From contig CP067345.1 of assembly GCA_020641055.1 (NCBI GenBank), positions 2,721,317 to 2,785,316 of the forward strand: a stretch of 64,000 bases of DNA. Direction: 5' to 3'. The position numbers and the translations under genes are program-made. Source of the stretch: Clostridioides sp. ES-S-0010-02. Its GTDB lineage: Bacteria; Bacillota; Clostridia; Peptostreptococcales; Peptostreptococcaceae. Under the pieces are notes generated by a model. It was not told the origin of the DNA, made no database searches, and worked only from the letters and a program-made list of their open reading frames with translations. Positions 1-64,000 of the stretch are shown here, piece after piece; positions within the stretch are counted from its first letter, which is position 1, and every line of letters begins with the position of its first letter.

Positions 1-972
1 TGGTGAATTGAAGTATCTCAATAATTCATCATCCATTCTAGCTATAAATAGTTGGAATCCAGCTGTTTCTTGAGTAGTCAAAAGTTCTCCAACACAATTT
101 GAAACTATTTCTATATTTTTTTCTTGTAATATTCTATGGCACTTTCTATAAACTATTAACATTTCCATTAAAGTAGTAGCTCCTGAACCATTAACTACTA
201 ACATTACTTTTTCACCATCTTCGATATTCAAATCCTTTATTAAAGCTTGTGTCATTATTCCAGCAGTTTCATCAGCAGACTTCATTTCCATACGTCCACC
301 TCCACCTTCTCCATGTTGCCCCATTCCTATTTCCATCTCATTTTCTCCAAGTTCAGAAATTACCATACCTGTAGATGGATGAGTTGCTCCTTTACATGCA
401 ACAGCTATAGTTGCCATATTATCAGCAAATTTTTGTGCTATTTCTGCAACTTCATCTAAAGATTTTCCTTCTTTAGCAGCCCCTGCAGCTATTTTATATA
501 AAGGTATACATCCAACCAATCCTCTTCTATCATCACTATTTTCTCTCGGTGCATTTGCTATATCTTCTTGAGTAACAACTTTTCTAACATTTAATCCTTC
601 TTTTTTAACTTGTTTCATAACAAGGTTTCCTGTCAACATATCTCCTGCATGATTAAGAACTACAAATAATACACCTTTCCCTTTGTCTGCCATCTTTATA
701 GCCTCTAAACAAGAATTTGGTCCTGGAGCGGCAAATACATCTCCGACTACAGCTATATCAACCATTCCATCTCCAACAAATCCACTCAAAGCTGGTTCAT
801 GACCTGCTCCTCCTAAAGTAACTATTGTTACTCTGTCTTCTTCTTCCAACTTTTTGTTTATTACTAAATTTGAATCTGTAACTCTTAGTAACTCCGAATT
901 TGAAAGTTCTAAACCTTCTAAAACTTCTCTAGTTAAATCTTCTGGTTGGTTAATAAATTTTTTCATTGACAT
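1..972 (-). CDS. dhaK: Dihydroxyacetone kinase subunit DhaK (3' end outside window)
   Basis: DhaK binds dihydroxyacetone covalently through a histidine and, with DhaL, phosphorylates it to DHA phosphate in the cytoplasm. The reading frame is open from an ATG at 972 to the left edge, about 324 codons, so only the last few residues are missing compared with the usual ~330. The N-terminus starts MSMKKFINQPEDL. GAGHEPALSGFVGDGM (N-terminal third) and the substrate-His loop GQHGEGG (C-terminal half) are typical of the family. The ATG at 972 is preferred over one at 966 because GGGGG lies 8 bases upstream of it. It follows dhaL by 55 bases and is presumably cotranscribed. Whether a PTS-type dhaM follows cannot be seen. 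Confidence 0.93.
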   Translation of the reverse strand, partial: MSMKKFINQPEDLTREVLEGLELSNSELLRVTDSNLVINKKLEEEDRVTIVTLGGAGHEPALSGFVGDGMVDIAVVGDVFAAPGPNSCLEAIKMADKGKGVLFVVLNHAGDMLTGNLVMKQVKKEGLNVRKVVTQEDIANAPRENSDDRRGLVGCIPLYKIAAGAAKEGKSLDEVAEIAQKFADNMATIAVACKGATHPSTGMVISELGENEMEIGMGQHGEGGGGRMEMKSADETAGIMTQALIKDLNIEDGEKVMLVVNGSGATTLMEMLIVYRKCHRILQEKNIEIVSNCVGELLTTQETAGFQLFIARMDDELLRYFNSP

Positions 973-1027
973 GATAAATTCCCCCTATTAAATTTGTTAT
1001 ATTGATTAATTGCTGTGTTAATCTCTT

Positions 1028-1648
1028 TTATAATGCGTCATATAAACCTTTAAACATTAATGATATAGAAACAGCGCCTGGGTCCATATGCCCTAAACTT
1101 CTTTCCCCTATACTTTTTGCTCGTCCAAATTTTGCTATGTAAGTTTTAGTGCTTTCTGCGCCTTCTACTGCTTTCTCATAACCCACTTTAAAAACATCTT
1201 TTATGTTGTCACTTTCAATAGTATGCATAGCATCTATTGCTGGGTATAATGCATCTACTAGTGTTTTTTGACCTACTTTAGCAGTAGAAATAAGAGATAA
1301 ATTTTCTCTTGCTTCAATAAACATATCTTTTACTTCTTCTATTTTAAGTTCTTTTTTATCTTCTATTCCTTCAGCCATTCCCTCAAATATAGTTCCCCAT
1401 AAAGGTCCTGCTGACCCTCCATTTACATTCATACATAAAGTACTCAAATCTTCATTAATTGATTTTATACTATCATCATCATGCTCTTCTAGAGCCCTTT
1501 TTCTCATACAATCAGCTATTCTGTCTATAGTAACTCCATGGTCACCATCTCCAACTATACCATCTAATTCACATAAATATATCTTATTTTCTTTTAATAT
1601 TTCTGCTGCACTTATTAGCATTTTTCTCCATGTAACTGTTGACAACAT
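1028..1648 (-). CDS. dhaL: Dihydroxyacetone kinase ADP/ATP-binding subunit DhaL
   Basis: DhaL carries the nucleotide and transfers phosphate to DHA held on DhaK. At 206 residues it has the normal length of a stand-alone DhaL. The Mg-nucleotide motif GDGDHG lies near residue 33, and GGSAGPLWG and GHMDPGA match the family. The ATG at 1648 is preceded by AAGGAG at good spacing. In this operon dhaL comes before dhaK, and upstream there is an inverted repeat with a cre-like centre (1699-1745), so carbon-catabolite control is likely but inferred. In PTS-type systems DhaL uses bound ADP rephosphorylated by DhaM; in ATP-type systems it uses ATP. The sequence alone does not decide which applies. Confidence 0.92.
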   Translation of the reverse strand: MLSTVTWRKMLISAAEILKENKIYLCELDGIVGDGDHGVTIDRIADCMRKRALEEHDDDSIKSINEDLSTLCMNVNGGSAGPLWGTIFEGMAEGIEDKKELKIEEVKDMFIEARENLSLISTAKVGQKTLVDALYPAIDAMHTIESDNIKDVFKVGYEKAVEGAESTKTYIAKFGRAKSIGERSLGHMDPGAVSISLMFKGLYDAL

Positions 1649-1698
1649 TGAATCATCTCCTTACCAATATCTTAACTCAATATTATCATATGTAATAA

Positions 1699-1745
1699 CA
1701 AATGTAAATTATTTTTAGAAAGCGTTTTTACAAAATTTACATTTG
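1699..1745. promoter_or_regulatory. 12-bp inverted repeat enclosing a cre-like site upstream of dhaL
   Basis: CAAATGTAAATT (1699-1710) and its perfect reverse complement (1734-1745) flank 23 bases. Those contain AGAAAGCGTTTTTACA (1717-1732), close to the C. difficile CcpA consensus RRGAAAANGTTTTCWW. The site lies 50-100 bases upstream of the dhaL start. It could be an operator for a local regulator combined with CcpA, or a hairpin ending the upstream gene; there is no clean T-run, so an operator is preferred. Confidence 0.5.
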
Positions 1746-1777
1746 CAATATCAAATACCAATTTTTATTTTAATATT

Positions 1778-2617
1778 TTACTTTAACATTTCATTTCTTA
1801 TCTTTCTAAAATACAATCTTGAATTTAATTCATAACCTACAACAATAACCCAACTACTAAAATATATCCATGTCATAAGTACAATTATTTCAGCTATGCT
1901 TCCATAGATTACTTCATAGTTAGCATAATAGTTTGTATAATAAGAATAGAAAAATGATACTACAAACCAAGCAAACGTAGCAAAAATAGCACCTGGAGCA
2001 GATTCTTTCATAGTCAAACTCTTATTAGGTGTATACTTATACAAAAATGTAAATATTACTATTATTGTTGCAATACCTACAGTGTATCTTAGAATATCCC
2101 ATATTTTTATGAATATCTCATCTAATCCTATAAAGTTAAAAATAAAATAACCTATCTTCTCTCCATAAACCAAAAATATCATAGATAAAAAAATCAATAC
2201 CAAAAGCATAATCGTAAATAAAAATGATATAGATAAGATTTTAAAAAAAGACCTAGTTTCTTTAACTTTATAAGCTCTATTCATTCCTTTAATAAGTGCT
2301 TTTACTGCCCTTGAAGATGTCCACATCGTAAGTACAAAACTGACAGCTAAAAAATTTAAACTTCTATTGTCTATTGCAGAAACTATAATTGAAGATAATA
2401 CATCAAAAGCACTCTCTGGCATCATGTTTCTAAATAAGGCTATATATTTATTTAAATGAAGAACTGGTATATATGCTATAGAACTTATTGTAAATATTAA
2501 AAAAGGAAATATAGACAACATTAAGAAAAAAGATACTTCTGCTGATTTTGAACTTAACTCACTATAATTAGATTTTGCTACTATATATTCAATTAATTTC
2601 TTATCTATCCCAAACAT
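1778..2617 (-). CDS. YihY/BrkB-family integral membrane protein
   Basis: A 279-residue protein of the YihY/virulence factor BrkB family (UPF0761), often mislabelled ribonuclease BN. Function is unknown. About six hydrophobic segments are visible, starting with FFLMLSIFPFLIFTISS, and the family feature MWTSSRAVKALIKGMNRAY is present. An upstream in-frame ATG at 2656 exists, but the ATG at 2617 has AAGGGGAT at proper spacing. TATAAT sits right at the 2656 ATG and may be the promoter -10, so 2617 was chosen. It appears to be a single-gene unit. Confidence 0.85.
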   Translation of the reverse strand: MFGIDKKLIEYIVAKSNYSELSSKSAEVSFFLMLSIFPFLIFTISSIAYIPVLHLNKYIALFRNMMPESAFDVLSSIIVSAIDNRSLNFLAVSFVLTMWTSSRAVKALIKGMNRAYKVKETRSFFKILSISFLFTIMLLVLIFLSMIFLVYGEKIGYFIFNFIGLDEIFIKIWDILRYTVGIATIIVIFTFLYKYTPNKSLTMKESAPGAIFATFAWFVVSFFYSYYTNYYANYEVIYGSIAEIIVLMTWIYFSSWVIVVGYELNSRLYFRKIRNEMLK

Positions 2618-3243
2618 AAATATCCCCTTTTCTCTAATATTAATTTCATTATACAATATTAATTATACTCAGATTCATACCATAATATAATTATTTAAAC
2701 AAAAATAAAGTAAATAAAAGCTGAAAATAATAATTCTACTAATATTTTAATTTTTTAATCACTGAAAATAAAAAGTATAATCTTGAATTAAATATATATT
2801 ATTGGACTATAATTATGATTATATACAAGCTTCTAGTGGTATTAATTTAAAAGGATAAAATTCGAGATGTATTTTCTAATTGAATTGACAACACAAAAAG
2901 GTTTTTTAAAGTAACAACAAATAAAAATATTAAACAAACTAGTATTAGCAGGATAACTTTTAAATTTATTATATTTTCTTCTTAAACAATTATTGATTAT
3001 ATCAAATCAATATTAATCTTATGCTTATAATTTAAGAAATATGTAATAAAAGTTAAGTATTTATGGTTATAATGTTTATCTTTTGAATAAAATACATTAT
3101 AATTAAAAGTAAAGTTGCAAATTTGCTATAATTTTAACAAGTTAATTTTCAGAATTATACAAATTTTACATTAATTGTTAATGCAAATTCTATTTAAATA
3201 ATATTTTTATATTCAAAAATAAATAAAACGGAGGTCTTAAAAT
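2618..3243. other. Gene-free AT-rich intergenic region
   Basis: About 620 bases between divergent genes. It is extremely AT-rich and no ORF has a convincing ribosome binding site. AATTTTCAGAATTAT at 3144-3158 matches a CodY box at 12 of 15 positions, which is weak. The strong AACGGAGG Shine-Dalgarno at its right end belongs to the next gene. Confidence 0.6.
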
Positions 3244-3438
3244 ATGAGTAACTTTATAATATGTAATTATTGTGGAGACAAGATAGACAAATCTAAAAAT
3301 AAGTATATAACTTACTCTGAAAAAGATAGTTGTAATGAAGTAAATATTTGTACTAATTGTGCTTTAGACTTATTAGAAAAAACTAATGAAAAATCAAAGA
3401 TTAAATCTGCAAAAGCTTTAATAAAACAAATAGGATAA
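3244..3438 (+). CDS. Small zinc-ribbon-like protein, 64 aa
   Basis: Not recognised as a named family. The 64-residue product has two CxxC pairs, CNYC near residue 7 and CTNC near residue 37, suggesting one zinc ion bound by four cysteines. A basic Lys-rich tail follows. The start is well supported by CGGAGG 10 bases upstream, and an intrinsic terminator follows 28 bases after the stop, so this is a genuine monocistronic gene. It could be a nucleic-acid-binding or adaptor protein; that is a guess from the fold only. Confidence 0.7.
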   Translation: MSNFIICNYCGDKIDKSKNKYITYSEKDSCNEVNICTNCALDLLEKTNEKSKIKSAKALIKQIG

Positions 3439-3466
3439 AGACACAATATAAATTGTATAAATAAGA

Positions 3467-3497
3467 AAAGCACCTTTTAATTATAGGTGCTTTTTCT
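3467..3497 (+). terminator. Intrinsic terminator after the small zinc-ribbon gene
   Basis: AAAAGCACCT pairs with AGGTGCTTTT across a loop of about 10 bases and is followed by T residues. It lies shortly after the stop codon at 3438. Confidence 0.85.
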
Positions 3498-3576
3498 ATA
3501 TATAGATAACTTCATAAGGTATTTAAGGTAGATTAATACAAATATATATTATAATCTATTCTATTTATTTAGCTCT

Positions 3577-4005
3577 TTATATTTCCTTATTTTTAAATAT
3601 TAAACTCAGATTCATAGCAGTAGCACATATACTGTATTTTACTTCTGTTGGCACATAATCTACTCCATTTATAAAATCTACCAAATATTGTTCTTCAACA
3701 TGTGCAACTTTAGCTATAAATTCAATATTAATTTCATATATCTCAATTAGTAAACTTAAAATACCTCTAAGCCTAGAATCTGAATCAACATCTATAGTAT
3801 ATTCGAGTTGCAAAACAAAATTTATCCATCTTGCCCATACGTCTAAATCTGCTGTAAATTCTTTTTCATATTTTTTATAATTTCTTAGTTTTTCTGATTC
3901 TATTTTAATCAAATTTGATAAAATATCTTCATTTATGTGATATTCATCAATTAATTTATTAAGTAAAGGTTCTATGTAATCACTATCAATCTTTTTTACT
4001 TCCAT
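3577..4005 (-). CDS. Uncharacterised protein with two helix-turn-helix-like repeats, 142 aa
   Basis: The 142-residue all-helical product shows two related stretches, residues ~15-55 (IDEYHINEDILSNLI) and ~85-125 (IEIYEINIEFIAKVAHVEEQYLVDFINGV). The second resembles the XRE-like 'ISYETIAKYIGVSEEYLKDFI' type found in clostridial HTH proteins. It may therefore be a small DNA-binding regulator. No metal-binding or membrane segments are seen. The start ATG at 4005 has a modest AGAGGAGT upstream. It is flanked on both sides by small plus-strand genes and seems to stand alone. Confidence 0.6.
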   Translation of the reverse strand: MEVKKIDSDYIEPLLNKLIDEYHINEDILSNLIKIESEKLRNYKKYEKEFTADLDVWARWINFVLQLEYTIDVDSDSRLRGILSLLIEIYEINIEFIAKVAHVEEQYLVDFINGVDYVPTEVKYSICATAMNLSLIFKNKEI

Positions 4006-4260
4006 ATAAGTTAAACTCCTCTAAGTAAAATTAGTAAGTATCTTTTTATTATATCACACTTAAATAGTCTCAATTATAATAAAGAAATTTTAAAAACTTG
4101 AAATATAAACTTTTTTGTTTCTTTATTTCTTATTGTAATATTTTAGTAACTCTTTATTCTTATTCTCTTGTTATACTTTGATTAAGAAAATCAAATATAA
4201 GTTACTGATTATTTTATGAAAAACATTTTAAAATATTAATATTTACAAGGAGGAAATACA

Positions 4261-4437
4261 ATGAATAAAAGAGCAAAACAAGCATTCTTTCAAACAATGC
4301 CAAACTTAATAATTGTATTATTAGCACTCATATTTGCATTTTATACTAATACTTTTGACCTTGATTTAAAAGTATTACTTTTATTACCTATAGTATATAT
4401 TATTTTATTTTTATATTATTATACAAAACTGAGATAG
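4261..4437 (+). CDS. Small membrane protein, 58 aa
   Basis: A 58-codon frame starting MNKRAKQAFFQTMPNL and ending YYYTKLR. The ATG is preceded by AAGGAGGAAATACA, an ideal ribosome binding site. Two hydrophobic helices (about residues 16-30 and 37-54) separated by a short polar TNTFDLD turn predict a two-pass hairpin with both basic ends inside. An intrinsic terminator follows at 4611-4652. No family is recognised; toxins, regulators of membrane complexes and stress peptides can all look like this. Confidence 0.65.
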   Translation: MNKRAKQAFFQTMPNLIIVLLALIFAFYTNTFDLDLKVLLLLPIVYIILFLYYYTKLR

Positions 4438-4610
4438 ATTAGTAGTAAGTATGAAAAATAAATCTATTTTCAAAACAAATGTCTTTAAAGTTTACATACT
4501 AAGAAAATATACTGTTGTATAAAATTTAATAAATCATTTATTACAAATATAACAAAAACTGTCAAAACAAATAATTAAAATAATAATTTTCGTAAAATAC
4601 TTTTTAATTA

Positions 4611-4652
4611 AAAAACTGGCTAACTTTCAGTTAAATGTCAACCAGTTTTTTA
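4611..4652. terminator. Probable bidirectional terminator
   Basis: AAAAACTGG pairs with CCAGTTTTTT around an inner imperfect hairpin. T-runs are present on both strands, so it could end the plus-strand small membrane gene and the minus-strand phosphoglucomutase gene. Confidence 0.75.
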
Positions 4653-4732
4653 TAATGCTTTTATTTAAATACAAATAAAATTGCATCTTTAATACTTATT
4701 TATTATTCTTTTATGTAGCAATTTAGTCTATT

Positions 4733-6430
4733 TTATTTTAATTTTGATACCATAATATCTATATATTCTTTTAAACCTCTAAGCTTTTCATCTGCTTCAG
4801 CATCACTAGTTCCTTTTACAGCTATATAAAATTTCAGCTTTGGCTCTGTCCCAGATGGTCTTATAGCTACCCAAGACTCATCTTCCAAGAAATATTTTAA
4901 AACATCAGATTTAGGGAGATTATCTACACCATTTTTGTAGTCTTTTTTATCAATTACCTTTATATTATTTATACAATCAATTTGATTTTCTCTAAAATAA
5001 GATATTATCTCTTTTATTTTTTCCACACCTTCTATACCTTTTAAAGTTAAAGATATAGTCTGTTCTTTAAAGAATCCATATTTCTTATATAGTTCTATTA
5101 AGCCTTCATATAAGCTCATGCCTTTTGAATAGTAAAATGCTGCCATTTCAGATATTAATAATGATGAAACAACACCGTCTTTATCTCTTGCATGAGTTCC
5201 AACTAAATAACCATAACTTTCTTCATATCCAAATACATAATTTCTATCTTTATTTTCTTCAAATAATTTTATTTTTTCACCAATAAATTTAAAACCTGTA
5301 AGAACATTTAGTACATCAACATTATTTTCTTTTGCTATATCCGCTCCAAATTCTGATGTAACTATAGTTTTTATCATTGTAGGATTTTCTTTTAATTGAT
5401 TATTTTCTTTTAAGCCTTCTATTATATAGTGTGTCAACATTCCACCAATTTGATTCCCTGTAAGTAATACATATTCCCCTGTAGTGGTTCTTACAGCTAC
5501 ACCTACTCTATCACAATCTGGGTCAGTTGCTATTACAAGGTCTGCTCCTTTTTCTTTTGCAAGCAATATTCCTCTGTTTAAAGCTTTTTTCTCTTCTGGA
5601 TTTGGGTAGTCAAGCCCTGCAAAATTTGGGTCTGGATTTTCTTCTTCTGGAACCACTAATATGTTTTCAAATCCTACTTCTTTTAATGCTCTTCTTATTG
5701 GAATATTGCCAGTTCCACAAAGAGGTGTATAAACTATTTTTAAATTTTTACCTACGCTTTTTACTAAATCTTTTCTTATAACTTGACTTTTTACAGCTTC
5801 TATAAATTCAGTATCCTGTGTTTCGTCCAATAAGACTACTAAATTTTTATTAGCTTCATTTAAAGTTGGTATTATACTATAATCATGTATGCTATTTACT
5901 TTTTCTGTTATTGCATTTGCAATATCTGGCATAACTTGTGCCCCATCTTCCCAGTATACTTTGTATCCATTGTATTCAGGTGGATTATGGCTAGCTGTTA
6001 TAACTATCCCTGCTATTGCATTTAGATTTCTAACAGCAAAGGACAATTCTGGAGTAGTTCTTAAACTATCAAATATATATGCCTTTATACCACACGCTGC
6101 TAATGTATTTGCAGATTCTATACAAAATTCTCTAGATTTATGTCTATTATCATGAGCTATTACTACGCCCCTATTTTTTTCTTCCTCTGTAGTATTTTCT
6201 AGTATATAGTTTGCCAATCCAAAAGTAGCTCTTCTAACTGTATATTTGTTAATTCTATTAGTTCCTGCTTCAATTACACCTCTAAGACCAGCCGTTCCAA
6301 ATTCTAAATCTTTATAAAATCTATCTTCTATCTCTTTTTCATTATCTTTTATTTTATCTAATTCTAGTTTTGTATCTTCATCAAAATATGAACTCTTTAC
6401 CCATTCTTCATAAGTTTTAGTATAATCCAT
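4733..6430 (-). CDS. pgcA: Alpha-phosphoglucomutase (PgcA-like)
   Basis: Interconverts glucose-1-phosphate and glucose-6-phosphate, feeding UDP-glucose and surface polysaccharide synthesis. It has the 565-residue, four-domain alpha-D-phosphohexomutase layout: phosphoserine loop TASHNPPEYNGYK (~residue 143), Mg-binding DPDCDRVG (~303), sugar-binding GYEESYGYLVG (~400) and phosphate-binding RPSGTEPKLKFY near the C-terminus. Length and motifs match Bacillus PgcA rather than the shorter GlmM. The ATG at 6430 follows AGGGAGGATTTTATT. It is separated by 62 bases from the upstream SGNH esterase gene on the same strand and may share its transcript. Phosphomannomutase activity is possible. Confidence 0.9.
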   Translation of the reverse strand: MDYTKTYEEWVKSSYFDEDTKLELDKIKDNEKEIEDRFYKDLEFGTAGLRGVIEAGTNRINKYTVRRATFGLANYILENTTEEEKNRGVVIAHDNRHKSREFCIESANTLAACGIKAYIFDSLRTTPELSFAVRNLNAIAGIVITASHNPPEYNGYKVYWEDGAQVMPDIANAITEKVNSIHDYSIIPTLNEANKNLVVLLDETQDTEFIEAVKSQVIRKDLVKSVGKNLKIVYTPLCGTGNIPIRRALKEVGFENILVVPEEENPDPNFAGLDYPNPEEKKALNRGILLAKEKGADLVIATDPDCDRVGVAVRTTTGEYVLLTGNQIGGMLTHYIIEGLKENNQLKENPTMIKTIVTSEFGADIAKENNVDVLNVLTGFKFIGEKIKLFEENKDRNYVFGYEESYGYLVGTHARDKDGVVSSLLISEMAAFYYSKGMSLYEGLIELYKKYGFFKEQTISLTLKGIEGVEKIKEIISYFRENQIDCINNIKVIDKKDYKNGVDNLPKSDVLKYFLEDESWVAIRPSGTEPKLKFYIAVKGTSDAEADEKLRGLKEYIDIMVSKLK

Positions 6431-6492
6431 AATAAAATCCTCCCTATTTTATCCATTTATTATAATTGCATAGATAAACCTTTTTTATATAA

Positions 6493-7083
6493 TTATGACT
6501 CTTCTATATACTTATTAATTGACTTAATAAAAATATTTGCAATTATTCTATGACCTTCCTTAGTTGGATGTAATCCATCAAAATATAATTTTTTATATCC
6601 TTCTTTTTCCATACTCTTATTATATTCAGAATAAAAATCTACAAAATCAGTATTAAATGTCACACTAAATTTTTTTATCCAATAATTATATGACTCTAAC
6701 TTTTTTGATACTGTATTAAAATCCGTAAAGCTACTCCAATCTTCCCTAACATTTGGAATATCTGGTCTCAGTGGTATACCTATTATTGGTATAATATTTT
6801 TTGCATATGCTTGATGTACCATAGCCATTATATTAGAATTAATAACTTCATTTCCTGCTCCAGCAATAAAATCATTAGTACCACCCATTATAAAAACCAT
6901 ATCGGGAGAATTCTGTAAAACATCTTCATTAAATCTAACTAACATACCACTTGTTGTATCACCATTTATACCCTTATTTATTATTTCTAAACCAGTCTCC
7001 TGACTCACAATGTTTGTCCATGAATTACTTCGTGATACTCCAAATCCATATGTTAAACTGTCTCCTAAGCAGACTATTTTCAT
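6493..7083 (-). CDS. SGNH/GDSL-family esterase
   Basis: A 196-residue single-domain SGNH hydrolase, probably a cytoplasmic esterase or lipase-like enzyme. Block I LGDSLTYG carries the nucleophile Ser9, block III GGTNDF (~residue 67) the oxyanion Asn, and block V DGLHPTKEGH (~170) the catalytic Asp and His. There is no signal peptide. The ATG at 7083 is preceded by AGGGGGGAT. It lies 110 bases downstream of the 3D-domain protein gene and 62 bases upstream of pgcA on the same strand. The substrate cannot be told from sequence; deacetylation of cell-wall sugars and lysophospholipid cleavage are family possibilities. Confidence 0.85.
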   Translation of the reverse strand: MKIVCLGDSLTYGFGVSRSNSWTNIVSQETGLEIINKGINGDTTSGMLVRFNEDVLQNSPDMVFIMGGTNDFIAGAGNEVINSNIMAMVHQAYAKNIIPIIGIPLRPDIPNVREDWSSFTDFNTVSKKLESYNYWIKKFSVTFNTDFVDFYSEYNKSMEKEGYKKLYFDGLHPTKEGHRIIANIFIKSINKYIEES

Positions 7084-7193
7084 CTTATCCCCCCTTAGCT
7101 ATGTTTTTTCTGTTTTAAGAATAATCTAACAGTTTAATTAATTCATATTTTATACTTTTTTTCCTTCTAAGTAAAGTTATTATATTCACTAAA

Positions 7194-7991
7194 TTAATAC
7201 ACATATACATCTAGACTCTGTCTCCCCCAATTAGATGCTTTTCCTTCACTATTCATAAATATATCTATTCTGTTCCCTTTAATTGCACCTCCACAGTCTT
7301 CTGCAACAAATGTCATACCTAATCTAGGTATATATACTTTTGTTCCATATGGTATTATATTTGGGTCAACTGCAATTACCCCCCATCTTGGTGTTGTACC
7401 AGTAGATGTTATAGTATCTCCTGCATATGCAGTAGCAACTACTCTCATATGTTTTCCTCCTCTTGTATTTGCTCCTCTTGATGCAATTAATACTTTTTCT
7501 TTAGTTCCATTTTTTATAATTTTTGCAGTTGGTTCTTTAGAAATCACTTCTTTTGATAAGACTTTTTTGACTAGCTTTCCATCATGGTAAGTTAAATTAT
7601 AGACTAGTTTTTTCTCTCCCTCTATTCCCTCCTGATAGACTTTAGATTTTCCTTTTACTAAATTGCTATCATTCACATGTTTTGTGTCAAATGGTATTTT
7701 TTCAAATTCTTCTTTTTGATTTTTAGTTACTTTAACAACCTTGATTTTCATGTTATCCTTTAATTCTGTATTCAAACTTGGATTAATTTTATCTTCAGAA
7801 TTGTATTTCACTCCCTGTTCATCCAAAAGTTCTTCAACTGTCTTTTTAAATGAAGACACTTTTTGTTCTTGGCCTTTAACAGTTAGACTTATCTCTTCTT
7901 TATTTAATATAGAATATATACTTACTAAACTCATTAAAATTGATACACTTAATAAAGATGATATTATTATTTTCTTTTCTCTTTTCTCCAT
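7194..7991 (-). CDS. YabE-like secreted cell-wall protein: DUF348, G5 and 3D domains
   Basis: Begins with a basic start and one hydrophobic segment (residues ~8-28) that exports it and may anchor it. A ubiquitin-like DUF348 repeat follows (~34-80, VKGQEQKVSSFKKTVEELL), then a G5-like region (~90-165), then a C-terminal 3D domain. The three acidic positions of the 3D fold are seen as AVDPN, AEDCGG and RIDIFM, as in MltA-type lytic transglycosylases and the B. subtilis YabE/YocH/YuiC group. It is thus a likely peptidoglycan-cleaving or resuscitation-promoting-factor-like protein. The length of 265 residues is short because only one DUF348 copy is present. The start is supported by AAAGGGGAAATATT. 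Confidence 0.85.
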   Translation of the reverse strand: MEKREKKIIISSLLSVSILMSLVSIYSILNKEEISLTVKGQEQKVSSFKKTVEELLDEQGVKYNSEDKINPSLNTELKDNMKIKVVKVTKNQKEEFEKIPFDTKHVNDSNLVKGKSKVYQEGIEGEKKLVYNLTYHDGKLVKKVLSKEVISKEPTAKIIKNGTKEKVLIASRGANTRGGKHMRVVATAYAGDTITSTGTTPRWGVIAVDPNIIPYGTKVYIPRLGMTFVAEDCGGAIKGNRIDIFMNSEGKASNWGRQSLDVYVY

Positions 7992-8200
7992 AATATTTCC
8001 CCTTTCATGTTCAAATTTTAAATTAACTTATTTATTACAGTTTTAATCTTATATTATATATGTATATTATAACTTTCTAAATTTATGTAACTTTTTTGTA
8101 ACTTCTAAATTTGTTTTATTCATAATTTTTTTATATTCTACGGTTAATGACTTATTTCATACAAATTAAATCTCTATGTTTGATAACTTATTTCATGCAA

Positions 8201-8260
8201 ATAAAAAGCTAGAAACAAGATATTTACTTTATTAAGTATCCTGATTTCCAGCTTTTTATT
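8201..8260 (-). terminator. Terminator of the XRE-TPR regulator gene
   Basis: On the minus strand AAAAAGCTGGAAA pairs with TTTCTAGCTTTTT around an imperfect inner stem, ending in TTTTTATT. It begins about 30 bases after the stop at 8290. Confidence 0.75.
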
Positions 8261-8289
8261 TACTAATTTCAGTTCGTCACACTAAACAT

Positions 8290-9501
8290 TTATTTATCTT
8301 TTAACATTTTCTCCAATTCTGAAACCTTTTTAATTATAGATTCAAAAATTGGTTCTTCTCTTAATTCATTAAAACTATTATCATTAAACATGATAAGTAG
8401 ATTAGTATATACATTAAAAGTATATGAATTTCTAGATTTTACTTTATCAAAAAACATCATTTGACTTGTATCTGAACTTTCATGTAGGTGATATTTTTCT
8501 AATATTTCATTTAAACCATATAAAGCTTCTTTAGCTTCTTCTTTCATATTAAAAAATAAGAAATTTAAAGATAACTCTATGTAGTCCATGTATATTCCAA
8601 AAAAAGCTCCTCTATTTTCACTAAATTTTTTCTTTATTTCTAAAGATATATTTGCATATCCTAATGATTTATTTTTTATATATTCCATTTCTTTTTCTGT
8701 TGTTTTTTTGTTATAGCTTCCATCATCTAATTCTTTCTTTAATTCTTTATATTTGTTTTTACATACATTAATTAATCCTTTACAATCCAGAGTTGCATTA
8801 AATACATCGCTAAATAATTTATTTTGAAGTAATGTTTCTGCTTCATCCAATCTATTCTGACTTAAATATATCATAGCTAAATTAACACTTGTGTCTCCTA
8901 TTGGTTTATGTATCATATTTAAATATAATTCTGCCTTTTCGTAATCGTCTAACATATAATATGCATTTGATAAAATAAGAAGCGCTGTTTCTTTAATCTG
9001 AATATCATCTGTATTTCTAACTATATCTTCAAGAATATTTGTTGTTTCTTTAATTTTACTATTGAATTTATCTTTACCAAATTTATATGAATACATTTGG
9101 TATAGCGAACTTATTTTTAACTTTAGCAGATAACTTTGAGGATATTTCTCCATATACATATTAGCAAGTCTTTCTACAGATTCTAAATCTTCTTTAAATT
9201 CTTCTAATGGTTCCTCTATTAATAAATCAATTTCTACTTTAGCAAGAGTTGCTTCTAGTTCTTTATAGACTTTCATTACTTCTTCTTCACTTAAATCTAC
9301 TTTATAGTTTAAAAGTTTATCAACAGATACATTAAAAAAATCTGCTAATACTGGCAATAGTTCTATATCTGGATAGGAATTTCCACTTTCCCATTTAGAT
9401 ACTGCTGGTGTTGACACTCCTATAAACTTTGCTAATTGTTCTTGTGTTAAACTTTTTTCTTTTCTCAATGTTTGTATGACTTCACCTATTTTAATTCGCA
9501 T
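8290..9501 (-). CDS. XRE-family regulator with C-terminal TPR-like repeats
   Basis: Residues ~4-62 form a clear XRE/Cro HTH (LRKEKSLTQEQLAKFIGVSTPAVSKWESGNSYPDI split over two helices). The remaining ~330 residues are helical TPR-like repeats, for example ALLILSNAYYMLDDYEKAELYLN and NLAMIYLSQNRLDEAETLL. This is the layout of RRNPP-type peptide-responsive regulators (Rgg, PlcR, RstA) and also of some non-quorum regulators. No small exported peptide gene is visible next to it. The ATG at 9501 is preceded by AAGGAGG. It is a single gene with its own terminator. Confidence 0.85.
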   Translation of the reverse strand: MRIKIGEVIQTLRKEKSLTQEQLAKFIGVSTPAVSKWESGNSYPDIELLPVLADFFNVSVDKLLNYKVDLSEEEVMKVYKELEATLAKVEIDLLIEEPLEEFKEDLESVERLANMYMEKYPQSYLLKLKISSLYQMYSYKFGKDKFNSKIKETTNILEDIVRNTDDIQIKETALLILSNAYYMLDDYEKAELYLNMIHKPIGDTSVNLAMIYLSQNRLDEAETLLQNKLFSDVFNATLDCKGLINVCKNKYKELKKELDDGSYNKKTTEKEMEYIKNKSLGYANISLEIKKKFSENRGAFFGIYMDYIELSLNFLFFNMKEEAKEALYGLNEILEKYHLHESSDTSQMMFFDKVKSRNSYTFNVYTNLLIMFNDNSFNELREEPIFESIIKKVSELEKMLKDK

Positions 9502-9584
9502 ATATACCTCCTTAATGTATATCTCTTAATTTAAGTATATTAAAAAAGCATTTATTAGTAAATTGAGGTAAAGTTAACAAAAGA

Positions 9585-9617
9585 CTTATAATTTAACTAT
9601 TGGTTAAATTATAAGTT
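9585..9617 (-). terminator. Hairpin after the hydrolase gene
   Basis: A perfect 14-bp stem, ACTTATAATTTAAC with its complement and a 5-base loop, lies just after the stop at 9629. On the minus strand it is followed by CTTTTGTT, so it probably acts as a weak terminator. Confidence 0.6.
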
Positions 9618-9628
9618 AAAAGCTTATT

Positions 9629-10570
9629 TCATTGACTACAAAATTCCCATTTTTCATTTAACCAACAAATAACATCCTCAAAAACTTCCTCTTTATTTAT
9701 CTCATTCAATAATTCATGTCTTCCATCTTTATAGAGTTTACATGTTACATCTTTTACTCCTAATTTTATATATCTATCCCTTAGCCTTAAGACACCCTTA
9801 CCATTTTTACCTATAGGGTCTTTATCTCCAGATATTATATAAATAGGAATATCAAGTGGTATCTTTTTTAAGTTTTCTTTATCCTCTATTTCTTTTAATC
9901 CTTGCACTAAATCATAAAAAAAGCCACAAGTACATACCACCCCACAAAATGGGTCATTTATATATTTTTCAACTTGTTCTTTATCTCTACTTAACCAATC
10001 AAATTTAGTATTTTTATTTCTTCTTATGCTTTCTCCACCAAATATTAAATCATTTATTTTATTGCTTCGAGAATTTCTTCCATACTTTTTAATCTCATGA
10101 TTAATTATTAGATGAGCAAAATTTAGAATAATACCTTGTTTTCCATTTGAACCACATAATATAAGACCAGATAAATTATCACTGTAATCCATTATGTATC
10201 TTTGACTCGCAAATGACCCCATACTATGCCCAAATAAATAAATTGGCAAATCTTTATTTTCCTTTTTTATAATACTTGTTAAAGTATTCATATCTTCTAC
10301 AAGGCATCTAAAACCTTCTTTTTCAGCTAGATGCCCAACATTCTCTACTGTCTTTGCGGTTTTTCCATGTCCTCTATGGTCATTTATATATACTATATAT
10401 CCATTTTTAGTAAGCTCTTTAGCAAAAACTTCATACCGTTGTGCAGTTTCTGCCATTCCATGGGCAATTTGTACAATTGCCTTTGGGTTTTCTATACTTT
10501 CATCTTCCCATTTATATGTATATATATCTAAATCTTCTTTTCCCTTGAAAGTAAAATTTGTACACTTCAT
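9629..10570 (-). CDS. Alpha/beta hydrolase, monoacylglycerol lipase/lysophospholipase type
   Basis: A 313-residue serine hydrolase of the Hydrolase_4 group. The oxyanion region is QIAHGMAETAQRYE (~33), then NDHRGHGKT (~63), nucleophile elbow GHSMGS (~115), catalytic Asp in SGDKDPIG (~247) and catalytic His in DGRHELLNE (~285). There is no signal peptide, so it is cytoplasmic, probably acting on lysophospholipids or monoacylglycerols. The ATG at 10570 follows CTGGAGGAGTAATT. The gene is divergent from a MarR-type regulator 280 bases away, with palindromes between them (10702-10751), suggesting but not proving that MarR controls it. Confidence 0.87.
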   Translation of the reverse strand: MKCTNFTFKGKEDLDIYTYKWEDESIENPKAIVQIAHGMAETAQRYEVFAKELTKNGYIVYINDHRGHGKTAKTVENVGHLAEKEGFRCLVEDMNTLTSIIKKENKDLPIYLFGHSMGSFASQRYIMDYSDNLSGLILCGSNGKQGIILNFAHLIINHEIKKYGRNSRSNKINDLIFGGESIRRNKNTKFDWLSRDKEQVEKYINDPFCGVVCTCGFFYDLVQGLKEIEDKENLKKIPLDIPIYIISGDKDPIGKNGKGVLRLRDRYIKLGVKDVTCKLYKDGRHELLNEINKEEVFEDVICWLNEKWEFCSQ

Positions 10571-10701
10571 AATTACTCCTCCAGCCTGAATTTATTCAAC
10601 ATATTAACTTATATACTATATTACTACAATTTTCAAGTCAAAACGTTCTATATAAGTTTCTTACTTATTAATTATTAGCATAAATTGCTATACAAGTGTT
10701 G

Positions 10702-10751
10702 CTCTAAATAACTATATAATAATTTAGTTATTGAATATTAATTATTTAGAG
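10702..10751. promoter_or_regulatory. Nested palindromes between hydrolase and marR genes (candidate MarR operator)
   Basis: CTCTAAATAA (10702-10711) is inverted at 10742-10751, and inside it AATAACTA (10707-10714) is inverted at 10725-10732. MarR proteins bind such AT-rich palindromes in divergent promoters. The link to this MarR is inferred from position only. Confidence 0.45.
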
Positions 10752-10850
10752 AGAACATTTAACTATACTTGGACATCATATTGACATTATATTCAATTCG
10801 TGATATTCTGTTTTCGTCAAAATAGTATCTAAATACAAAGGAGATATTTT

Positions 10851-11417
10851 ATGGATTATTCAAATGAATTGAAAGAATTGTTTCTAATGAATCAAACATA
10901 TGCAACTCTTTTTACTCTTACAAACAAAATACAAATAGAAGGCGATAAGTATTTTGATGTACTTACTTCAAGACAATATATGACTATTTTATCTATTCTT
11001 CACTTACCAGAAGAAGAAACAACATTAAATAATATTGCACGAAAAATGGGTACAAGTAAACAAAATATAAATAGAATAGTTGCTAACCTTGAAAAAAATG
11101 AATATGTTCAGGTAGTTCCAAGCCCAAATGATAAAAGAGCAATTAATGTAAAGGTTACCGATTTAGGAAAACAAGTCATGATTAAATGTAGTAGAGTTGG
11201 AATAAATTTTATGGCAGATGTATTTCATGAGTTTACTCAAGACGAATTAGAAACCTTGTGGAGTTTACTAAAAAAAATGTATCGTTTTAATGGCGAAGAA
11301 CAAGATGGATTTGAAGACGATGCTAATTTTATGGAGGATGAAGAACTTGATAAAATTAAAGCTGAAGCACTTAAAGAATTCTCAAGAAGAAGAAATAAAG
11401 TAAATAAAAAAGATTAA
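10851..11417 (+). CDS. MarR-family transcriptional regulator
   Basis: A 188-residue winged-helix protein. Residues ~35-105 hold the MarR core: [12 protein letters not shown], recognition helix region [18 protein letters not shown] and wing [17 protein letters not shown]. The C-terminal extension from about 150 onward is acidic then basic ([19 protein letters not shown], ending [10 protein letters not shown]), longer than in classic ~145-residue MarR proteins. The ATG at 10851 follows AAAGGAGATATTTT. It is divergent from the alpha/beta hydrolase gene with inverted repeats between. A GC-rich hairpin follows at 11528. The ligand is unknown. Confidence 0.88.
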
Positions 11418-11527
11418 TATTATAATGAAAAAGCTATCTATAATATCACAATATTTTTAAATGCTCATGAGATTAAAGATGGAGGTTTGAAATATAGATA
11501 TTTGTATAATATAAATCAAAACATGAA

Positions 11528-11560
11528 AACGGCGACTTTAGTTTTTGCAAAATCGCCGTT
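11528..11560. terminator. GC-stemmed hairpin, possible terminator for both flanks
   Basis: AACGGCGA (11528-11535) pairs with TCGCCGTT (11553-11560). On the minus strand it is followed by TTC and could end the ABC operand transcribed leftward; on the plus strand it lies 110 bases after marR. T-runs are short on both sides, so its efficiency is uncertain. Confidence 0.5.
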
Positions 11561-11640
11561 AAATCTATTTATCCTTTTATAAATTTGAATAACTTTTATA
11601 GTCTTTTGTTGACTGTATTAAGGTCATTGAACTTGAAATC

Positions 11641-11820
11641 ATGCGAGATTATGAAAATCAGATTATAGTAAGTTGCTTAGATAAGATTCTCAAACATTAT
11701 AAGCTTATTCTTACATTAAAATACATAGATGAATTATCTATAGATGTAACCAAACTGGTTTTCTATGATTGTCTGAAATTTCAAATGGCTTCATCATTTC
11801 TCACTCTACTTCCAGCCTGA
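11641..11820 (+). pseudogene. Vestigial ORF, 59 codons, no ribosome binding site
   Basis: The frame is open from about 11600 to TGA at 11820 (internal ATG at 11641) and reads MRDYENQIIVSCLDKILKHY and so on. It has plausible codon use but no Shine-Dalgarno, and no family was recognised. It sits between marR and the less AT-rich two-component/ABC block. It may be a gene fragment left at an insertion boundary. It could also be a chance frame. Confidence 0.3.
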
Positions 11821-11857
11821 AAGGGAGAGAATTGATAGGAATTTCTACTTTTCACTC

Positions 11858-12070
11858 TTAGTCGCCACACAGAAATGATTCCAGTTGCATTTTCGAATAA
11901 AAAAATACACCCATCACATGATGCAGACCAATCTGGTCAGTCCACTCATCTATTAGTTCTATTATCCCTTTAGGTGAGTCATTGTTGAATTTCCATTCGA
12001 TATAACAGTGTAGCATATCAAAGAGTAATAGAAATACAATAAGCATAATCAGCTTTTTCATCTTCTTCAT
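11858..12070 (-). CDS. Small membrane protein at the end of the ABC exporter operon
   Basis: The product is about 70 residues, with a Lys-rich start and one hydrophobic helix (KLIMLIVFLLLFDMLH) followed by a polar tail ending in ESFLCGD. An in-frame GTG at 12100 would overlap the end of the upstream permease gene. The ATG at 12070 has AGGT about 10 bases upstream and is preferred, though neither start is strong. No family is recognised. Its position as the last gene of an antimicrobial-peptide ABC operon suggests an accessory or immunity-type protein, which is inference only. Confidence 0.5.
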   Translation of the reverse strand: MKKMKKLIMLIVFLLLFDMLHCYIEWKFNNDSPKGIIELIDEWTDQIGLHHVMGVFFYSKMQLESFLCGD

Positions 12071-12086
12071 TTTGATATTACCTATT

Positions 12087-12860
12087 TCAATTTTCTTCAC
12101 TATGTTTTAGCCCTTTCAGTATAAAGGCAGAAAGACAGATGCACAGCAACAATATTATAGTACTCCCCATTATTTTTCCTACAGTGGTTATGTGGTAACC
12201 AGAAAAGTTAAATATAGCTGAAATAGGATAAAAGGTTTTTAGAGTATTTGACATACTAGCAAATAGTCCAGTAACAGAATAAATTTCAGTAAATACTAAC
12301 GCAAGCCAATACCCTTTTTTCATACGTGATACCAGCGCGATAATGGGTGAAATTGCAAGGAATACACCTACACCACCTAAAAAATATTCTTTCAAAGAAC
12401 TTAAAATCAGTTCTACTGATAAATCGGAAAGATGTAAAATAACTTCAGTCAAAAATGTTATGGCAAAGAGCAACAAATAAAGGAGTATGCTAAATGCAAA
12501 AGTAACAATCATTTTTGCAATGGTTAATTTTGCTTCATTTACAGGAATTAGGCGCAGAGATTTTATGGTATCATCATCTTCTTCACGACAAATCATATAA
12601 CTCCCTAAAAGGGCAATGACTGCTGGAAGAACAAAAAAAGTTGCCCAGGGTTGAACTTCGTCCATATACCACCCTGCATTGTCTATATACCGAGAGCCCT
12701 CATATACAGTTTTTAATCCATAGTGTAAATCTGGTCCATCATGCACACCTTGTCCTCCTGCAAAAATCATAGTAGCTACCATAACTATTGCAAAAACTGC
12801 AATCCAAACAACCTTTGAACGGCGAAGCTTTTGGCTTTCAGCCCAAAGTAATTTTTGCAT
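12087..12860 (-). CDS. ABC-2 type permease, lantibiotic/bacitracin exporter (second)
   Basis: A 257-residue permease with about six membrane segments: VWIAVFAIVMVATMIFAG near the N-terminus, FFVLPAVIALLGSYMI, then four more toward the C-terminus. The cytoplasmic start MQKLLWAESQKLRRSK is typical of EpiE/EpiG, MutE/MutG and CprB/CprC subunits, which with an ATPase expel lantibiotics or bacitracin from the membrane. The ATG at 12860 is preceded by GAGG at 8 bases. It lies 10 bases after its sister permease, clearly in one operon. Codons are richer in G/C than in neighbouring genes, suggesting horizontal acquisition. Confidence 0.85.
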   Translation of the reverse strand: MQKLLWAESQKLRRSKVVWIAVFAIVMVATMIFAGGQGVHDGPDLHYGLKTVYEGSRYIDNAGWYMDEVQPWATFFVLPAVIALLGSYMICREEDDDTIKSLRLIPVNEAKLTIAKMIVTFAFSILLYLLLFAITFLTEVILHLSDLSVELILSSLKEYFLGGVGVFLAISPIIALVSRMKKGYWLALVFTEIYSVTGLFASMSNTLKTFYPISAIFNFSGYHITTVGKIMGSTIILLLCICLSAFILKGLKHSEEN

Positions 12861-12870
12861 GATTCATACC

Positions 12871-13608
12871 TCACTTTCTTTTTCTTAATGCTATATTTAC
12901 AAGTACTATTGAAACAATATCCCAAATGCAAATACAAAGAAATGCAAGTGGAATGTTAATTGCCTGTGTATATACAAGACCTGGAATATCTTTATTTCGC
13001 ATAACGATAACTGCCATACTGGATAACGGGTGTAAATACATATTTACTGTCATTAAGATAAAACCAGAAAAGGCATACACCAATGTTATACAAGTTGGGA
13101 GAATGTATCCTTTTTGCGACACAGCGATTGCTAAAATTGGTAGCATTACAAAAGCAATAATAACACCAAATTCCAAACATTTTTTCAGTAAATATAAAAC
13201 GCTTCCCCATTCAAATACGACATATCCAGGAAGTATACTGAATATAATAGAAGCAATGGCTGTAATCAGCATGAAACAAATAGAGTAAATCAAAACCACA
13301 AAAAATTTACTGAAAAAGTATCCCATTTTGCTTATAGGCACAATCAAAAGTTGTTTGAGTATATCATACTGATTTTCTTCGCGCATAAGTATCGTACAAA
13401 GCATTCCCAAAACGACAGGCAAAATAATAAAAATAGTATAACTGAACGCAGACCATTTATAAAATTGTATTGGGTCAACATCAGTTTCTCCCAAATGCTT
13501 GAAATATAATAGTGCGAAAAATGGCATAATGAGAGTAGCTAACAACATTAACCAAATAAGTTTCTTGCGGCGCAGTTTAAGAAATTCTGTTTGAATAAAT
13601 TTAAGCAA
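12871..13608 (-). CDS. ABC-2 type permease, lantibiotic/bacitracin exporter (first)
   Basis: A 245-residue permease, paralogous in layout to the next gene: cytoplasmic start MLKFIQTEFLKLRRKKLIW, then about six membrane segments (LMLLATLIMPFFALLYF, IFIILPVVLGMLCTILM, and others). It pairs with the upstream ATPase and downstream permease as an EpiFEG/MutFEG-like immunity transporter. The start is TTG at 13608, overlapping the ATPase stop by 8 bases, with GGAGGAG at the right distance. This overlap implies translational coupling. The peptide substrate is unknown. Confidence 0.85.
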   Translation of the reverse strand: MLKFIQTEFLKLRRKKLIWLMLLATLIMPFFALLYFKHLGETDVDPIQFYKWSAFSYTIFIILPVVLGMLCTILMREENQYDILKQLLIVPISKMGYFFSKFFVVLIYSICFMLITAIASIIFSILPGYVVFEWGSVLYLLKKCLEFGVIIAFVMLPILAIAVSQKGYILPTCITLVYAFSGFILMTVNMYLHPLSSMAVIVMRNKDIPGLVYTQAINIPLAFLCICIWDIVSIVLVNIALRKRK

Positions 13609-14524
13609 TGCCTTCTCCTCCTGTAATTTTTTTGAAATAGTCCTCTAAAGTATCATTACAAATCCCCGAACTAGTTACAGTAACATTCTGCATAACAAGG
13701 GCTTTATTTATTTCACCCATATTCAGATTAGTGTCGTAAATACGTAAGCTATGGCTGTCTTGAACAGAATAATCTTTTAAGTTGAATTGACGCTCTAAAA
13801 TCAGTAAAGCTTTTGGAGTATCTGACACTTGCAGCAGTATATATTTACGATTTTTCTTTTCTAGTTGACTCATGCTGCTTTCTTCCAAGAGGACACCATT
13901 GTTGATAATTCCAATATCATCAGCCAATAATGAAATTTCCGAAAGAATATGACTTGAAATAAGAATCGTTTTTCCGCACTCAACACTTAAATGTTTAATA
14001 AAATCTCTCATTTCAGCAATGCCAATAGGGTCAAGACCGTTTGTAGGTTCATCCAAAATCAGCACTTCTGGGTCATGTAAAATAGCATTTGCAATTCCCA
14101 GACGCTGTTTCATTCCAAGTGAATACTTACCAAACAGCTTTTTGTCTTTATAATGCAATCCTACTATTTTCAATGCGTTTTCAACTGCGTGTGGGCTGGC
14201 TGTGCCGCGCAGCTTCGCAAAAATTTCAAGATTTTCTGTTCCAGTTAAATTTGGATAAAATCCTGGTGTTTCAATAATTGCGCCAATACGAGGATATATT
14301 TGTTTTTCTCTACCTTTGATATTTTTTCCGAATACAGTTACTTCGCCAGAAGTGATAGGCGTCAGTCCTAAAATCATTTTCATAATCGTGGTTTTACCAG
14401 CTCCATTGCGTCCTAACAAACCATAAATTTGACCTTTTTTAATATGGAGATTGACTTTGCTAACCACTTCCTGTTCTCCATAAACTTTTGTCAGATGTTT
14501 TGTTTCAATCACAAAATCATTCAT
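13601..14524 (-). CDS. ABC transporter ATPase, lantibiotic/bacitracin exporter
   Basis: A 307-residue BcrA/EpiF/MutF-type ATPase. Walker A GRNGAGKTT (~residue 40), signature YSLGMKQRLG (~135), Walker B VLILDEPTNGLDP (~155) and switch His in ISSHILSE are intact. The extra C-terminal ~80 residues are usual in this subfamily. An in-frame upstream start at 14563 exists, but the ATG at 14524 with GTGAGGAAATTTTAT is preferred. It is first in an operon with two permeases and a small membrane protein. The promoter upstream has three tandem 11-bp repeats, expected to be bound by the adjacent response regulator. Confidence 0.9.
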   Translation of the reverse strand: MNDFVIETKHLTKVYGEQEVVSKVNLHIKKGQIYGLLGRNGAGKTTIMKMILGLTPITSGEVTVFGKNIKGREKQIYPRIGAIIETPGFYPNLTGTENLEIFAKLRGTASPHAVENALKIVGLHYKDKKLFGKYSLGMKQRLGIANAILHDPEVLILDEPTNGLDPIGIAEMRDFIKHLSVECGKTILISSHILSEISLLADDIGIINNGVLLEESSMSQLEKKNRKYILLQVSDTPKALLILERQFNLKDYSVQDSHSLRIYDTNLNMGEINKALVMQNVTVTSSGICNDTLEDYFKKITGGEGIA

Positions 14525-14602
14525 ATAAAATTTCCTCACTTTCCATAAAACTACTTTTGTCATGTGATAACTGATAGAATATCAGAAACAATCACAATTA
14601 GA

Positions 14603-14646
14603 AGTATACAACATAAACCTTGCCAAAACCTTGCTAAAACCTTGCT
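14603..14646 (-). promoter_or_regulatory. Three tandem 11-bp repeats plus -10 box upstream of the ABC exporter
   Basis: On the minus strand the 11-mer AGCAAGGTTTT occurs at 14646-14636 and exactly again at 14635-14625, with a near copy GGCAAGGTTTA at 14624-14614. TATACT (14608-14603) follows 5 bases later and fits a -10 box, so the repeats cover the -35 position. Phased 10-11-bp direct repeats over -35 are the classic target of OmpR-family activators; the adjacent response regulator (15607-16308) is the obvious candidate. Confidence 0.75.
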
Positions 14647-14660
14647 TTTATCTTGTTTTA

Positions 14661-14694
14661 GCAGAAAGAAAGCCCTGCATTTTACAGAGCTTTC
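14661..14694 (-). terminator. Hairpin overlapping the histidine-kinase stop codon
   Basis: GAAAGCCCTG (14668-14677) pairs with CAGAGCTTTC (14685-14694) with one mismatch. On the minus strand TTTCTTTC follows. It would partly separate the kinase transcript from the ABC operon; the T-run is weak. Confidence 0.5.
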
Positions 14695-15599
14695 GGAAGC
14701 AATATTGTAAATATAGTCCCCATATTAATGGTGCTGTTGGCGGTAATCGTTCCTTTGTGAACATTGATAAGTTCTTTTACAATCGCCAATCCTAAGCGAT
14801 TACCTTTTGATGACCTAGAATGGTCACATTGATACATTCTTTCAAAGATATGTGGGAGATTATCAGAAGATATTCCTTTCCCGTTATCTTCTACTACAAT
14901 TTTGACTTGCTGTTCATTTTCAAAAATACGTAGTGTTACTTTATCTCCATCACTATGCCTAATGATATTTTGTAATAGATTATTAAGAATGCGGGTATAT
15001 GCGTTTACATCTATGTGCATAGCATACTCAGTTTCAGGTATATCAATTTCATATTCAAAATGGCATTTTTCTAAAATAGGAACCCAATCAGCTATAATAT
15101 TACGAGATAATTCATTCAAATCGAAAAGTTCAAAATGAAAAATCTGTTCCCTAGAATCCAATTTCACCCATTCAAATAGATTTTCTACAAAATGTTTTAA
15201 GTGTTGGGCTTTATTATACGCAACATGTATATATTCGTCCTTTTCTTCTCCTACAACAATATCAGTTTCGATTGCCTCCAAATAACCAACCAAAGAAGCA
15301 AGTGGAGTTTTTACATCATGGGAAAGACTTGTCATTAGCTGTTTGTATGCTTGTTCCGATTGTTTCTGCTGGATAAGCTGTGATTGACTGTTGATTGCAA
15401 TTTTGTTAATATCATAGCAAATTTGTCTTGTTATATCACTCTTCCTTGTTAAAACACGTCGGTTAAGGTTCCCGTTTTTTATATCTTCTAAAGCATATTT
15501 TATAAGTGCAAGCTGTGTTCGGACACGCCACAAAATAGAAACGAGATACACTATAATAATTAAAGCAAGAGCAAATGCAAAAAGCAGATAAACATTCAT
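14682..15599 (-). CDS. Sensor histidine kinase with a single N-terminal membrane helix
   Basis: A 305-residue kinase. One hydrophobic segment (residues ~3-25, LLFAFALALIIIVYLVSILW) is followed by a short HAMP-like linker, dimerisation/phosphoacceptor box SLSHDVKTPLAS (~100) and a HATPase domain with N box NNLLQNIIRH, DNGKGIS and GNRLGLAIVKEL. There is no extracellular sensor loop, so it probably senses at the membrane or via the ABC transporter. An upstream GTG at 15638 is in frame, but the ATG at 15599 follows AAGGAGG (12-base spacing) and was chosen. It pairs with the response regulator just upstream. Confidence 0.88.
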   Translation of the reverse strand: MNVYLLFAFALALIIIVYLVSILWRVRTQLALIKYALEDIKNGNLNRRVLTRKSDITRQICYDINKIAINSQSQLIQQKQSEQAYKQLMTSLSHDVKTPLASLVGYLEAIETDIVVGEEKDEYIHVAYNKAQHLKHFVENLFEWVKLDSREQIFHFELFDLNELSRNIIADWVPILEKCHFEYEIDIPETEYAMHIDVNAYTRILNNLLQNIIRHSDGDKVTLRIFENEQQVKIVVEDNGKGISSDNLPHIFERMYQCDHSRSSKGNRLGLAIVKELINVHKGTITANSTINMGTIFTILLPKAL

Positions 15600-15606
15600 A
15601 TTTAGG

Positions 15607-16308
15607 TTATGCCTCCTTATTAAAACGATAGCCAACACCTCGGACTGTCAAAATATAAAATGGATGTCCAGGGTCTGCTTCAATCTTTTTCCGTAATTTA
15701 CTGATAAAAGACATAATATTACTATCGTCAAAAGCATATTCTTCTCCCCACACTTGCATATAAATCTGTTTTTTGGTAAACACTCGTCCTTTATTAGAAG
15801 CCAGAAAAGAAAGTAAATCAAATTCTTTGCTTGTAAGCTGAACAGTAATATTGTCAACGGAAACAACGCGATTTGTTCTGTCAATAACCATGCCTTTTAT
15901 TATTATGCAATCTGTATCTGTTACAAAAGTAGGGTTTAACATAGTATAACGGCGAATAAGAGAATTGATACGAGCCATAAGCTCATTTATGCAGAATGGC
16001 TTTGTTAGATAATCGTCAGCACCTAGACGCAACCCAGAAACTTTATCATTCTCGTCACTTTTAGCGGTAAGCATAAGTACTGGGACATTACTTGTTTCCC
16101 TAATTTTTTTCAGAACTTGAAACCCATCTATGTCTGGCATCATTACATCCAAAATCACAAGAGAGCAGCTATTTTTGTTTTCATCAGTCAGGCGTAATCC
16201 CTCCACACCTCCATGTGCAATAATAGCAGATAAATTTTCTTGCTCTACACATTTTTTCATAAGAGCACAAAGCTCTTTGTCATCGTCTATAATCACAACA
16301 TTATTCAT
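15607..16308 (-). CDS. OmpR/PhoB-family response regulator
   Basis: A 233-residue regulator. The receiver domain (1-118) has acidic pocket DDD at 8-10, phosphoacceptor Asp54 in VILDVMMPDIDG and Lys in DDYLTKPF. The C-terminal winged helix (~135-230) has LTSKEFDLLSFLASNKGRVFTKKQI and VRGVGYRF. The ATG at 16308 is preceded by AAAGGAGC. With the kinase it forms a VanRS/LanRK-like pair next to a lantibiotic-type ABC operon whose promoter carries tandem repeats. It is therefore the probable activator of that operon. Composition is less AT-rich than in the flanks. Confidence 0.92.
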   Translation of the reverse strand: MNNVVIIDDDKELCALMKKCVEQENLSAIIAHGGVEGLRLTDENKNSCSLVILDVMMPDIDGFQVLKKIRETSNVPVLMLTAKSDENDKVSGLRLGADDYLTKPFCINELMARINSLIRRYTMLNPTFVTDTDCIIIKGMVIDRTNRVVSVDNITVQLTSKEFDLLSFLASNKGRVFTKKQIYMQVWGEEYAFDDSNIMSFISKLRKKIEADPGHPFYILTVRGVGYRFNKEA

Positions 16309-16640
16309 ATTATAGCTCCTTTCTCCTCTTTGTTCTACTATACGACTTTTTAGAGTCTTTTAGTATTAGCCACATATAATCAATTTTTGAAAATTCCAGT
16401 ATATTTTGCACCATCTTTCAGAAATGCCCCATTTTATCGTCACTTAGGGGCAAGACATATATTCCATATTCAAATGGTTCTTTCGTTATAATATATCAGC
16501 ATATATTATATATGGAGAACCAAATAAAATCAAGAAATGGAGTGCGAATACCATGATTTATTTTGCCTAATAATAAGAACTACGTAAATATCCCTAAAAA
16601 GAAAGGAGAACAGTAAAATGTAACTAGGTGAATAACTATT
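16309..16640. other. Intergenic region with a start-stop remnant
   Basis: About 330 bases, including the promoter side of the response regulator. AAAGGAGAACAGTAAA is followed by ATG and immediately TAA (16618-16623), a full translation start with no coding sequence. Just before it, ATGATTTATTTTGCC ends at a stop within six codons. These look like gene remnants at the edge of the acquired block. No intact gene is seen. Confidence 0.4.
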
Positions 16641-16644
16641 GCAA

Positions 16645-16681
16645 AAAGAACTCAGTATCAAATATCAATACTGAGTTCTTT
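16645..16681 (-). terminator. Terminator of the DUF255 gene
   Basis: A perfect 14-bp stem, AAAGAACTCAGTAT with its complement and a 9-base loop, ends on the minus strand in TTTTTGC. It lies 12 bases after the stop at 16693. Confidence 0.85.
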
Positions 16682-16692
16682 CAACATTATAA

Positions 16693-18729
16693 TTAGTCTC
16701 TCATAAAAATTATATCATTTAGCTTTTGTAAATCATTAAATGGTTGACTACAACTATTATTTTGACATACATAATAAGTAGTTTTGTCGTTTTTTAATCT
16801 ATAATTATTTAAAAAATCTATCTTAGTATTTTCTTCATTGTATTTTTTTACTAAAAAAGTTGAATTTGGTAAAAAATTTTCACTTACTAAAGTCTTAAAA
16901 CCAATTAAATCAGAGTTTTCCTTTAAAATACATATGATTTCTTTTGTAGGATAAAGTTCATACATTAATGAAAGCATATAAAAACTATATCCTGTTGGTG
17001 AATTTTTTACACTATCTGAATAAAGCTTTAATTGCTTGTATGACAATTCTTCAAGTTTATTGTCACCAGTAGTTTTTGCAAGTCTTATAAGATTATATAA
17101 TTGTACAGAATTACCTGATGGAATAGCTCCATCATACAAGTCTTTTGGTCTTGCTATTAAATTTTCACTATCTTTACCATATAGGTAAAATCCACTTTTT
17201 TCATAGTCCCAAAAAAGCTCAATACAACTTTCATTTAATTTTAATGCCTCTTCTAAATACTTTATATCAAATGTTGATTCATAAAGTTCTATATATGCCC
17301 ATATTAAAAATGCATAATCATCCAAATATGCTAAATAATCAGCACTACCATCTCTATATCTAGCTAATAATCTACCTGCTTTATTCACAAGATTACTATT
17401 TATAAAATCAATACACTTATTTGAATACTCTAAATATCTATCCATTTTTAGAGTTTTATAAGCCTTTGCTAAAGCTACTACCATCAATGCATTCCATGAT
17501 GTCAGAATTTTATCATCTTTATGCAAAGAAGTTCTTTCTCTCCTATATTCAAATACCTTTTTACTCAAATTAGCTATTCTTTCATTATACTTATCATATT
17601 CTTTATTTTCTATGAGATTAGGAATACTTTTCCCCTCAAAATTTCCACTACTAGTTATATCAAAATAATCATTAAAGAATTTTCCATCTTCTTCACCTAA
17701 TATATCAATTATTTCAAGTGGATTAAATGTATAAAATTTACCTTCCTCGCCCTCACTATCTGCATCTTGTGCTGAATAAAATCCACCTTCTTTATCTTGC
17801 ATCTCTCTAATTACATAATCTATAGTTTTTATAGCAATTTCTTTATATAACTCTTTCTTGGTTATCTTGTATGCATCTAAATATGCAACTGTAAGCATAG
17901 CATTGTCATATAGCATCTTTTCAAAATGAGGTGCTAACCATTTTTTATCAGTGGAATATCTTGAAAAACCAAATCCAATATGGTCAAATAGACCTCCTCT
18001 GTACATTCCATCTAAAGTTTTTTCCACCATTTTTAATACATCTTCATCTTTTTCTATACTATAGTATTTCATCAAAAACATAAGATTTTGAGGACTTGGA
18101 AACTTAGGTGCATTACCAAAACCACCATATTTATCATCATAAATAGTTTTAAATATTCTAACTGATGAACTCAACATATCTTTTGATAAATCACCATCTG
18201 TATTTTTCACTCCAAAATCATCTTTAAGAGCCTCTACTATTTCATTTCCAGATTTTATAAGCATATCCTTATTTGTATTCCATTTGTCAGATACATTTTC
18301 CAATAAATCTATAACACCTGGTCTATTATATCTTGAGTATTTTGGAAAATAAGTTCCTGCAAAAAAAGGTTTTTTATCAGGAGTCATTATTATAGTCATT
18401 GGCCATCCACCACTACCTGTCATTGCTTGACAAACTGTCATATACACACTATCTATATCTGGTCTTTCTTCCTTGTCTACTTTTATTGCTATAAAGTTTT
18501 TGTTCATTATTTCAGCAACTTCTTCATCTTCAAAAGATTCATTTTCCATAACATGACACCAGTGGCAAGTTGAATATCCAATACTTAAAAATATCGGTTT
18601 ATCTTCTTCCTTTGCCTTTTTAAAAGTTTCGTCGTTCCAACTATGCCAATTTATGGGATTATATGCATGTTGCAGAAGATATGGAGATTTCTCACTTATT
18701 AAATTATTAGGTTTTTTATTCGTTGCCAT
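16693..18729 (-). CDS. DUF255 thioredoxin-domain protein (YyaL/SPATA20 family)
   Basis: A 678-residue two-part protein. Residues ~5-165 form the Thioredox_DsbH/DUF255 domain with the conserved [12 protein letters not shown] motif (Cys55, Cys58). The rest resembles a six-hairpin (alpha/alpha)6 barrel of the N-acylglucosamine-epimerase type, with [11 protein letters not shown] and [12 protein letters not shown]. There is no signal peptide. The biochemical role is not established in the family; a redox-linked sugar enzyme is a common suggestion. The ATG at 18729 follows GAGGTGGTATT. It is a single gene ending at a strong terminator. Length is normal for the family. Confidence 0.88.
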
Positions 18730-18906
18730 AATACCACCTCATTTATTATTTTGTTATATGTTTTGCAATAAAAAAATAGATATACACTTATAATAAGCAT
18801 ATACCCATTTTTAACTGTATATATTTAAGTTTTTATCTACTTAATTCCTCTAGGCAAATAATTTTTAAAATACCTACCAAAACAAAACAATACAAGAAAT
18901 ATCAAG

Positions 18907-19584
18907 CTATTTCTTTAAAGGTTTTTCAAAAGAAGGAGGATTGATATCTATCTTAGTATCATGATTTGGTCCTGGAGTTGATAAATCGAAGTATAGCTTA
19001 GAATCTTCTGTAACTCCAAAATCCTTGTTTGAACCTGTATCTTTAACCTTGTTTAAAGCATCTCTAAATAAAGCATTATGTGCTTCTTCTCTATTAAGTA
19101 AAAAATCAATTGTTTCTTTTACATATTTATCATCAATTTGTCTATATAGATGCTCATAAACTACCTTTGCTCTTTGTTCAGAAGCTATATTTGAAAGTAA
19201 ATCAGCTACTAAATCACCTGTAACTGTAACATAATCAGCAGTCCATGGAGCTCCTGATGAATTTATTAATACTGGTGATAATCCAGTTAAAACATGAGTT
19301 TCGATTTCCCCTGTATCAACTGCTTTGTAATCAACATCATGCCCATTTAATAAATTTATAGTTTGACCTACCATTTCCATATGACTAAGTTCTTCTGCTG
19401 CTATATCAAGAAATAAATCTTTTATTTGAGGGTCTTTTATTCTAAAGCTTTGAGCTAAATATTGCATTGCTGCTTTTAATTCTCCATTTCCACCACCTAA
19501 CTGTTCTTGCATCAAAACGGCATATTGAGGGTTTGGTCTTTCTACTTTTACTTCTTTTAATAAAGCTTTATCATGCTTAAACAT
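18907..19584 (-). CDS. cotG: Spore-coat manganese catalase CotG
   Basis: A 225-residue ferritin-like di-manganese catalase. Metal ligands are seen in QYLAQSFRIKDP and in the EELSHMEMVG helix of the first pair, and in ASEQRAKVVYEHLY and REEAHNALF of the second. C. difficile has several such proteins in its spore coat, and the one adjacent to ilvB/ilvC is known as CotG; that assignment uses remembered gene order. It breaks down hydrogen peroxide and may add to the resistance of the coat. The ATG at 19584 has ACGGAGG upstream. A sporulation sigma (E or K) promoter is expected but none could be confidently marked. Confidence 0.85.
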   Translation of the reverse strand: MFKHDKALLKEVKVERPNPQYAVLMQEQLGGGNGELKAAMQYLAQSFRIKDPQIKDLFLDIAAEELSHMEMVGQTINLLNGHDVDYKAVDTGEIETHVLTGLSPVLINSSGAPWTADYVTVTGDLVADLLSNIASEQRAKVVYEHLYRQIDDKYVKETIDFLLNREEAHNALFRDALNKVKDTGSNKDFGVTEDSKLYFDLSTPGPNHDTKIDINPPSFEKPLKK

Positions 19585-19748
19585 ATAAATACCTCCGTAA
19601 ATTATTATTCAGAATTATTATTTACTTAAGTTACATTATTATTCTAAATTCCATCATTAATATTTAATCAATACTTTATCATACATGAATTAAATTATTA
19701 TAAAACTAAAAAATATTAATCTATACTTGAGATTATTGTAAAATAAAA

Positions 19749-19797
19749 AACTGAATATCAATAAAAGTTTAATAAAAAACTTTATCAATATTCAGTA
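19749..19797 (-). terminator. Terminator of the ilv operon
   Basis: On the minus strand ACTGAATAT pairs with ATATTCAGT around an inner AAAGTTT/AAACTTT stem, followed by TTTTTTATTTT. It starts 8 bases after the ilvB stop. Confidence 0.85.
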
Positions 19798-19804
19798 TCA
19801 ATTT

Positions 19805-21493
19805 TTAGTTACATATCAAATTTTCTAATGCATCATTAGGAGCTACAATAGGATAAACATCATAGTCTTTATCTATATCACATTGTAAAAACACAGGTTT
19901 ATTAAAATCTATTGCATCCAAAATTCTTTCTAATCCTTCCATATCACATGCTTTATATCCATCTATATTATAAGCATTTACAAGCTTAACATAGTCTACA
20001 TTTTCATTAATATCAGTTTGAGAGTATCTTTGATTAGAAAATAATTTCTGCCATTGTCTTACCATTCCTAGAGTTCTATTATTAAGCAATAAAATAAGCA
20101 TAGGTACATTATAATTTGCAACTGTAGCTAACTCATTACAATTCATTCTAAAGCTTCCATCACCAGTAACTAAAACTACATTTTTATCTAAATTACCAAC
20201 TTTAGTTCCAATAGCTGCTCCTAGACCAAATCCCATAGTTCCTAGACCTGCTGATGTTATAAAACTTTTATTTCCTTTAAAATCCCAATACTTTGCAGAC
20301 CACATTTGGTGCTGGCCAACATCAGTAACAACTACAGTTGGATTTGCCAATTGCTCGTATTTTTCGTTTATTTTTCTAAGTATATTCTGTGGATGAAACT
20401 CTTTTTCCTCTACACCCTCACCTTTTCTAAAGGTCTTTATTTCCTCTTTCCAATTGCTATTGTCCTTACCTTCAACTCTTTCTAGTAGTAGACTAAGAAC
20501 CATCTTTACATCTCCAACTAAAGATATATTGGACTTTATATTTTTACTTATTTCAGATGGGTCTATATCTATGTGTATTACTTTTGCATTTTTAGCAAAT
20601 TCAGAACTTTTACTTATTACTCTATCACTAAATCTTGCACCTATCGCTATCACTAAATCTGAATTAGAAAGTGCTAAGTTACTTTCTCTACTTCCATGCA
20701 TTCCAACCATTCCAAGAGATAATTCATTTTTTCTATCTATATTTCCAAGTCCCATAAGTGTATTTAATATAGGTGTATCTATCTTAGTTGCAAATTTTAC
20801 AAGAACTTCTTCACTATTGGATGATTTAACACCTCCACCAGCATAGATTATAGGTTTTTTAGACTCTTTTATCATCTCCACTGCATCTTTTAAAAGTTTA
20901 AAGTTGTTTTCATCATCTAAGTCAAAATCATCCTTATAATCCATATACTCATCTATTTGACATAAACCATAGTCCTCATCATTAAAATCCATTTCTGCTA
21001 AAAACAAATCCTTTGGAACATCCACAAGTACAGGTCCTTTTCTACCTGAGTTTGCAACTTTAAAAGCTTCTTTTATTGTAGGTACTAACTCTTTAGTATT
21101 TCTAACTAGATAATTGTGCTTTGTCATAGATAAGGTTGCTCCAGTTATATCAATTTCTTGAAAAGAATCTTTCCCCAATAAACTAGTTGGAACTTGACCT
21201 GAAATTACAACCATAGGAGAAGAATCCATAAAGGCTGTTGCTATACCAGTTATAGCATTCGTTGCTCCTGGTCCAGATGTTGTAAAACAAACCCCCACTG
21301 TATTAGTGCTTCTTGCATATCCATCTGCTGCATGAACCAAACCTTGTTCATGTGAAGTCCTTATATGTTTAAAATAATCTGTATAATCATATAGAGCATC
21401 ATAAAGAGGTATTACTGCTCCACCAGGATATCCAAATATTGTGTCAACTCCCTCTTTCTTTAAACATTCTAAAATTACCTTTGCTCCGTTCAT
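19805..21493 (-). CDS. ilvB: Acetolactate synthase large subunit IlvB
   Basis: A ThDP-dependent enzyme that makes acetolactate and acetohydroxybutyrate for valine, leucine and isoleucine synthesis. The 562-residue length and three-domain layout are normal. The N-terminus has GYPGGAVIPLYDALYD and catalytic Glu in RTSHEQGLVHAADGYAR. The ThDP-binding motif is GDGSFRMNCNELATVANYN in the C-terminal domain. The start is uncertain: GTG at 21499 and ATG at 21493 both lack a strong Shine-Dalgarno. It lies about 50 bases after ilvC, so translation may be partly coupled. It is last in the T-box-controlled ilv operon. A non-IlvB catabolic AlsS is less likely given this context. Confidence 0.93.
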   Translation of the reverse strand: MNGAKVILECLKKEGVDTIFGYPGGAVIPLYDALYDYTDYFKHIRTSHEQGLVHAADGYARSTNTVGVCFTTSGPGATNAITGIATAFMDSSPMVVISGQVPTSLLGKDSFQEIDITGATLSMTKHNYLVRNTKELVPTIKEAFKVANSGRKGPVLVDVPKDLFLAEMDFNDEDYGLCQIDEYMDYKDDFDLDDENNFKLLKDAVEMIKESKKPIIYAGGGVKSSNSEEVLVKFATKIDTPILNTLMGLGNIDRKNELSLGMVGMHGSRESNLALSNSDLVIAIGARFSDRVISKSSEFAKNAKVIHIDIDPSEISKNIKSNISLVGDVKMVLSLLLERVEGKDNSNWKEEIKTFRKGEGVEEKEFHPQNILRKINEKYEQLANPTVVVTDVGQHQMWSAKYWDFKGNKSFITSAGLGTMGFGLGAAIGTKVGNLDKNVVLVTGDGSFRMNCNELATVANYNVPMLILLLNNRTLGMVRQWQKLFSNQRYSQTDINENVDYVKLVNAYNIDGYKACDMEGLERILDAIDFNKPVFLQCDIDKDYDVYPIVAPNDALENLICN

Positions 21494-21543
21494 ACGCACT
21501 ACTATGCACCACTCTTTCCCTCAAACTAATCCATTTAATATAT

Positions 21544-22533
21544 TTATTTCAAGAATGACATCATACTTCTTAAATTTCTACCAACTTCAGCTATTTCTGT
21601 AGCATATTCTGCTTCTCTAGTTTTTAGGAAGTTTTCACGCCCTTCTTCATTTTCTTTAATCCATGCCTTAGCAAATTTTCCATTTTGTATATCTTCTAAT
21701 ACATCCTGCATACCTTGTTTTGCTGCATCAGTTATTACTCTTTTACCAGATACATAATCTCCATATTCTGCTGTATCACTTATGCTGTATCTCATTCTTT
21801 CAAATCCACCTTCATATATAAGGTCAACTATTAGTTTCATTTCATGTAGACATTCAAAATATGCTACTTCCTTTTGATACCCTGCATCTACAAGTGTCTT
21901 ATATCCTAATTTTATAAGTTCACTTATACCACCACAAAGTACTGATTGCTCTCCAAATAAGTCAGTTTCTGTTTCTTCTTTAAAAGTAGTTTCTAAAACA
22001 CCTGCTCTTGTAGCTCCTATTCCTTTTGCATATGCCAAAACTGTCTCTGTGGCTTTTTTAGTGTAATCTTGATATACTGCAAACAATGCTGGAACTCCAC
22101 TTCCTTTAGTAAATACATTTCTAACTAAGTGACCAGGTCCTTTAGGAGCTACCATTACAACATCAACAAATTCTGGTGGTTGTACTTGATTATAGTGTAT
22201 ATTGAATCCATGTGCAAATGCTAATGTTTGACCTTCTTTTAAATTATCTCTAACGCTTTCTTCATAAACTTTCTTTTGCTTTTCATCAGGCATTAACAAC
22301 ATTGTTAAATCACTTTCTCTCGTAGCCTCTGCTACACTTTTTACTTCAAATCCATCTTCCTTTGCTTTTTGCGCTGACTTACTTCCATCATAAAGTCCTA
22401 TCACTACATCCACACCATTATCTCTAAGATTTTGTGCATGTGCATGACCTTGACTTCCATATCCTAAAACTGCAACCTTTTTATTTTTTAAAACCTCTAA
22501 ATTTACATCATTTTCATAATACATCTTTGCCAT
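21544..22533 (-). CDS. ilvC: Ketol-acid reductoisomerase IlvC
   Basis: Converts acetolactate and acetohydroxybutyrate to dihydroxy acids using Mg and NAD(P)H. It is a class I enzyme of 329 residues: Rossmann motif [13 protein letters not shown] (~24), MAPKGPGH (~130), and the knotted C-terminal domain with metal ligands in [12 protein letters not shown] (~190) and [14 protein letters not shown] (~225). The ATG at 22533 follows TGGGAGGAAGTAAAG. Second in the order small subunit - ilvC - ilvB; ilvD is not in this window. Confidence 0.96.
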
Positions 22534-22858
22534 CTTTACTTCCTCCCAATATTTTCTCTCAATTATTTTGTGATATTTATTTTTATTAGAAATTTATACT
22601 CATTATCATTGATTCTATGCTACTTAACAAACTTTATTTTCTAATTTATAGAATTTTAATCTTCAGAATCTCAATATTTATAGTTTTAATAATCTTAATA
22701 TTTATAATTTTCAGTTTTTAGAATTTGTAATAGGTTTATAATTTCAATAATAATCGTATTTTTAATCTAAAATTTTTCTCATCTAATATTTTTCTTTAGT
22801 TTTTATTTAAACATTAGTTTCTTCATACTAGTTTTTAATTTTTATAAGTCATATTTAA
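22534..22858. other. Unusual 325-base gap inside the ilv operon
   Basis: Very AT-rich. It contains imperfect direct repeats of the type AATATTTATAGTTTTAATAATCTT and no ORF with a ribosome binding site. No terminator is evident, so transcripts can run from the small-subunit gene into ilvC. A second promoter may lie here. Confidence 0.5.
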
Positions 22859-23098
22859 TTAGTGTCTTACTTGTTCAACAGTTATTTCTCTTATATCATG
22901 TAGTTTCTTCATGTGATTTAAGACACTATCTAGAGATGTCTTTTCTTCATTTACTATCAATTTTATACCTGAATTATTCATATTATCTACAGTCATACTT
23001 ATTGATTGTATATCAACTTCTCTTCTTCTAAGTGTCATCGCCACTCTTAAAAAAGAATCTATTCCTTGGTTTAATTTAGCATATACAGTATTTTCCAT
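22859..23098 (-). CDS. Acetolactate synthase small subunit, single ACT domain (IlvM-like)
   Basis: A 79-residue ACT-domain protein starting MENTVYAKLNQGIDSFLRV, with RRREVDIQSISMTVD typical of regulatory subunits of acetohydroxyacid synthase. It is closest in size to E. coli IlvM and lacks the long C-terminal domain of IlvH. An in-frame ATG at 23134 exists, but the ATG at 23098 has AAGGAGGAG 6 bases upstream. It is the first gene after the T-box leader, and probably binds the large subunit and modulates activity or branched-chain amino-acid feedback. Confidence 0.82.
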   Translation of the reverse strand: MENTVYAKLNQGIDSFLRVAMTLRRREVDIQSISMTVDNMNNSGIKLIVNEEKTSLDSVLNHMKKLHDIREITVEQVRH

Positions 23099-23172
23099 AA
23101 AAAACTCCTCCTTATTTTTTATTATTATTTTCATTAATTTTATATGGATTAATCTTTTATATCGCTCAAAAT

Positions 23173-23227
23173 AAAAAAACTTTCATCTTTATAAGCAATA
23201 TAAATATTACTTATAAGGACGAAAGTT
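23173..23227 (-). terminator. Regulated terminator of the ilv T-box
   Basis: AACTTTC-TC-TTATAAG pairs with CTTATAA-GA-GAAAGTT, followed by TTTTTTTA on the minus strand. It lies directly after the T-box sequence and about 75 bases before the small-subunit start. Confidence 0.9.
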
Positions 23228-23503
23228 AAATTCCGCGGTACCACCTTATTTGTAGATATAAAAAATATATCTACCACTCTTTTTTCAGGTCGGGTAATTG
23301 ATTACCTTAACCTTAGCCATATAACGTTGGCAGACGTTTGTACTTACTAAAATATATTCAGTACAAAAGCTCCAGAGTGATCATTATACTACTGTTAACA
23401 CCAATTCTCAGCAACATTGGTTCTCTGTAGATAACTCTATTAGTATTGTTGTCTCTGTCATTGCTTTTATCTATCTAATTTTTTTAACTTTGTTTTGCTG
23501 TTA
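23173..23503 (-). promoter_or_regulatory. T-box riboswitch, isoleucine-type specifier, controlling the ilv operon
   Basis: The RNA leader reads right to left. Stem I is bounded by CAGAG / CTCTG, and its internal loop contains AATGATCA. Reading the specifier before the conserved purine gives AUC, isoleucine (plus-strand 23379-23381). The distal loop has GAGAACCAATG / GAGAATTGG. The T-box itself, GGTGGTACCGCG, is at 23245-23234, followed by an overlapping terminator (23227-23173). Uncharged tRNA-Ile would pair with AUC and the T-box UGGU bulge, favour the antiterminator, and switch on the ACT-subunit gene, ilvC and ilvB. Confidence 0.93.
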
Positions 23504-23509
23504 ATATAG

Positions 23510-23538
23510 ATTATATTATCTATCTTTTGGAATGTCAA
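23510..23538 (-). promoter_or_regulatory. Consensus sigma-A promoter of the ilv operon
   Basis: TTGACA (23538-23533), exactly 17 bases, then TATAAT (23515-23510) on the minus strand. Both hexamers are perfect. Transcription should start near 23503, just ahead of the T-box. Confidence 0.92.
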
Positions 23539-23550
23539 CGACTTTTTTAA

Positions 23551-23565
23551 AATTTTCAGATTATT
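23551..23565. promoter_or_regulatory. CodY-box-like site upstream of the ilv promoter
   Basis: AATTTTCAGATTATT matches the CodY consensus AATTTTCWGAAAATT at 13 of 15 positions. It ends 12 bases upstream of the -35 hexamer. CodY represses branched-chain amino-acid genes in Firmicutes when isoleucine/valine and GTP are high, so the site fits the operon. Confidence 0.6.
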
Positions 23566-23624
23566 TTTTTTCTTCGCAATAATCACTTTTTTATATTTTA
23601 AATGAACATTTGAAATAATCGTTT

Positions 23625-24386
23625 TCATATTATTATCTTATATCCATTTTTTTTAAGCCAATTTTCTTTATCTTTATACTCTGGCATAATATTTTTTACC
23701 AAATCATAAAATTTTTTTGAGTGATTCATATGTAATAAATGACTAAACTCATGTACTATTATATAGTCAATTACATCTAATCTCGCCATAGATATTTTTG
23801 AATTTATATAAATATTTTTTTGAGATGTACAACTCCCCCATCTACTTTTTTGTTCTTTTACTTTTACATTAACTGGTGTTAGTTGCTTCATTATATCACA
23901 ATTCGACTTAAGAAAATCGATTCTTTTTGAAACAATTCTTTGACTTTCATTTTTGTACCAACACTGTAAAGATTTTTTGATAAAATCTTTACTTAGGTCA
24001 TTTGTTTTAACAATTATTTTATATTCTTCAAGATTTATTTTACACTTACTTTTTTTCGCACAATCATCCAAAGTTTTATTTACAACTAAGCAATATTCTT
24101 CACCAAGATAAAGAAATTTGTCACCTGTCATAAATGTTCTTTGTTTGTATGCTTCCTCTCTGTCTTTATACTCACCAGATTTTTTAAGTATCCAGTCTCC
24201 TTTTTTAATTATTATTTCTTCTATTGTTTTTTTAGAAACTTTAGGTGGACTTATTACAACTACTTTGCCAAATGAGTCTATTTTTATGCAAATATTTTTT
24301 CTATTTTTATACAGTAATACTGCTTCTATTTCTTTATTTTTAAAATTAATATTTAAAATCTGATAATCTTTGCTCATCATTTTCAT
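23625..24386 (-). CDS. YgjP-like (DUF45) zinc metallopeptidase-type hydrolase
   Basis: A 253-residue protein of the YgjP/WLM-like M48 group. The C-terminal domain has the zinc motif HEFSHLLHMNHSKKFY (HExxH variant with a third His) preceded by SRWGSCTSQKNIYINSKI, a family hallmark. The N-terminal half is beta-rich with IKIDSFGKVVVISPPKVS. It is thought to be cytoplasmic; the substrate is unknown in the family. The start codon overlaps the xdhC stop by one base (TAATG), so the two genes are translationally coupled. Confidence 0.83.
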   Translation of the reverse strand: MKMMSKDYQILNINFKNKEIEAVLLYKNRKNICIKIDSFGKVVVISPPKVSKKTIEEIIIKKGDWILKKSGEYKDREEAYKQRTFMTGDKFLYLGEEYCLVVNKTLDDCAKKSKCKINLEEYKIIVKTNDLSKDFIKKSLQCWYKNESQRIVSKRIDFLKSNCDIMKQLTPVNVKVKEQKSRWGSCTSQKNIYINSKISMARLDVIDYIIVHEFSHLLHMNHSKKFYDLVKNIMPEYKDKENWLKKNGYKIII

Positions 24387-25213
24387 TAATTTCTTTTTTC
24401 CTTATTTGCTCTACAATTTATAAGTTCAGCTGCTATACACACAGCTATTTCTGCTGGTGTTTGAGCATCTAATTTTATTCCTATTGGAGCATGTACTTTA
24501 TTTAGTTCTTGCTTACTGAACCCCTTTTTCATAAGTTTTTCGTATGTCAATCCAATTTTTGTTCTACTTCCAATCATACCTATATAGCAAGGATTCGTTT
24601 TAAGAGCCCATTCCAATGAACTTGAATCATATAGATGACCTCTCGTTAAAATAATTATATAGCTATTCTCATCAATTGGAAAATCTGGTATATTTTCAAA
24701 AGAATCTAAAACTACCACTTCTGAGTGTGGAAATCTTTCAGAATTAGCAAATTCCTCTCTATCATCTATTACTATTGTTCTAAACTCTAGAAGTGATAAT
24801 ATTACTGCTACATCTTTTGAAATATGACCTGCACCAAATATATATGCTTTACTTATATTTTCTTTTAAGTTTTTATTAAATCTTTCTAAATTGCTCTTCA
24901 AATTACTATCAATAAAATCTATCTGTATTTCTCCAGTACCACCACATATCATTCCAAGCTTTGCTATATCAGTTTTATTTAGAGTAAATTTATACAACAT
25001 TGACTCTCTATTTTTTATAACATTAATTGAATGTTTTATGCATGTTGCTTCTACACTTCCCCCACCTACAGAACCAAATATAGAGCCATCACTTTTTACA
25101 ATCATCATTGCTCCAGTTTCACGTGGTGTTGAACCTGAGTGAGAAGTTATTGTAGCAAATGCAAAGTCCTCATTATTTTCTATTAACTTTATCGCTTGTT
25201 CATATATATTCAT
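24386..25213 (-). CDS. XdhC/CoxI-family protein
   Basis: A 275-residue accessory protein. It has an N-terminal CoxI domain (ITSHSGSTPRETGAMMIV, GSVGGGSVE, LGMICGGTGEIQID) and a C-terminal Rossmann fold (KAYIFGAGHISKDVA, TRGHLYDSSSLEWAL, YIGMIGSRTKI). XdhC-type proteins insert sulfurated molybdenum cofactor into xanthine-dehydrogenase-like hydroxylases. No such enzyme gene lies in this window, so it either works with a distant one or has another role. The ATG at 25213 follows AAGGAGAAATAT. Confidence 0.85.
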   Translation of the reverse strand: MNIYEQAIKLIENNEDFAFATITSHSGSTPRETGAMMIVKSDGSIFGSVGGGSVEATCIKHSINVIKNRESMLYKFTLNKTDIAKLGMICGGTGEIQIDFIDSNLKSNLERFNKNLKENISKAYIFGAGHISKDVAVILSLLEFRTIVIDDREEFANSERFPHSEVVVLDSFENIPDFPIDENSYIIILTRGHLYDSSSLEWALKTNPCYIGMIGSRTKIGLTYEKLMKKGFSKQELNKVHAPIGIKLDAQTPAEIAVCIAAELINCRANKEKRN

Positions 25214-25254
25214 ATATTTCTCCTTACTAGTCTATTTAAAAATCTTCTATATGT

Positions 25255-26010
25255 CTACTTTAAGTTTTTTATTACTTTGTCTGGTATTACAAACTCAACT
25301 GGCCCCATATACCCAGGAGCTACTTCATATTCATCAAAACTAATTACAAGGTTTCCATCTTTATTAAAATAGAAATCTTGATACTTATTTATAGACTTAA
25401 AATTTTTTACTGGGGAATCTTTTTCTTGGTCTATAAAATATGATTTTGTATTGTCTTTCTTAATTTGATTTTTCATCTGTCCTTTTATATTATCACTTAT
25501 AGCATCCATATATCTACTATCTTTAAAAAATATTGGTAAGTTTAATAGTATTTCTCTATTTTTATCAATAGTATAATGTGTTTTAGTTACATATGAGGAA
25601 GCTTCTATCTCTTCTTTTTTAACTTCTATAGATAAAAAGCCCTTAGAATTATTTTTTACACTATAACTTACATTTAAGTATCTATGACCTTTGTTGTTTT
25701 CTTTTTTCATTTTATTTTGAAATTCACTATAAAGTTTTTTCACATTTTCCATAAATTCATTGTTTAATTTATTCTCTAAATCTTTATCTTTTAAACCTTC
25801 TATCTTAGGAATTTTGATATTGACTTCATAATTATCTTGTTTCAAACTATAATTTTTAGCATTTATCACTTTTATCGGATTATTTTTTATAACTCTATCA
25901 GAAGAACTTCCTGCAAATATAGGATTTACATTTACTAATGCTACAAGTAGACACACTGAAATCACAGCAATTTTAAATATAGATTTTTTAAGTTTTTTAT
26001 ATGTATTCAT
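25255..26010 (-). CDS. lbpA: Lysozyme-binding protein LbpA, RsiV paralogue
   Basis: A 251-residue exported or membrane-anchored protein with a single N-terminal hydrophobic segment (residues ~12-33), a short cytoplasmic start and a DUF4163/DUF3298 extracellular domain. It aligns along its whole length with the neighbouring RsiV (NYEVNIKIPKIEGLKD, LSIEVKKEEIEASSYV, EVAPGYMGPVEFVIP) but lacks the ~35-residue sigma-binding N-terminus. In C. difficile the gene at this position is known as a lysozyme-binding inhibitor. It is the last gene of the sigma-V operon, 42 bases after rsiV, and so should be induced by lysozyme. Confidence 0.87.
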   Translation of the reverse strand: MNTYKKLKKSIFKIAVISVCLLVALVNVNPIFAGSSSDRVIKNNPIKVINAKNYSLKQDNYEVNIKIPKIEGLKDKDLENKLNNEFMENVKKLYSEFQNKMKKENNKGHRYLNVSYSVKNNSKGFLSIEVKKEEIEASSYVTKTHYTIDKNREILLNLPIFFKDSRYMDAISDNIKGQMKNQIKKDNTKSYFIDQEKDSPVKNFKSINKYQDFYFNKDGNLVISFDEYEVAPGYMGPVEFVIPDKVIKNLK

Positions 26011-26052
26011 ATTAACCTCCTTAATATATTTATATATAAATTACTATTCTAT

Positions 26053-26922
26053 TTACAAATTTTTTATTACTTTATATGGAATTACAAATTCTACTGAACC
26101 CATATAACCAGGTGCTACTTCAAACTGGTCAAAACAAATTACAAGGTCTTCATTTTTATTAAAATAGAAATCTTGATATTTATTTATTGTTTTAAAATCT
26201 TTAACAGGAGAATCTTTCCCCTGATCTATAAAATATGATTTTGTGCTGTCATTTTTCATTTGATTTCGCATTTGTTCTTTTATATTATTACTAATAACTT
26301 TTACATATTTATCATCCTTAAAAAGCATAGGTAAAGTTAAAACTATTTGTCTTTTTTTATCAACATTATAATGTATTTTGCTCACATATGATGATGCTTC
26401 TATCTCATTTTTTGTCATTTCTATTGATAGAAAATCTTTAGAATTATTTTTAACACTATAACTTAAGCTTAAATACTTATGTTCCTTATTTTTTGATAAT
26501 TCTATTTTTTCCATTCTATTTTGAAATTCATCATAAAGCCTCTTTCCATCTTCCATAAAACTATTATTTAATCTCTTCTCTAAATTTTTATCTTTTAAAC
26601 CTTGTATTTTAGGAATATCAATTTTAGCTTCATAGTTTTCGTTTTTTAAACTATAATTTTTTATAGTTACTACTTTTACTAATCCTCCAATTATAGGTAA
26701 TTTAGAAAAGTTATCTGCAAATACAGGGCTAATATTTACTAATACTATAAACATACAGGCTGAAGCCATAATGACTTTAAATCTCCATTTATTTATCTTT
26801 TTATTTTGTTCGCAATATATATCTTTTATTTTTTTATGATTTATTATAGTATCTAGTTTCTTTGGTATTGGAATTTTATGATACTCATCTCTTAACTTAT
26901 CTAACCTTTCTTTGTTCGTCAT
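26053..26922 (-). CDS. rsiV: Anti-sigma-V factor and lysozyme receptor RsiV
   Basis: A 289-residue single-pass protein. Cytoplasmic residues 1-46 would hold sigma-V, the membrane helix (KVIMASACMFIVLVN) is at ~49-67, and an extracellular DUF4163/DUF3298 domain fills the rest. In the RsiV family lysozyme binds the outer domain, which allows signal-peptidase cleavage just after the helix and then site-2 proteolysis. The PVFADNFS stretch right after the helix resembles a signal-peptidase site. It follows csfV by 11 bases. It is paralogous to the downstream lbpA, suggesting tandem duplication with loss of the sigma-binding segment in one copy. Confidence 0.9.
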   Translation of the reverse strand: MTNKERLDKLRDEYHKIPIPKKLDTIINHKKIKDIYCEQNKKINKWRFKVIMASACMFIVLVNISPVFADNFSKLPIIGGLVKVVTIKNYSLKNENYEAKIDIPKIQGLKDKNLEKRLNNSFMEDGKRLYDEFQNRMEKIELSKNKEHKYLSLSYSVKNNSKDFLSIEMTKNEIEASSYVSKIHYNVDKKRQIVLTLPMLFKDDKYVKVISNNIKEQMRNQMKNDSTKSYFIDQGKDSPVKDFKTINKYQDFYFNKNEDLVICFDQFEVAPGYMGSVEFVIPYKVIKNL

Positions 26923-26933
26923 TCTTTTTATCC

Positions 26934-27416
26934 CTACTCTTCAATTTTTAATTTTAATTTTTTTAAAGCAGTGTATAACCTAGTTTTAACAGTATTCACA
27001 TTTTCATCCAATATTATTGCTACTTCTTCAATCTTTAAATCCTCAAAAAATCTCAATATTATAATAGATTTATATTCAATAGGTAATTCTTCTAATGCTT
27101 TTTTTAAGTCTAAATCAGTATACTTATCACATTCTCCTGTCTCATCTATAAGAGTGATATCTGTCATATTATTATATTTGCGGTTTTTTCTAATAAAATC
27201 TATACTCGTTCTAACTAGAATTTTATAAAACCATGTTTTTATATAATTTACTTCTTTAAGGTTTTCTACTGAATATAGAGCCTTATACATGGCTTCTTGA
27301 ACCACATCTAATGCGTCCTCTTCATTTTTTGTATAACTATATGCAATTCTATAAAAAGAGTCTTTATTATCGATAATGTATCTCTCAACTTTCCTTCTCT
27401 TTAAACTCTTAAACAT
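26934..27416 (-). CDS. csfV: ECF sigma factor sigma-V
   Basis: A 160-residue ECF sigma factor. Region 2 (YIIDNKDSFYRIAYSYTKNEEDALDVVQEAM) lies at ~13-45 and region 4 (LEELPIEYKSIIILRFFEDLKIEEVAIILDENVNTVKTRLY) at ~108-150. Its neighbours RsiV, LbpA, PrsA2 and PdaV identify it as C. difficile sigma-V, which is released on lysozyme contact and switches on peptidoglycan deacetylation. The ATG at 27416 is preceded by GGAGGGAG. It lies inside the operon it is expected to control; an ECF-type promoter is seen upstream of pdaV at 29409-29435. Confidence 0.92.
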   Translation of the reverse strand: MFKSLKRRKVERYIIDNKDSFYRIAYSYTKNEEDALDVVQEAMYKALYSVENLKEVNYIKTWFYKILVRTSIDFIRKNRKYNNMTDITLIDETGECDKYTDLDLKKALEELPIEYKSIIILRFFEDLKIEEVAIILDENVNTVKTRLYTALKKLKLKIEE

Positions 27417-27467
27417 TCCTGTAAAATCTCCCTCCGGCTACAGGCTAGGATTGAGTTTTTATAGATT

Positions 27468-28424
27468 CTATCTCTCTACTTTTGCACTTTCATTCAATTT
27501 TTTTATGTGCTCAATATATTTTTCGTTTAAAATAGATTCTCTTACTAAACTCTGACACTCATTAAGACTTTTTTGTCTTTCTCTTTTATCAGTAACTTTG
27601 ACTATATGATATCCATAACTAGTTTCAAAAACACCTGAAACCTCATTTTTCTTTAATTTGAATACTTTTTTTGTAAATTCAGCATTTTTATCATTCTTTG
27701 AAAAATATCCTAGCTGACCTCCATTTTTTCCAGTCGCTTTGTCATCTGAATATTTTTTAGCCAATGCTTCAAAACTTTCTCCATTTTTGATTTTAGTCAA
27801 TATACTCTCTGCCTCTTTTTTTAAAGCTTCTTTTTTATCCTTACTTACTTCTTTTTTATTTTTGTCTAAAGTTGATATCAATATTTGAGAAGCACTTACT
27901 TCTTCTACGTTAAAATCTTTTTTATGATTTACATAATAAGATTCCATCTCAGCATCACTTATATTTATTTTATTTTCAAAGGCTTTTTTACTTTTGTCTA
28001 TGGCTAAATCTCTAGATATTTCTTGCTTTAAATATTCCTTATCTACACCTGCTTTGTCCATTTTTTCTTTATAGCTTGTATTCAAATTCATTTCATTTTC
28101 TAGTTCTTGATATTTTGAGTCTATCTCACCTTTACTTGGAGTTAATCCTTTATCCTTAGCCTCTTGATATAAAAGTTCATTATCCACCATAAACGATATT
28201 ATAACATTTTCTAATTTATTTCTACCTTTTTTATCTAAACTTTTTTCCATTTCATCTAAAGATTGACCATTTATATAACTGTTAGTAGCAGATAATACTG
28301 CCTTTGTTTTTTCATATTGCGCCTTTGTGATTTCTACATCATTCACTTTAGCTAAACTTTTATTACAACCAACCATCATTAAAGATAGTACTCCGACCAT
28401 TCCTACACAAAGTTTTTTATTCAA
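27468..28424 (-). CDS. prsA2: PrsA-type foldase lipoprotein (parvulin peptidyl-prolyl isomerase)
   Basis: A 318-residue lipoprotein. The signal peptide ends in lipobox VGC (Cys20), then a SurA/PrsA N-terminal helical domain (~25-165), then a parvulin rotamase domain (~175-270: ASQILISTLD, GGQLGYFSKNDKNAEF, TSYGYHIVKVTDKR). It helps exported proteins fold outside the membrane. Lying between pdaV and csfV, it probably supports PdaV or other envelope proteins made during lysozyme stress. The ATG at 28424 is preceded by GTGAGGTGT. The name prsA2 follows the remembered C. difficile operon. Confidence 0.9.
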   Translation of the reverse strand: MNKKLCVGMVGVLSLMMVGCNKSLAKVNDVEITKAQYEKTKAVLSATNSYINGQSLDEMEKSLDKKGRNKLENVIISFMVDNELLYQEAKDKGLTPSKGEIDSKYQELENEMNLNTSYKEKMDKAGVDKEYLKQEISRDLAIDKSKKAFENKINISDAEMESYYVNHKKDFNVEEVSASQILISTLDKNKKEVSKDKKEALKKEAESILTKIKNGESFEALAKKYSDDKATGKNGGQLGYFSKNDKNAEFTKKVFKLKKNEVSGVFETSYGYHIVKVTDKRERQKSLNECQSLVRESILNEKYIEHIKKLNESAKVER

Positions 28425-28492
28425 AACACTTACACCTCACTCATTTTTTATTTTCAATTTTTAAAACTCTTAATCAACATTTTTTATTTTTA

Positions 28493-29326
28493 CTATTCCA
28501 AATTACGTAACCAATAATTTTTTGGTATCTGATTTTGCTCTACTGCTGCAAATTCATAGCCTTCATCTGATAAAAATTTTAAAATTGAATCTAAAGCTTC
28601 TGCACTTTGTTTTTTCTCATGCATTAAAACTACAAGTTGATCCTTATCTTCACCTTTTCTATTCTTAATATGAGCTTTTACATTCTGTACAATTTGTGCA
28701 GAATTAGATTTCCAGTCTTCAGTATCTAAATCCCAATCCCAAATTTTATACCCTGCATCAACTAAGGCTTGATATGAAGCTTGTGGAGTATATGGTTTAC
28801 TTCCATAAGGAATTCTTATTACTTTTGAATGTTTACCAGTTATACTATAAAGAGTCTGATCATTCGTATCAAATTCATCTTTTGCTGATGTACTAGTAAC
28901 ATAAAGTTTATGAATATCATGAGATACACTATGAAAACCTGCTGTGTTCCCATTTTTAATTATATTTTTAACTTGCTGTGGATATTCCTTCATATTTCCA
29001 TCTATCATAAAAAAAGTTGCTTTAACATTATACTTATTTAAAGTTTTTATCATTTGGTCAGTAAATTTAGATGGACCATCATCTATAGTTATGTATGCTA
29101 CTTTTCCAGAACTTTTACTAGGCCCTTTACTAACTTCTGCTGATGTATTAGATATTATATCTGTAATAGTAGAACTTGATAGTTTAGCATTTCTACTAAT
29201 TTCATCTTCTTTCATGTTCATATAACTAACTCGTATGCCAATTATTATAAATGCTAAACAGACTACTATAGCACTTAAAAGCAAATACAATCTCTTTCTA
29301 TTTATTTTTTTCTTTTTATTTCTCAT
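28493..29326 (-). CDS. pdaV: Peptidoglycan N-acetylglucosamine deacetylase PdaV
   Basis: A 277-residue membrane-anchored NodB-family deacetylase: basic start, one membrane helix (~12-32), Ser-rich linker, catalytic domain from ~70. Motifs: TIDDGPS with catalytic and metal Asp (~79), metal-binding HSVSH (~125), RIPYGSKP (~165), DWDLDTEDW (~190) and LMHEKK (~237). Removing acetyl groups from GlcNAc in peptidoglycan makes it resistant to lysozyme. It is the first gene of the sigma-V operon with an ECF-like promoter 83 bases upstream. The ATG at 29326 follows TTGGAGGTCGAACG. Confidence 0.92.
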   Translation of the reverse strand: MRNKKKKINRKRLYLLLSAIVVCLAFIIIGIRVSYMNMKEDEISRNAKLSSSTITDIISNTSAEVSKGPSKSSGKVAYITIDDGPSKFTDQMIKTLNKYNVKATFFMIDGNMKEYPQQVKNIIKNGNTAGFHSVSHDIHKLYVTSTSAKDEFDTNDQTLYSITGKHSKVIRIPYGSKPYTPQASYQALVDAGYKIWDWDLDTEDWKSNSAQIVQNVKAHIKNRKGEDKDQLVVLMHEKKQSAEALDSILKFLSDEGYEFAAVEQNQIPKNYWLRNLE

Positions 29327-29408
29327 CGTTCGACCTCCAATATTACTATATTTTTACATTTATATTTTTGTAGTATTTTAGAATCAGAATCTACACTACA
29401 TATATATA

Positions 29409-29435
29409 GACGTTGAACTTCGACAAAAAGTTTTA
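29409..29435 (-). promoter_or_regulatory. ECF (sigma-V) type promoter of pdaV-prsA2-csfV-rsiV-lbpA
   Basis: On the minus strand TAAAAC (29435-29430), 17 bases, then CGTC (29412-29409). AAC at -35 and CGTC at -10 are hallmarks of ECF sigma promoters such as sigma-V. It would make the operon autoregulated. Confidence 0.72.
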
Positions 29436-29815
29436 CTTAATTTTTAAAATTTGTTATTTTGCTGATTATTATGCTGTATAATTTCTGTATAATTGTATAG
29501 AATGTTGAAAATTGAGTATTATATAGTGTTTTTTACAATTAATACTAGTTAAAATGTCGTTTCTAATTTTTAAAATTTATAATTTTTTTTCTATAAAATA
29601 GAAATTTAAAATAAGAAATATATTAAGAAAATAATATTATTTCTTGTTTTGACCTTATATTTTATATATTCATATACATTTGTTTTTGTTATTAAATAAA
29701 AATTTATAAACTTGTCTACAAAGTGTTATACTTTATAGGAAACTTTTTACATTACAACATAATAATTTGTTACAATATAAGTATTAGTTGTATAAAAATT
29801 CTAAAAATATTATTG
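29436..29815. other. Intergenic region upstream of pdaV and the MBL gene
   Basis: Nearly pure A/T. No ORF with a ribosome binding site and no strong hairpin were found. Promoter elements for the plus-strand gene at 29829 must lie here but are not distinct. Confidence 0.5.
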
Positions 29816-29828
29816 GGAGGTATTGTTT

Positions 29829-30677
29829 ATGAAGGTAATTTCTTTAATTGAAAATATTTCTGGCTCCAAAAACTTAAAATCTGAACATGGTTTATCTTTA
29901 TTTTTAGAAATTAATGATAAAAGATATATATTAGATACAGGAAAAAGTGGAAATTTTATAGAAAATGCTAAAAATTTAAATGTTGATTTATTAAATTTAG
30001 ATGCACTTGTAATATCTCATAATCATTCCGACCATATTGGTGGTATAGATAAATTTTTTGAAATTAATAAAGATATTGACGTTTATATAAAATCTCAAGC
30101 TAAATTATATGAATATTTCTACCATAACGAAAATCAGCAAGAAAACTACTATATAGGAAATAGAAAGGGCTTATTTGAAGATTTTAATAAAAACTTTATT
30201 TGGATAGATGATTTTTACAAACTTAGTGAAAATCTTTATATCTTCTCTGATAAAAACAATAATAAAGATTTCTTTTGTAGAGATAAAAATCTGTTAAAAT
30301 TTAAGGACAATATGTTTATTGAAGATGATTTTAAACACGAATTATTCTTAGTATATGTGGATGGAGACTATGTATCAATAATAAGTAGTTGTAGTCATAG
30401 TGGAATTGTAAATATCGCTCATACTGTTAAAAAATACTTTCCAGATAAATCAATTAAGTTTATTATTGGAGGATTTCATATGGATAATTTATCAAAACAA
30501 GGTGGACTTAACTGTTCTACAGAATACATAGATGATGTCATAAAGGAACTTAACACAATTGGTTTTCAGAAAATATATACATTCCATTGTACAGGATTAG
30601 TTGCATTTGATTACATGAAAAAATTACTTGGAGACAAAATAGAGTATTTTAAGACAGGTGATTTTTTAGAGGTGTAA
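29829..30677 (+). CDS. Metallo-beta-lactamase-fold hydrolase (COG1237 type)
   Basis: A 282-residue MBL-fold protein. The metal motif SHNHSDHIGG lies at ~61, with further ligands in CSHSGIVN (~194), GGFHMD (~220) and TFHCTG near the C-terminus. The spacing fits the family annotated as dihydropteridine/methanopterin-precursor synthase-like (COG1237), whose role in bacteria is unclear. A TTG at 29823 is in frame but only 2 bases from GGGAGG; the ATG at 29829 has 8-base spacing and is chosen. It is a single gene closed by a long terminator. Confidence 0.86.
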   Translation: MKVISLIENISGSKNLKSEHGLSLFLEINDKRYILDTGKSGNFIENAKNLNVDLLNLDALVISHNHSDHIGGIDKFFEINKDIDVYIKSQAKLYEYFYHNENQQENYYIGNRKGLFEDFNKNFIWIDDFYKLSENLYIFSDKNNNKDFFCRDKNLLKFKDNMFIEDDFKHELFLVYVDGDYVSIISSCSHSGIVNIAHTVKKYFPDKSIKFIIGGFHMDNLSKQGGLNCSTEYIDDVIKELNTIGFQKIYTFHCTGLVAFDYMKKLLGDKIEYFKTGDFLEV

Positions 30678-30696
30678 TTATAAAAGCTAAAAATAA

Positions 30697-30746
30697 AAAA
30701 ATAAAATCCCAATCTATCTACGTTATAGATTGAGATTTTATTTTTT
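30697..30746. terminator. Bidirectional terminator
   Basis: A 22-bp stem with one mismatch, A-rich on one arm and T-rich on the other. It lies between the plus-strand MBL gene and the minus-strand permease and can serve both. Confidence 0.88.
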
Positions 30747-30770
30747 ATATAATCATAAAGTATTTATAAA

Positions 30771-32107
30771 CTAGTTAGACTCATTTTTTGTTTTCTTAGT
30801 CATATAAGCATACACTGGCAAGCCTATAGCTGTTATTATAAGACCTCCAACAGATATCATAGTAGTTTTCATACCCGCGAAGCATAATTGATTAACTACG
30901 ACAAATATACCACTCACTATAGCTATTATTGGAACAATTGGATATAGTGGTACTTTGTATTCTCTTGGTATATCTGGGTGAGTTTTTCTAAGCTTCATTA
31001 CCCCTATAAATGTCAATACATAGAATATCCAAGTAGCAAATACTGCTAAATCAGTTAATAAATTAAATTGACCTGATAAAGCATAGATAGCTGCAAGAAC
31101 AGATACTAATACTATAGAATTTGCTGGAACTTGAGCAGAATTTAATTTAGAAAATACTTTATATTTAGGCAAAGTTTTATCTGTTGCTAAAGTATAGGCC
31201 ACTCTTGAACCAGTTAATAAGAATCCATTTAATGCTCCAAATACTGAAATTAATATACCTACAGATATTATTTTTCCACCTATTGAACCAAATATAACCT
31301 CAGCAACTGCTGATGCTGGTGAAGCGTAATTAGCTAGCTCACTAGCTGGTAATACCCAAAGATATGCTAAGTTTATTACAAAGTAAACAGCCATAACCAC
31401 TGATAATCCACCTATTATAGCTTTTGGAAGGTCTTTTCCTGGATTTTTCATTTCTCCAGCCAAAGTACCAACATTCATCCATCCATCAAATGCAAATAAT
31501 ATAGCAATTAAAACTTGACCTATTACACTTCCTAGACTTAATCCTTCACCAACCATAGGACTAAGTATTGGATTATCTCCACCGCCTTTAATAAATCCAA
31601 CAATCATTATTAATATAAGTGGTATTAATTTACATATTGTAGAAATTGTTTGTATAGCTCCCCCAGTTTTTGAACCCAACATATTCAGCCCTGCAACTAT
31701 CACTATAATTCCAATTGCTATTGGAAGTAATAATGATGAATTACCAATTAAAGCTGATGCTTGCTCTCCAAATATGACACCTAATGCTGCCATCATCCCA
31801 GGATAGAATAATACAATTTGCATCCATCCAGTTAAAAATCCCAATTTATCTCCATAAATCTCTTTTATATATACCATCATTCCACCAGTTTTGGTATTGC
31901 AACTGATACCTCTGCAGCTGTAAGACCAGCTGTTATAGTTATGATTCCTGCTATTAACCATGCCAATATGCCAAGTCCTGGAGCTCCTCCAGTTAATGTA
32001 TAAACTGCCTGCGGTTTAAAAAATACACCTGCTCCTATTACTGAACCTACAACAGTTGATAATGCTGCAGATACACCAAGAGTCTTTTTTAGCTCACTAT
32101 TTCCCAT
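30771..32107 (-). pseudogene. APC-family amino-acid permease, split by a one-base frameshift
   Basis: Starts at ATG 32107 (MGNSELKKTLGVSAAL) and runs in one frame to AIPKLVE-stop near 31877. The family sequence continues in the -1 frame from about 31890 (KTGGMMVYIKEIYGDK) to the stop at 30771. Joined, the two parts give a ~445-residue, 12-helix permease with the APC motif GSVIGAGVFF, similar to SteT/LAT-type exchangers, probably for small neutral amino acids. The break is at CCAAAACTGG, where one A is missing (31889-31892 on the plus strand reads TTTT). It may be a true mutation or a sequencing error. The ribosome binding site AGGAGG is intact. Confidence 0.85.
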
Positions 32108-32568
32108 TTTTTTCCTCCTATTTCTTCCTATTTAATTTTAATTTCATAGTTATATAAGCATCTACTATGCCAATATTATAGAAAAATAGTTTTTATTATT
32201 TATTAAGATAAAATAACATATGCTAAACTTTTGTAAATTTTAATTTTTAAGTAAAATTAAAATTTTTTAAAAAAATTATAAAAATTAAAAATCCCAATAT
32301 GATGATACATTCTTCATAACAGTTAAATTGTTTTACATTTCAATATCTATTTATCTATTAGAATAGATTCTATCCACAAGTAAAAGTTAATTTAAACCTT
32401 TTGCAATAAATTTTCACCGTTTTCAAAAACATTTTATTATATTTTTGTAATTTGTATTTTATTATTAATGTTTTTGACTAAATAGTATCACTTTTATTTA
32501 TTTTATAGCTTGTTTTATAGTAATAAATAATTTAACAATTTATTATAACCCAAATTAAACCATAAATC
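32108..32568. other. Long AT-rich intergenic region
   Basis: No ORF with a credible start and no recognised riboswitch or T-box. It lies upstream of the permease and downstream of the his operon terminator. A small RNA cannot be excluded. Confidence 0.45.
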
Positions 32569-32613
32569 AAAACTAATATTTTATTTTTTAGTAAAAAATA
32601 AAATATTAGTTTT
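32569..32613. repeat. Perfect 21-bp inverted repeat with a 3-base loop
   Basis: The arm starting AAAACTAATATT (32569-32589) is exactly complementary to 32593-32613. It forms a terminator-like hairpin but is not adjacent to any gene end: the hisI terminator is about 230 bases to the right and the permease start about 460 bases to the left. It could end an unannotated small RNA. Confidence 0.6.
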
Positions 32614-32627
32614 GAAAACGTTTACTT
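32612..32627. promoter_or_regulatory. cre-like (CcpA) site
   Basis: TTGAAAACGTTTACTT fits the C. difficile CcpA consensus RRGAAAANGTTTTCWW except for both initial R positions and one T. It overlaps the end of the 21-bp inverted repeat and lies about 500 bases upstream of the permease. Its target is unclear. Confidence 0.45.
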
Positions 32628-32843
32628 TTTATTGAAATTTATATCTATTTCATCTTAAAACATATCCTTTTTCAGCCCATATTATTCAATATGAAAATTA
32701 ATTTAAAATTATTTTTCTTAAATATTAATTATATAATCATATTTTTTCTAAAATAAATAATGTATTATAATCGTTTTATTGATAAATTGTATACATAATA
32801 AACTTAAGTAAGAAACCTGTGATTTTCCTCTATAATATAAAAC

Positions 32844-32899
32844 AGAAAATAAGAAAGTATACCGTTTTTTTTTAAAAACGGTATACTTTCTTATTTTCT
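32844..32899 (-). terminator. 26-bp perfect hairpin terminating the his operon
   Basis: The arm starting AGAAAATAAGAAAG (32844-32869) and its exact complement (32874-32899) are separated by 4 bases. It lies just after the hisI stop, with a long T-rich arm at the 3' end. Confidence 0.85.
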
Positions 32900-32916
32900 A
32901 TCAATCTATTTTTATT

Positions 32917-33585
32917 CTATTTTCTTCTTTTAATTAATTCTTTTTTTATTTCATCAATTTCAACACCTTTTTCTATCATTAAAACCAATGTATGATATAC
33001 TAAATCACTAATCTCATAAATAAGTTCACTTTTATCTTCATTTTTTGAGGCTATAATTACTTCACTGCTTTCTTCTCCAACTTTTTTAAGAATTTTATCT
33101 AAACCTTTGTCAAATAGATAGTTAGTATAAGACCCCTCAATAGGATTGTTTTTTCTTTCATTTATTAAATCATATAATTCTTTTAATGTATTTTTTTGTA
33201 CTTCAAAGTCAATTTTATCAGTATCATCAAATAAATCTCTATAGAAACAAGAGTAATTACCTGTATGGCAAGCTACACCTGTTTGTTCAACTAAAAGTAA
33301 TATTGTATCTACATCACAATCATAAGAAATCTTGACCACTTTTTGAATATTTCCAGATGTCTCACCTTTAACCCATAATTCTTGTCTACTTCTGCTAAAG
33401 TAACAAGCTATTTTGTCTTTTAAAGTTTTCTTTATAGACTCCTCATTCATATATGCTAACATCAATACATCTTTACTTATTACATCCTGAACAACAGCAG
33501 GAACTAATCCTTTATCATCAAATTTTACATTTTTTATAAATTCTTCAAATTTTTCACTGCATACATTATTACATTTATCATTCAT
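32917..33585 (-). CDS. hisI: Bifunctional phosphoribosyl-AMP cyclohydrolase / phosphoribosyl-ATP pyrophosphatase HisIE
   Basis: Carries out steps 2 and 3 of histidine synthesis. Residues ~20-120 are the HisI cyclohydrolase with zinc Cys motif [11 protein letters not shown] (~97). Residues ~130-222 are the HisE pyrophosphatase with [20 protein letters not shown]. The fusion, 222 residues, is the common two-domain form. It is the last gene of the operon, 28 bases after hisF. The ATG at 33585 has AAGGAGATTGG upstream. Confidence 0.95.
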
Positions 33586-33613
33586 TTTTCCAATCTCCTT
33601 ATAGATATTTAAT

Positions 33614-34372
33614 TTATAATCTTACTTCTACACCCATTTCTTTTAAATACTTTTTCAAATCCTTTATTTTTATCTCTCCAAAATGAAAAACAGATGCTGC
33701 TAAGATTCCATCTACATTAGATTCTTTGACTGCTTCATAGAAATCTTCCATTTTCCCAGCCCCTCCAGATGCTATAACAGGTACATTTACTAAAGATGTT
33801 ATTTTTGACAGTAACTCTATATCGTATCCATTTTTCATTCCATCTTCATCCATACTATTTACAACAATCTCTCCAGCTCCAAGTTCAACACCTTTGACTG
33901 CCCATTCAATTGCATCTAAATCTGTTTTCTCTCTACCGCCTTTTACATATACACTCCATGAACCCGCTTCATTTTTTTTTGCATCTATTGATAAAACTAC
34001 ACATTGTGCACCAAACTTTAGTGAGGCTTCTCTTATTAATTCGGGATTTTTTACTGCTGATGAATTTATAGAAACTTTATCTGCACCTTTTCTTAAAATA
34101 TTAGTAAAGTCTTCTAATTTATTTACTCCTCCACCTACACAAAATGGAATATTTATATTTTCTGCAACTTTAGATACAAATTCCAAAGATGTCTTTCTTT
34201 CTTCATTTGATGCAGTTATATCATAAAATACAAGTTCATCTGCGCCACAGTCACTATAAAATTTTCCAAGGACTTCTGGACTATCCACATCCACTATATC
34301 TGTAAATTTTTTCCCTTTTACAACTCTTCCATTTCGTACATCTAAACATGGTATTATTCTTCTAGTAAGCAT
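33614..34372 (-). CDS. hisF: Imidazole glycerol phosphate synthase cyclase subunit HisF
   Basis: A (beta/alpha)8 barrel of 252 residues that, with ammonia from HisH, forms IGP and AICAR. Motifs: [17 protein letters not shown] at the N-terminus (catalytic Asp11), FCVGGGVN phosphate loop (~77), and [14 protein letters not shown] with the second catalytic Asp (~130), then VIASGGAG (~198). It overlaps the end of hisA by 19 bases. The expected complex partner hisH lies two genes upstream in the same operon. Confidence 0.96.
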
Positions 34373-35076
34373 AGTTGTTGAGCCTCCTTAAAGTCTATCT
34401 TCTTATCATAAAGTGCTTTACCTATTATTGCTCCATATAAGTTCATATCTTTAAGTTTTTTAATATCTTCAATAGAAGTCACTCCCCCAGAAGCAATAAC
34501 ATTTAAAGATGTCTCTTTTGATATTTTTTCATATATATCAAAGTTTGGACCTTGAAGCATACCATCTTTTGATATGTCTGTATAAACAATCGTCTTTACT
34601 CCTATTTTTTCAAGTTGTTTACATAAAGTCAGAGAATCTACATTGCTTACAACTTCCCAACCTCTAACCGCTACCTTTCCATTTTTAGCATCAATTGAAA
34701 TAACAATTTTTTCTTGATATTCATTAACCAACTCTTCAACTAACTCCATATTTTCAATTGCGATACTCCCAAGTATCACTCTAGTAACACCTGCTTTTAT
34801 TAAACTTTGAACTTTCTCCTTATCTCTAACCCCTCCACCTACTTGAATAGGTATTTTTATATTGTTTGCTATATTTTCAATTGTTTTTGTATTTACACCA
34901 AATTCACTTCTAGCTCCATTTAAATCTACTATATGTATATATTCTGCACCTTCATTTTTCCATTTATATGCTACTTCTAATGGATTATCATAATATACAT
35001 TTACTTTGTCAAAATCACCTTGAGTTAATCTTACACACTTGTTATCCTTTATATCTATTGCTGGAAATATTATCAT
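34354..35076 (-). CDS. hisA: ProFAR isomerase HisA
   Basis: A 240-residue (beta/alpha)8 barrel that isomerises ProFAR to PRFAR. Motifs: [19 protein letters not shown] with catalytic Asp8, QVGGGVRD phosphate loop (~79), [14 protein letters not shown] with catalytic Asp (~128), and VIASGGV (~170). It overlaps hisH by 4 bases and hisF by 19, so the three are translated in close coupling. No tryptophan-pathway fusion is present. Confidence 0.96.
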
Positions 35077-35678
35077 TTTATCATCTCCCCATATGCTCTT
35101 AATATATTTAAACCTACTTCTCCACTTTTTTCTGGATGAAATTGTATACCATATACATTATCTTTTCTAACTATTGCTGGAATCTTCTTCTCATACTCTG
35201 AAAACGCAACAAGTTCTTCATTTGATGAATTTGCATAATATGAATGAACAAAGTATACATAGTCATCTTCTTTAATATATTTAAGAATATCATCATTTTT
35301 CTTATTAAATTTTAGATTATTCCATCCCATATGTGGAACTTTTAAACTTATATCCAGTTTATCAATGCTACCTTCTATAAGACCTAACCCTTCATATTCT
35401 CCATATTCATAGCTTTTTTCATAAAGTAATTGCATGCCTAAACATATGCCTATTAAAAACTTTCCCTTTGACACATGTTCTTTTATTATTGGCACCAAAT
35501 CTAGCTTATTTAAAGCATTTATAGAATCTCTAAAAGCTCCAACACCTGGAAGTATTAGTGAATTTGCCTCCTTTATTTCATTTAAATTGTTAGAAATTTT
35601 AGTTTCTATTCCAGCCTTCTTAAAACCTCTAGATACAGAATCTATATTTCCTAGACCATAATCTACTATTATATTCAT
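35073..35678 (-). CDS. hisH: Imidazole glycerol phosphate synthase glutaminase subunit HisH
   Basis: A class I glutamine amidotransferase of 201 residues supplying ammonia to HisF. The nucleophile Cys is in IGICLGMQLL (~79), and the catalytic His-x-Glu is in IQFHPEKSG (~183). N-terminal DYGLGNIDSV and LPGVGAFRD are typical. It sits 1 base after hisB and overlaps hisA by 4 bases. Confidence 0.96.
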   Translation of the reverse strand: MNIIVDYGLGNIDSVSRGFKKAGIETKISNNLNEIKEANSLILPGVGAFRDSINALNKLDLVPIIKEHVSKGKFLIGICLGMQLLYEKSYEYGEYEGLGLIEGSIDKLDISLKVPHMGWNNLKFNKKNDDILKYIKEDDYVYFVHSYYANSSNEELVAFSEYEKKIPAIVRKDNVYGIQFHPEKSGEVGLNILRAYGEMIK

Positions 35679-35679
35679 T

Positions 35680-36258
35680 TTATAAGACCCCCTTTGAAGA
35701 TGCTATTTCATTGGAAATTACTTCGCTACCTTCTTTCAATGCTCTTGCAAATGCTTTAAAAATACTTTCTATTTTGTGATGGTCATTTTCTCCATACAAA
35801 AGATTAATATGTAAAGTTACTCTAGATTCATTTACAAAAGCTCTAAAAAATTCTTTAAAACATTGAGTACTCATACTACCAATCGTTTGAGTATCAAACT
35901 TTGCATTAAATACAAGATATGGTCTGTTGCTTATATCAATAGACACCATGGATAAAGATTCATCCATAGGTATGTAGATAGTAGAATATCTTCTTATTCC
36001 TTTTTTATCCCCTAAAGCATTTTTAAATGCCTCTCCTACAGCTATACCTATGTCCTCCACACTATGATGGTCATCTACATATATATCTCCTTTACAAATA
36101 ATCTTTAAATCAAACTTACCATGAAACGCCATTAAAGTAAGCATATGGTCTAAAAATCCAATTCCAGTATCTACCTCAACTTTTCCAGTACCATCAATGT
36201 TTAGTTCTACTAAAATCTGTGTTTCAAGTGTATTTCTTTCTATCTTCCAAACTCTCAT
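35680..36258 (-). CDS. hisB: Imidazoleglycerol-phosphate dehydratase HisB
   Basis: A 192-residue single-function manganese dehydratase. It has the two HH motifs of the duplicated fold, DDHHSVEDIGIAVGEA (~63) and GENDHHKIESIFKAFARAL (~157), plus GIGFLDHMLTL (~33). Unlike enterobacterial HisB it lacks the N-terminal histidinol-phosphatase domain, and no separate phosphatase gene is in this operon. It begins 2 bases after hisC. Confidence 0.96.
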   Translation of the reverse strand: MRVWKIERNTLETQILVELNIDGTGKVEVDTGIGFLDHMLTLMAFHGKFDLKIICKGDIYVDDHHSVEDIGIAVGEAFKNALGDKKGIRRYSTIYIPMDESLSMVSIDISNRPYLVFNAKFDTQTIGSMSTQCFKEFFRAFVNESRVTLHINLLYGENDHHKIESIFKAFARALKEGSEVISNEIASSKGVL

Positions 36259-36260
36259 AC

Positions 36261-37310
36261 CTAATTCTCCTTTTGAAAAATATCTTTTATAGCATTTGCA
36301 AACATAATATTTTCTTCTTTATCACCAATTGTAACTCTATAATAATTTTCTAGTTTTCCACTAAACTTTCTTATTAGTACTCCTCTATCAATCAGCTTTT
36401 GTGATAAATTTTCTATCTCAGAGTAAAATAATATAAAGTTTGCTTGTGACTCATACGCTTTGATACCCATATCAATTATTTCTTTATACAATTTTGCTCT
36501 TTCTTTTTTTACTTCATCTATATAGGACTTAACTACTTCTTTATTTTTCAATGCTCTTGTAGCAATGAAATCGGACAATGAATTTAAGTTATATGGAGGT
36601 CTTACCTTCTCAACAGAGTTTATCAAACTACTATTAGATAGCATATATCCAGTTCTTATCCCAGCTAATCCAAATGCCTTTGATAGAGTTCTAAGAACGA
36701 TTAAGTTTTCATACTCAAAAACATTCTCTAACATGCTTTCTTCCCCAAAATCCATATATGCTTCATCTAAAACTACTAAACTGTTAGTTGAGTTTAAAAG
36801 TTTTATTATGTCTTCTCTTTTAAGTATTGCCCCTGTTGGATTATTAGGATTACAAACAATTACTATCTTTGGATTATTTTCTTTTACTGTTTCAATTACA
36901 TCATCTATATTTATAACTAAATTTTCATCACTCTCAACACCTATAAACTTTGAACCATTTATCTGACTGTATATAGAGTACATGCTAAAACTTGGAGAAA
37001 AACTTAATATTGTTTCATCTTTATCTACAAAAGTATGTATTATCAAATCAATTATTTCACTTGAACCATTTCCTACTAAAAGGTTTTTCTTACTTACTCC
37101 AGAAATATCTATGTAATTTATTATAGACTCTTTTAAATCGCTATAAGAGTCTTCAGGATATAAATTTAAATCTATATCGCTATCTCCAAGCTCTTTAACA
37201 AGATACTTGAACAACTTTTTATTTCCTTCATTTGCATCAAGCTTTACCTTACAATTTACATGATTTGGTTCGTATCCCTTTAGTTCTCTTATACTTTCTT
37301 TTTCTCTCAA
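36261..37310 (-). CDS. hisC: Histidinol-phosphate aminotransferase HisC
   Basis: A PLP enzyme of 349 residues, fold type I. PLP-binding Lys is in LRTLSKAFGLAGIRTGY (~210); VCNPNNPTGA (~150) and VLDEAYMDF (~183) are present. The start is TTG at 37310, supported by GGAGAGG 6 bases upstream, with no better ATG nearby. It follows hisG by 34 bases, the place where hisD stands in many clostridial operons; there is no room for hisD here. Confidence 0.95.
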   Translation of the reverse strand: MREKESIRELKGYEPNHVNCKVKLDANEGNKKLFKYLVKELGDSDIDLNLYPEDSYSDLKESIINYIDISGVSKKNLLVGNGSSEIIDLIIHTFVDKDETILSFSPSFSMYSIYSQINGSKFIGVESDENLVINIDDVIETVKENNPKIVIVCNPNNPTGAILKREDIIKLLNSTNSLVVLDEAYMDFGEESMLENVFEYENLIVLRTLSKAFGLAGIRTGYMLSNSSLINSVEKVRPPYNLNSLSDFIATRALKNKEVVKSYIDEVKKERAKLYKEIIDMGIKAYESQANFILFYSEIENLSQKLIDRGVLIRKFSGKLENYYRVTIGDKEENIMFANAIKDIFQKEN

Positions 37311-37343
37311 TCTAAACCTCTCCTTGTCAATTTTAATTATATT

Positions 37344-37970
37344 TTAGTTATCAATTTCCTTAAACAAACGAATTATATTTTGAATTTGTTCATACTTAAA
37401 TCTATAACTAGCTCTATTTGATATAATCCTAGCGCTTATATCGCATATATCTTCTAATATTTCAAGTCCATTTGCTTTAAGTGTATTACCTGTCTCAACT
37501 ATATCAACAATTACATCTGATAAGCCTACTATTGGAGCTAGTTCAACAGAACCATTTAGTTTTATTATTTCAATTTTTTGACCTTTTTCTTTAAAGTATT
37601 TTTTTGCTATATTTGGGTACTTTGTTGCCACTTTTAAATATTCATCTTTTCTATATATGCTATCTCCCTTTAATCCTGCTACTGCAAATTTACACTTTCC
37701 AAAACCTAAATCATATATTTCATATACATCTGTTTCATTTTCTAAAATAGTATCTTTCCCTGCTATACCAAGGTCAGCAACTCCTTTTTCAACATAGGTA
37801 ACCACATCTGATGGTTTTACATGTATATATATGATTTTATTTTTTTCATCTTTAAAAATTAACTTTCTTGTATCAGTATCTATACTGTCTCCCAAGCCCA
37901 TTTTTTTAAATTTTTTAAATGATTCCCCTTCTATTCTTCCTTTTGCTAGTGCTATAGTTAAATAATCCAA
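37344..37970 (-). CDS. hisG: ATP phosphoribosyltransferase catalytic subunit HisG (short form)
   Basis: The first committed enzyme of histidine synthesis. The 208-residue short form lacks the C-terminal regulatory domain and needs HisZ, encoded just upstream. Motifs: LAKGRIEGESFKKF at the N-terminus, ADLGIAGKDTILE (~65), and VDIVETGNTLKANGL (~150). The start is TTG at 37970 with AAAAGGAGGTATTATT upstream, a strong signal. Feedback by histidine acts through the HisG-HisZ octamer in this enzyme type. Confidence 0.96.
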   Translation of the reverse strand: MDYLTIALAKGRIEGESFKKFKKMGLGDSIDTDTRKLIFKDEKNKIIYIHVKPSDVVTYVEKGVADLGIAGKDTILENETDVYEIYDLGFGKCKFAVAGLKGDSIYRKDEYLKVATKYPNIAKKYFKEKGQKIEIIKLNGSVELAPIVGLSDVIVDIVETGNTLKANGLEILEDICDISARIISNRASYRFKYEQIQNIIRLFKEIDN

Positions 37971-37991
37971 AATAATACCTCCTTTTCAATC

Positions 37992-38936
37992 TTACTTATA
38001 TACATACTTCATTAGCTCATCAACACTTAATGTAAATCCAATAGCTGGAATTTCTTTTCCATACTCTTTAGTTAGAGAATCATATCTTCCACCGCTTAGA
38101 ATTTCTTTATATGAGTCTGGATAGTATCCTCTAAACATAACTCCTTCATAATAGTCAAGCATTGTAATCATTGATAAATCAAATCTAGCTTTATCTAAAA
38201 AATTACATTCCTCAATTAAATCGTTTATTTGTTTTAACTCTTCAAGTGCTTGTTTCATCTTATCATTACAATAGAATTTTTGCGCCTTTTCAATAACATT
38301 ATATAGATTACCTTGAAAACTTAAGATATTTGATAATAATTCTTTTACATCATTTTTAATTTTTAAATCTTCAATATATACTTTTAATTCATGGTTATTT
38401 TTGGTATATAATAAGTTTTTAATTTGATTTTCACAATTCTTATTCAATTTTAATTCCTCTAATAATCCATTAATATATTTACTACTCCCAACTTCCAAAA
38501 TGAAATTATTGTTGTACTTTTCAAGTATCTTAAGGGCCAATTTTACCACTTCTCTATCTGCTTCTACAGAAGATTCTCCTAAATACTCACAACCTATCTG
38601 TCTTATCTCTTTTATTCCAACTGTATTCTTATTTTTATATATAGATGAATTATAAAAAAGTTTAAGTTTTAAACCCTCTTCCCATCTTGGTATGAGGCTT
38701 TTTATTATACTTGTAGTTATATCAGCTCTTAACACCATTACTCTTCCATTTACAACCTTTACCATAGATTCTTTTGGGATTTTACTATTTATATTTGTAA
38801 ATTCATCATATTCTTCAAATAATTGTGGTTCTATTTGAAAATATTCTTCATCTAAGAAAAGCCTGTCTATTTCTCTTTTTAATTTGTATCTTTTTTTAGA
38901 ATAAATAACCTCATCTTCAATTCTTAAAAATTTCAT
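37992..38936 (-). CDS. hisZ: ATP phosphoribosyltransferase regulatory subunit HisZ
   Basis: A 314-residue paralogue of the histidyl-tRNA synthetase catalytic core without the anticodon-binding domain. It complexes with short HisG and confers histidine inhibition. Family traits include MVKVVNGRVMVLRADITTSI (motif 2 region), REIRQIGCEYLGES, and ILSGGRYDSLTKEYGKEIPAIGFTLSVDEL at the end. The ATG at 38936 follows GGGTGAGAGT. It is the first structural gene after the leader-peptide attenuator. Confidence 0.95.
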   Translation of the reverse strand: MKFLRIEDEVIYSKKRYKLKREIDRLFLDEEYFQIEPQLFEEYDEFTNINSKIPKESMVKVVNGRVMVLRADITTSIIKSLIPRWEEGLKLKLFYNSSIYKNKNTVGIKEIRQIGCEYLGESSVEADREVVKLALKILEKYNNNFILEVGSSKYINGLLEELKLNKNCENQIKNLLYTKNNHELKVYIEDLKIKNDVKELLSNILSFQGNLYNVIEKAQKFYCNDKMKQALEELKQINDLIEECNFLDKARFDLSMITMLDYYEGVMFRGYYPDSYKEILSGGRYDSLTKEYGKEIPAIGFTLSVDELMKYVYK

Positions 38937-38987
38937 ACTCTCACCCTTTTCATTAAAATTACTCTTACATTTGCAAATTTAAAACAA

Positions 38988-39022
38988 TAAAAAAGCCATA
39001 TAGGCTTTATACCTATATGGCT
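38988..39022 (-). terminator. Attenuator terminator of the his operon
   Basis: AGCCATATAGG (39022-39012 on the minus strand), a 7-base loop and CCTATATGGCT (39004-38994), followed by TTTTTTATTG. It is a perfect 11-bp stem located between the leader peptide and hisZ (58 bases before its ATG). Confidence 0.92.
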
Positions 39023-39045
39023 ATAATTTTCTTTTAAAATTACTT

Positions 39046-39133
39046 CCCATCATAGATACAAGACCAATTACACTAAAAACAGGGCTTGTGTCTATGAATC
39101 AATTTCATATTACAATCCCTTTAATCTATGATG
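39046..39133 (-). promoter_or_regulatory. Mutually exclusive RNA pairings in the his leader
   Basis: The segment at 39048-39062 can pair in two ways. Its part 39048-39057 is exactly complementary to 39124-39133, which includes the end of the His-codon run. Its part 39051-39062 pairs 11 of 12 bases with 39085-39096, just after the leader stop. The two cannot form together, so a ribosome stalled on His codons would change the fold. How this feeds into the terminator at 39022-38988 was not resolved by eye. Confidence 0.65.
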
Positions 39134-39184
39134 ATGGTGATGATTTAATTTTATATTTAATTTTTCTACATTTAATCTCACCAT
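39110..39184 (-). CDS. his operon leader peptide, 24 aa with five consecutive His codons
   Basis: ATG at 39184 is preceded by GGGAGGAAATTATC, a strong ribosome binding site. The peptide reads MVRLNVEKLNIKLN, then HHHHH (codons CAT CAC CAT CAT CAT), then RLKGL and stop. The frame ends 88 bases before the attenuator terminator stem. It is the histidine counterpart of HisL in enteric bacteria: ribosome stalling at His codons when charged tRNA-His is scarce should prevent termination. The sequence is unrelated to enteric HisL and no T-box is present. Confidence 0.93.
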   Translation of the reverse strand: MVRLNVEKLNIKLNHHHHHRLKGL

Positions 39185-39247
39185 GATAATTTCCTCCCAA
39201 ATATTTTTTATTAATATTCTAAATTTACAGTTTTTTTATTACTATTA

Positions 39248-39276
39248 ATAATAATATACTTTTCAAAAATTGGCAA
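39248..39276 (-). promoter_or_regulatory. Probable promoter of the his operon
   Basis: TTGCCA (39276-39271), 17 bases, TATTAT (39253-39248) on the minus strand. Each differs from consensus by one base. Transcription would start about 57 bases before the leader-peptide ATG. Confidence 0.65.
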
Positions 39277-39463
39277 TAGTTATTTAAAAATTTAAATAAA
39301 ATATTTTATATGATTTTTTATTTGTACAGTTAGATATTTAATCTTTACTTAATTTGGAAGTTTTGTGTATAAAAAATGAAATTTCGGGAAAAATTGTAAT
39401 AATTAAAAAAAACTTATTAAAATATAGTATAATAAGTATATCTTAATGTAAAGGGATGATTTT

Positions 39464-39640
39464 ATGTATAAATATGATGACTATGTAAATTTAACAAATG
39501 ATTTAGATTTGCCTGTAGAAATTAGAAATAAATGTGTTAGAATTGTTAGTGTGTCAGAGAATTTAGAGGATATAATTATAGTACATAAATTCAAACTATA
39601 TGTCGTAAATGAGAAATACATTAAAGGAATTATGGAATAG
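39464..39640 (+). CDS. Small uncharacterised protein, 58 aa
   Basis: A 58-codon frame starting MYKYDDYVNLTNDLDLP and ending YIKGIME. It is preceded by AAGGGATGATTTT, and a TATAAT box about 33 bases upstream of the ATG suggests its own promoter. A clear intrinsic terminator follows at 39700-39750. The sequence reads like a small beta-rich domain (CVRIVSVSENLEDIIIVHKFKLYVVNEKYI), an SH3-like pattern. No family name can be given. It is divergent from the his operon. Confidence 0.65.
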   Translation: MYKYDDYVNLTNDLDLPVEIRNKCVRIVSVSENLEDIIIVHKFKLYVVNEKYIKGIME

Positions 39641-39699
39641 ACATTTTGAATATGCTATTTTTATAAACAGGTTATTATAAATATAATTGTATTTATAAT

Positions 39700-39750
39700 A
39701 AGGAACTGTCTTATAGTAGAAGATAGATTCTATATAAGACAGTTCTTTTT
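39700..39750 (+). terminator. Terminator after the 58-aa gene
   Basis: GAACTGTCTTATA (39703-39715) pairs with TATAAGACAGTTC (39733-39745), followed by TTTTT. Confidence 0.85.
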
Positions 39751-39798
39751 ATTTTCTTCATTGTAGAAATTTTAGTATCAATTAACTGGATTCTTAAA

Positions 39799-40452
39799 CT
39801 ATAAAACATACAATAAAACAGCTAAAAAGTGGAATAAAGAACCTAACATAATAAAAATATGAAATATCTCATGAAATCCAAATTCAGGACTTATGTTTGG
39901 CTTCTTAATAATGTAAATAACTGCACCTATAGAGTAAGATACACCTTCTATTATTAATAAGTTAAGACAATCCTTAGGAATTGAATTAAATGCATTTATA
40001 TCAAAGACAATTGCCCACCCCATAAGTAAATATAGACTTGTAGACAACCATCTAGGTGCATCCATCCAAAATATTTTTATTACTATACCAATAAATGCAA
40101 CTATCCATATTGCTGTAGTAAATATTATTCCCTCTTCTTTTTGCATAAAATATAAGCATATTGGTGTATATGAACCAGCAATCAATACATAAATCATTGC
40201 GTGGTCTACTTTTCTGAAAAATAATTCTTGTTCTGGTGTACCTTTTAAAAAATGATAATATGAGCTTGCACTATAAAGAGCAATTAATGATAATCCAAAT
40301 ACAGACACAGACACTATCATCAAAAAAGAAGTTTGTTGTAAAGATATAGATTGAAAAATTAAAATTATAGTAGCTATAAGAGATAAACAAGCCCCTATAA
40401 AATGAGTTAAACTACTTATTGGGTCTCTACCCTTTAAAAAAAATTGATACAT
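39799..40452 (-). CDS. Hemolysin III family membrane protein (PAQR-like)
   Basis: A 217-residue protein with seven membrane segments. The conserved metal-type positions of the family are visible: SLTHFIGACLS near the start (His), ASSYYHF (~70), RKVDHAMIYVLIAGSYTP (~86) and GFHEIFHIFIMLGSLFHF near the end. Despite the name, haemolysis is not established for most members; they resemble adiponectin-receptor-type hydrolases. The ATG at 40452 is preceded by AGGAGGACGAA. It is a single gene. Confidence 0.88.
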   Translation of the reverse strand: MYQFFLKGRDPISSLTHFIGACLSLIATIILIFQSISLQQTSFLMIVSVSVFGLSLIALYSASSYYHFLKGTPEQELFFRKVDHAMIYVLIAGSYTPICLYFMQKEEGIIFTTAIWIVAFIGIVIKIFWMDAPRWLSTSLYLLMGWAIVFDINAFNSIPKDCLNLLIIEGVSYSIGAVIYIIKKPNISPEFGFHEIFHIFIMLGSLFHFLAVLLYVL

Positions 40453-40611
40453 TTCGTCCTCCTACAATTATGTATTTTAAAAATTACATTTTATATATAG
40501 TTTTTAATACTATATTATAAATTTAATTATACCACTTTATATATCTTTTGCAACCATTAATATTGTTTTATTTTCTAAATTAGTGTATTATAAATATTAT
40601 GGAGGTAACAT

Positions 40612-41178
40612 ATGATGAACAATGAATTAAATACCATAATACTGGAAACGCTAAATAATACAGATATAACTTCAAATGATATTCCATCTATTGACCTATA
40701 TATGGATCAGATTATTTCTCTAATTGACAGTAAACTTTCTGCCAATAAAAGATTTGAGGATGATAAAATTCTCACTAAAACAATGATAAATAATTATAGT
40801 AAAGAAGGATTAATCAAACCAATTAAGGGAAAAAAATATACCAAAGAACAAATCTTACAAATGATAATCATTTATTCTATGAAAAATACACTTACAATAC
40901 AAGAGATTAAAAGAATCTTAAATGGTGTATACGAAAAAGATGATTTCAACGGAGAAGATTTAGTGGCATGTTATGAAAAGTTTATATCAATAAAAGAAAG
41001 GCAAAGAAATAATATGCCAAACTTTATAGAGTCTAATTTTGAAAATATCAGTATTAATCCAGAAAATAAAGGTGATTTATTGATAGCCTTACTAAGCCTA
41101 ACTTCAATGGCTGACCAATTAAAAAGTATTTCAGAAAAAATAGTAGATACTTTTTTCCAAGATACTCCCAAAAAATAA
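40612..41178 (+). CDS. DUF1836 family protein
   Basis: A 188-residue protein resembling the DUF1836/YkrK family: a MerR-like winged-helix segment in the middle (LTKTMINNYSKEGLIKPIKGKKYTKEQILQMIIIYSMKNTLTIQEIKRIL across ~62-112) suggests DNA binding. The family is common in Firmicutes and uncharacterised. The ATG at 40612 follows GGAGGTAACAT; a second ATG directly follows. It is divergent from the hemolysin III gene. A long hairpin follows the stop at 41192-41264. Confidence 0.78.
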   Translation: MMNNELNTIILETLNNTDITSNDIPSIDLYMDQIISLIDSKLSANKRFEDDKILTKTMINNYSKEGLIKPIKGKKYTKEQILQMIIIYSMKNTLTIQEIKRILNGVYEKDDFNGEDLVACYEKFISIKERQRNNMPNFIESNFENISINPENKGDLLIALLSLTSMADQLKSISEKIVDTFFQDTPKK

Positions 41179-41191
41179 TTTTAATAAAGTA

Positions 41192-41264
41192 AGACTGAAA
41201 ATAAATATTAAAATACAATACAGCTTAAATTAATCATTATTGTATACAATATAATTTTCAGTCT
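41192..41264. terminator. Long imperfect hairpin after the DUF1836 gene
   Basis: AGACTGAAAAT (41192-41202) pairs with ATTTTCAGTCT (41254-41264), with an inner ATACAATA/TATTGTAT stem. It lacks a clear T-run, so it may be a weak terminator or a processing structure. Confidence 0.5.
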
Positions 41265-41317
41265 AAATATTAATACTTTCTATTTTTAACTCTTTCAAGA
41301 ATCTCCATATCTAAAGT

Positions 41318-41527
41318 TTACAAATTTAATTTTATTCTATTTAAGTTTTGACAATGTGAACAATTCAAATTAACTTGAATTTGTTTATACCCTATGAAAA
41401 CGGCTTGTTTAAGTATACCAGTGCCATCATCTATCATCACTACATTGTCTTTTATCTCTACATGGAAATTATTTTCTTGATTACACCAATAACAATCATA
41501 CTTCTCATTACTTTTTTCTTCTCGCAT
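41318..41527 (-). CDS. Small zinc-ribbon protein, 69 aa
   Basis: The product has CYWC near the N-terminus and CSHC near the C-terminus, a four-cysteine zinc-ribbon pattern around a beta-rich core (NFHVEIKDNVVMIDDG). An in-frame TTG at 41545 exists, but it lies over the AAGGAGG that serves the ATG at 41527, so the latter is the start. No family name or function recognised. It is upstream of nothing on the same strand within its transcript. Confidence 0.7.
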   Translation of the reverse strand: MREEKSNEKYDCYWCNQENNFHVEIKDNVVMIDDGTGILKQAVFIGYKQIQVNLNCSHCQNLNRIKLNL

Positions 41528-41607
41528 GATTTTCGCCTCCTTCAATATAGGTTTCTACATTAAGAGAGGTTTTTCCTTTATATTTTCAATAAAATAAAAT
41601 ATTATAA

Positions 41608-42261
41608 CTAAAACTTCATAGAATCTACTATGCCTTCTATTTTTTCAGATGCTTTTTCTATTGCACTTTGTCTTTCTTCTTCACTAGTTCCAGTTCCATC
41701 TACTAATAATTCATCAAATTTTTTGATTCCTATAAATTTCATGATACTTTCCACATAATTTACCCCTTTATTCATAACTGGTTTTAGTACCCATGGTATA
41801 TGTCCACCTGAAGATTGTATATATACCATACTTCTATCAATATCATTCAGTATTCCTTGTGGTTTATCATCACCTTCAAAAGATATAGTTTTTCCATCTT
41901 GAATTATACAATCTATATATTCTTTAAGTGGTGCTGGAAAAGATAAACTCCACATAGGTGCTGCTATTACATATACACTTGCACTCACAAATTGGTCACA
42001 AAGGCTTCTAATTTTTGCAAGTTCTTTTCTATCCTTATCATCTAATTGCTTAGCGGCTTCTTCGCTGACTATACTATTTCTCTTTTCGAAGTATTGATAT
42101 TCTAGTCTTGGTATATGCTCTTTATAAAGATCTATTTCTTCAACTTCAAAATCCTTATTTTTTTCTATAAATTTATTGATAAACTTTCTTGCTACAGTTT
42201 TACTTGAAGATAAATCTTCTGGTTTTGAATTCACATTTATATATAATAATTTTTTCTTCAT
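41608..42261 (-). CDS. FMN-dependent NADH-azoreductase-type flavoprotein (AzoR family)
   Basis: A 217-residue flavodoxin-fold protein. The N-terminus KLLYINVNSKPEDLSSSKTVARKFINKF is the FMN phosphate loop, and AAPMWSLSFPAPLKEYIDCIIQDGKTISF (split at ~95) and SGGHIPW (~150) are AzoR motifs. It probably reduces quinones or azo compounds with NADH. The ATG at 42261 follows AGGAGTGAGCTT. It is a single gene. Confidence 0.87.
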   Translation of the reverse strand: MKKKLLYINVNSKPEDLSSSKTVARKFINKFIEKNKDFEVEEIDLYKEHIPRLEYQYFEKRNSIVSEEAAKQLDDKDRKELAKIRSLCDQFVSASVYVIAAPMWSLSFPAPLKEYIDCIIQDGKTISFEGDDKPQGILNDIDRSMVYIQSSGGHIPWVLKPVMNKGVNYVESIMKFIGIKKFDELLVDGTGTSEEERQSAIEKASEKIEGIVDSMKF

Positions 42262-42520
42262 AAGCTCACTCCTAAGATTATTTTTATATTATTATTTCAC
42301 AAAAATAACCATTCTATTCTGTAATTAAATTATAAAGTTAATAGAAATATATTTGTTAAATAATCTTAAAAAGTAAATTGATAGAGTACAGGAATAAAAC
42401 ATAATTTATTATATAATATAATTTTAAATATTTTAAAATTCTAATCAAGAAATTACCTATAGTATTTTAGGTTCCATAAAGTTATGTAAATTCCTCTCAG
42501 AGTTTCTAATTTCAATAAAA

Positions 42521-42550
42521 AATGGTATAGTGCTTTAACACTATACCATT
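42521..42550 (-). terminator. Terminator of the Fic gene
   Basis: AATGGTATAGTG and its exact complement with a 6-base loop, followed on the minus strand by TTTTTTATTG. It lies 20 bases after the stop at 42570. Confidence 0.9.
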
Positions 42551-42569
42551 AAAATTATTAAAGTATTTT

Positions 42570-43610
42570 TTAATACTTCTTCTTCCATTTTGCGCTTCTT
42601 CCCCTTGCAACAACCTCTATCTTATCTTGTTTTCTTAGATTATTAAAAACTCTATTTATAGTAGGTTCTGGAATATCAGGACACAAGTCCTTTATATCTT
42701 CTTTTGTAAAATATCCAAGAGTAGAATTTATTATTTTTTCTATTCTACTAGTTTTTGTCTGTCTTTTCTTATCAGATACATTTAAACTGTCATCTAACTT
42801 CTTATATGCAGTCAATATAGTTTCTAAAAAATATTCAATCCAAGCATTCATATCTGATTTTTCATTCCCTATAGATGACTTCAAATAGTTTAAGTTACTA
42901 TAGTACTCATATGAACTGTCATCAAATATTTTTCCTAAACTTATATATCTTCCAACTTCATATCCATTTTTGTTTAACAGCAGTAGTATAAGTACTCTTG
43001 CCATTTTTATATTACCTTCTTTAAATGGATGTATCAAGATGAAATCTAACACAAATGCAGAAATTAATATTAATATATCAATTTCATCCTCATCTATCAA
43101 TGTATTATAAGCTTCACATATTTCTTCTACAGCTTTTTCAACCTTATTAACACTTGCATCAACATTTATGAAGTCACTATTTTTTAAATTATATTCAAAG
43201 AATCCACTTTCTGATTTATAGCTTCCCCCTCTGGTAGATGAAAATTTATATAAGTATCCATGAAGTTCAAGAATTGTTTGCGAGCTTATTGGTATACTCT
43301 CATAAGCACTATTAATAGTTTTTACTACATCTCTGTATTCAACAATACTTAACTCTTCTCTACTTTTAGGTGTGACTTCATTGCTTATTAATTTTTCTAA
43401 ATTAAAAGTATTACTTTCTTTTTGATTTCCAATATATGTAGATTCCGAACAATCTACTAAAGATTTTTTTTCTAGACTTTCTAAAATTTCTTTTGGTTGT
43501 TTTTTGTAAAGCAGTTGTCTACCTTTATACTCATTTATCTTAGACAACATTTTAGCTACATTCATGTTTACATACATATTTTTTAATTTGCTTTTTTTTG
43601 TAAATTCCAT
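42570..43610 (-). CDS. Fic-domain protein with altered active-site motif and C-terminal winged helix
   Basis: A 346-residue protein. A helical N-terminus is followed by a Fic domain (~95-255) including LHGYLYKFSSTRGGSYK (flap) and the active-site loop HPFKEGNIKMAR (~197). The canonical motif is HxFx(D/E)GNGRxxR, so here the second Gly is Ile and the first Arg is Lys. The catalytic His and Glu/Asn remain. Residues ~285-346 look like a winged helix (RIEKIINSTLGYFTKEDI, PEPTINRVFNNLRKQDKIEV). Fic proteins transfer AMP or phosphate groups to target proteins; activity here is uncertain. The ATG at 43610 has GGAGTGATTTT upstream. No antitoxin gene is adjacent. Confidence 0.85.
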   Translation of the reverse strand: MEFTKKSKLKNMYVNMNVAKMLSKINEYKGRQLLYKKQPKEILESLEKKSLVDCSESTYIGNQKESNTFNLEKLISNEVTPKSREELSIVEYRDVVKTINSAYESIPISSQTILELHGYLYKFSSTRGGSYKSESGFFEYNLKNSDFINVDASVNKVEKAVEEICEAYNTLIDEDEIDILILISAFVLDFILIHPFKEGNIKMARVLILLLLNKNGYEVGRYISLGKIFDDSSYEYYSNLNYLKSSIGNEKSDMNAWIEYFLETILTAYKKLDDSLNVSDKKRQTKTSRIEKIINSTLGYFTKEDIKDLCPDIPEPTINRVFNNLRKQDKIEVVARGRSAKWKKKY

Positions 43611-43717
43611 AAAATCACTCCATAATTAGAATTTCTCTTCTTTTTGACAGCGGTTTTATTTTATCATATAATTGTATTTTTTACAATTTTTTACTTATTT
43701 ATCTGAAATTATACTTT

Positions 43718-45091
43718 TTATTCAGTTGTTATTTCACTTAAACGTTCACTTTTAGGTGTATATCTTTTCAACTCTCTAAATACTACTACACCTGTAATTA
43801 CTGTGGCTATAAAGTCAGATACTGGTTGAGCTGTCCATACACCCTTTAAACCTAAGAATGTAGGAAGAATTATTACTGCTGGTATCAATAAAATTACCTG
43901 TCTTAGAAGACTTAATAACATTGCCATTTTTGCTTTACCTATAGATTGTATAAAGTTTGTTCCTGTAATTGATAAACCTACAATTGGTAACATAAGTAGG
44001 TATATTTTTAAACCATCTACAGATATACTCATAAGCTCAGGGTCTTTATTAAATATCCCTATAATTGCCTCTGGGAAAAGCATAATTACTACCATACCCA
44101 TGCATAAAATTATAGTAGCTACTACTAATGAACCTAAGTATGCTTTTTTAACTCTATCGTATTTTTCAGCCCCATAGTTAAAACCTATAATGGGTTGCGC
44201 TCCCTGATTTATTCCAAAGATAGGCATTAAAAATACCATTGCTATAGAAGAAATTGTAGCCATAGCTCCTATAGCTAAATCTCCACCATGAGTTTTAAGT
44301 GCAATATTTGATATTACTTGAACTAAGCTTGCTGCAAGTTGCATAGCAAATGGTGACATTCCTATTGCAAATACTGCACCTACTAATCTTTTATCTAATT
44401 TTAAATGAGATTTACTGAATTTTAAATTTGATTTTCCACTTATATAGTAGCCTATAGTTAAAATAGCTGTAAGAGCTTGAGAAGTTACTGTAGCAATTGC
44501 AGCTCCTTGTATTCCCATATTGAATCCAAATATTAACATCCAATCTAAAACTATATTAGTTAGGCATCCTATTATCATTATTCCTGCTGAAATCTTAGGG
44601 CTACCGTCAGCTCTTATTGAGTGATTTAAAGAAAAGGATAGAAGATTTACTATTGTTCCTAATAAGATGATATTTATATATGTCTTTGCATATATTAATG
44701 TATTTTCACTTGCTCCAAATAATGTAAGTATTTTATTTGCAAATAATATCCCAAGTACCATTATTATAATTCCTGTAACTACAGCTAATGTCATTGCATT
44801 TCCTATAAGTTTCCTTGCATCTTCTACTTTACCTTGCCCAAGTTTTATCGATATAGTTGTCGTTGTTCCTATTCCTATCAACATACCAAATGCAAGTATT
44901 ATTGTCATTATTGGCATCGTAACACCAAGACCTGTTATTGCAAGTGGTCCAACCCCTGGTATGTTCCCAATAAAAATTCTGTCTACCACATTATATAGAC
45001 TATTTACCAGCATACCTATTATTGCCGGTATAGAGTATTTCAGTAGTAATTTACTGATTCGTTCCGTTCCTAATAATTGTTGATTATCCAT
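43718..45091 (-). CDS. MATE-family multidrug/toxin efflux transporter
   Basis: A 457-residue protein with 12 membrane segments in two halves. Typical features: LLLKYSIPAIIGMLVNSLYNVVDRIFIG at the N-terminus, and GINQGAQPIIGFNYGAEKYDRVKKAY (~295), the NorM/DinF-like half-repeat loop. It exports cationic drugs using Na+ or H+. An in-frame TTG at 45094 precedes the ATG at 45091; AAGGAGGAG best fits the ATG. It is a single gene without a local regulator. Confidence 0.92.
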   Translation of the reverse strand: MDNQQLLGTERISKLLLKYSIPAIIGMLVNSLYNVVDRIFIGNIPGVGPLAITGLGVTMPIMTIILAFGMLIGIGTTTTISIKLGQGKVEDARKLIGNAMTLAVVTGIIIMVLGILFANKILTLFGASENTLIYAKTYINIILLGTIVNLLSFSLNHSIRADGSPKISAGIMIIGCLTNIVLDWMLIFGFNMGIQGAAIATVTSQALTAILTIGYYISGKSNLKFSKSHLKLDKRLVGAVFAIGMSPFAMQLAASLVQVISNIALKTHGGDLAIGAMATISSIAMVFLMPIFGINQGAQPIIGFNYGAEKYDRVKKAYLGSLVVATIILCMGMVVIMLFPEAIIGIFNKDPELMSISVDGLKIYLLMLPIVGLSITGTNFIQSIGKAKMAMLLSLLRQVILLIPAVIILPTFLGLKGVWTAQPVSDFIATVITGVVVFRELKRYTPKSERLSEITTE

Positions 45092-45213
45092 CAAGTCTCC
45101 TCCTTCTTCTAATATTTAATTTTCCACATATTACAAGGGAGGTGCATATGCCCTCCCTTAATATTAACTACTTTTTAAATATTAATTTTCTATAATATAT
45201 ATTATATACCACT

Positions 45214-47088
45214 TTAATCAAAAAACCAAACTTTTCTAATATAAAATTTCTTTAGTAAATGAAAATAAAGTGAATATATACATGAGAGCACTAATAATAT
45301 ACCCCAATTTTTTAAGTTAAAACTATTGTTTAGTACACTATTTAAAAAGAGTAAAGAAAATATGCTATTTACAATAGCTATGATAAAAGGTACAAAAAAT
45401 AGTATACCTATCTCTATACTAACAATCTTATTCATATTTTTAAAAGATAGACCTATTTTTGATAGATTATTGTACTTAACCTTATCAAAAGGTTCATCTG
45501 TGTATAGTCTAAAATACAAAAAACTAAGAACTGCCATAAACATAATAACACCTATGAAAATACCCATAAATTGAAGAATTTTACTTTGTTGTAACTCAGC
45601 TAAATACATATCTGGTAAGGTTAAAAAATATGACTTCATATCATTTCTATCTAGATTAAAATGTTTTTCTTTTAATGCTTCAGTTATATCAGCACTATTT
45701 TGCCAGTTTTCATAATCAAATCCATGAAAGTTTATTTTTGAAAACTTACTTTGTATATTATTATATAAATTATCATGTATAACTATAATTTTACTAAACA
45801 TACCTGTAGGAAAAATTATCCTATCTGTTGATTCTTTTATCTTTATGTTTACATTTTTTATCTTATAAGCTTTAATTTCTTTTAAAGAATTTATATGCTC
45901 TTTAGAATTATATCTAGGAACTATAATGCCCTCATCTATCTTTAGATTAATTTTATCTAATCCCAATTGTTTTGATAATTTATTATAGTTACTCATACTT
46001 AATAATACTTCATTATTATATTCAAGCATAGGAAAACTTAATTCCTTATAATCATATTCTTTTATTGTGTTTCTAATTTCTTCTAAGTCTTCATATTTTT
46101 TGTTATTATTGTCTTCTGAGAAATATGAGTAAACCATTGGAAAATTATTTTTAGAGGATTTACCTTGTGAAGTTACAAGCGTTAAAGTTGTTGTAAATGC
46201 TACTAAAGTACCAGATAAAAGTATTGTCATTAAAAACAATAATCGAGAATTATCTTTCATCTTATATACTAAATTACCTATAAGCAACATATTTATTTTG
46301 TTTTTATAAAACTTCTCTCTATTTTTCATATGCTTTAATATTAAAATCGTAAACTGAGAAAAAAATAAAAACATTCCTAGAGTAATCAACAGCGCTATCA
46401 TGTACATATCACCATTTATATTTAACTTATTACCAAATAGTATCATAGCATATCCTGTCATAAGACATGATATACCAAGTATTCCAAATAATTTTGAAGG
46501 TTTTATATCTTTTTTAGGTTTCTTTGTGCCTACTAAAAGTTCAAAAATATTATTTTTGTTTAACAATTTTAAGCTAAGTGGTCCTGTTATCAAAAATAAT
46601 AACATAAAAGATATAATTGTCATTAGTATCGCTTTTATTGGAAAGTAACTTTCTGTCAAGTTCATATAAAATATTTTACCTAAATACAATAAAAATAACT
46701 TAGAAATAGATAGCCCTAAAAGTATTCCTAACATTATTGCTAATAATCCTATTATTAAATTTTCAATCAATATCAATCTTTTCAATTGTTTATCACTCAT
46801 TCCAATTATTATCATAACTCCAAAATCTCTTAATCTAGATTTTAAGAAATTTCCTAAGGAATATAATATAAAAAGCAGACTAAATCCTAATATTATTAAT
46901 TCTGAAATCATAAGAGCCATAAATGCAGTAGAACCACTTTGGATTCCAGAATCCGTTATAATTGGATGAAACATAGATACTGCAAATACAAAAAATATCA
47001 TTATAGAGAAAATTGAGCTTAAAAAATACGCTAAATATGCTCTAAAATTTCTAATTATATTATTATAAGCAAATCTTCCAAAAGTCAC
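45214..47088 (-). CDS. BceB-like ABC transporter permease
   Basis: A 624-residue FtsX-family permease of the peptide-antibiotic detoxification type: TM1-4 with FtsX motifs (ARLRDFGVMIIIGMSDKQLKR-like, ~85-110), TM5-6, a large extracellular domain (~310-500) and four C-terminal helices. The start is GTG at 47088, sharing one base with the ATPase stop (TAGTG), so translation is coupled. BceB transporters confer resistance to bacitracin or lantibiotics and often signal through a BceS-like kinase; none is adjacent, the nearest being at 60109. Confidence 0.88.
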   Translation of the reverse strand: MTFGRFAYNNIIRNFRAYLAYFLSSIFSIMIFFVFAVSMFHPIITDSGIQSGSTAFMALMISELIILGFSLLFILYSLGNFLKSRLRDFGVMIIIGMSDKQLKRLILIENLIIGLLAIMLGILLGLSISKLFLLYLGKIFYMNLTESYFPIKAILMTIISFMLLFLITGPLSLKLLNKNNIFELLVGTKKPKKDIKPSKLFGILGISCLMTGYAMILFGNKLNINGDMYMIALLITLGMFLFFSQFTILILKHMKNREKFYKNKINMLLIGNLVYKMKDNSRLLFLMTILLSGTLVAFTTTLTLVTSQGKSSKNNFPMVYSYFSEDNNNKKYEDLEEIRNTIKEYDYKELSFPMLEYNNEVLLSMSNYNKLSKQLGLDKINLKIDEGIIVPRYNSKEHINSLKEIKAYKIKNVNIKIKESTDRIIFPTGMFSKIIVIHDNLYNNIQSKFSKINFHGFDYENWQNSADITEALKEKHFNLDRNDMKSYFLTLPDMYLAELQQSKILQFMGIFIGVIMFMAVLSFLYFRLYTDEPFDKVKYNNLSKIGLSFKNMNKIVSIEIGILFFVPFIIAIVNSIFSLLFLNSVLNNSFNLKNWGILLVLSCIYSLYFHLLKKFYIRKVWFFD

Positions 47089-47834
47089 TACCTTACACCT
47101 CCTATTTGAGACAAGACAGATAGTATTTTATTGTAAAAAGAACTATTCGTGCCTGATTTCTTTATCTCTGTATATATGCATCCATCCTTTATAAAAACAA
47201 CTCTATCTGAATGGCTTGCACTATATGCTTCATGAGTTACCATAAGTGTAGTTACATTTTGTTCTTTGTTTATCTTGGCAAATAACTCTAAAACATCATC
47301 AGTGGATTTCGAATCAAGATTCCCTGTTGGTTCATCTGCAAGAAGTAATGATGGGTTATTTATAATTGCTCTAGCAATTGCACATCTTTGAGCTTGTCCT
47401 CCTGAAATCTCATAAGTTCTTCTATCTAAAATTTTATCAATACCTAAAAATTCAGATATATTTTTAGTTTCCCTGTTCATTTTTTTAACATTTCTACCAT
47501 CTAGTGTAAGTGGCAACATTATATTTTCACCAACTGTCAAAGTATCAATCAAATTAAAATTCTGAAATACAAAACCAAGTTGTTTTCTTCTAAATTCAGC
47601 TAATTTTTCTCCTTCTAATTTACTTGTATCCTGTCCATTTAATATAACTTGGCCTTCACTCTGCTTATCAATTGTAGATATTATATTTAAGAGAGTAGAT
47701 TTGCCACTTCCAGATGGACCCATAACAGCTACAAATTCGCCCTTTTCTATACTTAAATTAATACTATCTAATGCTTTATATGGAACTTTTCCATAATATG
47801 TTTTTGATATATTTTTAATACTTAATATGTTCAT
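47088..47834 (-). CDS. BceA-like ABC transporter ATPase
   Basis: A 248-residue ATPase of the MacB/LolD/BceA group. Walker A is GPSGSGKST (~39), signature ISGGQAQRCAIARA (~143), Walker B LLADEPTGNLDSKS (~163) and switch His in MVTHE. It is intact from its N-terminus (MNILSIKNISKTYY), unlike its paralogue at 58357-59123. The start is ATG at 47834 with GGAGAATATAAA upstream. It forms a two-gene operon with the downstream permease. Confidence 0.92.
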   Translation of the reverse strand: MNILSIKNISKTYYGKVPYKALDSINLSIEKGEFVAVMGPSGSGKSTLLNIISTIDKQSEGQVILNGQDTSKLEGEKLAEFRRKQLGFVFQNFNLIDTLTVGENIMLPLTLDGRNVKKMNRETKNISEFLGIDKILDRRTYEISGGQAQRCAIARAIINNPSLLLADEPTGNLDSKSTDDVLELFAKINKEQNVTTLMVTHEAYSASHSDRVVFIKDGCIYTEIKKSGTNSSFYNKILSVLSQIGGVR

Positions 47835-47908
47835 TTTATATTCTCCATTACTTTTTTATTTTCACTACAGTAATATATTATCGTGAATATCCCATTTTAA
47901 CCATAAAA

Positions 47909-47956
47909 ATACCCTAACAATTAACTTACATATTTGTAAGTTAATTGTTAGGGTAT
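47909..47956 (-). terminator. Terminator of the EAL-domain gene
   Basis: A perfect 21-bp stem with a 6-base loop starting ATACCCTAACAATT, followed by TTTTTA on the minus strand. It starts about 33 bases after the stop at 47990. Confidence 0.92.
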
Positions 47957-47989
47957 CAACAAACTAATTAGTATTAATAATTAATTCAA

Positions 47990-50200
47990 CTAAAATTTTA
48001 GAAGCTTTTCAAATTCACTAAGTACCATCGGTTTAGCAAATAAATAACCTTGAACCTTATCGCATCCTATTTCTTTTAAAAACTCTACTTGCTCATTGGT
48101 TTCTACACCTTCACATATAACTTTAATATTAATCGCTTTTGACATTTCTACTATCTTAGAGATAATAATTTTTCCACGTTTTGTATCTGTTGTTTCAATT
48201 AGAAAGCCTCTATCTAATTTTAAAATATCAAAAGGAAGGTCCTTTAATAGATTCAAGGATGAATATCCTGAGCCAAAATCATCCATTGATATAAGAAATC
48301 CTATCTTTTTAAGCCTCTTAATTATATCAATCAATATATTTAAATTATCAAATACAACACTTTCTGTTAATTCAAGTTCTATAAACTTAGGAGATATATT
48401 ATACTTATTTATCAATTCAGTAATATTCTCTATAAAATTATCTCTATGTAAATGAACTCTAGATATATTCACTGAGATTGGCACAGGGTTATAACCTTTG
48501 TTTAGCCACTTTCTCAAGGTCTTACATACTTCTTCAAATACAAACATATCAATATTTACAATGAAACCATTTCTTTCAAATAAAGGTACAAAATCTACGG
48601 GTGAAATAAATCCTATATCTGGATTGTTCCATCTTATTAGAGCTTCTGCTCCTTCAATTTCATTTCCATCATTTAAACTATATTTTGGTTGGTAATATAC
48701 TACAAACTCGCCTTTTTCCAAAGCTTTATTCATATTATCCTCCAATTTCTTTTCTCTATATAATCGATTTCTTGTATCTTCATTGAAAAATGAATATGAA
48801 TGCTCATACTTATCTTTTTTTGTTTTTGCAGCAATATTCGCTCTATCAATTAACAAGTCAATTTTTTGTATATCATCACTTCTATTTATCTTATATATGC
48901 CACTTGACATAACAATTTTATATTGTGAAGAATTACTAGTACTTAAATTGCATATTTCATTATTTATTTTAGCTAGTCTATTTAAAAGGTCAGTATCAGT
49001 ATTACAAGAAAGCAATAATATAAAGTGGTCATTATCCATTCTGGCACAAAGTTCATATTTGTTTGTATTGTGTTTTAACACATTTGCAATATGTATTAAT
49101 ATCTTATTTCCTTCAGTATAACCAAACATCTCATTTATGTATTTAAATTTATTGACATCCAATTGAACTAAGTAAAAATCATCCTTATAATAATTATGTA
49201 AAATATATATAGAATCTTTTTTAAACTTTTCTTTGTTCTTTATTCCACTTAAGGAATCATAATAAGCTAATTTTTTCAGTTGTTCTATTAGTGTAACATT
49301 ACTTAATTTCCACAATATCAAAAATATTAATATATAGAAAAATAACTTGATTATAAAATCAATTATCAAGCTTTTAAAGTTCTTAAAGACATCACAACTT
49401 GATATTAACGTCCAATCAGTTCCTTCGATACTCGTATATCTTGCACTATATAACTTCCAATTATCCCATGATAAAAAACCACCTTGACGTTTCTCATCTA
49501 TATTTTTTAAAATTTCATTTTTACTGGACCCTATAATATTTCCTTCTATACTAAACATGTCCGTCTTATTGTGGACATAGTCTTTATTTTGATGAGAAAT
49601 AATGGCATAATTTTTATCTACCATTAAAAACTTAATAGAATCATCAGAATTACTTCTACTTACTATCTTATTTACATCTTGAAAATAAAAGGAAGCAAAA
49701 ATAGTTCCAGTTACTTCATTATTTTTTATAATAGGTACACATATAATAAATACTTTATCTCCTGTAACCTTACTAACTGTAATGTCAGAAATCACCATTT
49801 TCTTTGTTTCTAATACCTTCTGAAAATGAGTTCGGTCTTTTATTGTCCCAACCCTTTCTCTATATGTACTTGAAGTATTCCCTTGTGCATCAGTTATTCC
49901 AAGCATAAAAAGGTTATATTGTTTTTGATAAGGTCTTAATAACTTACCTTTTTCAATTAGAGAAGTTCTGGCATCAGAAAATCTATCGTCTTGACTAAGA
50001 GCTTTTAATAAGGATGCATTGACACTTAAATAATTTTCTAATTCTCTTTTTGAGGCTTCAATCATATTTTTAGAAGCAACCTCCATAGAATTACTTGCAT
50101 ATATAATTGTACTTGTAAAATCAATTAAAATTAATAACATCCATAAAATTAATATATACCTAAAAACTAATCCATCAAATATTTTTTCTCTTTTTCTCAT
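47990..50200 (-). CDS. Membrane-bound c-di-GMP phosphodiesterase (Cache, degenerate GGDEF, EAL)
   Basis: A 736-residue protein. TM1 (~15-35) and TM2 (~280-300) bracket an extracellular Cache-type sensor (~36-275). A GGDEF-fold domain (~305-465) has MDNDHF in place of GGDEF, so it should not synthesise c-di-GMP but may bind GTP. The EAL domain (~480-735) is intact: EGAEALIRW, PISVNIS, ELELTES, MDDFGSGYSS and CEGVET. It is therefore predicted to degrade c-di-GMP in response to an external small molecule. The ATG at 50200 has GGTGTTTAAAT upstream, a weak site. It follows the 110-residue unknown gene by 22 bases. Confidence 0.92.
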   Translation of the reverse strand: MRKREKIFDGLVFRYILILWMLLILIDFTSTIIYASNSMEVASKNMIEASKRELENYLSVNASLLKALSQDDRFSDARTSLIEKGKLLRPYQKQYNLFMLGITDAQGNTSSTYRERVGTIKDRTHFQKVLETKKMVISDITVSKVTGDKVFIICVPIIKNNEVTGTIFASFYFQDVNKIVSRSNSDDSIKFLMVDKNYAIISHQNKDYVHNKTDMFSIEGNIIGSSKNEILKNIDEKRQGGFLSWDNWKLYSARYTSIEGTDWTLISSCDVFKNFKSLIIDFIIKLFFYILIFLILWKLSNVTLIEQLKKLAYYDSLSGIKNKEKFKKDSIYILHNYYKDDFYLVQLDVNKFKYINEMFGYTEGNKILIHIANVLKHNTNKYELCARMDNDHFILLLSCNTDTDLLNRLAKINNEICNLSTSNSSQYKIVMSSGIYKINRSDDIQKIDLLIDRANIAAKTKKDKYEHSYSFFNEDTRNRLYREKKLEDNMNKALEKGEFVVYYQPKYSLNDGNEIEGAEALIRWNNPDIGFISPVDFVPLFERNGFIVNIDMFVFEEVCKTLRKWLNKGYNPVPISVNISRVHLHRDNFIENITELINKYNISPKFIELELTESVVFDNLNILIDIIKRLKKIGFLISMDDFGSGYSSLNLLKDLPFDILKLDRGFLIETTDTKRGKIIISKIVEMSKAINIKVICEGVETNEQVEFLKEIGCDKVQGYLFAKPMVLSEFEKLLKF

Positions 50201-50221
50201 ATTTAAACACCATTAATTATA

Positions 50222-50554
50222 CTATTGTAATACATACTCAATCGGCTCTTTAATAACTTGTGACATTACTCTATGTGAATAATCCAAAAGTATTCTTTCT
50301 TTAAATTTATATGAATCCTTTATACGAGATTCATAATTTAAAACTGGCACATTTAATTTTTCAATTTTATATAGGAAAGGCCTATATTCTAATGATGGTA
50401 TATTATTTTTTAAGTAATTTATACTTGCTTTATCTAAAATGCTTACATTTTCAATATCTGTTGCACTAATATATGTAACCGTTATACCAAAAATATTCTT
50501 TTTAGGTATAAGTTCTAATGTCAAGTTTGATAACTCTGATTCTGCCAACCACAC
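50222..50554 (-). CDS. Uncharacterised protein, 110 aa, cotranscribed with the phosphodiesterase
   Basis: A 110-residue soluble protein with no membrane segment or recognised motif; mixed alpha/beta (LTLELIPKKNIFGITVTYIS, YLKNNIPSLEYRPFLYKIEKLNV). The start is GTG at 50554 (ATGTG), with AAGGGGG 7 bases upstream; the overlapping ATG is out of frame. It lies 22 bases before the EAL-domain gene, so the two form an operon. A role in c-di-GMP turnover or its sensory input is possible but only by association. Confidence 0.65.
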   Translation of the reverse strand: MWLAESELSNLTLELIPKKNIFGITVTYISATDIENVSILDKASINYLKNNIPSLEYRPFLYKIEKLNVPVLNYESRIKDSYKFKERILLDYSHRVMSQVIKEPIEYVLQ

Positions 50555-50675
50555 ATTATTTCCCCCTTATAAAATCTTTATTCGATATTATTTTACCATA
50601 ATTAAACAAAATTATGTTGCTTAATAGTAAATATTACAATAGTAACTATGACTTTATTATATAATTTTTCAAAAA

Positions 50676-50714
50676 AATATACCAAGCTAGAGATTATTCT
50701 AACTTGGTATATTT
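50676..50714 (-). terminator. Terminator of the nfn operon
   Basis: AATATACCAAG and its complement with an inner TAGA/TCTA stem, followed by TTTTTTTGA on the minus strand. It begins about 11 bases after the stop at 50725. Confidence 0.9.
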
Positions 50715-50724
50715 AATTTACAAA

Positions 50725-52119
50725 TTAAGCATTAACTTTTGCTTTTAAATATTCATCTATTGAAGCTGCTGCAGTTTTACCAGCACCCATTGCAGATATT
50801 ACTGTTGCTGCTCCAGTAACAGCGTCTCCACCTGCAAATACACCTTCTTTAGAAGTTTGACCATTTTCATCTGTTATTAAGCATCTTCTCTTATTTATAT
50901 CAAGGCTCTTTGTTGTAGAAGATATTAATGGATTTGGACTTGTTCCAAGTGACATTATAACTGTATCTACATCAAGTACAAATTCAGAACCTTCTATTTC
51001 TATAGGTCTTCTTCTTCCAGAATCATCTGGTTCTCCTAATTCCATTCTTATACAAACCATACCTTTAACATATCCATTTTCATCTACTAAAATTTCTTTA
51101 GGATTTGTCAATGTATTAAATATAATTCCTTCTTCTTTTGCATGATGTACTTCTTCAGCTCTCGCTGGAAGCTCTTTTTCACTTCTTCTATAAACTATAT
51201 ATGATTCTGAACCTAATCTTAATGCAGTTCTAGCAGCATCCATAGCAACATTTCCACCACCAACTACAGCAACTTTTTTACCAGAACTAATAGGTGTATC
51301 ATAATCATCTCTATAAGCTTTCATTAAGTTTACTCTAGTTAAAAACTCATTTGCAGAAAATACTCCATTAGCATTTTCTCCTGGTATATTCATAAACATA
51401 GGAAGACCAGCTCCTGAACCTATGAATATAGCTTCAAATCCTTCATCTTCTATAAGTTCATCTACTGTTATTGTTTTACCAACAATTACATTAGTTTCTA
51501 TTTTTACACCTAATTTTCTTATATTATCTATTTCAGGTTGAACAACAGCTTGTTTTGGAAGTCTAAATTCAGGTATTCCATAAGTTAAAACTCCACCTGG
51601 TTCATGCATTGCTTCAAATATTGTTACATCATAGCCTTTTTTAGCTAAGTCACCAGCACAAGCAAGACCTGCTGGTCCACTTCCTATTACAGCTACTTTT
51701 TGATTTTTCTTAGGTTCTGTATCAGATAAGTTTATATCATTTTCTTTTGACCAATCTGCTACAAATCTTTCCAATTTTCCTATTGATACTGCATCTGATT
51801 TTATTCCAAGTATACATACACCTTCACATTGACTTTCTTGTGGACATACTCTACCACAAACAGCAGGTAGTGAACTACTCTTGGCTATTACTTTAGCAGC
51901 ACCTTCTATATCATCTTCTTTAATTTTTGTTATAAATCCTGGGATATCAATTCCTACTGGACATCCACCTACACATTTTGGTTTTTTACATCCTAGACAT
52001 CTATTAGCTTCCGCCATAGCTTCTTCTTTATTGTATCCTAAACATACTTCATCAAAGTTTGCTGCTCTTACAGCAGGTTCTTGTTCTCTAACTGGTACTT
52101 TTACTTTTTTAGCATCCAT
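50725..52119 (-). CDS. nfnB: NfnB / glutamate-synthase small-subunit-like flavoprotein
   Basis: A 464-residue protein of the GltD/NfnB/SudA family. N-terminal Cys clusters RCLGCKKPKCVGGCP (~40) and CGRVCPQESQCEGVC (~88) bind two [4Fe-4S] clusters. FAD site is VIGSGPAGLACAG (~146) and NADPH site VVGGGNVAMDAARTALRLG (~290). With the upstream partner it forms the electron-bifurcating NADH-dependent ferredoxin:NADP+ oxidoreductase, important for NADPH supply in clostridia. It overlaps the partner stop by one base (TAATG). It was often annotated gltA; no glutamate synthase large subunit is nearby, favouring Nfn. Confidence 0.88.
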   Translation of the reverse strand: MDAKKVKVPVREQEPAVRAANFDEVCLGYNKEEAMAEANRCLGCKKPKCVGGCPVGIDIPGFITKIKEDDIEGAAKVIAKSSSLPAVCGRVCPQESQCEGVCILGIKSDAVSIGKLERFVADWSKENDINLSDTEPKKNQKVAVIGSGPAGLACAGDLAKKGYDVTIFEAMHEPGGVLTYGIPEFRLPKQAVVQPEIDNIRKLGVKIETNVIVGKTITVDELIEDEGFEAIFIGSGAGLPMFMNIPGENANGVFSANEFLTRVNLMKAYRDDYDTPISSGKKVAVVGGGNVAMDAARTALRLGSESYIVYRRSEKELPARAEEVHHAKEEGIIFNTLTNPKEILVDENGYVKGMVCIRMELGEPDDSGRRRPIEIEGSEFVLDVDTVIMSLGTSPNPLISSTTKSLDINKRRCLITDENGQTSKEGVFAGGDAVTGAATVISAMGAGKTAAASIDEYLKAKVNA

Positions 52120-53012
52120 TATTTGTTACCTCCACATCCACAATTACTATGATGATGACTATCGCCTTCTTCAAGTTTTAACATAGCTCTTCCTTCTTGA
52201 GTTTTGTACATAGATTGTCTTCTCATAGCTTGGTCAAAATCAACTAAATGTCCATCAAATTCAGGACCATCTACACATGCAAACTTAGTCTCATTTCCAA
52301 CACTAACTCTACAACCACCACACATACCTGTTCCATCAATCATTATTGTATTTAAACTTACTATAGTAGGTATGTTTAATTCTTTAGTCAATTGACACAT
52401 AAATTTCATCATTATCATTGGTCCAATTACTATTGCTTGGTCATATTTTTTGCCTTGATTATCAACCAAATCTTTTAATAAATCTGTAACTCTTCCATCA
52501 AATCCATATGTACCATCATCTGTTGATATGTATACATTTTTAGCTACTTTTCTCATATCATCTTCTAATATGATTAATTCTTTAGTTCTTGCACCAATTA
52601 TTACATCTACATCTAATCCATTCTCTTTAAACCATTTAACTTGTGGATACACTGGAGCAGAACCTACTCCACCAGCTACAAATAGGATTTTTTTATTTTT
52701 TAATTCTTCTATATCTTCATGTATGAATTCACTTGCTTGTCCTAATGGCCCTACAAAGTCCATTACAAAATCGTTTTCTTCAAACATTGCTAATTTCTTA
52801 GTTGAAGCACCAACTGTTTGGAATACGATAGTTACTGTTCCTTTTTCTCTATCATAATCAGCTATTGTAAGAGGAATTCTTTCTCCCTTTTCATCATTTT
52901 TAATTATTATAAATTGACCAGGCTGAGAAGATTTTGCAACTCTAGGAGCCTCTATTTCCATCAAATAAATACTATCTGTTAATTGTCTCTTACTAACTAT
53001 TTTATTACTCAT
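52119..53012 (-). CDS. nfnA: NfnA / ferredoxin-NADP+ reductase subunit alpha
   Basis: A 297-residue member of the dihydroorotate-dehydrogenase electron-transfer (PyrK/SudB) family. An FAD domain (GQFIIIKNDEKGERIPLTIAD) comes first, then an NAD(H) domain (VAGGVGSAPVYPQVKWF), and a C-terminal [2Fe-2S] cluster loop GMCGGCRV with FACVDG. An in-frame ATG at 53027 has no ribosome binding site; the ATG at 53012 has GGAG 9 bases upstream. It pairs with NfnB. The extreme C-terminus SNCGCGGNK adds cysteines of unknown role. Confidence 0.88.
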   Translation of the reverse strand: MSNKIVSKRQLTDSIYLMEIEAPRVAKSSQPGQFIIIKNDEKGERIPLTIADYDREKGTVTIVFQTVGASTKKLAMFEENDFVMDFVGPLGQASEFIHEDIEELKNKKILFVAGGVGSAPVYPQVKWFKENGLDVDVIIGARTKELIILEDDMRKVAKNVYISTDDGTYGFDGRVTDLLKDLVDNQGKKYDQAIVIGPMIMMKFMCQLTKELNIPTIVSLNTIMIDGTGMCGGCRVSVGNETKFACVDGPEFDGHLVDFDQAMRRQSMYKTQEGRAMLKLEEGDSHHHSNCGCGGNK

Positions 53013-53640
53013 CTCGCTATTCTCCATTCTAACAAATATATTTTTCCCACTTTAAATTTAATTAAAACATAAACACACAAAACTATAACTCTAATTATAA
53101 TACAATATTAGTTCTCGATTAAATGTTTTGTATTGGACATCCCCCCTGTAAAATAATTATAACTGCCCAAATTACAAATAGTTGATATTAACAAATTACG
53201 TTTAAATTCCAACAAATATTAAAACCCATATTATACGTATAATTTGTTATAGATTTAACCTAATACACACTTAAAGTATACTATATTATGCCAAATTTGT
53301 AACAAAAATTTTATAAATACATAATAAATTTTTTTTATTCAATTATTTGTTTAATAAATTAACCTAGGTTTTCATAATAACTCAGATTTCTTTAAAAACT
53401 AAACATGTATAAGGCTTTAATCTATTGCAATACCAGCTTTTATATAAACTAAAATATACTCTTATTTTATTATATATCTAAAATTTTTAATATTCATTAA
53501 TTATTTGAATTTTTATATAAAATTTTTATATTTTCTAAAGATTTATTTACTTATGTAATAATTTATAATAATATTAATTTATAAAGTTAATAATTATTAT
53601 GAATACACATAAAAATAATTAAAAATAGGAGGTTTGTTTT
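53013..53640. other. AT-rich region between divergent nfnA and sulfurtransferase genes
   Basis: About 600 bases. A TATAAT with an upstream TTGTAT about 60-80 bases from nfnA could be its promoter. A GGGGGG run followed directly by an ATG (53140-53150 region, minus strand) gives only a 10-codon frame with no spacer and is not considered a gene. No clear Rex operator was found. Confidence 0.45.
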
Positions 53641-54492
53641 TTGAAAAATATTATTTCTGCAAAAGAACTTATATCTAAATTAGAACATAATGATAATCTA
53701 GTTGTTATAGATTGTAGATTTGACCTTATCAATAGAACTTATGGTATTGATTCTTATAAAAAAGGACATATAAAAGGTAGCTTTATCTTGGATATAGACA
53801 AGGATTTATCATCTCCTACAAAAGAACATGGCGGTAAAAATCCTTTACAAGACCCTTTTATATTAAAAGAAAAGTTAGAAAAAATGGGTGTTGATAATTA
53901 CACTACAATTGTAGCTTATGATGATGGAGATTTAAATGGTGCTTGTAGACTATTCTTCCAATTAAAACACTTAGGTCTTGAAAATGTCTATGTATTAGAT
54001 GGTGGAATAACAGCTTTTGTAAAAGAAGGTGGAGAATTAGAAGAAAAAATAAATATTCCAAACTGTACAGACAAAAAAATTAAGCCTAATGTAAATGACA
54101 GTTTAGTTGTTCCAATGGAATATGTTAAGTCTAAATTATATGACAAAAATACTGTGATTATAGATTGTCGTGCTAATGAAAGATACCAAGGTTTAGTTGA
54201 ACCTGCATATTCAAAAGCTGGCCATATACCTAGTGCAAAAAATTACTTTTGCAAGGATTTAATAAAAGGTGATTTTGAAAATGGCTCACTTAAAGATACT
54301 GAATTTTTAAAAGACTTCTTTAAGGATTTAAACAATTATGAAGAAATAATTTTGTCTTGTGGTTCAGGAATATCTGCTTGTGTTAACAGCCTTGCACTTA
54401 GAGAACTTAATATGCCCCATAAGATTTATGTTGGTAGCTTTAGTGACTGGATTAGCTATGATGACAACGAAGTTAAAACTGGACAAGAATAA
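53641..54492 (+). CDS. Two-domain rhodanese-type sulfurtransferase (3-mercaptopyruvate type)
   Basis: A 283-residue tandem rhodanese. The N-terminal inactive repeat runs ~8-125 (VVIDCRFDLINRTYG, GHIKGSFILDID), and the C-terminal catalytic repeat ~150-280 has the active-site loop CGSGISAC (~240). CGSG loops favour 3-mercaptopyruvate or related substrates over thiosulfate. It is cytoplasmic. The start is TTG at 53641, with AGGAGG 8 bases upstream. It is a single gene ended by a hairpin at 54540. Confidence 0.9.
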   Translation: MKNIISAKELISKLEHNDNLVVIDCRFDLINRTYGIDSYKKGHIKGSFILDIDKDLSSPTKEHGGKNPLQDPFILKEKLEKMGVDNYTTIVAYDDGDLNGACRLFFQLKHLGLENVYVLDGGITAFVKEGGELEEKINIPNCTDKKIKPNVNDSLVVPMEYVKSKLYDKNTVIIDCRANERYQGLVEPAYSKAGHIPSAKNYFCKDLIKGDFENGSLKDTEFLKDFFKDLNNYEEIILSCGSGISACVNSLALRELNMPHKIYVGSFSDWISYDDNEVKTGQE

Positions 54493-54539
54493 AGTTAATA
54501 ATAAATAAATCTAGCATATTATATATCTTAGTTTTTTAT

Positions 54540-54574
54540 AAAGGCGTTAGTCATTGTAGACTTTCGCCTTTTAT
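54540..54574 (+). terminator. Terminator of the sulfurtransferase gene
   Basis: AAAGGCG pairs with CGCCTTT, followed by TATT, with a weak inner TCA/TGA stem. It starts 47 bases after the stop. Confidence 0.75.
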
Positions 54575-54630
54575 TATCATCATTTCATATAGATTCCTTT
54601 AGTCATTAAATATAAATTTAGTTTACAATA

Positions 54631-56244
54631 TTAATAAACTGCAACATGACCATCACATCTTGACTCTGTTGCACAAACATAACTTTCTTGCTCTGTTTTG
54701 AAGATTATTTGTCCCCTACCCATATCAACATTATCATAAATTACTTTTATCTCATGACCTTTTTCAATAAGAGCATCTACCATCTGTCTTGGCATCTCTG
54801 ATTCAACTTCTATCTCTTTACCTTTTATCCACTGCCATCTTGGAGCATCTAATGCCTCTTGAGGGTTTAAACCAAAGTCTATCATACTCGTTAATACTTG
54901 AAGATGTCCCTGTGGTTGCATAAAAGCACCCATTACACCAAATGGACCTATTGCCTTATCATCTTTACCTAAAAAACCAGGTATTATTGTGTGATAAGGT
55001 TTTTTAAATGGTTTTACTACATTATGGTGTTTAGGGTCTAAGTTAAAATTATTACCTCTACTATGTAGTGCAATACCAGTGTTTGGTATTACTATCCCAG
55101 AACCAAAATTTATATAATTACTCTGTATATATGAAACCATATTTCCATCTTTGTCAGCAGTACAAAGATATACAGTTCCACCACAATATGGTTCTCCTTC
55201 TTTTGGGTATAAAGCTTTTTCATTATCAATCAATAAACTTCTCTTTTTTGCATAATCTTGACTTAATAATTCCTGAACCTTTACTTTCATATGTTCTATA
55301 TCAGTTACATAAGTTTTAGAATCTGCAAAAGCCAGTTTTAAGCTTTCTATAATCTTATGTATGTCATCTACATTTTCTATATCTCCTTTTATGTCCAATT
55401 CTTTTAATATATTTAATGCCATTAGGACTGTTATTCCATGTCCATTCGGTGGAATTTCAAATATTTTATATCCTTTATATTCTGTACTTATAGGTTCTAC
55501 CCAAGTTGGATAAAAACTCGCTAAATCACTTTTTCTTATAGCTCCCTCAAACTTTCTAGAACACTCATCTATTTTATCTGCTAGTCTACCTCTATAAAAA
55601 CTTTCAGCTTGTGTATTGGCTATTTCTTCTAATGTATTAGCATGCTCTTCACATACAAATATGTCACCAGCTTCTGGAGCTTTACCATCCTTAGAAAACG
55701 TCTCAAACCATGACTTAAATTCTTCTCCAACAAATTCTTTTTCATATAGTTCATAGGATTTTTTCCATACTTTTGATACATTAGGAGAAACAACATATCC
55801 TTCTCTTGCATATTTAATTGCTGGAGATAAACATTCTAGTAGACTAAGTTTTCCATACTTTTTATTTAATTCTGCCCAAGCTGCAGGTATTCCAGGTACA
55901 GTTACTGCTCCAAATCCATACTTTGGCATTTCTTTCATGTTCTTGTAATTTTTTAATTCCATTCTTTCTGGAGCAAAACCGCTAGAATTTAGTCCATATA
56001 ATCGTTTTTCTTCCTCTATCCAAACAAGAGCATATGCGTCTCCTCCAATTCCATTACTTGTAGGTTCAACTACAGATAATGTAGCAGCAGTTGCAACTGC
56101 TGCATCCACAGCATTTCCACCTTTTTTTAGTATTTCAAGCCCAGCTTGAGAAGCTAATGGCGTTGAAGTTGCAACTGCTCCATTTTTAGCATATATAACA
56201 TTTCTTATTGATGGATATTTATGTTGATGAGCATCAAACATCAT
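54631..56244 (-). CDS. Gamma-glutamyltransferase-family Ntn hydrolase (YwrD-like)
   Basis: A 537-residue protein with both large- and small-subunit regions. N-terminal half: GAVATSTPLASQAGLEILKKGGNAVDAAVATA and NGIGGDAYALVW. The autocleavage/nucleophile Thr lies in CGGTVYLCTAD (~360), followed by GNMVSYIQSNY and a C-terminal GRGQIIFK. There is no signal peptide, so it is cytoplasmic, like B. subtilis YwrD rather than secreted Ggt. It would hydrolyse glutathione-like gamma-glutamyl amides or cephalosporin-type side chains. An in-frame TTG at 56253 lies inside the AAGGAG site of the ATG at 56244, which is chosen. Confidence 0.88.
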   Translation of the reverse strand: MMFDAHQHKYPSIRNVIYAKNGAVATSTPLASQAGLEILKKGGNAVDAAVATAATLSVVEPTSNGIGGDAYALVWIEEEKRLYGLNSSGFAPERMELKNYKNMKEMPKYGFGAVTVPGIPAAWAELNKKYGKLSLLECLSPAIKYAREGYVVSPNVSKVWKKSYELYEKEFVGEEFKSWFETFSKDGKAPEAGDIFVCEEHANTLEEIANTQAESFYRGRLADKIDECSRKFEGAIRKSDLASFYPTWVEPISTEYKGYKIFEIPPNGHGITVLMALNILKELDIKGDIENVDDIHKIIESLKLAFADSKTYVTDIEHMKVKVQELLSQDYAKKRSLLIDNEKALYPKEGEPYCGGTVYLCTADKDGNMVSYIQSNYINFGSGIVIPNTGIALHSRGNNFNLDPKHHNVVKPFKKPYHTIIPGFLGKDDKAIGPFGVMGAFMQPQGHLQVLTSMIDFGLNPQEALDAPRWQWIKGKEIEVESEMPRQMVDALIEKGHEIKVIYDNVDMGRGQIIFKTEQESYVCATESRCDGHVAVY

Positions 56245-56438
56245 AATTTTCAACTCCTTGTCATTTTTATTTTATATTTTCCTTAAATTTATTATATAAC
56301 ATTAATTAATACAACTGATACAAAATACAAACTTTTTCCAAGACTTAATTACATTATTATAATATTTTTTTGTTTTGATTAGATAAGCTATCTTGTTTTT
56401 AGTATTTAATTCTTATTAAGTAAAAAATACTCTACAAC

Positions 56439-58370
56439 TTAATCTATTATCATATTTTGAGCGTATTTTAATGTTATAAAATAATATATAAAATAACCTA
56501 TATAATAAATGGCTAGTGTTGTAATAATTGGTATAAGCAATGGCCTAGTTATAAATTTTTGAGCAATTGACATAGCAAATAAATTATGAATTGTACCTAC
56601 AATTAATGGCAACAAAAATACAACTTTTAATTGTCTTGATATTATTTTCTCAATATCTTGATTATTTGCCCCAAGTTTTTTTAGCATAATATATCGTTCT
56701 TTATCATCATATATATTTGATAATTGCTTAAATAAAATTATACTTCCTGTACACAAAAGAAATACTACAGATAGAAATATACCTATAAATAACATAAGAC
56801 CACTTACTCTAATTAAATCATTATAGTTTTCGACATTTGATGTAAAATTAAAAGGATAAGTTGATTCCATATTTTTATCAACTATATTTTTTAATCTTAA
56901 AGACATATCAAACTCTTTTTTTTCATTTTTTATATCAATTAATCTTAATAATCTCGATTCTCCTCCTGATTTTAATCTATTAAATATGTTATCTTTTACC
57001 ACAATTAAATCAAATGTTGATTGTAAATTTATTTCTGGCTCTAAAATATTTTTTTGAACTGTAAATAAATTCATCTTCTCTTTTTCTTTAATGTATACAT
57101 CTATTTTTTGAGTACCAGTACTTTTAAGAAACATTCTCTTATATGAATCTGAAACATAATATACATGCTCTTCTGAAGTTAATTCTTCATAATTAGTGTT
57201 TTGATATTGTCTTAATTTCTTAAAATCACTTTCTTTAATAAAATCTACAATCACTGTATTTTCTCTATAAACTCCTCCTTTTTTATAATACAATTTAAAA
57301 TTTACATCTCTACTTATAAACGCTACTGTCTTATCAAAAAGCACCTTATCATCTTCTTTATATTTATATAGCAGCTTATCGATTTCATTATTTACAAGAG
57401 AATTTTCTGCATTTATAGTATAACTATACTTGTAGTTTTCATTTATATTTCTATCTATATCGTAATAAATTGATATTGTAAATCCTAACATAGTTACACT
57501 TGTAGCTATTAATATTGCTATTATTGCCAATACTCTGCTATTATTCTTTAATTTGAATCCAAGTTCTGAAAATGCAATTAGATTTCTTCCCTTGTAATAA
57601 AAACTTTTTTTCTTCTTAGCAACATCTATAATTATCGACATTATTGATGAAAAAAATAAAAAAGTACCTGGTATTATTGTAATTAATATAAAAGCTGAAA
57701 ACATTATGTTTTCAACAATGAAATGACTAACTGACATTAAATAAGAAAATACTATCAGTAAAACTCCAAGAGTTCCCTTTAGCTTTATAAATCTTTTATT
57801 TGTATATTTTTCTGGTGACTTCTTAAATAACTCTACAATTTTTTTATTCCTAATAACTATAATATTTCTCATTCCAATTACTACAAATATTATTAAAAAT
57901 ATTCCTAATGTCTGAATTAAAGCCCTTATACTTAAAGTCATCTTTACTACTATAATCTCTTTCATTAATTTTACAAGAATCATTGTCATAAGCTTTGAAA
58001 ATAAAAAACCTAAAGATATTCCTATTAATATTGCAAAGATTCCCATCAAAAAAGTTTCATATAAAAATATTCTGCCTATCTGATTTTTTCTCATTCCAAT
58101 CAAGCTATAAGTACCTATCTCTTGCCTACGTCTATTAAAGAAAAATGAATTTGAATAATATATAAACAAAAAAACAAATACCACTATTACAATTGAACTT
58201 GTATTAATACCTATTTTAGTTTTTCTACCAAGTAAATTTAAGGCTTCATTGTACTCTATTGACTTGAAACTAAAGAATATAAATACACTAAATACAATTG
58301 AAACGAAGTACATAAAATAGCTTAAAAAGTTCTTTTTTATATTTTTTATAGCAATTTTAAATAAACTCAT
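56439..58370 (-). CDS. BceB-like ABC transporter permease (divergent from two-component system)
   Basis: A 643-residue FtsX/BceB-type permease. TM1 is LSYFMYFVSIVFSVFIFF, and the FtsX motif RRRQEIGTYSLIGMRKNQIGRIF lies at ~80-105. A large extracellular domain spans ~315-530, followed by C-terminal helices (MLFIGIFLSVVFLLCTG and others). A TTG at 58388 is in frame but lies over the GGAGGAG that serves the ATG at 58370. It overlaps the ATPase gene end by 14 bases. It is expected to sense and expel a peptide antibiotic together with the kinase at 60109. Confidence 0.88.
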   Translation of the reverse strand: MSLFKIAIKNIKKNFLSYFMYFVSIVFSVFIFFSFKSIEYNEALNLLGRKTKIGINTSSIVIVVFVFLFIYYSNSFFFNRRRQEIGTYSLIGMRKNQIGRIFLYETFLMGIFAILIGISLGFLFSKLMTMILVKLMKEIIVVKMTLSIRALIQTLGIFLIIFVVIGMRNIIVIRNKKIVELFKKSPEKYTNKRFIKLKGTLGVLLIVFSYLMSVSHFIVENIMFSAFILITIIPGTFLFFSSIMSIIIDVAKKKKSFYYKGRNLIAFSELGFKLKNNSRVLAIIAILIATSVTMLGFTISIYYDIDRNINENYKYSYTINAENSLVNNEIDKLLYKYKEDDKVLFDKTVAFISRDVNFKLYYKKGGVYRENTVIVDFIKESDFKKLRQYQNTNYEELTSEEHVYYVSDSYKRMFLKSTGTQKIDVYIKEKEKMNLFTVQKNILEPEINLQSTFDLIVVKDNIFNRLKSGGESRLLRLIDIKNEKKEFDMSLRLKNIVDKNMESTYPFNFTSNVENYNDLIRVSGLMLFIGIFLSVVFLLCTGSIILFKQLSNIYDDKERYIMLKKLGANNQDIEKIISRQLKVVFLLPLIVGTIHNLFAMSIAQKFITRPLLIPIITTLAIYYIGYFIYYFITLKYAQNMIID

Positions 58371-59123
58371 TTTTATTAACTCCTCCAATTAAGGAAACTG
58401 TATTTAGTATTTTATTATAGAATTCTTTTGTGCTTTCTCCTTTTATAAGTTCTGTAAAGATTATTCCATCCTTTATAAAGAGTATTCTACTACAAAAACT
58501 TGCACTTATAGCATCATGTGTTACCATTAATATTGTTGAATCGTTATCTTTATTTAATTTTACTAGAGAATTTAATAAATCCCTTGCAGATTTAGAATCT
58601 AATGCTCCTGTAGGCTCGTCTGCAAGTATTAATGATGGTTTTGTTACTATTGCTCTACAAACAGCGCCTCTTTGTTTTTGTCCACCTGAGACTTCATTAG
58701 GATATTTATCTAATACTGATTCTATATTTAGTGATTTTGAAACTTCTTTTATTCTACTTTCTATTACTGATACTTTTTCATTTTTTAAAGAAAGAGGTAG
58801 CATTATATTTTCTTTTATAGTTAATGTATCTAAAAGGTTAGAGTCTTGAAATACAAATCCAAGATTATCACGTCTAAAGTCGGCTAATTTATTTTGTTTC
58901 ATTTTAATAATATTCTTATTCTCTATATAAACATTTCCTGATGAAGGCAAATCTATTGTAGAAATAATGTTCAAAAGAGTTGATTTTCCAGCTCCAGATG
59001 AACCCATAATACCTACAAATTCGCCTTTATAAACTTTAAAACTTATTCCCTTTAAAGCTTCATATTTTGAGCCTTTTCTACCATACTCTTTTTTATATTT
59101 TCAACAATTAATATTTCTTCCAT
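58357..59123 (-). pseudogene. BceA-like ABC ATPase requiring a -1 frame change at codon 12
   Basis: Translation from ATG 59123 gives MEEILIVENIKK and then a wrong frame ending in a stop near 59052. From A-AAA-AAG (59095-59088 on the minus strand) the -1 frame continues EYGRKGSKYEALKGISF and KGEFVGIMGSSGAGKST to the stop at 58357. The joined ~255-residue protein aligns end to end with the intact paralogue at 47088-47834. Walker A GSSGAGKST, signature VSGGQKQRGAVCRA and Walker B LILADEPTGALDSKS are intact. No ribosome binding site supports starting at the internal ATG 59007. It is a homopolymer indel (real or sequencing) or a programmed frameshift at a dnaX-type slippery heptamer. Confidence 0.85.
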
Positions 59124-59210
59124 AATTACTTACCACTCCTCAACATAATTGCTCATTTTCCAATTCTTATAAATATATTATATATATTAAAGTAGTTTTT
59201 AACCATTTAC

Positions 59211-59386
59211 TTATATTAATATAATGTTACATTTCTGTAAGTATTAATTATATTTCTTCCTTTTTACTAGAATTATATTTAAAATATAATTTGTCAAGTA
59301 AAATATAGTTATATTAATATAATTATTTTAAATTATAAGGTAGAAATGTTTGAACTTATCAAGTAAAATATAGTTATGTTAATATA
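59211..59386. promoter_or_regulatory. Three copies of a TTAT(A/G)TTAATATAA palindromic core between the bce and TCS genes
   Basis: TTATATTAATATAA at 59211-59224 and 59308-59321 and TTATGTTAATATAA at 59373-59386. In the latter two the palindrome extends to about 22 bases (ATAGTTAT...ATAACTAT). They lie in the divergent promoter region and are the likely binding sites of the adjacent response regulator, as in BceR systems. Confidence 0.6.
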
Positions 59387-59422
59387 ACTATTCTGGATTA
59401 GGAGGTAAAAATGTTTAAAATA
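59293..59422 (+). repeat. 65-bp imperfect tandem duplication including operator and start region of the response-regulator gene
   Basis: Unit 1 (59293-59357) and unit 2 (59358-59422) both begin TCAAGTAAAATATAGTTAT, continue through an AT-rich palindrome, and end in a Shine-Dalgarno and ATGTTT. Unit 2 holds the working GGAGGTAAAAATG start; unit 1 has the decayed AAGGTAGAAATG whose frame soon closes. It is clear evidence of a local duplication. Confidence 0.85.
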
Positions 59423-60085
59423 ATGGTAATTGAAGATGATGTTTCATTAAAACATCAAATAGCAGATTGTCTTTCTAAATGGGGACATATTGTCTATCAA
59501 ATAGAAAATCTTGAAAACATAATAGAAGAATTTAAGCATTATAAACCACAATTGGTTTTATTAGATATAAATCTTCCATTTTATGATGGATTTCATTGGT
59601 GTAATGAGATAAGAAGAATTTCCAAAGTTCCAATAATATTTATTTCTTCAAGAAATTCTAATATGGATGTGATAATGGGTGTAAATCTAGGCGCAGATGA
59701 TTATATACAAAAACCATTTTCTATAGATGTTTTAATAGCTAAAGTAAATGCTCTTTTAAGAAGAACTTATAATTTTGTTGATAATAATTCAAATAAAATT
59801 GTCCATAATGGGGTTACTTTGGATTTATCAACTGCAACTATATGTTATAAAGATAGTACTATTGAGCTAACCAAAAATGAAATTAAAATTCTTCATGAAC
59901 TTATGAGGAATAAAAGTAAAATAGTTAGTAGAAATAAACTTATGAAAAAATTATGGGATAATGATTGGTTTGTAGATGATAATACTCTCACTGTTAATGT
60001 AAACAGAATACGTTCAAAATTAAGTGAAATTGGATTGGAAGACTTTATAGAAACTAAAAGAGGATTAGGTTATATAATCAGTTAA
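59411..60085 (+). CDS. BceR-like OmpR-family response regulator
   Basis: A 224-residue regulator. The receiver has acidic residues EDD (8-10), phosphoacceptor Asp52 in LVLLDINLPFYDGF, and Lys in DDYIQKPF. The C-terminal winged helix has LTKNEIKILHELMRNKSKIVSRNKL and TKRGLGYI. Sequence style (INLPFYDGFHWC) is that of BceR/GraR regulators of peptide-antibiotic transporters. The ATG at 59411 follows TTAGGAGGTAAAA. It lies 23 bases before its kinase and is divergent from a BceAB-like transporter. Confidence 0.93.
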   Translation: MFKIMVIEDDVSLKHQIADCLSKWGHIVYQIENLENIIEEFKHYKPQLVLLDINLPFYDGFHWCNEIRRISKVPIIFISSRNSNMDVIMGVNLGADDYIQKPFSIDVLIAKVNALLRRTYNFVDNNSNKIVHNGVTLDLSTATICYKDSTIELTKNEIKILHELMRNKSKIVSRNKLMKKLWDNDWFVDDNTLTVNVNRIRSKLSEIGLEDFIETKRGLGYIIS

Positions 60086-60108
60086 AATAGTTTTAAGTAG
60101 GTGAATTT

Positions 60109-61113
60109 ATGAGTTTTAAAGATTTTCTCAAAGATAAACTCGAATTTTTAGTATACAACTTTGGTTTCTTACTTTTTACGATAGCAGTTATTATATTTTC
60201 TCCTATTGATGCTCTCTTAGTAGATACTATTGTATACATATTAATTGTAAATATAGTATTTTCATTTATATATATACTTACTGGCTACATTAAGAAAAAT
60301 AGATTTTTAGAGAAAATTAAAAATAATACATTCAAAGTTAGTACTAATGATATAGAATTAGTTAAATGTACAAATGAAGAAAAAATATATTTGGATATAA
60401 TTAAAGGTTATCAAAACCAGTGTGATGATATAATAGATATCAATACTAAGAAATTTGAAGAAAATAAAGAAATTATGAGTATGTGGGTACATGATATAAA
60501 AATACCTATAGCAATAATTAAACTAGTACTTGAACAAAACGAAGATTTAATCGAAGAAAAAATTTCAGATGATATTGATAAAGAGATATTTAGAATTGAA
60601 AATTCTGTTGAAAGAATTTTATATTTATCTAGACTTGAAGATTTTCATAAAGATTTTTTGATTCAAGAAGTAAATATTGAAAATATTCTTAGAGATATTA
60701 TAAGAAAATATTCAAAATATTTTATCTCAAAAAAAATAATTTTAAACTTAAATAATTTGAATTATACAGTTTTATCAGACGAAAAATGGCTTCACTTCAT
60801 ATTCGAGCAATTATTAAATAATTCCCTAAAATATGCCTCAATAGAAGATAATATATCTATCTATTGCAAAACCCACAAAAATTATTTACAATTAAGGGTG
60901 GAAGATACTGGCTGTGGTATAAAAAAGGAAGATTTAAATCGAATATTCAATAAGGGATTTACAGGTAATAATGGAAGAAATAACACTAAATCTACAGGGC
61001 TTGGTCTTTATTTAGTAAAAGAACTTTGTGACAAACTTGGCCATAAAATTGATGTAGATTCAGAGTACAATCAATATACAAAAATTACTATTACATTCAA
61101 AGATTATCTATAG
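60109..61113 (+). CDS. BceS-like intramembrane-sensing histidine kinase
   Basis: A 334-residue kinase. Two close membrane helices (~17-34 and ~38-60) with almost no extracellular loop are typical of BceS/GraS kinases that get their signal from the partner ABC permease. The phosphoacceptor box is MWVHDIKIPIAI (~124). HATPase N box is FEQLLNNSLKYA, then EDTGCGIK and STGLGLYLVKEL. The ATG at 60109 is preceded by AGTAGGTGAATTT. The upstream response regulator and divergent transporter complete the module. Confidence 0.92.
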   Translation: MSFKDFLKDKLEFLVYNFGFLLFTIAVIIFSPIDALLVDTIVYILIVNIVFSFIYILTGYIKKNRFLEKIKNNTFKVSTNDIELVKCTNEEKIYLDIIKGYQNQCDDIIDINTKKFEENKEIMSMWVHDIKIPIAIIKLVLEQNEDLIEEKISDDIDKEIFRIENSVERILYLSRLEDFHKDFLIQEVNIENILRDIIRKYSKYFISKKIILNLNNLNYTVLSDEKWLHFIFEQLLNNSLKYASIEDNISIYCKTHKNYLQLRVEDTGCGIKKEDLNRIFNKGFTGNNGRNNTKSTGLGLYLVKELCDKLGHKIDVDSEYNQYTKITITFKDYL

Positions 61114-61229
61114 TATCTTATATATTGATAAGTTATTTTCATTTGACTTATATTCAACATGCTTCTTATAATGATTCTATATGTACATCCCAGTATATAA
61201 TAAGTAGTTTTTATACAAAGGAGGAAAAC

Positions 61230-62462
61230 ATGTCTTTTCTAAAAAAATTTAAAAATAAAAAATTTAGAAATAGTAGCTTTAAGAGTAATAGCTTTAAAAA
61301 TACTAGCTTTGGAAGTAATAATTTCAAAGCTAAAAATAAAGGTTTTAAAAATAATCCTTTTAAAAACAAGAGATTTAAAATCTATGCAGGAATCGTGATA
61401 ATCATACTTTTAATATTAGGGGTACTTGCTTATGTCGATTCAAAAAATACTGAATTACAAACTAATGAAAACTTCATAGAAACATACACTATTCCAGAAA
61501 ACGAAAAAATATTTATAAATGGTATGGTTGTTCCTAAGCAAACTAAAGACTTTAATATTTCTGGAGATTATGAGTTAAGTGATGTAAATGTTACAAATGG
61601 TCAAAAGGTAAATCAAGGAGACCTTCTTTTTACTGCTAAAAATCCAACTATAATATCAGAAATAGATAGTCTAAAATCACAACTTAGCCAATATAAAAAA
61701 CAAAAGATATCACTTGCAAATATTGATGAAAATAGAGATGCTATAGCTTCTATAAATGCACAAATAACAGCTTTAAACTCTCAGATAGCTTCTTTAGATA
61801 AGAAAGCATATGATAGAACTACTGCTCCTTTTGATGGTACTGTATATTTAAATGACCAAACTGGAAATCCAGACCAACCAGCTTCATTTATGACTATTCA
61901 AGGTCTAGAGTTTTATATGAATGGGCAAGCAAGTGAACAAGATTTACCTAAGATGAAAATTGACCAAATGGTTAATATATTAGTTTTCTCAACTGACCAA
62001 AATCTTACTGGTAGAATAAGTTTTATATCTGATAAGCCATCTACTCCAAGTAGCGAGATGGGAGCTCAACAAAGTACTTTATCTTATTATGATATAAACA
62101 TAGCATTTGATAACCAAGAAGGGTTGACAAATGGATTCCATCTTCAAGCATCACTTGAAGTAGCTAACTCAAGCTTTAAAATACCAGCATCTTGTGTACT
62201 TAAGGATAAAAAGCACTCATATGTATTTAAAGACTTAGATGGAATCTTGAAAAAACAAATTGTAGATGTTGCAAGTAAAAATAATGACTTTGCTGTAATT
62301 AGAGGCGGTCTTGAACAAGGTGATATAGTAATAAAATACCCTACTAAAGAAATGAAAGAAGGAGACCCAGTTCAAGGTGATGGTGTAACTGCTGGCTCTA
62401 ATAATAATGGAGATGCTACTCCAGACAAAAATTTAAAAGAAGTTAATATGGATGTGAATTAA
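61230..62462 (+). CDS. MacA-like membrane-fusion (HlyD-type) protein with Phe-Lys-rich N-terminal repeats
   Basis: A 410-residue protein. The cytoplasmic residues ~3-47 consist of about nine units of type F(K/R/G)xxx in a 5-residue rhythm. One membrane helix (~50-70, AGIVIIILLILGVLAYV) follows. The outer part has a lipoyl-like hairpin (VNVTNGQKVNQGDLLFTAKN), a short coiled coil (SLKSQLSQYKKQKI, ASINAQITALNSQIASLDKK), and a beta-barrel with TAPFDGTVYLND. The ATG at 61230 has AAAGGAGGAAAAC; a longer frame from 61125 lacks a ribosome site. It is expected to pair with the next two genes as a MacAB-like exporter of Gram-positive type. Confidence 0.88.
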   Translation: MSFLKKFKNKKFRNSSFKSNSFKNTSFGSNNFKAKNKGFKNNPFKNKRFKIYAGIVIIILLILGVLAYVDSKNTELQTNENFIETYTIPENEKIFINGMVVPKQTKDFNISGDYELSDVNVTNGQKVNQGDLLFTAKNPTIISEIDSLKSQLSQYKKQKISLANIDENRDAIASINAQITALNSQIASLDKKAYDRTTAPFDGTVYLNDQTGNPDQPASFMTIQGLEFYMNGQASEQDLPKMKIDQMVNILVFSTDQNLTGRISFISDKPSTPSSEMGAQQSTLSYYDINIAFDNQEGLTNGFHLQASLEVANSSFKIPASCVLKDKKHSYVFKDLDGILKKQIVDVASKNNDFAVIRGGLEQGDIVIKYPTKEMKEGDPVQGDGVTAGSNNNGDATPDKNLKEVNMDVN

Positions 62463-62469
62463 TTTACAT

Positions 62470-63144
62470 ATGTTAATTAAATTAGAAAATATTCAAAAAT
62501 ATTACAAAGTAGGGAAAGATGAATTACATGTTTTAAAATCCTTAAATTTAGAAATTGAATCTGGAGAATTTGTCATGATAATGGGTAAATCTGGTAGTGG
62601 TAAAACCACTTTACTTAACATCTTAGGTTTTCTTGATGTGTTTGACGAAGGAAGATATATATTTGATGGCACAGATGTAACTAATCTCAGTGAAAATGAG
62701 CGTTCTGTTTTTAGAAATATCAATATTGGTTTTGTTTTTCAACAATTTAATTTAATAGAAACTTTAAATATATATCAAAATGTAGAGCTACCTCTAATTT
62801 ACAATAAAATATTAAAAAAATCTGAAAGAGAAGAAATTGTTAAGAGCAAACTAAAATCTGTTGGGCTTTTAGATAAAATCAAACAAAAACCTCTTCAATT
62901 ATCTGGTGGTCAGCAACAACGTGTAGCTATTGCACGTTGTTTGGCAAATGACCCTCAAATAATCTTTGCTGATGAACCAACTGGAGCATTGGATAGTGAA
63001 ACTAGCAGGGAAATTATGGAACTTTTGACAGAACTTAATGAACAAGGCAAGACTATAATAATGGTTACACATGATCAGGATTTGACTAAGTATGCAACTA
63101 AGGTCATACGACTTAAAGATGGTGTGTTTACTTCGGAGGTGTAA
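62470..63144 (+). CDS. MacB-type ABC transporter ATPase
   Basis: A 224-residue ATPase. Walker A GKSGSGKTT (~39), signature LSGGQQQRVAIARC (~140), Walker B IIFADEPTGALDSET (~160) and MVTHDQD are intact. It belongs to the LolD/MacB-N group. The start ATG at 62470 has only a weak ribosome site but lies 7 bases after the MFP stop, so coupling is likely. The permease begins 2 bases after its stop. Confidence 0.93.
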   Translation: MLIKLENIQKYYKVGKDELHVLKSLNLEIESGEFVMIMGKSGSGKTTLLNILGFLDVFDEGRYIFDGTDVTNLSENERSVFRNINIGFVFQQFNLIETLNIYQNVELPLIYNKILKKSEREEIVKSKLKSVGLLDKIKQKPLQLSGGQQQRVAIARCLANDPQIIFADEPTGALDSETSREIMELLTELNEQGKTIIMVTHDQDLTKYATKVIRLKDGVFTSEV

Positions 63145-63146
63145 TC

Positions 63147-64000
63147 ATGGGCTTATTAAAAAATTCTTTGGCTAATTTAAAGGGGCACAAGCTTCGTGTC
63201 TTTGTAGCTTTACTTTGGATTATTATAGGAATAACTTCAGTAATACTTGTTAGTTCTATAGGTAATGGATTTCAAAAAGAAATCAAGAAATCTGTAAATA
63301 ACGCTAATCCTAATAAAACTACTATTTCATTTGAATCAGCTGATAACACAGGTCTTACCAATGATATGAGTATATTTTTAAAGCCATTCAATGCAAAAGA
63401 TTTAGAAGAATTATCATTTGTTGAAGGTGTAGAAAGAATTGCTCCTGCAAGAGATGGATTTAATCTTGATTCAACTTATTCTTCTGAGGCATCTTTTGAT
63501 AAAAAAACGACTTATGTGGAAGTTGGACCAGTAAAAAAAGATTCAAAAATAAATTTAATCTGTGGTAGAGATTTTTCCTTGGATGATGAAAAAAGAAAGG
63601 TAATTCTACTTACACAGCAAAGTGCAAGTGAAATTTTTGAAAATCCAGAAGACGCTTTAGGCCATGGTATTAATGTAAATGGAACTATATTTGAAATAAT
63701 TGGAGTATTGGATGATTCTTCTAACCAACAACAAGCTGGAGGATTTTTAGGAGGTTATCAAGATATGCAATTTATAACTTCTCTTATACCTAAAAAAGCT
63801 TTTGATAGTCTAATGAGTCAAAACTCTTACTCCACTGAAATTTATCAGTTAGACTTAGTTTGTTCTAAAGGATATAATGTGAATGAAGTTGCAAACAATA
63901 TTATAGCTAAACTATATGAAATGCATCCTGGTATCAATGGTTCTTATACTACACCAGACCCAACTGAACAAACAGCTTATCTTGAAAGCATCAATTCTAA
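63147..64000 (+). CDS. MacB-type ABC permease (3' end outside window)
   Basis: The open frame begins MGLLKNSLANLKGHKLRVFVALL with the first membrane helix ALLWIIIGITSVILVSSIGNG (~25-45). It continues as a MacB-PCD-type extracellular domain (FVEGVERIAPARDGF, GRDFSLDDEKRKVILL, ILLTQQSASEIFENPEDALG). About 284 codons are present; three more helices are expected beyond the edge. The ATG at 63147 has GGAGGTG upstream, inside the end of the ATPase gene. The context gives a HlyD-ATPase-permease exporter downstream of a BceRS-like pair. Confidence 0.9.
   Translation, partial: MGLLKNSLANLKGHKLRVFVALLWIIIGITSVILVSSIGNGFQKEIKKSVNNANPNKTTISFESADNTGLTNDMSIFLKPFNAKDLEELSFVEGVERIAPARDGFNLDSTYSSEASFDKKTTYVEVGPVKKDSKINLICGRDFSLDDEKRKVILLTQQSASEIFENPEDALGHGINVNGTIFEIIGVLDDSSNQQQAGGFLGGYQDMQFITSLIPKKAFDSLMSQNSYSTEIYQLDLVCSKGYNVNEVANNIIAKLYEMHPGINGSYTTPDPTEQTAYLESINS

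Follow-up and report, generated by a model that had tools for sequence, protein, structure and literature searches.

A predicted histidine leader-peptide attenuator upstream of hisZ in Clostridioides and its likely place in a leader family re-coded for several amino acids

Results

The his leader locus

The window, i.e. the whole stretch of DNA analyzed here, comprises 64,000 nucleotides of Clostridioides sp. ES-S-0010-02 (contig CP067345.1, positions 2,721,317 to 2,785,316), the genome of which consists of one contig of 4.26 Mb. On the minus strand of the window (39276-38986), a promoter-like site, a Shine-Dalgarno sequence, a 24-codon ORF, alternative helices and a terminator reside upstream of a hisZ-like gene (Table 1), which scored 222.2 bits in the profile search with TIGR00443 and thus remained under the cut-off of 271.65. 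The hisD gene is located apart from the operon (C1:2712788-2713978 of the genome, approximately 45 kb from hisZ), and the family models run on this genome did not disclose a leader of the His-leader type at hisD.

The initial annotation had assigned a promoter, a Shine-Dalgarno sequence, an ORF of 24 codons with five His codons and an intrinsic terminator to this strand. All four were recovered as placed, the His codons CAT CAC CAT CAT CAT being codons 15-19 of the ORF. The promoter stands as a match to the consensus, a type of site which was no commoner in the region than expected from shuffles (4 found vs. 4.7 expected). By contrast, three terminator-like sites were found vs. 0.1 expected, all of them within the hairpin 39022-38994 (one on the opposite strand), which is followed by a T-run and lies about 55 nt upstream of the hisZ-like gene. 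The fold of the leader RNA reached -55.5 kcal/mol, a value as low as which was given by none of 200 shuffles (z -4.9).

Table 1. Features of the his leader and the adjacent his operon in the window
Feature	Position	Strand	Pairing or role	Basis
Promoter-like site TTGCCA-17-TATTAT	39248-39276	-		consensus match only
Shine-Dalgarno sequence GGGAGG of the leader ORF	39193-39198	-		sequence
Leader ORF, 24 codons plus stop, MVRLNVEKLNIKLNHHHHHRLKGL	39110-39184	-		sequence
Segment 1 (CATCATAGAT, last His codons)	39124-39133	-	untranslated RNA: pairs with segment 4	fold
Segment 2 (AGGGATTGTAATATGAA, ORF end and stop)	39104-39120	-	upstream stall: pairs with segment 3	covariation
Segment 3 (TTCATAGACACAAGCCC)	39082-39098	-	partners 2 or 4
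Segment 4 (GGTCTTGTATCTATGATGG)	39047-39065	-	partners 1, 3 or 5
A+T hairpin (helix H) in the interval between segments 4 and 5	39024-39042	-	would stack on the antiterminator	fold; columns not conserved
Segment 5 (AGCCATATAGG)	39012-39022	-	5' arm of the terminator and 3' arm of the antiterminator	sequence, alignment
Segment 6	38994-39004	-	3' arm of the terminator, then T-run	sequence
hisZ-like gene	37992-38936	-	first regulated gene	best NCBIfam match TIGR00443
hisG-hisC-hisB-hisH-hisA-hisF-hisIE	32917-37970	-		profile search

Within the region of the leader start codon (39184-39142), ATGGTGAG can form a hairpin together with the first His codons, which might cap the translation of untranslated RNA. 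A second mini-ORF (MKLIHRHKPCF), which follows right after the leader stop codon in the window and its genus, was considered as a sensor and dismissed; L009 and L040 lack it in intact form, and the letters of its ATG and CAT are part of the helix 2:3.

Elsewhere in the window, a T-box leader (RF00230, 139.7 bits) was detected at 23212-23470 on the minus strand. It lies upstream of the ORF 21544-22533, which we take by eye from its protein to be a gene for ketol-acid reductoisomerase (ilvC). At the gathering score this was the only T-box of the window, and none was found at the his leader.

Alternative pairings and ribosome position

The initial annotation had recognized two mutually exclusive pairings, both of which we confirmed: in one of them segment 4 joins segment 1 (the last His codons), in the other it joins segment 3. 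It had called the step leading from the hairpins to the terminator not obvious, and here it had missed the pairing of segment 2 with segment 3 and that of segment 4 with the 5' arm of the terminator. Our own first structural guess left segment 3 unpaired throughout and predicted control of the wrong sign, which was resolved by the addition of segment 2.

According to the proposed mechanism, a ribosome would stall on the first His codons when histidine is short and cover segment 1. Segment 2 would then fold onto segment 3 and, by occupying it, leave segment 4 unpaired, which could capture arm 5 of the terminator, whereupon transcription would enter hisZ. If histidine is ample, the ribosome would reach the stop codon and cover segment 2; segment 3 would take segment 4, and the free arm 5 would form the 5:6 terminator, stopping transcription. 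Untranslated leader RNA should lead to termination, too, since segment 4 is then bound by segment 1. That ribosomes stall, and what becomes of the polymerase in the cells, we infer from these pairings.

In the stall model, nascent RNA ending at arm 5 was folded with its upstream part masked as far as 12 nt downstream of the A-site codon. The downstream footprint of 12 nt is an assumption, as in the accessible text of PMC4833913, and the folding describes the equilibrium of a truncated RNA. In the stall scan, RNA lacking a ribosome gave a probability of 0.11 for the helix 4:5. When His 1, His 2 and His 3 were placed in the A-site, it amounted to 0.66, 0.48 and 0.47, respectively (0.62-0.66 over codons 14-15 and 0.47-0.48 over codons 16-17), and from codon 18 (His 4) through His 5 to the stop codon it was 0.16-0.18 (0.18 each at His 4, His 5 and the stop). 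As the His run comprises codons 15-19, its first three codons lie within the responsive range. The full scan revealed dips at codons 11, 12 and 13 (0.42, 0.10 and 0.09) and values of 0.61-0.64 for codons 1-10 as well, so that high antiterminator pairing is also reached outside the His codons of this leader. The model tells a stall on the first His codons from a finished or absent ribosome, not from a very early one.

The leader contains what is expected of an attenuator: a small ORF, predicted to be translated, which is preceded by a Shine-Dalgarno sequence and offers five His codons as sensors, an intrinsic terminator recognized by sequence before the first gene and, in silico, more antiterminator pairing at the sensor codons than at the stop codon or without a ribosome. 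It probably senses a shortage of histidine by means of stalled ribosomes.

Conservation among his leaders

A model built from eight his leaders (R1) was searched over 71 genomes of the window's family and matched 44 of them at E<=0.01, some via terminator-like false matches only. L085, L087, L088, L089, L092 and L093 look like such terminator-only matches and were regarded as false. The his alignment contained 27 leaders, 24 of which were distinct, situated upstream of hisZ-like genes or substrate-binding proteins; the one protein of the latter type that was tested, downstream of L040, belonged to family 3 by profile. L064 and L065 were judged in the alignment, L066 by its counterpart L180 among the named loci.

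A run of three to five His codons was present in all 27 leaders. In the helix 2:3, 97.6% of the cells were paired and three pairs had changed on both sides, which was matched by none of 500 shuffles. The helix 1:4 was paired in 95% of the cells of the 24 distinct leaders without covariation within the his set, and the helix 4:5 in 97.9% of the cells without double changes in this set. The A+T hairpin did not form a conserved set of columns in the alignment. The comparison of His runs and stems within the Peptostreptococcaceae, which the initial annotation had proposed, thus bore out the His run and the helix 2:3, but not a covariation of the helices 1:4 and 4:5 among his leaders.

Leaders with other codons

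Among the weaker R1 matches in the 71 family genomes, most of those read shared this layout but had different codons. YYYF.SYF leaders precede BrnQ-type carriers, a YYY.YY leader precedes a sodium symporter of the family SNF, YYYYY or FFF leaders precede an ABC permease, and an H.H leader precedes hisS (L074, by profile). Codons and genes matched by profile for His with hisS, for Tyr-Phe with aroE, aroC and DAHP synthase, and for Trp with TrpX. The BrnQ-type carriers behind some Tyr/Phe leaders gave a TIGR00796 match over the cut-off; since the name of this profile refers to branched-chain amino acids, codon and gene name disagree at these loci.

The window's genome has three members with His, Tyr (L117) and Phe (L120) codons, all of which were detected both with RF04312 (E<=0.01) and with a combined model (R2), whose training set includes these three members. 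In the region C1:3424920-3428704, which harbors L117 and L120, two ABC operons are neighbors and their permeases are identical in 299 of 300 residues. One permease lies behind the Phe leader (RFFSSQF), the near-identical one behind the Tyr leader (YYYYYSHYF). To judge by their codons and genes, the two leaders are a natural codon-switch pair.

R2 matched 46 of the 71 family genomes at E<=0.001, at least one of them (G036) falsely; its match L353 looks like a terminator only and was rejected. Among 391 genomes of the class, 15 were matched at E<=1e-4. The matches comprised 25 places, seven of which were already known (window's genome, G027 and G452) and excluded. Runs or clusters of His, Tyr, Phe or Leu occurred in all 18 new leaders. 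By eye, the His leaders precede hisZ- or hisS-like genes (L372 without a visible downstream gene) and the Tyr or Phe leaders symporters or ABC permeases. In a distant genome, L366 disclosed a five-His leader before a gene which by eye is hisD-like. Leaders with Leu runs (VLLLVADLI, VLLLLAELL; L338-L341, L364, L368) precede symporters of the SNF family, at L339 by profile and at the others by eye; those with VLLLLAELL found in the class-level search stand in front of a different symporter branch. As read from these runs, Leu is a fifth specificity of the scaffold.

A scan of the named genomes with the pattern of segments 4-5 yielded at least 80 loci, those listed belonging mostly to Enterococcus and its kin. 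At 75 of the 80 loci listed vs. 5 of 4000 shuffles, there was an ORF whose last eight residues included four or more Tyr/Phe. Where the downstream genes of the listed loci were profiled, they were aroE, DAHP synthase and aroC; others appeared by eye to be aroB-like, aroK-like or to encode TrpX-like proteins. L170 and L187 were taken as chance pattern matches.

Across 29 aligned members of the family, the helix 4:5 was paired in 94.3%, and in six of its pairs both partners had changed (reached by no more than 1 of 500 shuffles); the helices 3:4 and 5:6 jointly had 15 such pairs. Searched by sequence alone at E<0.001, the his hairpin found 8 of 28 clostridial Tyr/Phe leaders, 1 of 66 Trp leaders, and none of the 78 leaders of the pattern set or of the six Leu leaders. 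Because the similarity to the Trp, Leu and pattern leaders is weak, some branches may have converged; a common ancestry of all specificities, which we infer from the shared scaffold, is likely.

Relation to RF04312 and RF02863

The trpB motif (RF04312), with more than 900 representatives, has been described as a strong riboswitch candidate (PMC11109978). Its authors considered a possible antiterminator in the right shoulder of P1 and did not rule out a classic attenuator, and the accessible part of their account describes neither a uORF nor a codon run. The leader of the window aligned to RF04312 over its full length with 51.6 bits (E 1.5e-6 in 401 nt), and the genome-wide search with RF04312 found it at E 3.8e-6. 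Both share the hairpin 3:4, the linker and the terminator 5:6, and the two helices covary jointly. The gathering score of 59 was not reached; thus, the leader is a relative of RF04312, which was published as a riboswitch candidate, and not a filed member.

In 398 genomes of the phylum, RF04312 gave matches in 23 at E<=0.01, one of them over the cut-off, and most of these matches look like chance; L098 and L109 near contig ends had no usable flanks. Of 295 genomes from the order to which G338 belongs, 160 were matched at E<=0.001 and 52 contained a match over the cut-off. Seventy matches were analyzed for uORFs, 54 of them being those listed over the cut-off and 16 hand-picked below it. An ORF with a Shine-Dalgarno sequence, ATG and Trp within the last nine residues was present at 66 of the 70 loci vs. 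55 of 3500 shuffles of the upstream DNA (1.6%), and at least two Trp were present at 45 loci vs. 3 of 3500 shuffles. Usual endings of the uORFs were SWQNWRR and SWQSWRR. Downstream, TrpX-type binding proteins (L094 by its NF041285 profile, others by eye) and genes starting like trpB (L245, PF00291) were found. In the alignment of 29 members, in which the row of L240 is misaligned, 24 of the 50 paired columns were at least 90% identical and none of the 90 unpaired columns was at least 80% identical; the loop between segments 3 and 4 varied from 6 to 26 nt and the linker from 11 to 48 nt.

RF02863 (sRNA_2410) matched all seven enterococcal Tyr/Phe leaders tested, which are part of the enterococcal pattern loci, with 64 to 206 bits. 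Matching Tyr/Phe leaders were L139, L179, L172, L148, L150, L131, L123, L059 and L055; L059 and L055 are clostridial Tyr leaders, which scored 64.6 and 62.4 bits at a gathering score of 61. The Enterococcus locus L123 also harbors an RF04312 match (5437-5538, minus strand, 63.1 bits). The consensus of RF02863 resembles the leader of the window in having a helix 1:4 that encloses 2:3, followed by segments 3-6, but it is catalogued as a small RNA, and the search of the window leader with RF02863 was negative at E<=0.1. According to the accessible text of PMC5593968, sRNA_2410 of Enterococcus faecium gave two transcripts on Northern blots and was catalogued as sRNA. The RF02863 entry is probably a terminated leader.

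Stall scans over the family

The mean upstream pairing of arm 5 without a ribosome, at the first sensor codon and at the stop codon was 0.34, 0.57 and 0.32 in the His set (n=26), 0.35, 0.86 and 0.39 in the Tyr-Phe set (n=67), and 0.38, 0.74 and 0.34 in the Trp set (n=68). Excluded beforehand were L064 (His), L305 and L306 (Trp), ten loci without a detected terminator or ORF (Tyr), and L152. Pairing at the first sensor codon exceeded that at the stop codon in 21 of 26, 65 of 67 and 63 of 68 leaders, respectively, so five his leaders did not exhibit this difference. It peaked at approximately codon -1 to +3 relative to the first sensor codon. For early codons the means were 0.41 (His), 0.37 (Tyr-Phe) and 0.45 (Trp), values which were surpassed at the first sensor codon in 19 of 26, 64 of 67 and 62 of 68 leaders, with p-values that ignore relatedness.

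Fifteen further clostridial Tyr/Phe/Leu leaders showed a higher value at the sensor than at the stop codon in 14 cases, ten times by at least 0.1. For the 18 leaders of the class-level search, the numbers were 14 and 10, a difference that was not significant (p 0.14), with some arms misassigned. The scan of these more distant leaders has misassignments at least in L367, L056 and L339. A clearly reversed contrast was obtained with L358, L359, L372 and L373. In L358, L359 and L372 the leader ORF ends at segment 3, so that a ribosome at the stop codon would itself hide this segment; this branch may work differently.

Discussion

The his attenuator upstream of hisZ is real as far as the sequence tells, and it had already been predicted. 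The accessible text of PMC4833913 names it at hisZ of C. difficile and cites Lopatovskaya 2010 for such leaders in this species and in the B. cereus group; the basic finding is thus not new. His attenuators of Peptostreptococcaceae and Lutispora were predicted by Ashniev et al. 2022 (PMC9413887), where, in the text at hand, Clostridioides and relatives are listed under RNA attenuators and the number of His codons is given as three to five. His leaders of bacilli have been reported as well (PMC2965389). These predictions agree with ours in operon, organisms, His-rich leader peptide, terminator and antiterminator; in the accessible passages of PMC9413887 and PMC4833913 they are not tied to Tyr/Phe/Trp/Leu leaders, RF04312 or RF02863. 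Other uORF attenuators are treated in PMC8632094, in the accessible part of which 'trpB' is absent, and PMC3649979 reports 20 T-boxes in C. difficile, its main text being without 'leader peptide'. Among the matches listed in our literature search, which lay mostly outside the subscription journals, none connected the trpB motif or sRNA_2410 with leader peptides, apart from what PMC11109978 remarks. The initial annotation had called the arrangement unusual and perhaps new. In outline it was in print (PMC4833913, PMC9413887, as far as accessible) and its scaffold is common, while the switching logic is an addition. As far as our searches show, the full switching logic and the place within a family of several specificities, including RF04312 and RF02863, are new within the literature searched.

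The sequence of the his leader, its alternative pairings with their conservation, the covariation and the uORF enrichment are established. They make it very probable that the leader is a leader-peptide transcription attenuator on a scaffold common to Tyr/Phe/Trp/Leu leaders of Bacilli and Clostridia, including RF04312 and RF02863. Most of these leaders precede genes related to the amino acid they encode. T-boxes serve many amino-acid specificities with one scaffold. The family of the his leader resembles them in this respect, but would sense the occupancy of codons by the ribosome and not uncharged tRNA directly. In the enteric his leader, too, His codons and stall-driven antitermination are found; measured against its pairing scheme, the window leader differs in that segment 1 binds segment 4 across the enclosed hairpin 2:3. 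That the leader is independent of the enteric one, as initially proposed, fits the absence of an RF00514 match in the window at the gathering score and in Firmicutes according to the accessible text of PMC9413887.

The same structures could be read in other ways. A metabolite riboswitch formed by segments 3-6, as proposed for the trpB motif, with an incidental small ORF, would agree with the publication of RF04312 as a strong candidate (PMC11109978, in its accessible part) and with the stable covarying hairpins. It is hard to reconcile with sensor-codon uORFs at nearly all RF04312 loci analyzed and pattern loci listed and with codons that vary between groups with different downstream genes, and the variable loops and unpaired columns give no sign of a conserved pocket; we deem it highly improbable. 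Even less credence is given to a constitutive partial terminator with control by HisR, T-box or CodY. Promoter and terminator are indeed consensus matches only, but the HisR profile TIGR02531 had no match in the genome, while the same search was positive in B. subtilis, the only T-box of the window at the gathering score lies ahead of another ORF, and the helix 2:3 covaries, as does 4:5 in the wider family. This also agrees with the initial view, which set the leader apart from T-box or HisR control. A His-specific attenuator that arose by convergence would have the right mechanism and resemble the Tyr/Phe/Trp/Leu leaders by chance. The weak sequence-only similarity to Trp, Leu and enterococcal leaders and the score below the RF04312 gathering score would suit it. 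On the other hand, the his-only model R1 found Tyr and Phe leaders in the family genomes at E of about 1e-7 to 1e-3, RF04312 retrieved the his leader genome-wide, and letters of the hairpin are common to his and other leaders, which leaves convergence unlikely.

A ribosome-mediated His attenuator, as the initial annotation had held, is therefore the best reading, given the conserved His run, the conserved alternative helices with covariation in 2:3 and the antiterminator favored by a stall. Leaders that combine this scaffold with codons for other amino acids are common in the family to which the window's genome belongs and in the order of G338. We consider it likely that a single leader scaffold has repeatedly been re-coded in Bacilli and Clostridia (His/Tyr/Phe/Trp/Leu) as a ribosome-sensed counterpart of the T-box, RF04312 being a Trp (and aromatic) attenuator and RF02863 a terminated Tyr/Phe leader.

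With this, the his leader gains a complete switching logic, and two Rfam entries, RF04312 and RF02863, gain a likely function. For a riboswitch candidate with more than 900 members, translation-coupled attenuation is offered as an answer, which is testable at once. The data suggest that, in some Firmicutes, T-boxes coexist with peptide-coded attenuation directed at several amino acids, and that specificity has been changed by codon swaps on a fixed RNA scaffold.
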